A stretch of DNA of 14,309 nt from Pseudomonadota bacterium. Its GTDB lineage: Bacteria > Pseudomonadota > Gammaproteobacteria > GRL18. The position numbers and the translations under genes were made by a program. Below are positions 1-14,309 of this stretch, piece by piece (position 1 is the stretch's first letter; each line of letters begins with the position of its first letter). The notes beneath the pieces are model-generated. The model searched no databases. It was not told where the DNA came from and saw only the letters and a list, made by a program, of their open reading frames with translations. Location of the stretch: positions 1 through 14,309 of the forward strand of contig DAOVUE010000001.1 of NCBI GenBank assembly GCA_030632745.1. Reading direction: 5' to 3'.

Positions 1-2
1 CA

Positions 3-68
3 CAACGCAGAGAACTGCAAAATGAATATCAATTATTATTAGACATGACATTGGAACTGGGTCAGTGA
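3..68 (+). CDS. C-terminal end of an upstream gene (partial)
   Basis: Frame 3 is open from the window edge to a TGA at 66-68 and gives 21 residues, beginning QRRELQNEYQ and ending TLELGQ. The composition (Leu, Glu, Gln, charged) fits an amphipathic helix or coiled-coil tail. Frame 1 gives a 13-residue Asn/Tyr-rich string to a TAG at 40-42, and frame 2 stops after seven codons, so frame 3 is the most protein-like. The start and product lie outside the window and no family can be assigned. It has the same orientation as the genes downstream but is separated from them by about 290 bp containing a repeat element. Confidence 0.5.
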   Translation, partial: QRRELQNEYQLLLDMTLELGQ

Positions 69-127
69 TGTGAATTGTTTTAATTTTATTGTTATTCCTG
101 CTCATTAACATCAAAAATAAATAGAGA

Positions 128-332
128 GGTACTTGCAAAACTGCTCTTAGCTTCCCCCTTTTACACTAGGTGCCCGTGGGGTAAAGGGGGACTGAGGGGG
201 ATTATTTTAAACTAATTAAGTTATTGATATTTATGAACTTAAAAATCCCCCTCTATCCCCCTTTTTACTAGGTGCCCTTGGGGTAAAGGGGGAGGTAAAA
301 AGCAAAAAAATTGGGAGTTTTGCAAGTACCGC
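128..332. repeat. MITE-like palindromic element, copy A
   Basis: The ends form a perfect 15-bp inverted repeat: GGTACTTGCAAAACT at 128-142 and its reverse complement at 316-330. Inside are two similar hairpins made of C5T3-4 and TA3G5 arms around a CACTAGGTGCCC-type centre, at about 153-190 and 253-292. A GGGGGATT at about 195-202 can also pair with AATCCCCC at about 244-251. The element codes for nothing. TAGAGA occurs immediately left (122-127) and, after two bases, right (333-338), a possible but weak target duplication. Its right end lies 32 bp before the start of the 288-aa gene, so it could supply or disturb that gene's promoter. A related copy begins at 14258. Confidence 0.8.
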
Positions 333-362
333 TAGAGATTATTAGTTTCAGGGGATTATGAT

Positions 363-1229
363 ATGAGTATTTTATTTCAAAAACCTGCAAAAAAAATTAT
401 TCTGTTGTTCATTTTTTTGAACGCCTTATGGCTTAATATTCAATCCATTAGTGCAGATGATCAATTGTTGATGTTAGCCGTTTCACTAGAAATACAACAG
501 CAGCAGGCCAGGGTGATTTATGAGAAAATAATAGCAACTGATGATGATGAACTTGAAAGAATTGAAAGTCTGTATAAGCAGCTTATTGAGCAATGCCCTG
601 ATACGCATTATGCACAACAATCGTTCTGGCTTCTATCCAGTTTATATCGCTTTGGCTGGGATAAACCAAAATGGCAGTCTATACAGGATCTTCTGCAAAA
701 ATATTTAGTTGAGTATCCGGATTCTAATGATGTCGATAAGATCAGAAAACGTTTATTAAATGCCTATGCAAATCTGCATGAATGGGAAAATTCTATTGAA
801 CTTTATAAGCAGATATTTATCAGTGAACCCTATAATAAACAAAACATATTAGACTATGCCTATCCTTATGCTGAGGCTTTACGCATGAATAATCAGATTG
901 ATCAGGCGATAATATGGTATCAGCGTTTCCTGACAGTAGCTCAGGATAAAGATGACTTGCGTATTATGTATGCTCATGACACATTGAATGCTTTACGTGA
1001 ATATACTGTATCTCTTGCCGCCCCAAAAATTCCAGTAAAAGAATTATCCTCTGTACAAATAGCTCAGCAATATATAAAACAAGGAAATATATTACAGAAA
1101 AAAGGGGATTATAGCGGAGCACTTCAAGCCTATAAAAATAGTTTAAAGCAACAGAAAAATTCGAGTTTGAATGATCGAGTTAAGCGCCTGGAAGCTTATT
1201 TGGATATTCGGAAAATTAAAAAGCCTTAG
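363..1229 (+). CDS. Exported TPR-like protein with a C-terminal shared helical module
   Basis: This is a 288-aa protein of unknown function. Residues 8-31 form a Sec signal peptide (KK, hydrophobic LLFIFLNALW core, SISA before the likely cut), so it should be periplasmic or lipid-free exported. Residues about 60-215 are helical repeats with features of YbgF/BamD-type TPRs: pairs of helices ending in P-D-S/T, an ALR-MNNQIDQAIIWYQRFL unit near 172-190. Residues 233-288 (GDYSGALQAY, RLEAYLDIRK) match the C-terminus of the 2,085-aa protein downstream and the N-terminus of the 604-aa protein. The ATG at 363 is chosen because AGGGG at 350-354 sits 8 bp upstream; the ATG at 358 stops after two codons. 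The stop codon lies inside the direct repeat that flanks the next inserted element. A general role as a protein-interaction partner of its neighbours is inferred from the TPR fold and the shared module. Confidence 0.88.
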   Translation: MSILFQKPAKKIILLFIFLNALWLNIQSISADDQLLMLAVSLEIQQQQARVIYEKIIATDDDELERIESLYKQLIEQCPDTHYAQQSFWLLSSLYRFGWDKPKWQSIQDLLQKYLVEYPDSNDVDKIRKRLLNAYANLHEWENSIELYKQIFISEPYNKQNILDYAYPYAEALRMNNQIDQAIIWYQRFLTVAQDKDDLRIMYAHDTLNALREYTVSLAAPKIPVKELSSVQIAQQYIKQGNILQKKGDYSGALQAYKNSLKQQKNSSLNDRVKRLEAYLDIRKIKKP

Positions 1230-1230
1230 G

Positions 1231-1386
1231 GCCGTGGAAAAAATAAATGTTCCAGTTTTACTTGCCCTTTTATCCAGCTTCTGCGTTGTAATAAAGGTTG
1301 CGTAGACTGACTATGCGCCCTTTATCACGCCTTGAATCTGAACAAAATTGCGGCGTAAAACTTGGAAAATTTATTATTTCCAAGGC
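1231..1386. mobile_element. 156-bp MITE-like element flanked by CCTTAGG direct repeats
   Basis: The arms at 1231-1261 and 1355-1386 are reverse complements at 28 of 32 aligned positions, with one gap; the outer ten bases are GCCGTGGAAA and TTTCCAAGGC. The same 7 bp, CCTTAGG, lies directly outside both ends (1224-1230 and 1387-1393), as expected of a target-site duplication. The interior holds a second, weaker stem (GCGTAG at about 1310 with CTATGC at about 1321, extended through TAAAGG and CCTTTA). There is no open frame of note, so movement would need a transposase supplied elsewhere. The left duplication overlaps the TAG stop of the 288-aa gene. The element differs from the one at 128-332. 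Confidence 0.75.
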
Positions 1387-1424
1387 CCTTAGGTTCTAAT
1401 GTATTTGATTAGAGGAATGAAATA

Positions 1425-4400
1425 ATGCTGGAAAATAAAGCACTGATATTTTATAAGCTAAAAGCTAATATTTTATTGGTGATTATATGGTTTCTTATAG
1501 TGACTGTTTTTTTTAGTCATGAGTCTGTGGCAGTATCATTTCCACTTGCTGTAAAAGTAGAAGCTATAACAAAAGAGGGTCATAGTAAACCACTGAACCA
1601 TGCTTATGTTCATATTGGAGGACGCTTTTCCACAACAGACAAGAAGGGAATTGCTTTTTTTGAAGGACTTCCAGCGGGGCAATATCAATTATTCATCCGA
1701 CATCCTGGTTATAAGTTAATAGAGCAGGACATCAACCTGGCTCCTGGTCCGCGTCAAACCATTGAACTGAGTTTGAGTCCCATTAGCTACATCAATTGGC
1801 ATGCAATAATACAGGTTGCTGATTTAGAGCAGCCCTTGCCGGGGGCTCAAATTATATTACAGCCTACTAATAATACTGCCAGTCAGTCTGCTTCTGTTAA
1901 TGTTATTTCGGGTTGGCAGGGTGATGTCCGGGTTCCTAAATTGGCTGTTGGAGAATACGAACTGCAAATTTCAGCTCCCGGATTTCTGCCGCTAAACAAA
2001 AAAATAGACATTATAGAGCCTCAAGCCGCGAGTATTATTGATAAGCCTGAAGTCGATGGAACTGCCATTGATATCTGTCGTGAATGGGGAGCTAATTGTG
2101 GTAAACCCGCAGCTGATGCCTGGTGTAAAGCACATGATTATGGAGATTCTGTTTCACATGAAGTAAAGCAGGATTCACCGCCGAGCAGAATTATTTCAAG
2201 CGGGAAATTATGCGAAGAAAAGCATTGTGATCGCATTATCAGTATTGCATGTGCACAAAAAAGTATTCATTTCTATATGCAGCAAGATTTTAAAACAGCG
2301 GCTCTTTTACTGAAAATAATTGATGCCCAGAGTGAAAGGCTCATACCTGATGCAAAAATACAGCTTGCTGAAACATGGCCAAATGGTTTGATTACAAAGT
2401 CTCATTCTGATAGGCGTGGTATGGTGAAGTTTAATCATCTTAAAGTCTCTAATGCAAATATGATTGATGTGGATAATCAGCTTGATATTTCACGTCGTTG
2501 GATTACAGCTCATGTTGAGGCTGAAGGTTATCACACAAAAAATGTCCCTGTTGTTTTGTCTGATAAAGCAAAAACTATAATTGTAAAACTTGATTCACTT
2601 CGTCCTCAGAAAGAGGTGGAGCCCAATGATAAATTGGCAACAGCACAGGAAATTCACTCAGGAGCTCCATTACACTTCAGCATCAATAAAAAAGCTGATC
2701 ATGATATTTTTAAAATAAAATTAGATCAGGCAGTGGCTCAGAAAATTACTATTGGTCCAGATAATGCTCTTCAGGTTCATTTGCGACTACTTGATAGTAG
2801 TGGAAAATTGCTCAAGGAAAGAGGCACACAGGTAGGAGAAAATAATACTATTAGTCAGAAACTGCGCAGCGGCACATACTATATAGAAGTTTCAGAATGG
2901 GGTGATAATAATTTTAATCCGGATGTTGCTATGACTTTAACAGTTGTTCCAGAATCTGCAGTGGATCCGAGAGAGCCTAATGACACGCTGAAAAGTGCTT
3001 TGCCTATCCAGCTTTATGAGCAGGTTTCAGGTTTAATCTGGCCCTTGGGTGATCATGATTTTTTCCGTTTGCAAGTGCCGCAGGCAGGTGTTTTAAGGCT
3101 CTATGAAACAAGCCATGGATTACAAAGACATGCCCGTTTACTTGACCATAATGGTAAATTGCTTGCAGAGCAGGGCGTTCATGCTGATAGTAATATGGAT
3201 TTTCAGGCACAAGTTCAACAGGCGGGTGTTTATTATATTGAATTTATGGAATGGGGAAATAATAATGCTTCGTTGATCCCTTACCGGTTTCGAGTGGATC
3301 TATTGCCTAATGATAATATAAATGATCCTCCATTGAAGAAAGAGGAGCTGTCTGCAGCTCGACTGCTGCCGTTGGATAGTATATTCAGCAGCACGCTGCT
3401 GCCTCAGGGTGATATTGATATTTTCAGGCTGAACCTTCCCGGTGCAGGTATTTTGCGAGTACAGAGTCATGGTTCGCTGCAGCGACACATTCGTATTTAT
3501 AATAAAGAAGGTAAATTACAGACAGAACAAGGTGTTCAAGCAAATCAAAAAAATAATCTTTCGTGGAATGTGGAAGCATCCGGCATTGCTTATATTGCTA
3601 TTGGAGAATGGGGAAATAATAACTGGTCCGCTGATGCATACACATTGAATGTCTGGTTTGAAGCGGCAGATGAACTGGACTTTCTGCAGCGTAATGATGA
3701 ATTTGGTCAGGCCGTTCCGCTATTAGCGGATCAGATAGTTCGGGGTACTTACCTGCCCAGGCGTGATCATGATATTTTCAGCATTGATGTTGATTTTCCA
3801 TCACAAATAAATCTGTCAGTGTTTTCTGAGATGCAAACGCATTTGCGAATTTTTGATGCACAGCATAAGCTGCTGCAGGAAAAAGGTGTTCAAGGCAGCA
3901 ATACAGCAATGCTGAAGTCTCAGCTTAATGCCGGAACGTATTATGTGATGTTAGGTGAATGGGGAGATAATAGTGCATCTGCATCGCCGTATGAGTTAAA
4001 AGCGGAGATTGTTCGTGCAGAGCCGGGAGAAACATGGCCTTTGGCTGATGATCCAATACGACACCTGAAAAATGGCGTAGCACAGGCTTTTTCCATTGAT
4101 CAAAATAATGATCGTGATCGGTTTTTATTTGATATGGAAAAACCTGGTGTGGTAACGTTAGTTCTAAGCTCTCCTTTACAGACAATGACTCGTGTATTTG
4201 ATGACCGCAGCAATAAAAAGTTATCTGAAACAGGACGACAGGCAAATCAATTATTAAAGTTACCTATTAAGGTAAAAGAAGCTACCCGTTTGCGTATTGA
4301 AATTACAGAATGGGGTAATAATAATTCCAGTGCGGAAAAATCCTTTATTATGCTGGATACGCAAGGCCGCAGCCTGGAAGCAGATGCTATCCAGATAAAA

Positions 4401-7400
4401 TCAAATTCTGAGGCTTCAAAAATGATTGATTTTGAACGTCACAGAATTAAATGGGCAGCAGCACCGCAACGTTGTGAAGTGGATTTAAATGCGGATGGTC
4501 AGATTGAACTCGTGTTAAATAATGAAGAGAAAAAGACAGGGCGTTTCCCGGATATGGGCTGGTATATCGTTGCAGCAACATGCTATGGCACACAAGGTCA
4601 GCAGGCAAAGCAGCAATTTTGGGTTGATACAACAGAATCTGCTGACAGAAAAGGTATGCTGATCTCTATTAATGAACCATCAAACAGGCGTCCGGTTGAT
4701 AAGCCTGTTACGCTGCAGGTACAGGCAATTAGTTTTGAGGCTAAGCGTATTGCCAGGGTTGAATTTTATTTAGACAATCAACTCATCAATACAGATTTTG
4801 AGGTGCCTTTCACCGCATCAGTGAACTGGCAGAATTTATCGTCTGAGCTGCATAGCTTAAAGGTTATTGCCTATGATAGTGATGGACAAAAAGCTGAAGC
4901 TAAACGAAAATTTAAATTATCTGAATATTTTTCTCTAACGCCTGAAGATGGAGCTGTTTTGTCAGGAAAAAATATTCGCATCAGTTGGACTGCTCCTGAA
5001 TTTGGTGCATCAAAGGTACGCTATCGTCCTAAAGGCAGTAAAGACTGGAAAGTGGTGACCGGGGAAAGTGCTTATCAGCGTTCAGTCATACTCAGTGATC
5101 TTGAAAGCAATATTGTTTATGAATTTCAGCCGCTGGGAGACAATGAAGCAGGACCCGTGCATCGTTTAACTCGAGTGAAAGGACTTGCCTTTGGTCAGCA
5201 GCGTTATGGTGCTAATGTTCGTCGTGATTATGATCAGAAAGTCGGCATCAGTGTACGTAATAATAGTGATGAGAATATGATGGTACGCCTGGAATGCGGC
5301 AAACCTGAAGATCCATTATTGCTGGTTGGATTTGTGGGTGATGGTTCTGAAGATGAGCCTTTCTCTCTGGAACCCGGAGAAGAACGACAATTTATGCTGG
5401 GTATCAGCGCCCAGGATGTTAATACACCTGATCACCGTTTTTTAGTGAAAATTGTTTCTGAAAATGGACTTAATGATGAAGCTGAAGTGTCGGTTAGAGT
5501 TCGTTTACCTCATATTGAACTGCTGTGGCAGGATCAGGGTATAGCAGAGGATGGGTATAGCCATCGTTATCGCTTGCGTAATGTGGGTGATGCCATTACC
5601 GATCTATCTGTGAGTTCTGAACACCCGGATAAAGTTGATATTTCTCCTACCGTGCAGCATGGCTTGCTGCCGTCTGGAAGCAGCATGAATTTTATAGTGG
5701 CACCGCATTTTTACGATGGTTTTAAAGCGGTAGAAACAACGCTTATTGCTGCTGGAATGGACAAACAGTTTAAGCAAAAATACGAAATGAAATTAAAACC
5801 GGGAGAGAGTGCCCGTCAAATATGGCTATTTCCAGGTATTGATCCCGGCAAGCCTGGAACGGATGAGGCTGATTTGATAAAGAGAGCCAGGCAGGCTGAA
5901 AATATGAACCCCTCCCTGATTAACTGGAGTCAACGTTTTAATGCAGAAGATCTGGATAATGATAGTCAAAATGATCGCTGGTCTCTAAAACAGGGCAATG
6001 TACTATGGGTTGGTGATGATACGGATGGAAATGCCAGTATTGATTTTGTTCATGCTGATATTGGTGATGATGGTATCTTTGAATACTCAGCCTATTTAGC
6101 GCAGGGTCGATGGCATAAAACTAATCTGGTTGAGGCCTGGCTGGAAATGGGATTTACCTTACCGTGGAATACAAATTCATATAAGGAGCATGATGTAGAT
6201 ATTATATTTAATAATGTTGTGATTGGTCGCATACGAGACAGTATTCCAGAAGGGAATTATACCTATCGTATACCACCTTCGGCATTACATTTTGATGAGA
6301 CGGGAATGCCGGTTGATAATCAGGTAGGAATTAAATCAAAACATTTAAGAGGCGGGCATTATGTTGTGAATAGTGATTTCCGTTTTAAATTCAGATTGAC
6401 GGCTACACCTGTGTGGACTGTTGCAAGTTCTGAACAGGAAGCAAGACAACGTGTGCGGGAAAATGCAGGGATTTCAACAGACTCAACGGATCTGAGTGTT
6501 GCATCATCTGGTCTTAAAATAATAGGACCAGAACAACCTGCAGCAGGTGATGATATGCTGGTAGAAGTACCATTACGCAATCTGGGAGCTATTTCTCCTC
6601 CAGAAACTCATGTGGCCTTGTTTCGTTCCCTGCCGGGAGGTAAACGTGAGGAAATTAATCGTGTCAGCGTTGACTATGTTCCATTGAATGGAAATGTTCT
6701 GGTTAATATCTCCTTTAAGGCACCCGGGGGTAAAAATACTATGATGGTTATTGCTGATCCGGACAACAAACTAAATGATAGTGATCATAATAATAATGAA
6801 GCTGTGTTTTTCCTGAATGTTGCCGGAGATAATACTCCGCCAGAGTTGAAGATTATTAGTCCGAAGGATAAATTAACTGAGACTGCAATAGTGAAACAGG
6901 GCCTGCTGGCAGTGCATCTTGAAAGTCAGGATGATCAGGGGGACAGTTTTGTTGAATTGTCTCTTGATGGAGGTTTGTGGCAGGAATTAAAGCTTAAAAA
7001 TAATAAAGCTGTCGCAGAATTACTTTTGCAGCCCGGCAAGCACCAGGTTCAGTTTAAGGCCAGTGATAAAAGTGGTAATACAAGCATAAAAAAACTGCTA
7101 TTGGAAAGTCAGGCGGTTAAACCAGAAATCAGTTTTCTAAAACCAGCTGCCGGTAGTAATATTAGTCAGCGTAGTACGGATATATTGATAAAGGGTTCAA
7201 CTGACATAGCTCTGGTGGGAATTCGTGTCAATAAGGGACCATGGCATAAAGCAACATTGCTGACGGCAGGATGGAGTACCAGAATACCATTAAGCTATGG
7301 ACTGCAAAATATTGAAGTACTTGCAGCGAATAAAAAAGGCATAGTGACATTACAGAATATTACAGTAAATTGTAATAAACAGGCGGGAAAAAATGATATA

Positions 7401-7682
7401 TGGAAAGAATCAACGGCTTCGGATCAAGGTTTATTATGGCCTGCCAATCGTCCTGATCTGGAGATTGATCTGTTTGAGCAGCAGAGTGGTTTATTGAAAC
7501 AACTGACTCTGAAACCATCTGAACGAGCGATAAAATTAATACAGGAAGCGGAACGTCGTCAGGCTTATCGGGATTTTGCCGGTGCCATGAATAAATACCG
7601 TGAAAGTTTATTACTGATGCCAAACCAGAAAATTGAAGATCGAGCCAATAGGCTGGAATTTTATTTGCAGGCTATTCACTAA
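1425..7682 (+). CDS. Giant exported multidomain protein with five PPC-like repeats and Ig/CARDB-like folds
   Basis: This is a 2,085-aa protein with no recognisable catalytic domain. The order is: signal peptide 1-36; two carboxypeptidase-regulatory/PEGA-like beta domains at about 38-118 and 122-200; a six-Cys module (C218, 225, 234, 263, 268, 276); a third such beta domain at about 289-392; five tandem PPC-like repeats at about 398-980, each with a (D/R)HDIF-like or DRFLF strand and ending in EWGxN(N/S), with the Glu at 491, 609, 728, 845 and 962; a DxNxDG loop at 1020-1025; Ig-like about 1077-1165; FN3-like about 1168-1245; another beta domain about 1266-1363; an acidic DLDNDSQND/GDDTDG stretch about 1508-1550; CARDB-like about 1690-1800; two more Ig-like domains to about 1983; and the shared helical module at 2033-2085. 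AGAGGA at 1411-1416 supports this ATG. PPC domains usually follow secreted peptidases; here they stand alone. An adhesive or scaffold role at the cell surface or in the periplasm is inferred. Confidence 0.9.
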   Translation: MLENKALIFYKLKANILLVIIWFLIVTVFFSHESVAVSFPLAVKVEAITKEGHSKPLNHAYVHIGGRFSTTDKKGIAFFEGLPAGQYQLFIRHPGYKLIEQDINLAPGPRQTIELSLSPISYINWHAIIQVADLEQPLPGAQIILQPTNNTASQSASVNVISGWQGDVRVPKLAVGEYELQISAPGFLPLNKKIDIIEPQAASIIDKPEVDGTAIDICREWGANCGKPAADAWCKAHDYGDSVSHEVKQDSPPSRIISSGKLCEEKHCDRIISIACAQKSIHFYMQQDFKTAALLLKIIDAQSERLIPDAKIQLAETWPNGLITKSHSDRRGMVKFNHLKVSNANMIDVDNQLDISRRWITAHVEAEGYHTKNVPVVLSDKAKTIIVKLDSLRPQKEVEPNDKLATAQEIHSGAPLHFSINKKADHDIFKIKLDQAVAQKITIGPDNALQVHLRLLDSSGKLLKERGTQVGENNTISQKLRSGTYYIEVSEWGDNNFNPDVAMTLTVVPESAVDPREPNDTLKSALPIQLYEQVSGLIWPLGDHDFFRLQVPQAGVLRLYETSHGLQRHARLLDHNGKLLAEQGVHADSNMDFQAQVQQAGVYYIEFMEWGNNNASLIPYRFRVDLLPNDNINDPPLKKEELSAARLLPLDSIFSSTLLPQGDIDIFRLNLPGAGILRVQSHGSLQRHIRIYNKEGKLQTEQGVQANQKNNLSWNVEASGIAYIAIGEWGNNNWSADAYTLNVWFEAADELDFLQRNDEFGQAVPLLADQIVRGTYLPRRDHDIFSIDVDFPSQINLSVFSEMQTHLRIFDAQHKLLQEKGVQGSNTAMLKSQLNAGTYYVMLGEWGDNSASASPYELKAEIVRAEPGETWPLADDPIRHLKNGVAQAFSIDQNNDRDRFLFDMEKPGVVTLVLSSPLQTMTRVFDDRSNKKLSETGRQANQLLKLPIKVKEATRLRIEITEWGNNNSSAEKSFIMLDTQGRSLEADAIQIKSNSEASKMIDFERHRIKWAAAPQRCEVDLNADGQIELVLNNEEKKTGRFPDMGWYIVAATCYGTQGQQAKQQFWVDTTESADRKGMLISINEPSNRRPVDKPVTLQVQAISFEAKRIARVEFYLDNQLINTDFEVPFTASVNWQNLSSELHSLKVIAYDSDGQKAEAKRKFKLSEYFSLTPEDGAVLSGKNIRISWTAPEFGASKVRYRPKGSKDWKVVTGESAYQRSVILSDLESNIVYEFQPLGDNEAGPVHRLTRVKGLAFGQQRYGANVRRDYDQKVGISVRNNSDENMMVRLECGKPEDPLLLVGFVGDGSEDEPFSLEPGEERQFMLGISAQDVNTPDHRFLVKIVSENGLNDEAEVSVRVRLPHIELLWQDQGIAEDGYSHRYRLRNVGDAITDLSVSSEHPDKVDISPTVQHGLLPSGSSMNFIVAPHFYDGFKAVETTLIAAGMDKQFKQKYEMKLKPGESARQIWLFPGIDPGKPGTDEADLIKRARQAENMNPSLINWSQRFNAEDLDNDSQNDRWSLKQGNVLWVGDDTDGNASIDFVHADIGDDGIFEYSAYLAQGRWHKTNLVEAWLEMGFTLPWNTNSYKEHDVDIIFNNVVIGRIRDSIPEGNYTYRIPPSALHFDETGMPVDNQVGIKSKHLRGGHYVVNSDFRFKFRLTATPVWTVASSEQEARQRVRENAGISTDSTDLSVASSGLKIIGPEQPAAGDDMLVEVPLRNLGAISPPETHVALFRSLPGGKREEINRVSVDYVPLNGNVLVNISFKAPGGKNTMMVIADPDNKLNDSDHNNNEAVFFLNVAGDNTPPELKIISPKDKLTETAIVKQGLLAVHLESQDDQGDSFVELSLDGGLWQELKLKNNKAVAELLLQPGKHQVQFKASDKSGNTSIKKLLLESQAVKPEISFLKPAAGSNISQRSTDILIKGSTDIALVGIRVNKGPWHKATLLTAGWSTRIPLSYGLQNIEVLAANKKGIVTLQNITVNCNKQAGKNDIWKESTASDQGLLWPANRPDLEIDLFEQQSGLLKQLTLKPSERAIKLIQEAERRQAYRDFAGAMNKYRESLLLMPNQKIEDRANRLEFYLQAIH

Positions 7683-7724
7683 TGACTATTGAGCAACTCA
7701 AGCCGTAAGCGGCTAACCATCTAC

Positions 7725-7874
7725 AAGTTACAGTAGAAGTATTATGGTGTCTGAATAATTTTGCTGAGGTCTTTGCAGCATGGATGCTGCAATGAAGCCC
7801 CCATGGATGGGTTTACGGCGTCCTCAGCAAGATTATTTAGATTCCATAGTACGGGTTTGTAAAATCTGTAACTT
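7725..7874. repeat. Palindromic repeat with branched stem-loop structure
   Basis: The outer ends AAGTTACAG (7725-7733) and CTGTAACTT (7866-7874) are exact reverse complements. Inside them, 7740-7769 and 7822-7851 pair at 25 of 30 positions, and four of the five differences become G-U pairs in the plus-strand RNA. The centre holds two small perfect hairpins, TTGCAGCAT/ATGCTGCAA (7773-7792) and CCCAT/ATGGG (7800-7811). The predicted form is a long stem carrying two arms. Together with a 5-bp hairpin at 7701-7714 (AGCCG/CGGCT) it fills almost the whole 225-bp gap between the giant gene and the 287-aa TPR gene. There is no coding potential and no U-tract, so it is more like a dispersed palindromic element than a terminator, although its RNA could affect messenger processing. 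Confidence 0.75.
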
Positions 7875-7907
7875 AGAAGCTTAAAAGATAAAACAGGAAA
7901 TCATGTG

Positions 7908-8768
7908 ATGCAAAAAGAAAAAAATTATTTACTCTATGCCATATTGTTTTTTGTGCTGGGATTGCTTGCAACTTCCGCTTTGAGTAAAGAGTTAACCAAG
8001 GAAATGACAATGGAACAACAATTTTCACAAGTACAGGCAGCCCTGGATCAAGGCAATATTGAGCAGGCACGTAAGGTGCTGCTAGCCATGATTGAAAGTG
8101 ATGCTGAAAATAAAGATGCCTGCAATTTACTGGGTAATATTGCCTTATTAGAAAACGATCTGAAAGGAGCAGAAAAATATTATGATTGTGCACTGAATGC
8201 TGATCCTCTATTTGCTGAAACGTATAACAATCTGGGAGTGCTGGCATTAAAACGAGGTGACTTAAATGCGGCTGTTATTCAATTTCAAACGGCAGCAAAA
8301 TTAGATAATCACAATGCCAATGCCTGGTCTAATCTGGCTCAGATTGCTCTTTCATCAGGTAAAACTGCAACAGCAAAAAAATACTATTATAGAGCCATTA
8401 GTGCAGATCCTGCGCATGTACAGTCACAATATAAATTGGCGGTACTTTTAATCGGTGAGAAACAGCATCAGGAAGCAATAAAAGTACTAAAAAAAGCATT
8501 GCGTCATTCTCCCTCGGAGAAAAATTTGCTTTTCCTGATGGCGACGCTGCAGGATGATATGGGTAATTTAAATGAGGCCAGAGATAGCTATATAAAAGCT
8601 CGAAATGCGGGTAATAATACGCCCTATTTAGCACTTTATCTGGCACAGATTTATCTGCGACTCAATCAAATACCAGCAGCAAAATTAGAATTGCAGGGAA
8701 TTCTTTCTGATACAAAAGGGAATCAGGAGATAAGAGAAAAGGCACAACAATTGATTAAAAACCTTTAA
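7908..8768 (+). CDS. Exported TPR protein
   Basis: This TPR protein is 286 aa from ATG 7908, or 287 aa from the in-frame GTG at 7905. AGGA at 7895-7898 is 9 bp from the ATG and 6 bp from the GTG, so either start is possible. Residues about 7-26 are a hydrophobic signal peptide or N-terminal anchor (YLLYAILFFVLGLLATSA). From about residue 36 to the end there are roughly seven tetratricopeptide repeats; the clearest are at 74-104 (LLGNIALLENDLKGAEKYY), 107-138 (NNLGVLALKRGDLNAA), 141-171 and 175-203, with the usual W/L-G-Y-A-P spacing. TPRs bind proteins and scaffold complexes. The fold resembles that of PilF or PEP-CTERM-type TPR lipoproteins, but there is no lipobox Cys. The next gene starts 13 bp after the stop, so the two are almost surely co-transcribed, and this protein may serve its 919-aa neighbour. 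Confidence 0.88.
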   Translation: MQKEKNYLLYAILFFVLGLLATSALSKELTKEMTMEQQFSQVQAALDQGNIEQARKVLLAMIESDAENKDACNLLGNIALLENDLKGAEKYYDCALNADPLFAETYNNLGVLALKRGDLNAAVIQFQTAAKLDNHNANAWSNLAQIALSSGKTATAKKYYYRAISADPAHVQSQYKLAVLLIGEKQHQEAIKVLKKALRHSPSEKNLLFLMATLQDDMGNLNEARDSYIKARNAGNNTPYLALYLAQIYLRLNQIPAAKLELQGILSDTKGNQEIREKAQQLIKNL

Positions 8769-8781
8769 AGGTTGGTAGAGA

Positions 8782-11541
8782 ATGAAAATTCAAAATAGCT
8801 CCTATCTGAATAGAATGGCTATAATTCAGCATTTAGCAGAGAATGTTTTTATCGTTATATTTTTATTAACGGCTCTGCTTTTACCATTGCCTGTAACAGC
8901 AGAACCTATTGGAGACCTGCGCCTGCAGCAGCAAAAAGACTTGAGTGATCTTAGAGATATATACCATCAGAAGGTACAATCTGTTCCAGGTTTAGTGAAA
9001 GAAGATGGCTCCATAAACACTAGTGATCAGGAATACCAGCAAATACTGCAGAACTACAAAAAACAAAAACAAGAGATACAACAGGATTACAACAAGCAGG
9101 ATGTTCGTGGTGATGAAATAAAGAAACTACAGGAAACCTATGGTGAAAATGGTATTAGTCTTACAGGTAGTGAACCTAAAGATGTTCGTGCGGATGTCGA
9201 TCTGACGGCTAAATCTTCAGATATGGCTGAAAAAGTAGCTGAGGATTGGAAAGGTCGGGGTGATAAGGTTAAATATGATCCTAAACTGGGCATTTATATT
9301 AATGAGACAACTGATACCACTCTATGGCTTCCACCGGATAAAGATCAACTCGAATCCAGAGGTGCTTATCATGATGCATTCTCAACACCGGGCGGTAAAA
9401 AGGAGACCGGCGTAAGAGGAACAGAGGCAATAACTGACCCTGAAGGTTATGTTCTCGACAATGAGAAAAAATTCATTCATGCAACAGATGATTTTAATAA
9501 GTACTCTGCAGATGATAGTTCCTCAAAAAATCAGTTGGAAAGAGAAATGGCTCTTAAGACTATGGGGAAAAGTGTTAATAAAGCTGCAAAAAATGCTCGT
9601 CAGGATTCAGAGCTGGTCAAACAATCTGAACATCTGCGGAATTATAAAGATGAGTTTGAAGCAGGTATTGCAGCTCTTGGATCCAGTCCTGAAAAGCAGG
9701 AACAGGATATAAAAAAGTGGACAAATAAAGCCGATCAGCAATTACAGAATTCCTATGAAGTGGCTCAGAAACGTTCAAAAAGAATTAAAGATATTCGTCA
9801 ACATCTTGCTGATTCAGTGTCTAAATCAAATGATGAACATGATACTGCTGATAATATTGTTAAGCGTAATGAAATGTTGACAAAAGAGAATTCTGATGCT
9901 CGAGCAGCTAATGACAAAGCCAGAGAAAAAGCGGGATTGGCCGCCGCTCCACCTCCCGGGAAAAAAGTTTCTCCGCAGGATGACGATGCCGATAAGACTC
10001 AATCCCCTTTTGTAAAGAAGAAAGGCTCTGGAGAAACTGAAACTGAAATTGAAACTGATAGTCAGAAACAACAGAAAAAAAAGCTTAAACCTGCCTGGAA
10101 ACCATCAACTGATAAAGATGTTAAAGCAAAAGACACTAAAAAGTCTGGTATGGAAACAGACTCATCATCAGCAAAGAAGTCTCAAACAAAGAAGGATAGT
10201 GATACTGCATCTGATAATAAAAAAACATCTACCACTAAAAAACAGGTATCTGAAGACAGACCAAAGCCAACGTCTAAAATAGATAAAGATGGCAGTCTAA
10301 TAATAACGACGACTAAAACCAATAAGACGAAAAATGATCAGGGTGATATTACTCATACAAGTTCTAGTGACATAAAAATAGATAAACATGGACGTGTCAG
10401 CACCACTGAAACCGATACAGGCATCACTAAGAAGGCATCATCTAATACAACCGTTAAAAAAATAAAAATAACTGAAAAAACACCCTGGAAAACGACTACC
10501 AGTAGTGAGTATGATAAAAGCAAAAGATTTGACGGCAGCGATGATGATGATAAAAATAAAGAACCGCAAACGCCCCCCAAAGTTTCAGTAAAAATTGCCG
10601 GAGGAAATCTATTTGATCCTGTCAATGGGGCAGAGTATACCAGTTCTAAGTCTGGTGCTACCAAGACAATAGGTGGTGTTGAAATTGAGGCTGAACATAA
10701 GGTCGAGGTTGGACAACATAGTGCGACAGGAGGCTGGGATGTCAGCGTAGACAAGGAAGGGCTGAAAGCCGGAGTCAACGTTGCAGGGGAAGCCAATTTA
10801 ATAAAATCCACAACGGAAGTAAAAGTGGATAAACAAATTACAGAAAATGTGTCAGCGGGTGGAAAAGTGGTGCTTACTGGAAAAGTAGGTGCTGAAGGAA
10901 AAACAACGGCACAAGTCGCCATCAACAAGGATAAAATAAGTGCTGAAGCGGGAGCAGAAGTTTTTGTTGGTGGAAAAGCAGATGTTGCTGCGGAAGCGCA
11001 GCTTAAAGTATGGGGTGTTAAGTTAATAGGCAAAGGTCAGGCCGAAGTTTCTTTTGGTGGTGGTGCTACAGCTAAATTGGATGCTGAATTATCCTGGACT
11101 AAAATACGCATGGGTGGAAAACTTGCTGCAACTCTTGGTTTAGGTGCCGGTGGAAGTACGTCAGTGGAAATAGATGCTACGCAGTTAATTACCGGTGTTG
11201 ATATGGATAAAGTGAATTTGCAGAGTGCTGCTGCAGACGGTCTTTTAAAGGTTTTAAAAGATATTCGTGATGCTCGTCTAAAATTACCGGATAAGAAAAA
11301 GTTTTCTGATATACGAAAACAATTGCAGGAAAAATCAGAATGGTATGCCAGACATCCACAAAAAGATAAGCAGGGCAAACCTATCAATATTAGTGATTCA
11401 ATAGCTAAGGACCTTGGCCTGAAAAAAGGAAAGAATCAGGCTCATGTCGTGGTTCAGAAACAGCAAAAAGATCATTATTGTACTAATAGGCCAGTAATAA
11501 CAGCACCAGTAAGGATACCAAAAATTATTAAGTCTAAATAG
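8782..11541 (+). CDS. Large exported protein: coiled coil, possible NTase-like motif, Lys/Ser/Thr-rich disordered region, Gly-rich beta domain
   Basis: This is a 919-aa protein that I do not recognise. It has a signal peptide at 1-40 (hydrophobic core 22-36, PVTA before the likely cut). Residues 44-120 are charged helices rich in Gln and Lys, likely coiled coil. Residues 125-234 look globular and contain GS(129-130)-x7-DVD(138-140)LT, DTTLW (178-182), TPGG (202-205) and DPEGYVLDNEKKF (219-231); the GS...DxD pattern resembles the nucleotidyltransferase signature, but weakly. About 235-385 is helical. About 394-600 is Lys/Ser/Thr/Asp-rich low complexity and probably disordered. About 601-803 is a Gly/Ala/Val-rich repetitive beta region (AGAEVFVGGKADVAAEAQLK type). 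About 810-919 is basic, with the protein's only cysteine at 900. It starts 13 bp after the TPR gene, with a weak GGTAGAG-like ribosome site, suggesting translational coupling. The layout fits a surface or extracellular structural protein; an effector or toxin is less likely. Confidence 0.85.
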   Translation: MKIQNSSYLNRMAIIQHLAENVFIVIFLLTALLLPLPVTAEPIGDLRLQQQKDLSDLRDIYHQKVQSVPGLVKEDGSINTSDQEYQQILQNYKKQKQEIQQDYNKQDVRGDEIKKLQETYGENGISLTGSEPKDVRADVDLTAKSSDMAEKVAEDWKGRGDKVKYDPKLGIYINETTDTTLWLPPDKDQLESRGAYHDAFSTPGGKKETGVRGTEAITDPEGYVLDNEKKFIHATDDFNKYSADDSSSKNQLEREMALKTMGKSVNKAAKNARQDSELVKQSEHLRNYKDEFEAGIAALGSSPEKQEQDIKKWTNKADQQLQNSYEVAQKRSKRIKDIRQHLADSVSKSNDEHDTADNIVKRNEMLTKENSDARAANDKAREKAGLAAAPPPGKKVSPQDDDADKTQSPFVKKKGSGETETEIETDSQKQQKKKLKPAWKPSTDKDVKAKDTKKSGMETDSSSAKKSQTKKDSDTASDNKKTSTTKKQVSEDRPKPTSKIDKDGSLIITTTKTNKTKNDQGDITHTSSSDIKIDKHGRVSTTETDTGITKKASSNTTVKKIKITEKTPWKTTTSSEYDKSKRFDGSDDDDKNKEPQTPPKVSVKIAGGNLFDPVNGAEYTSSKSGATKTIGGVEIEAEHKVEVGQHSATGGWDVSVDKEGLKAGVNVAGEANLIKSTTEVKVDKQITENVSAGGKVVLTGKVGAEGKTTAQVAINKDKISAEAGAEVFVGGKADVAAEAQLKVWGVKLIGKGQAEVSFGGGATAKLDAELSWTKIRMGGKLAATLGLGAGGSTSVEIDATQLITGVDMDKVNLQSAAADGLLKVLKDIRDARLKLPDKKKFSDIRKQLQEKSEWYARHPQKDKQGKPINISDSIAKDLGLKKGKNQAHVVVQKQQKDHYCTNRPVITAPVRIPKIIKSK

Positions 11542-11606
11542 AAGTACCGGCATCATCTACTGAGGCTGACCGTTCAAGTTATTTTATTCAATGAGAGGAA
11601 ATAGAA

Positions 11607-13421
11607 ATGGTAAAAAAACACACACTGATTCCAATGCTTGCTATGGGCATGTTATTGTTTACTGCAATTGCTATGGCTGAGATCAATATTGACAGCAGCG
11701 ATCAGGAGATTGCAGATCAACTTGATCAGCAGGCAAAAGCGTTTATTATTTCAGGAGATTTTGTCTCAGCATTAGAAAAACTGCAGGCCGCGGAAGTTAT
11801 GTCACCTGACGCGGGGCGGGCACAACGTATCCAGAGACTTAATTCTTTTGTTGATATTCGTAAAGGTATTAAGCCATCAGTGACTCCGGACCAGGCACTG
11901 AGTCAAGCGACAGAAAAAGCCCCAGTTAGCCCTTCTCCTGCCGTAACTCCTGGCAATAATCAGGCTTCTATTCCACCTGTCGCAGAAAAAAAACTAATAC
12001 CGGCCGCGAGTGAAGAAGAACGTCGTGTTCGTGCGGTAATTGATACTTTATTACAATTTTTACATGCCAATATTGATGATGCCGCTGAGTTGATTATGGG
12101 TCCTGATTACCAGCTGACTCAGGTTGAGCAGTCATTTCATGCGGAGTTTGAAACTATAATACTTCGTTCTGATAATAATAATCATCTGGATATGGGAAAG
12201 TTGAAGCTTATTTTATCGCCCGAAGCCAATCATCAAATGAACTTTGTAGTGAAATTGAATAATGCATTTAAGATTGTAGAAAAAGGTAAAGAGATTGCTG
12301 ATTTTTCAATGGACTCCTATGATATACACGGTATCTGGAATGAAAAACTAGAAATATTTGAAGATTTTTCAGCAAAGATACAAAAACCAATATTATCTGT
12401 TAAAGGGAATGAGCCTGGAATTATACGTGCAGATCAATTTGTTTTATTACAAAATCTAAAGCGTACTAATTCTTCTGCTCAGGCTGCAGATAATCAGTGG
12501 CAGCAAAATATGGAAAGTGTTCTGACTAACGTGTATTTTGAAGTTTTAGATAAACAGGGAAAACAACAATTACTGTTTAAATTGGATGACTTCAATTTAA
12601 AAGCTTCTGTATCAGGGAGTAATTTTGAACGTCTGGCAGAATTAAGAAAACAGATGCAGGAAAATTTACTTGTCATTGCAGCTGAAGAAAATTCTCAGAA
12701 TGCTAAAAAAATGATGAAAAAGATACAGCTGCAGGGTATTGAACTATTTAACCTATTAGATATTTCTGATACATCAGCGACTTTGAAAGGGCTTTCATTT
12801 GCAAGCCAGGATGGAAATATGTCACTTAAAGAAATAGGTTTTGGATTAATGGCGGGTTCACAAGCGCATAATAAAGGTGAACTAAAAATCCATCTTATTT
12901 CTTCTGAACTTAAAACTTCGGGGGCTGCCGAGATACCTCCGGGTATGCTGCCAAATAATATTGAATTTAATTTAAGTATTGAGAATTTTCCATCAGGTGT
13001 GGTTAATTTAATCAGTGAAATAAGTGATAATCCGGGTAAGAAAGAAGAAATATCGCGCCGCTTTATAGAATCCATGCAGCAGAGTAAGACAAACATGTTA
13101 ATAAATAAAGTCGCTATTGATTTTGATGATTATGCATTGGATATGGCTGCTAATGCCCTGGTAAATATAAAGTCGCCTTTTTTCACTACGGGTGAAGCGA
13201 ATATGAGTATTGTAAATTTTCCAATGATCATCGATAAAGTAAAACAGTTTGGTGCACCTGCGGAAATTAATATGATGCTTTCTGCTATGTCACTAGTCTC
13301 TATACGAAGTGAAGAAAATGGAAAGGTGACGGATCAGTTTGACTTTATCTGGGCAGAAGATGGAAAACTTCTACTGAACGGTAAAGACGCTATGATGTTA
13401 TTGGGTCCACCTGCAAAATAA
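11607..13421 (+). CDS. Exported protein with an N-terminal shared helical module and a large uncharacterised C-terminal domain
   Basis: This 604-aa protein has a clean signal peptide (1-24, MLLFTAIAMA before EINI). Residues 35-90 are the shared module: SGDFVSALEKL, then QRIQRLNSFVDIRKGIKP, close to the C-terminus of the 288-aa protein. A Pro/Ala/Ser-rich linker at about 91-130 leads to a 470-residue alternating alpha/beta domain with repeated strand patterns (MGKLKLILSPE, FSMDSYDIHGIW, GELKIHLISSEL, ANMSIVNFPMIIDKVK). This texture recalls YdgA/DUF945-like or AsmA-like periplasmic proteins, but I cannot confirm homology. I see no cysteine in it. AGAGGAA at 11594-11600, 6 bp before the ATG, is the strongest ribosome site in the array. 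The gap after the 919-aa gene is only 65 bp with no hairpin, and a terminator follows, so this is probably the last gene of the operon. Confidence 0.87.
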   Translation: MVKKHTLIPMLAMGMLLFTAIAMAEINIDSSDQEIADQLDQQAKAFIISGDFVSALEKLQAAEVMSPDAGRAQRIQRLNSFVDIRKGIKPSVTPDQALSQATEKAPVSPSPAVTPGNNQASIPPVAEKKLIPAASEEERRVRAVIDTLLQFLHANIDDAAELIMGPDYQLTQVEQSFHAEFETIILRSDNNNHLDMGKLKLILSPEANHQMNFVVKLNNAFKIVEKGKEIADFSMDSYDIHGIWNEKLEIFEDFSAKIQKPILSVKGNEPGIIRADQFVLLQNLKRTNSSAQAADNQWQQNMESVLTNVYFEVLDKQGKQQLLFKLDDFNLKASVSGSNFERLAELRKQMQENLLVIAAEENSQNAKKMMKKIQLQGIELFNLLDISDTSATLKGLSFASQDGNMSLKEIGFGLMAGSQAHNKGELKIHLISSELKTSGAAEIPPGMLPNNIEFNLSIENFPSGVVNLISEISDNPGKKEEISRRFIESMQQSKTNMLINKVAIDFDDYALDMAANALVNIKSPFFTTGEANMSIVNFPMIIDKVKQFGAPAEINMMLSAMSLVSIRSEENGKVTDQFDFIWAEDGKLLLNGKDAMMLLGPPAK

Positions 13422-13437
13422 AGGCTGCTTAATTTAT

Positions 13438-13478
13438 GAGCAGAGTCAATGTTATCATATATTGACTCTGCTCTTATT
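13438..13478. terminator. Hairpin terminator between convergent genes, probably bidirectional
   Basis: There is a perfect 13-bp stem, GAGCAGAGTCAAT at 13438-13450 and ATTGACTCTGCTC at 13461-13473, around a 10-base loop. TTATTGTTTGCCTTTTA follows on the plus strand. On the minus strand the stem is followed by ATAAATT, a poorer T-tract. It lies 17 bp after the 604-aa gene and 15 bp after the end of the opposing Prx-Grx gene, so it can end both transcripts. The plus-strand direction is the better supported. Confidence 0.82.
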
Positions 13479-13487
13479 GTTTGCCTT

Positions 13488-14216
13488 TTATTTAAAGTGC
13501 GCTTCCAAATCATCAGCACCACCAATCAGCTGACCATCCATAAAAATTTGTGGTGTAGTATGAGCACCGCTTAGAGCCGTTAATGAACGATTTGTGACCG
13601 CTTGACTTAATTCAACTTCTTCAAAAGGTAAGCCCTTACTATCTAATAATTCCTTGGCACGAGTACAATGCGGACAACCCTTACGAGTAATAATGGTGAC
13701 AGTAGGCAGTGCTTTGGCTTGCGGGTTAATATACTTTAACACCGTGTCAGCATCTGATACACCAAACGGATCGCCATCCACCTCGGGTTCAATAAACATT
13801 TTCTCTATTATGCCGTTATCAACAATCATGGCATATCTCCAGGAACGATCGCCAAAACCCAGGTTTTTTTTATCAACCAGCATACCCATACCTTTTGAAA
13901 ATTCACCATTGCCATCCGGCAGCATGGTTATTTTTTCTGCACTCTGATCATCCTGCCAGGCATTCATCACAAAAGTATCGTTGACTGATAAACAATAAAT
14001 ATCATCGATGCCATTATCTTTAAATACTGGATACAGTTCATTATAGCGGGGTAAATGACTGGATGAGCAGGTAGGTGTAAAGGCACCGGGCAGTGCAAAA
14101 ACAACCACTTTTTTATTATCAAATAAATCACTGCTGCTGACATCTGCCCACTCGCTGTCCTGACGTGTTTTAAATATTACAGATGGGACTGACTGACCTT
14201 CACGATTTTCTAACAT
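13488..14216 (-). CDS. Peroxiredoxin-glutaredoxin fusion protein (Prx5-type peroxidase)
   Basis: This is a 242-aa cytoplasmic thiol peroxidase that reduces hydrogen peroxide and alkyl hydroperoxides, with its own glutaredoxin domain passing electrons from glutathione. The Prx5-like domain covers about 4-162: PGAFTPTCS holds the peroxidatic Cys50, and Arg126 in SWRYAM is the usual active-site arginine. The glutaredoxin domain is about 171-242, with the dithiol motif CPHC (181-184), the cis-proline loop TTPQIF (220-225) and the glutathione-site GGADD (232-236). The length and domain order are those of known gammaproteobacterial hybrids such as Haemophilus PGdx. GGAG lies 7 bp before the ATG. 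No signal peptide is present. It is convergent with the exported-protein array and probably unrelated to it. A copy of the 128-332 repeat begins 42 bp upstream of its start and could overlap its promoter; I see no clear OxyR site. Confidence 0.96.
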   Translation of the reverse strand: MLENREGQSVPSVIFKTRQDSEWADVSSSDLFDNKKVVVFALPGAFTPTCSSSHLPRYNELYPVFKDNGIDDIYCLSVNDTFVMNAWQDDQSAEKITMLPDGNGEFSKGMGMLVDKKNLGFGDRSWRYAMIVDNGIIEKMFIEPEVDGDPFGVSDADTVLKYINPQAKALPTVTIITRKGCPHCTRAKELLDSKGLPFEEVELSQAVTNRSLTALSGAHTTPQIFMDGQLIGGADDLEAHFK

Positions 14217-14257
14217 TGAATATCTCCATTTTTGTGTGTTTAAGTTTTTGTTGTTAA

Positions 14258-14309
14258 GAGGTACTTGAAAACTGCTCTTAGCTTCCCCCTTTTTAAAGGG
14301 GGAGGTAAA
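14258..14309. repeat. MITE-like palindromic element, copy B (cut by window end)
   Basis: GAGGTACTTG-AAAACTGCTCTTAGC (from 14258) repeats positions 126-151 of copy A with one deleted base, followed by the same C5 run. Copy B then has a simple CCCCCTTTTTAAAGGGGG hairpin where copy A has a longer centre and a second hairpin, and goes on to GGAGGTAAA, which matches the right half of copy A (291-299). It therefore looks like a shorter full version whose right terminal repeat lies just past the window. Confidence 0.8.

Follow-up and report, generated by a model that had tools for sequence, protein, structure and literature searches.

The five plus-strand genes (g1 to g5) of the window, the whole stretch of 14,309 nucleotides analysed here, probably constitute the exported half of an envelope system of about 12 genes, which would be powered by an ABC transporter, span the envelope, and build or display a giant stalk together with the g4 product. 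Their membership in one system is well supported. No description of this system was found in the literature searched, and it is apparently undescribed. If so, a conserved multi-gene envelope system with its own ABC pair would represent a new kind of surface machinery, whose stalk is found in genomes with labels as far apart as Sedimenticola, Planctomycetota, and Synergistetes. Its fused and split forms, a strongly conserved WYCTNRP motif, and a member in Sedimenticola selenatireducens DSM 17993 make it accessible to testing.

The Five Genes and Their Surroundings

The sequence-only reading had described five plus-strand genes with exported-looking products, two of them TPR proteins. These ORFs (288, 2085, 287, 919, and 604 aa) were confirmed, a hydrophobic N-terminal stretch was judged by eye in each product, and family profiles found TPR repeats in g1 (363–1229) and g3 (7905–8768). 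The g1 product, which matched the profile of the c4 family in relatives (E 5e-32), also carries a helical tail at residues 227–287, as does the 2085-aa stalk-like product of g2 (1425–7682) at its C-terminal residues 2017–2082. The g4 gene (8782–11541) encodes a conserved N-domain, a middle, a beta region, and a C-terminal signature, and g5 (11607–13421) encodes a helical module near its N-terminus followed by a large unassigned region. No enzyme family was matched in g1–g5 by family profile scans, and comparison of g1, g2, g4, and g5 with PHROGs returned a single chance-level row, for g2.

The gaps from the end of the preceding gene to g5 (294, 195, 222, 13, and 65 bases) suggest that a single transcript is possible. 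The strong terminator proposed at the end of the array corresponds to a terminator-like plus-strand hairpin at 13438–13473, between convergent genes, with a 15-pair stem and a folding z of −7.7 against shuffles; terminator-like sites overall showed no excess in the window (12 versus 10.2 in shuffles). An operon marked by strong promoters was considered and rejected, promoter-like sites numbering 36 against 41.4 in shuffles. At 125–333, between the end of the preceding gene (c14, see below) and g1, lies a palindromic, MITE-like repeat whose terminal inverted repeats are 15 bp long; a second copy begins at 14257 and runs to the contig end. When viral contigs were scanned with the Prx-Grx protein, partial relatives of Prx or Grx turned up at six loci.

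The Missing Half of the System

The array had been thought to start at position 363 and to form a self-contained system, and neither claim held, since the window opens inside another gene of the same system and the ABC half lies on a different contig. Bases 3–68 of the plus strand hold the last 21 codons and the stop of c14, a coiled-coil lipoprotein gene of the ABC module; the encoded peptide ends exactly where the c14 profile ends, with E 3.4e-6 in a search of 778 peptides from the window. Compared with seven homologues, this fragment was equalled by none of 2000 shuffles for six, the seventh being an ORF cut short that gave no match. In relatives, c14 is part of an ABC-transporter operon, directly after c10, and is followed by an S41 peptidase gene, where the window has g1.

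Contig C401 of the same genome encodes an ABC ATPase, an FtsX/MacB-type permease, an FGE-like protein, and a glycine-zipper lipoprotein, and it breaks off inside c10. Its ATPase matched at 48–50% identity, and its permease is 47% identical to the Sedimenticola permease over residues 12–610 of 610. Thus, the earlier claim that no ATPase or transporter is involved stands for g1–g5 and fails for the whole system, and the five "orphan" exported proteins become explicable by a half missing through a broken contig. Searches of the window's genome, the assembly of which is 71.5% complete, found neither the VWA protein nor c3, and for S41 they gave only matches of 28–29%.

The Sedimenticola permease bears an FtsX-like domain (PF02687, 45 bits versus a cut-off of 25.5), as expected of the type VII ABC superfamily, and its match to the MacB core was below threshold. 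The ATPase scored 94.7 bits with PF00005 and is of the LolD/MacB/DevA type, its top NCBIfam rows being L_ocin_972, DevA, and LolD, each under its own cut-off. Equivalog scores for MacAB-TolC or LolCDE were not reached, with 35.4 bits versus 362.45 for LolC/E (TIGR02212), 118.4 versus 966 for MacB (PRK10535), and 134.7 versus 307.75 for LolD.

The company that this FtsX-type permease keeps, coiled-coil lipoproteins and a PDZ peptidase, could also mean that the cell wall is the target of the ABC module, in the manner of FtsEX-EnvC, with g1–g5 as its regulators or wall-bound scaffolds. A precedent exists in Pseudomonas, where the LbcA-CtpA pair of a TPR-lipoprotein and a C-terminal processing peptidase reportedly controls wall hydrolases. 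Still, a scan of the cluster genes, which took in all but two of those of G156, gave no wall hydrolase family, and a 2,085-aa stalk with beta domains finds no explanation in such a role, which we consider very improbable.

Co-Occurrence of the Two Halves

A scatter of homologues with no co-location, named beforehand as refuting the sequence-only reading, did not turn up; homologues of g2, g3, and g4 lie next to each other in six further genomes, namely four of Sedimenticola, L026, and G156. What had been taken for a conserved unit of five genes in fixed order was instead narrowed to the core g2-g3-g4, while g1 moves and g5 is rare; homologues of g1–g4 are co-located in the four Sedimenticola loci. 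The idea that two large proteins are organised by TPR proteins into an assembly of the envelope gained support from this adjacency and from gene fusion. In the 2,770-residue protein P0070, a g2 part (residues 168–1831) is followed by a TPR region (1936–1987, above cut-off), the g4 N-domain (E 6e-42), and the signature; L031 shows the same fused g2-TPR-g4 N-domain order with weaker support, and the g3 profile matches L031 and not P0070. Comparison across genomes shows g2, g3, and g4 to be one putative functional unit.

The same comparison indicates that in Proteobacteria this unit goes with the ABC module, whose members there are the ATPase, the FtsX/MacB-type permease, VWA and FGE-like proteins, the glycine-zipper and coiled-coil lipoproteins, and the S41/PDZ peptidase. 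The two halves make up a single cluster, which includes the VWA protein and the S41 peptidase, in G156 and in the Sedimenticola genomes, four in number. A full-length permease was found in eight of 28 g2-bearing genomes (26 of the 27 loci given, without L038, plus G156 and G077); these eight were all the tested proteobacterial genomes with unfused g2, and none of the other 20 had it. Among 369 genomes of the class, G000 and G156 alone had it full-length, and these are also the two in which the g2 core is strong. Four of the nine permease-bearing genomes belong to Sedimenticola and a fifth, L043, carries that label, so they are not independent. The g2 genes of L027 and L043 had no adjacent g3 or g4 within the stretch examined, and that of L043 encodes neither tail nor signature.

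Fused giants are found among the 20 genomes that lack the permease, so the ABC module appears dispensable in places. This would suit a passive surface or matrix structure, such as an adhesin or sheath, made of the five proteins alone, as the sequence-only reading implied, and merely neighboured by the ABC genes, as would the lack of enzyme families in the five genes and the resemblance of the g2 domain content to adhesive or stalk proteins. Nevertheless, from one genome to the next the permease accompanies unfused proteobacterial g2, and several genomes have the two modules side by side, which leaves a purely passive structure rather unlikely.

The Giant Stalk and the Shared Helical Module

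The g2 product matched carboxypeptidase-regulatory-like, PPC, Big_7, and CARDB domains, and its conserved stretch at about residues 1250–1690 is mostly without a Pfam match. A g2 homologue is present in the named strain S. selenatireducens DSM 17993. Protein searches with g2, g4, and g5 covered the best ~8000 candidates each, and their counts are lower bounds. For g2, at least 99 homologues were retained from 108 listed rows after removal of the distant giants P0104–P0107 (24–25% identity over at most 23%) and the short matches P0108–P0112. Tail, found by profile, and signature, found by a relaxed regular expression (38 of 99; 24 in its stricter form), were never combined: 35 homologues had the tail, 38 the signature, 26 neither, and none both. 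Giant g2 proteins with an internal WYCTNRP signature came from MAGs labelled Planctomycetota, Synergistetes, and others. L037 and L038 are one contig sequence binned into two differently labelled genomes, so the taxon labels of such loci are unsure.

A module common to all five products had been proposed, and it appears restricted to g1, g2, and g5. The tail profile matched g2 (E 4e-18) and g1 (E 3e-12), with no match in g3 or g4; g5 was below its reach at 1e-3, and its module aligned with that of g1 better than all of 2000 shuffles and with that of g2 better than all but one of 2000.

At least four g5 relatives were found in the protein search, one 99% identical to the window's g5 and none at a placeable locus, and a contig scan with the g5 alignment gave 355 pattern matches, none confirmed. 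Its structure model, built from four sequences, reached a pLDDT of 43. Among 57 genomes, g5 and g4 were each found only in the window's own. At E 1e-3, g2 was matched in seven, of which all but the window's own showed just short domain matches. The g5 gene is a rare, lineage-specific addition, and the sparseness of g2, g4, and g5 may reflect acquisition by transfer or repeated loss.

The g4 Partner Protein

Between groups of g4 proteins, the N-domain (residues 43–395; 8908–9966, the part fused to g2 in P0070) and the C-terminal signature are conserved and the middles are unlike. In the window's protein, the middle is Lys/Thr-rich and has no confident predicted structure, and the signature, DHYCTNRP (11470–11493), holds the sole cysteine, C900; the string YCTNRP did not occur in the literature searched. 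The amphipathic beta region (residues 600–780; 10579–11121) showed an alternation of 2.8 versus 1.5 in shuffles, a value reached by none of 500, in a part where the structure model is of low confidence. No beta barrel is proposed, since the pore proteins and porins that were frequent at the top of the PDB results had TM-scores of ~0.03–0.08 to the model, on a low-confidence beta meander. With the weak overall model (pLDDT 58) as query, Foldseek found nothing at E 1e-3 in PDB or viral models. Family scans of g4 and g5 returned nothing above chance level, with E about 0.09 and scores that fell far short of the cut-off, and the VIA rows for g4 are a lead only.

Within the N-domain, G129, S130, D138, and D140 are found in 20 of 21 members (one gapped) and D178 in all 21. 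These residues of the region 82–210 could correspond to the nucleotidyltransferase pattern G-S ... D-x-D ... D, in which the S-to-D spacing is longer than the seven residues seen here; L031 lacks the DxD.

The conserved ends and unlike middles of g4 would also fit a weapon of the polymorphic-toxin type, contact-dependent or secreted, in which g2 would serve as the stalk presenting an effector located in g4 or in the C-terminal part of the fused giants. A stalk with C-terminal cargo resembles the architecture described in PMC3482391. Moreover, PT-TG (Pre-toxin TG) scored above its curated cut-off, ~150–165 residues behind the signature, in three of six fused giants scanned (P0059, P0062, and P0075, picked because it was listed for them and 12 others of 108). 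On the other hand, PT-TG was not reported in P0053, P0071, and P0094, whose C-terminal parts align mutually across phyla rather than being polymorphic. PT-TG was also absent from the window's g1–g5, and no known toxin family was found in g1–g5 or in any of 21 g4 members, so that a weapon of this type seems unlikely, if less so than the passive structure.

Proposed Mechanism and Comparison with Known Systems

In the preferred reading, that of an ABC-powered envelope machine, the g1–g5 products would use Sec to cross the inner membrane, g3 with its TPR repeats would bridge g2 and g4, and the helical tails of g1, g2, and g5 may dock these parts mutually or onto a common partner. ATP hydrolysis by the ABC pair would be converted into movement of periplasmic parts, as in type VII ABC mechanotransmission, and this movement would serve to assemble the g2-g3-g4 complex at the surface, to display it there, or to release it. 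In genomes that have the S41 peptidase, this enzyme may trim a component, with the conserved C-terminus of g4 as a candidate site. More speculatively, and with low confidence, we propose an unnamed type of envelope machine that several phyla share. In Proteobacteria, a dedicated type VII ABC motor would assemble and expose the giant stalk, which would carry a partner marked by the C-terminal WYCTNRP signature; this partner would have an enzyme-like N-domain, possibly of the nucleotidyltransferase type, and would act on other cells or the surroundings. Other phyla would produce both as a single fused giant.

Large Gram-negative surface proteins such as the Kustd1514 type share with g2 a repertoire of carboxypeptidase-regulatory-like, PPC, and Ig domains, but the Kustd1514-type match covers 157 residues at 22.6 bits against a cut-off of 1400, and the mostly Pfam-free conserved stretch sets g2 apart. 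Polymorphic toxins with PT-TG resemble some fused giants in the order of a long stalk, PT-TG, and a further C-terminal region, whereas the window's stalk and partner are separate genes. TPR adaptor and S41 pairs of the LbcA-CtpA kind recall the relatives' loci that encode TPR proteins beside an S41/PDZ peptidase; the present system has many more parts, and searches of the window's genome did not find its peptidase. The type VII ABC systems (LolCDE, MacAB-TolC, FtsEX-EnvC, and YbbAP-TesA) share with this pair an L_ocin_972/DevA/LolD-like ATPase, an FtsX permease domain, and coiled-coil partners. The MacA, TolC, LolA, and EnvC families were unmatched in the ten Sedimenticola genes scanned, and this module differs from those systems by its 610-aa permease, its FGE-like, VWA, glycine-zipper, and S41 partners, and its giant stalk.

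Organization of the window

The window, a complete contig (C191), derives from an assembly of 2.07 Mb and carries five plus-strand genes whose products have N-termini resembling export signals, as judged by eye. Two encode TPR proteins (g1, 363-1229; g3, 7905-8768), and the stalk-like g2 (1425-7682) matches the carboxypeptidase-regulatory-like, PPC, Big_7 and CARDB families. For g4 (8782-11541) and g5 (11607-13421), Pfam and NCBIfam gave rows only at chance level (E about 0.09) and PHROGs gave none. A cysteine-rich insert with six Cys was found at about residues 208-276 of g2 (2046-2252); weak matches to it (26-31%) occur in short frames of two genomes of the same class (G024, G027). An ordinary peroxiredoxin-glutaredoxin fusion gene (13488-14216, minus strand) converges with g5, and a 15-pair hairpin common to both separates them. 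A MITE-like palindromic repeat, with the TIR GGTACTTGCAAAACT at one end, occupies 125-333, and a second copy starts at 14257-14309, at the other contig end, where it probably caused the assembly break.

Co-location of homologues

Among the matches listed, there were at least 108 homologues of g2 and 21 of g4, the window's own included, and at least four of g5, one being 99% identical to the window's own. Scanning GTDB contigs with a g2 alignment returned 47 pattern matches, corresponding to 27 loci. The order c3, g1, g3, g4, g2 was observed in four Sedimenticola loci, and L026 (Ectothiorhodospiraceae) presented g2, g3 and a g4 cut by the contig end. G156, a 98% complete genome of the window's class, harbored, in this order, g2, g3, g4, an opposite-strand ORF of 862 aa, g1 and an ABC-transporter-type module. 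In L027 and L043, g2 lacked g3 or g4 on the contig stretch examined; a 491-aa ORF after the L043 g2 (3446-4920, plus strand), at the place expected for g3, had no match to the g3 or g4 profile. The g5 profile had no match at the 27 loci; where it matched weakly in G156 (E 6e-4 to 1e-3), the proteins concerned were homologues of g1 and g2, which bear a common tail. The array proposed by the sequence-only reading recurs for g1-g4 in Sedimenticola and G156, with variable order and with no g5 match at the 27 loci.

The ABC module and its probable link to the window

Farther downstream, the Sedimenticola locus encodes a VWA protein (c6), an ABC ATPase (c7), an FtsX-type permease (c8), an FGE-sulfatase-like protein (c9), a glycine-zipper lipoprotein (c10), a coiled-coil protein with a lipobox recognized by eye (c14) and an S41/PDZ peptidase (c11). 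G407 repeats the order c8-c9-c10-c14-c11, and G392 that of c6 to c11. Another contig of the window's genome, C401, carries c7, c8 and c9 followed by a c10 that is cut, in the same order (36-50% identity), and window bases 3-68 encode 21 residues matching the extreme c14 end (E 3.4e-6 among 778 window peptides). With six of seven homologues, no shuffle out of 2000 equalled this match; the seventh homologue is a truncated ORF. On this basis, the module would most likely sit directly upstream of g1, with the MITE-like repeat intervening. Neither c6 nor c3 was found in searches of the window's assembly, which is 71.5% complete, and the S41 search of this genome gave matches of only 28-29%.

The motif ADALEG occurs in one to three copies near the VWA protein start in all five cases with the start present (L025, 16314-18452; L059 of G156, 16568-18823), and in a single copy close to the end of three c14 lipoproteins (L025, 23426-23995; L030; L059, 6572-7117); it may represent a shared binding tag. 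Also in L059, a 1,461-aa protein (12108-16493, minus strand) between VWA and ATPase showed, on visual inspection, NHL-like repeats together with a metallopeptidase-like motif, AHELFHAVQ.

Using as query a Sedimenticola permease taken from one of the positive genomes themselves, a full-length permease was found in 8/28 g2-bearing genomes (L024, L025, L026, L027, L028, L030, L043, G156), several of which are Sedimenticola, so that the co-occurrence events are not independent. These eight are the proteobacterial genomes with unfused g2. No match at 1e-10 was obtained in the remaining 20. Fused giants account for 17 of these, among them L047, which bears a Proteobacteria label; the others are G077, whose g2 is weak, L035, which the contig end truncates, and L041, where an unfused g2 lies next to a 715-aa protein. 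As a control, 369 class genomes gave 26 permease matches at 1e-10, 24 partial and only those of the window's genome and G156 full length; the g2 core, for which the same sample was assumed, was strong only in these two and weak in G077.

A shared helical module

The C-termini of g1 and g2 correspond to the same helical module, with a relative near the g5 start. In local alignments, none of 2000 shuffles scored as high as g1-g2 or g1-g5, and one shuffle in 2000 reached the score of g2-g5. A profile built from the g2 tails of other genomes recovered window g2 (E 4e-18) and g1 (E 3e-12). The common module previously suggested therefore holds for the g1 and g2 ends and, by shuffles, extends to a relative in g5, although the profile did not reach g5 at 1e-3. 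In G156 and G391 (L026 and L081) both g1 and g2 carry the tail, and in the four Sedimenticola loci g2 shares it with the c3 protein. It is thus present on g2 plus a partner in these genomes; by the tail profile, the L043 g2 lacks it. Such a distribution suggests that it could serve as a docking module.

Fusion proteins and the g4 signature

In P0070 (2,770 aa), residues 168-1831 are g2-like and are followed by TPR repeats (1936-1987; 28.8 bits vs. a cut-off of 25). A g4 N-domain comes next, matched at E 6e-42 with the profile and at 3e-24 with BLAST, and the g4 signature stands at the extreme C-terminus. L031 (3,236 aa) is a similar but weaker fusion, in which the g3 profile itself matches. 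PT-TG scored above cut-off in three of six fused giants scanned.

The signature, with a consensus of about QxDWYCTNRPxIxxxxxLP, was present in 15 of 21 g4 homologues and contains the sole cysteine (C900) of window g4. The six without it were P0127, labelled partial, P0129, which is short, and the Desulfomicrobium-type P0130-P0133, in which serine replaces the cysteine. By the strict pattern, it lies 628-787 residues before the end in 23/24 signature-bearing g2 homologues, and 24 residues before it in P0070. Tail and signature never occurred together among 99 g2 homologues: 35 carried the helical tail, 38 carried the signature and 26 had neither. The signature was borne by 23 of 2,639 distinct locus ORF sequences (shadow ORFs included), which represent 24 records. 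Apart from the 715-aa L041 protein, which comes after a g2 and has only the g4 C-terminus in common, these records are homologues of g2 or of g4.

No published description of this system was found in a search that left aside preprints and most subscription papers. That g1-g5 and the ABC module belong to one system is well supported and very probable; the overall reading of it is somewhat favored, and its mechanism is what we infer.
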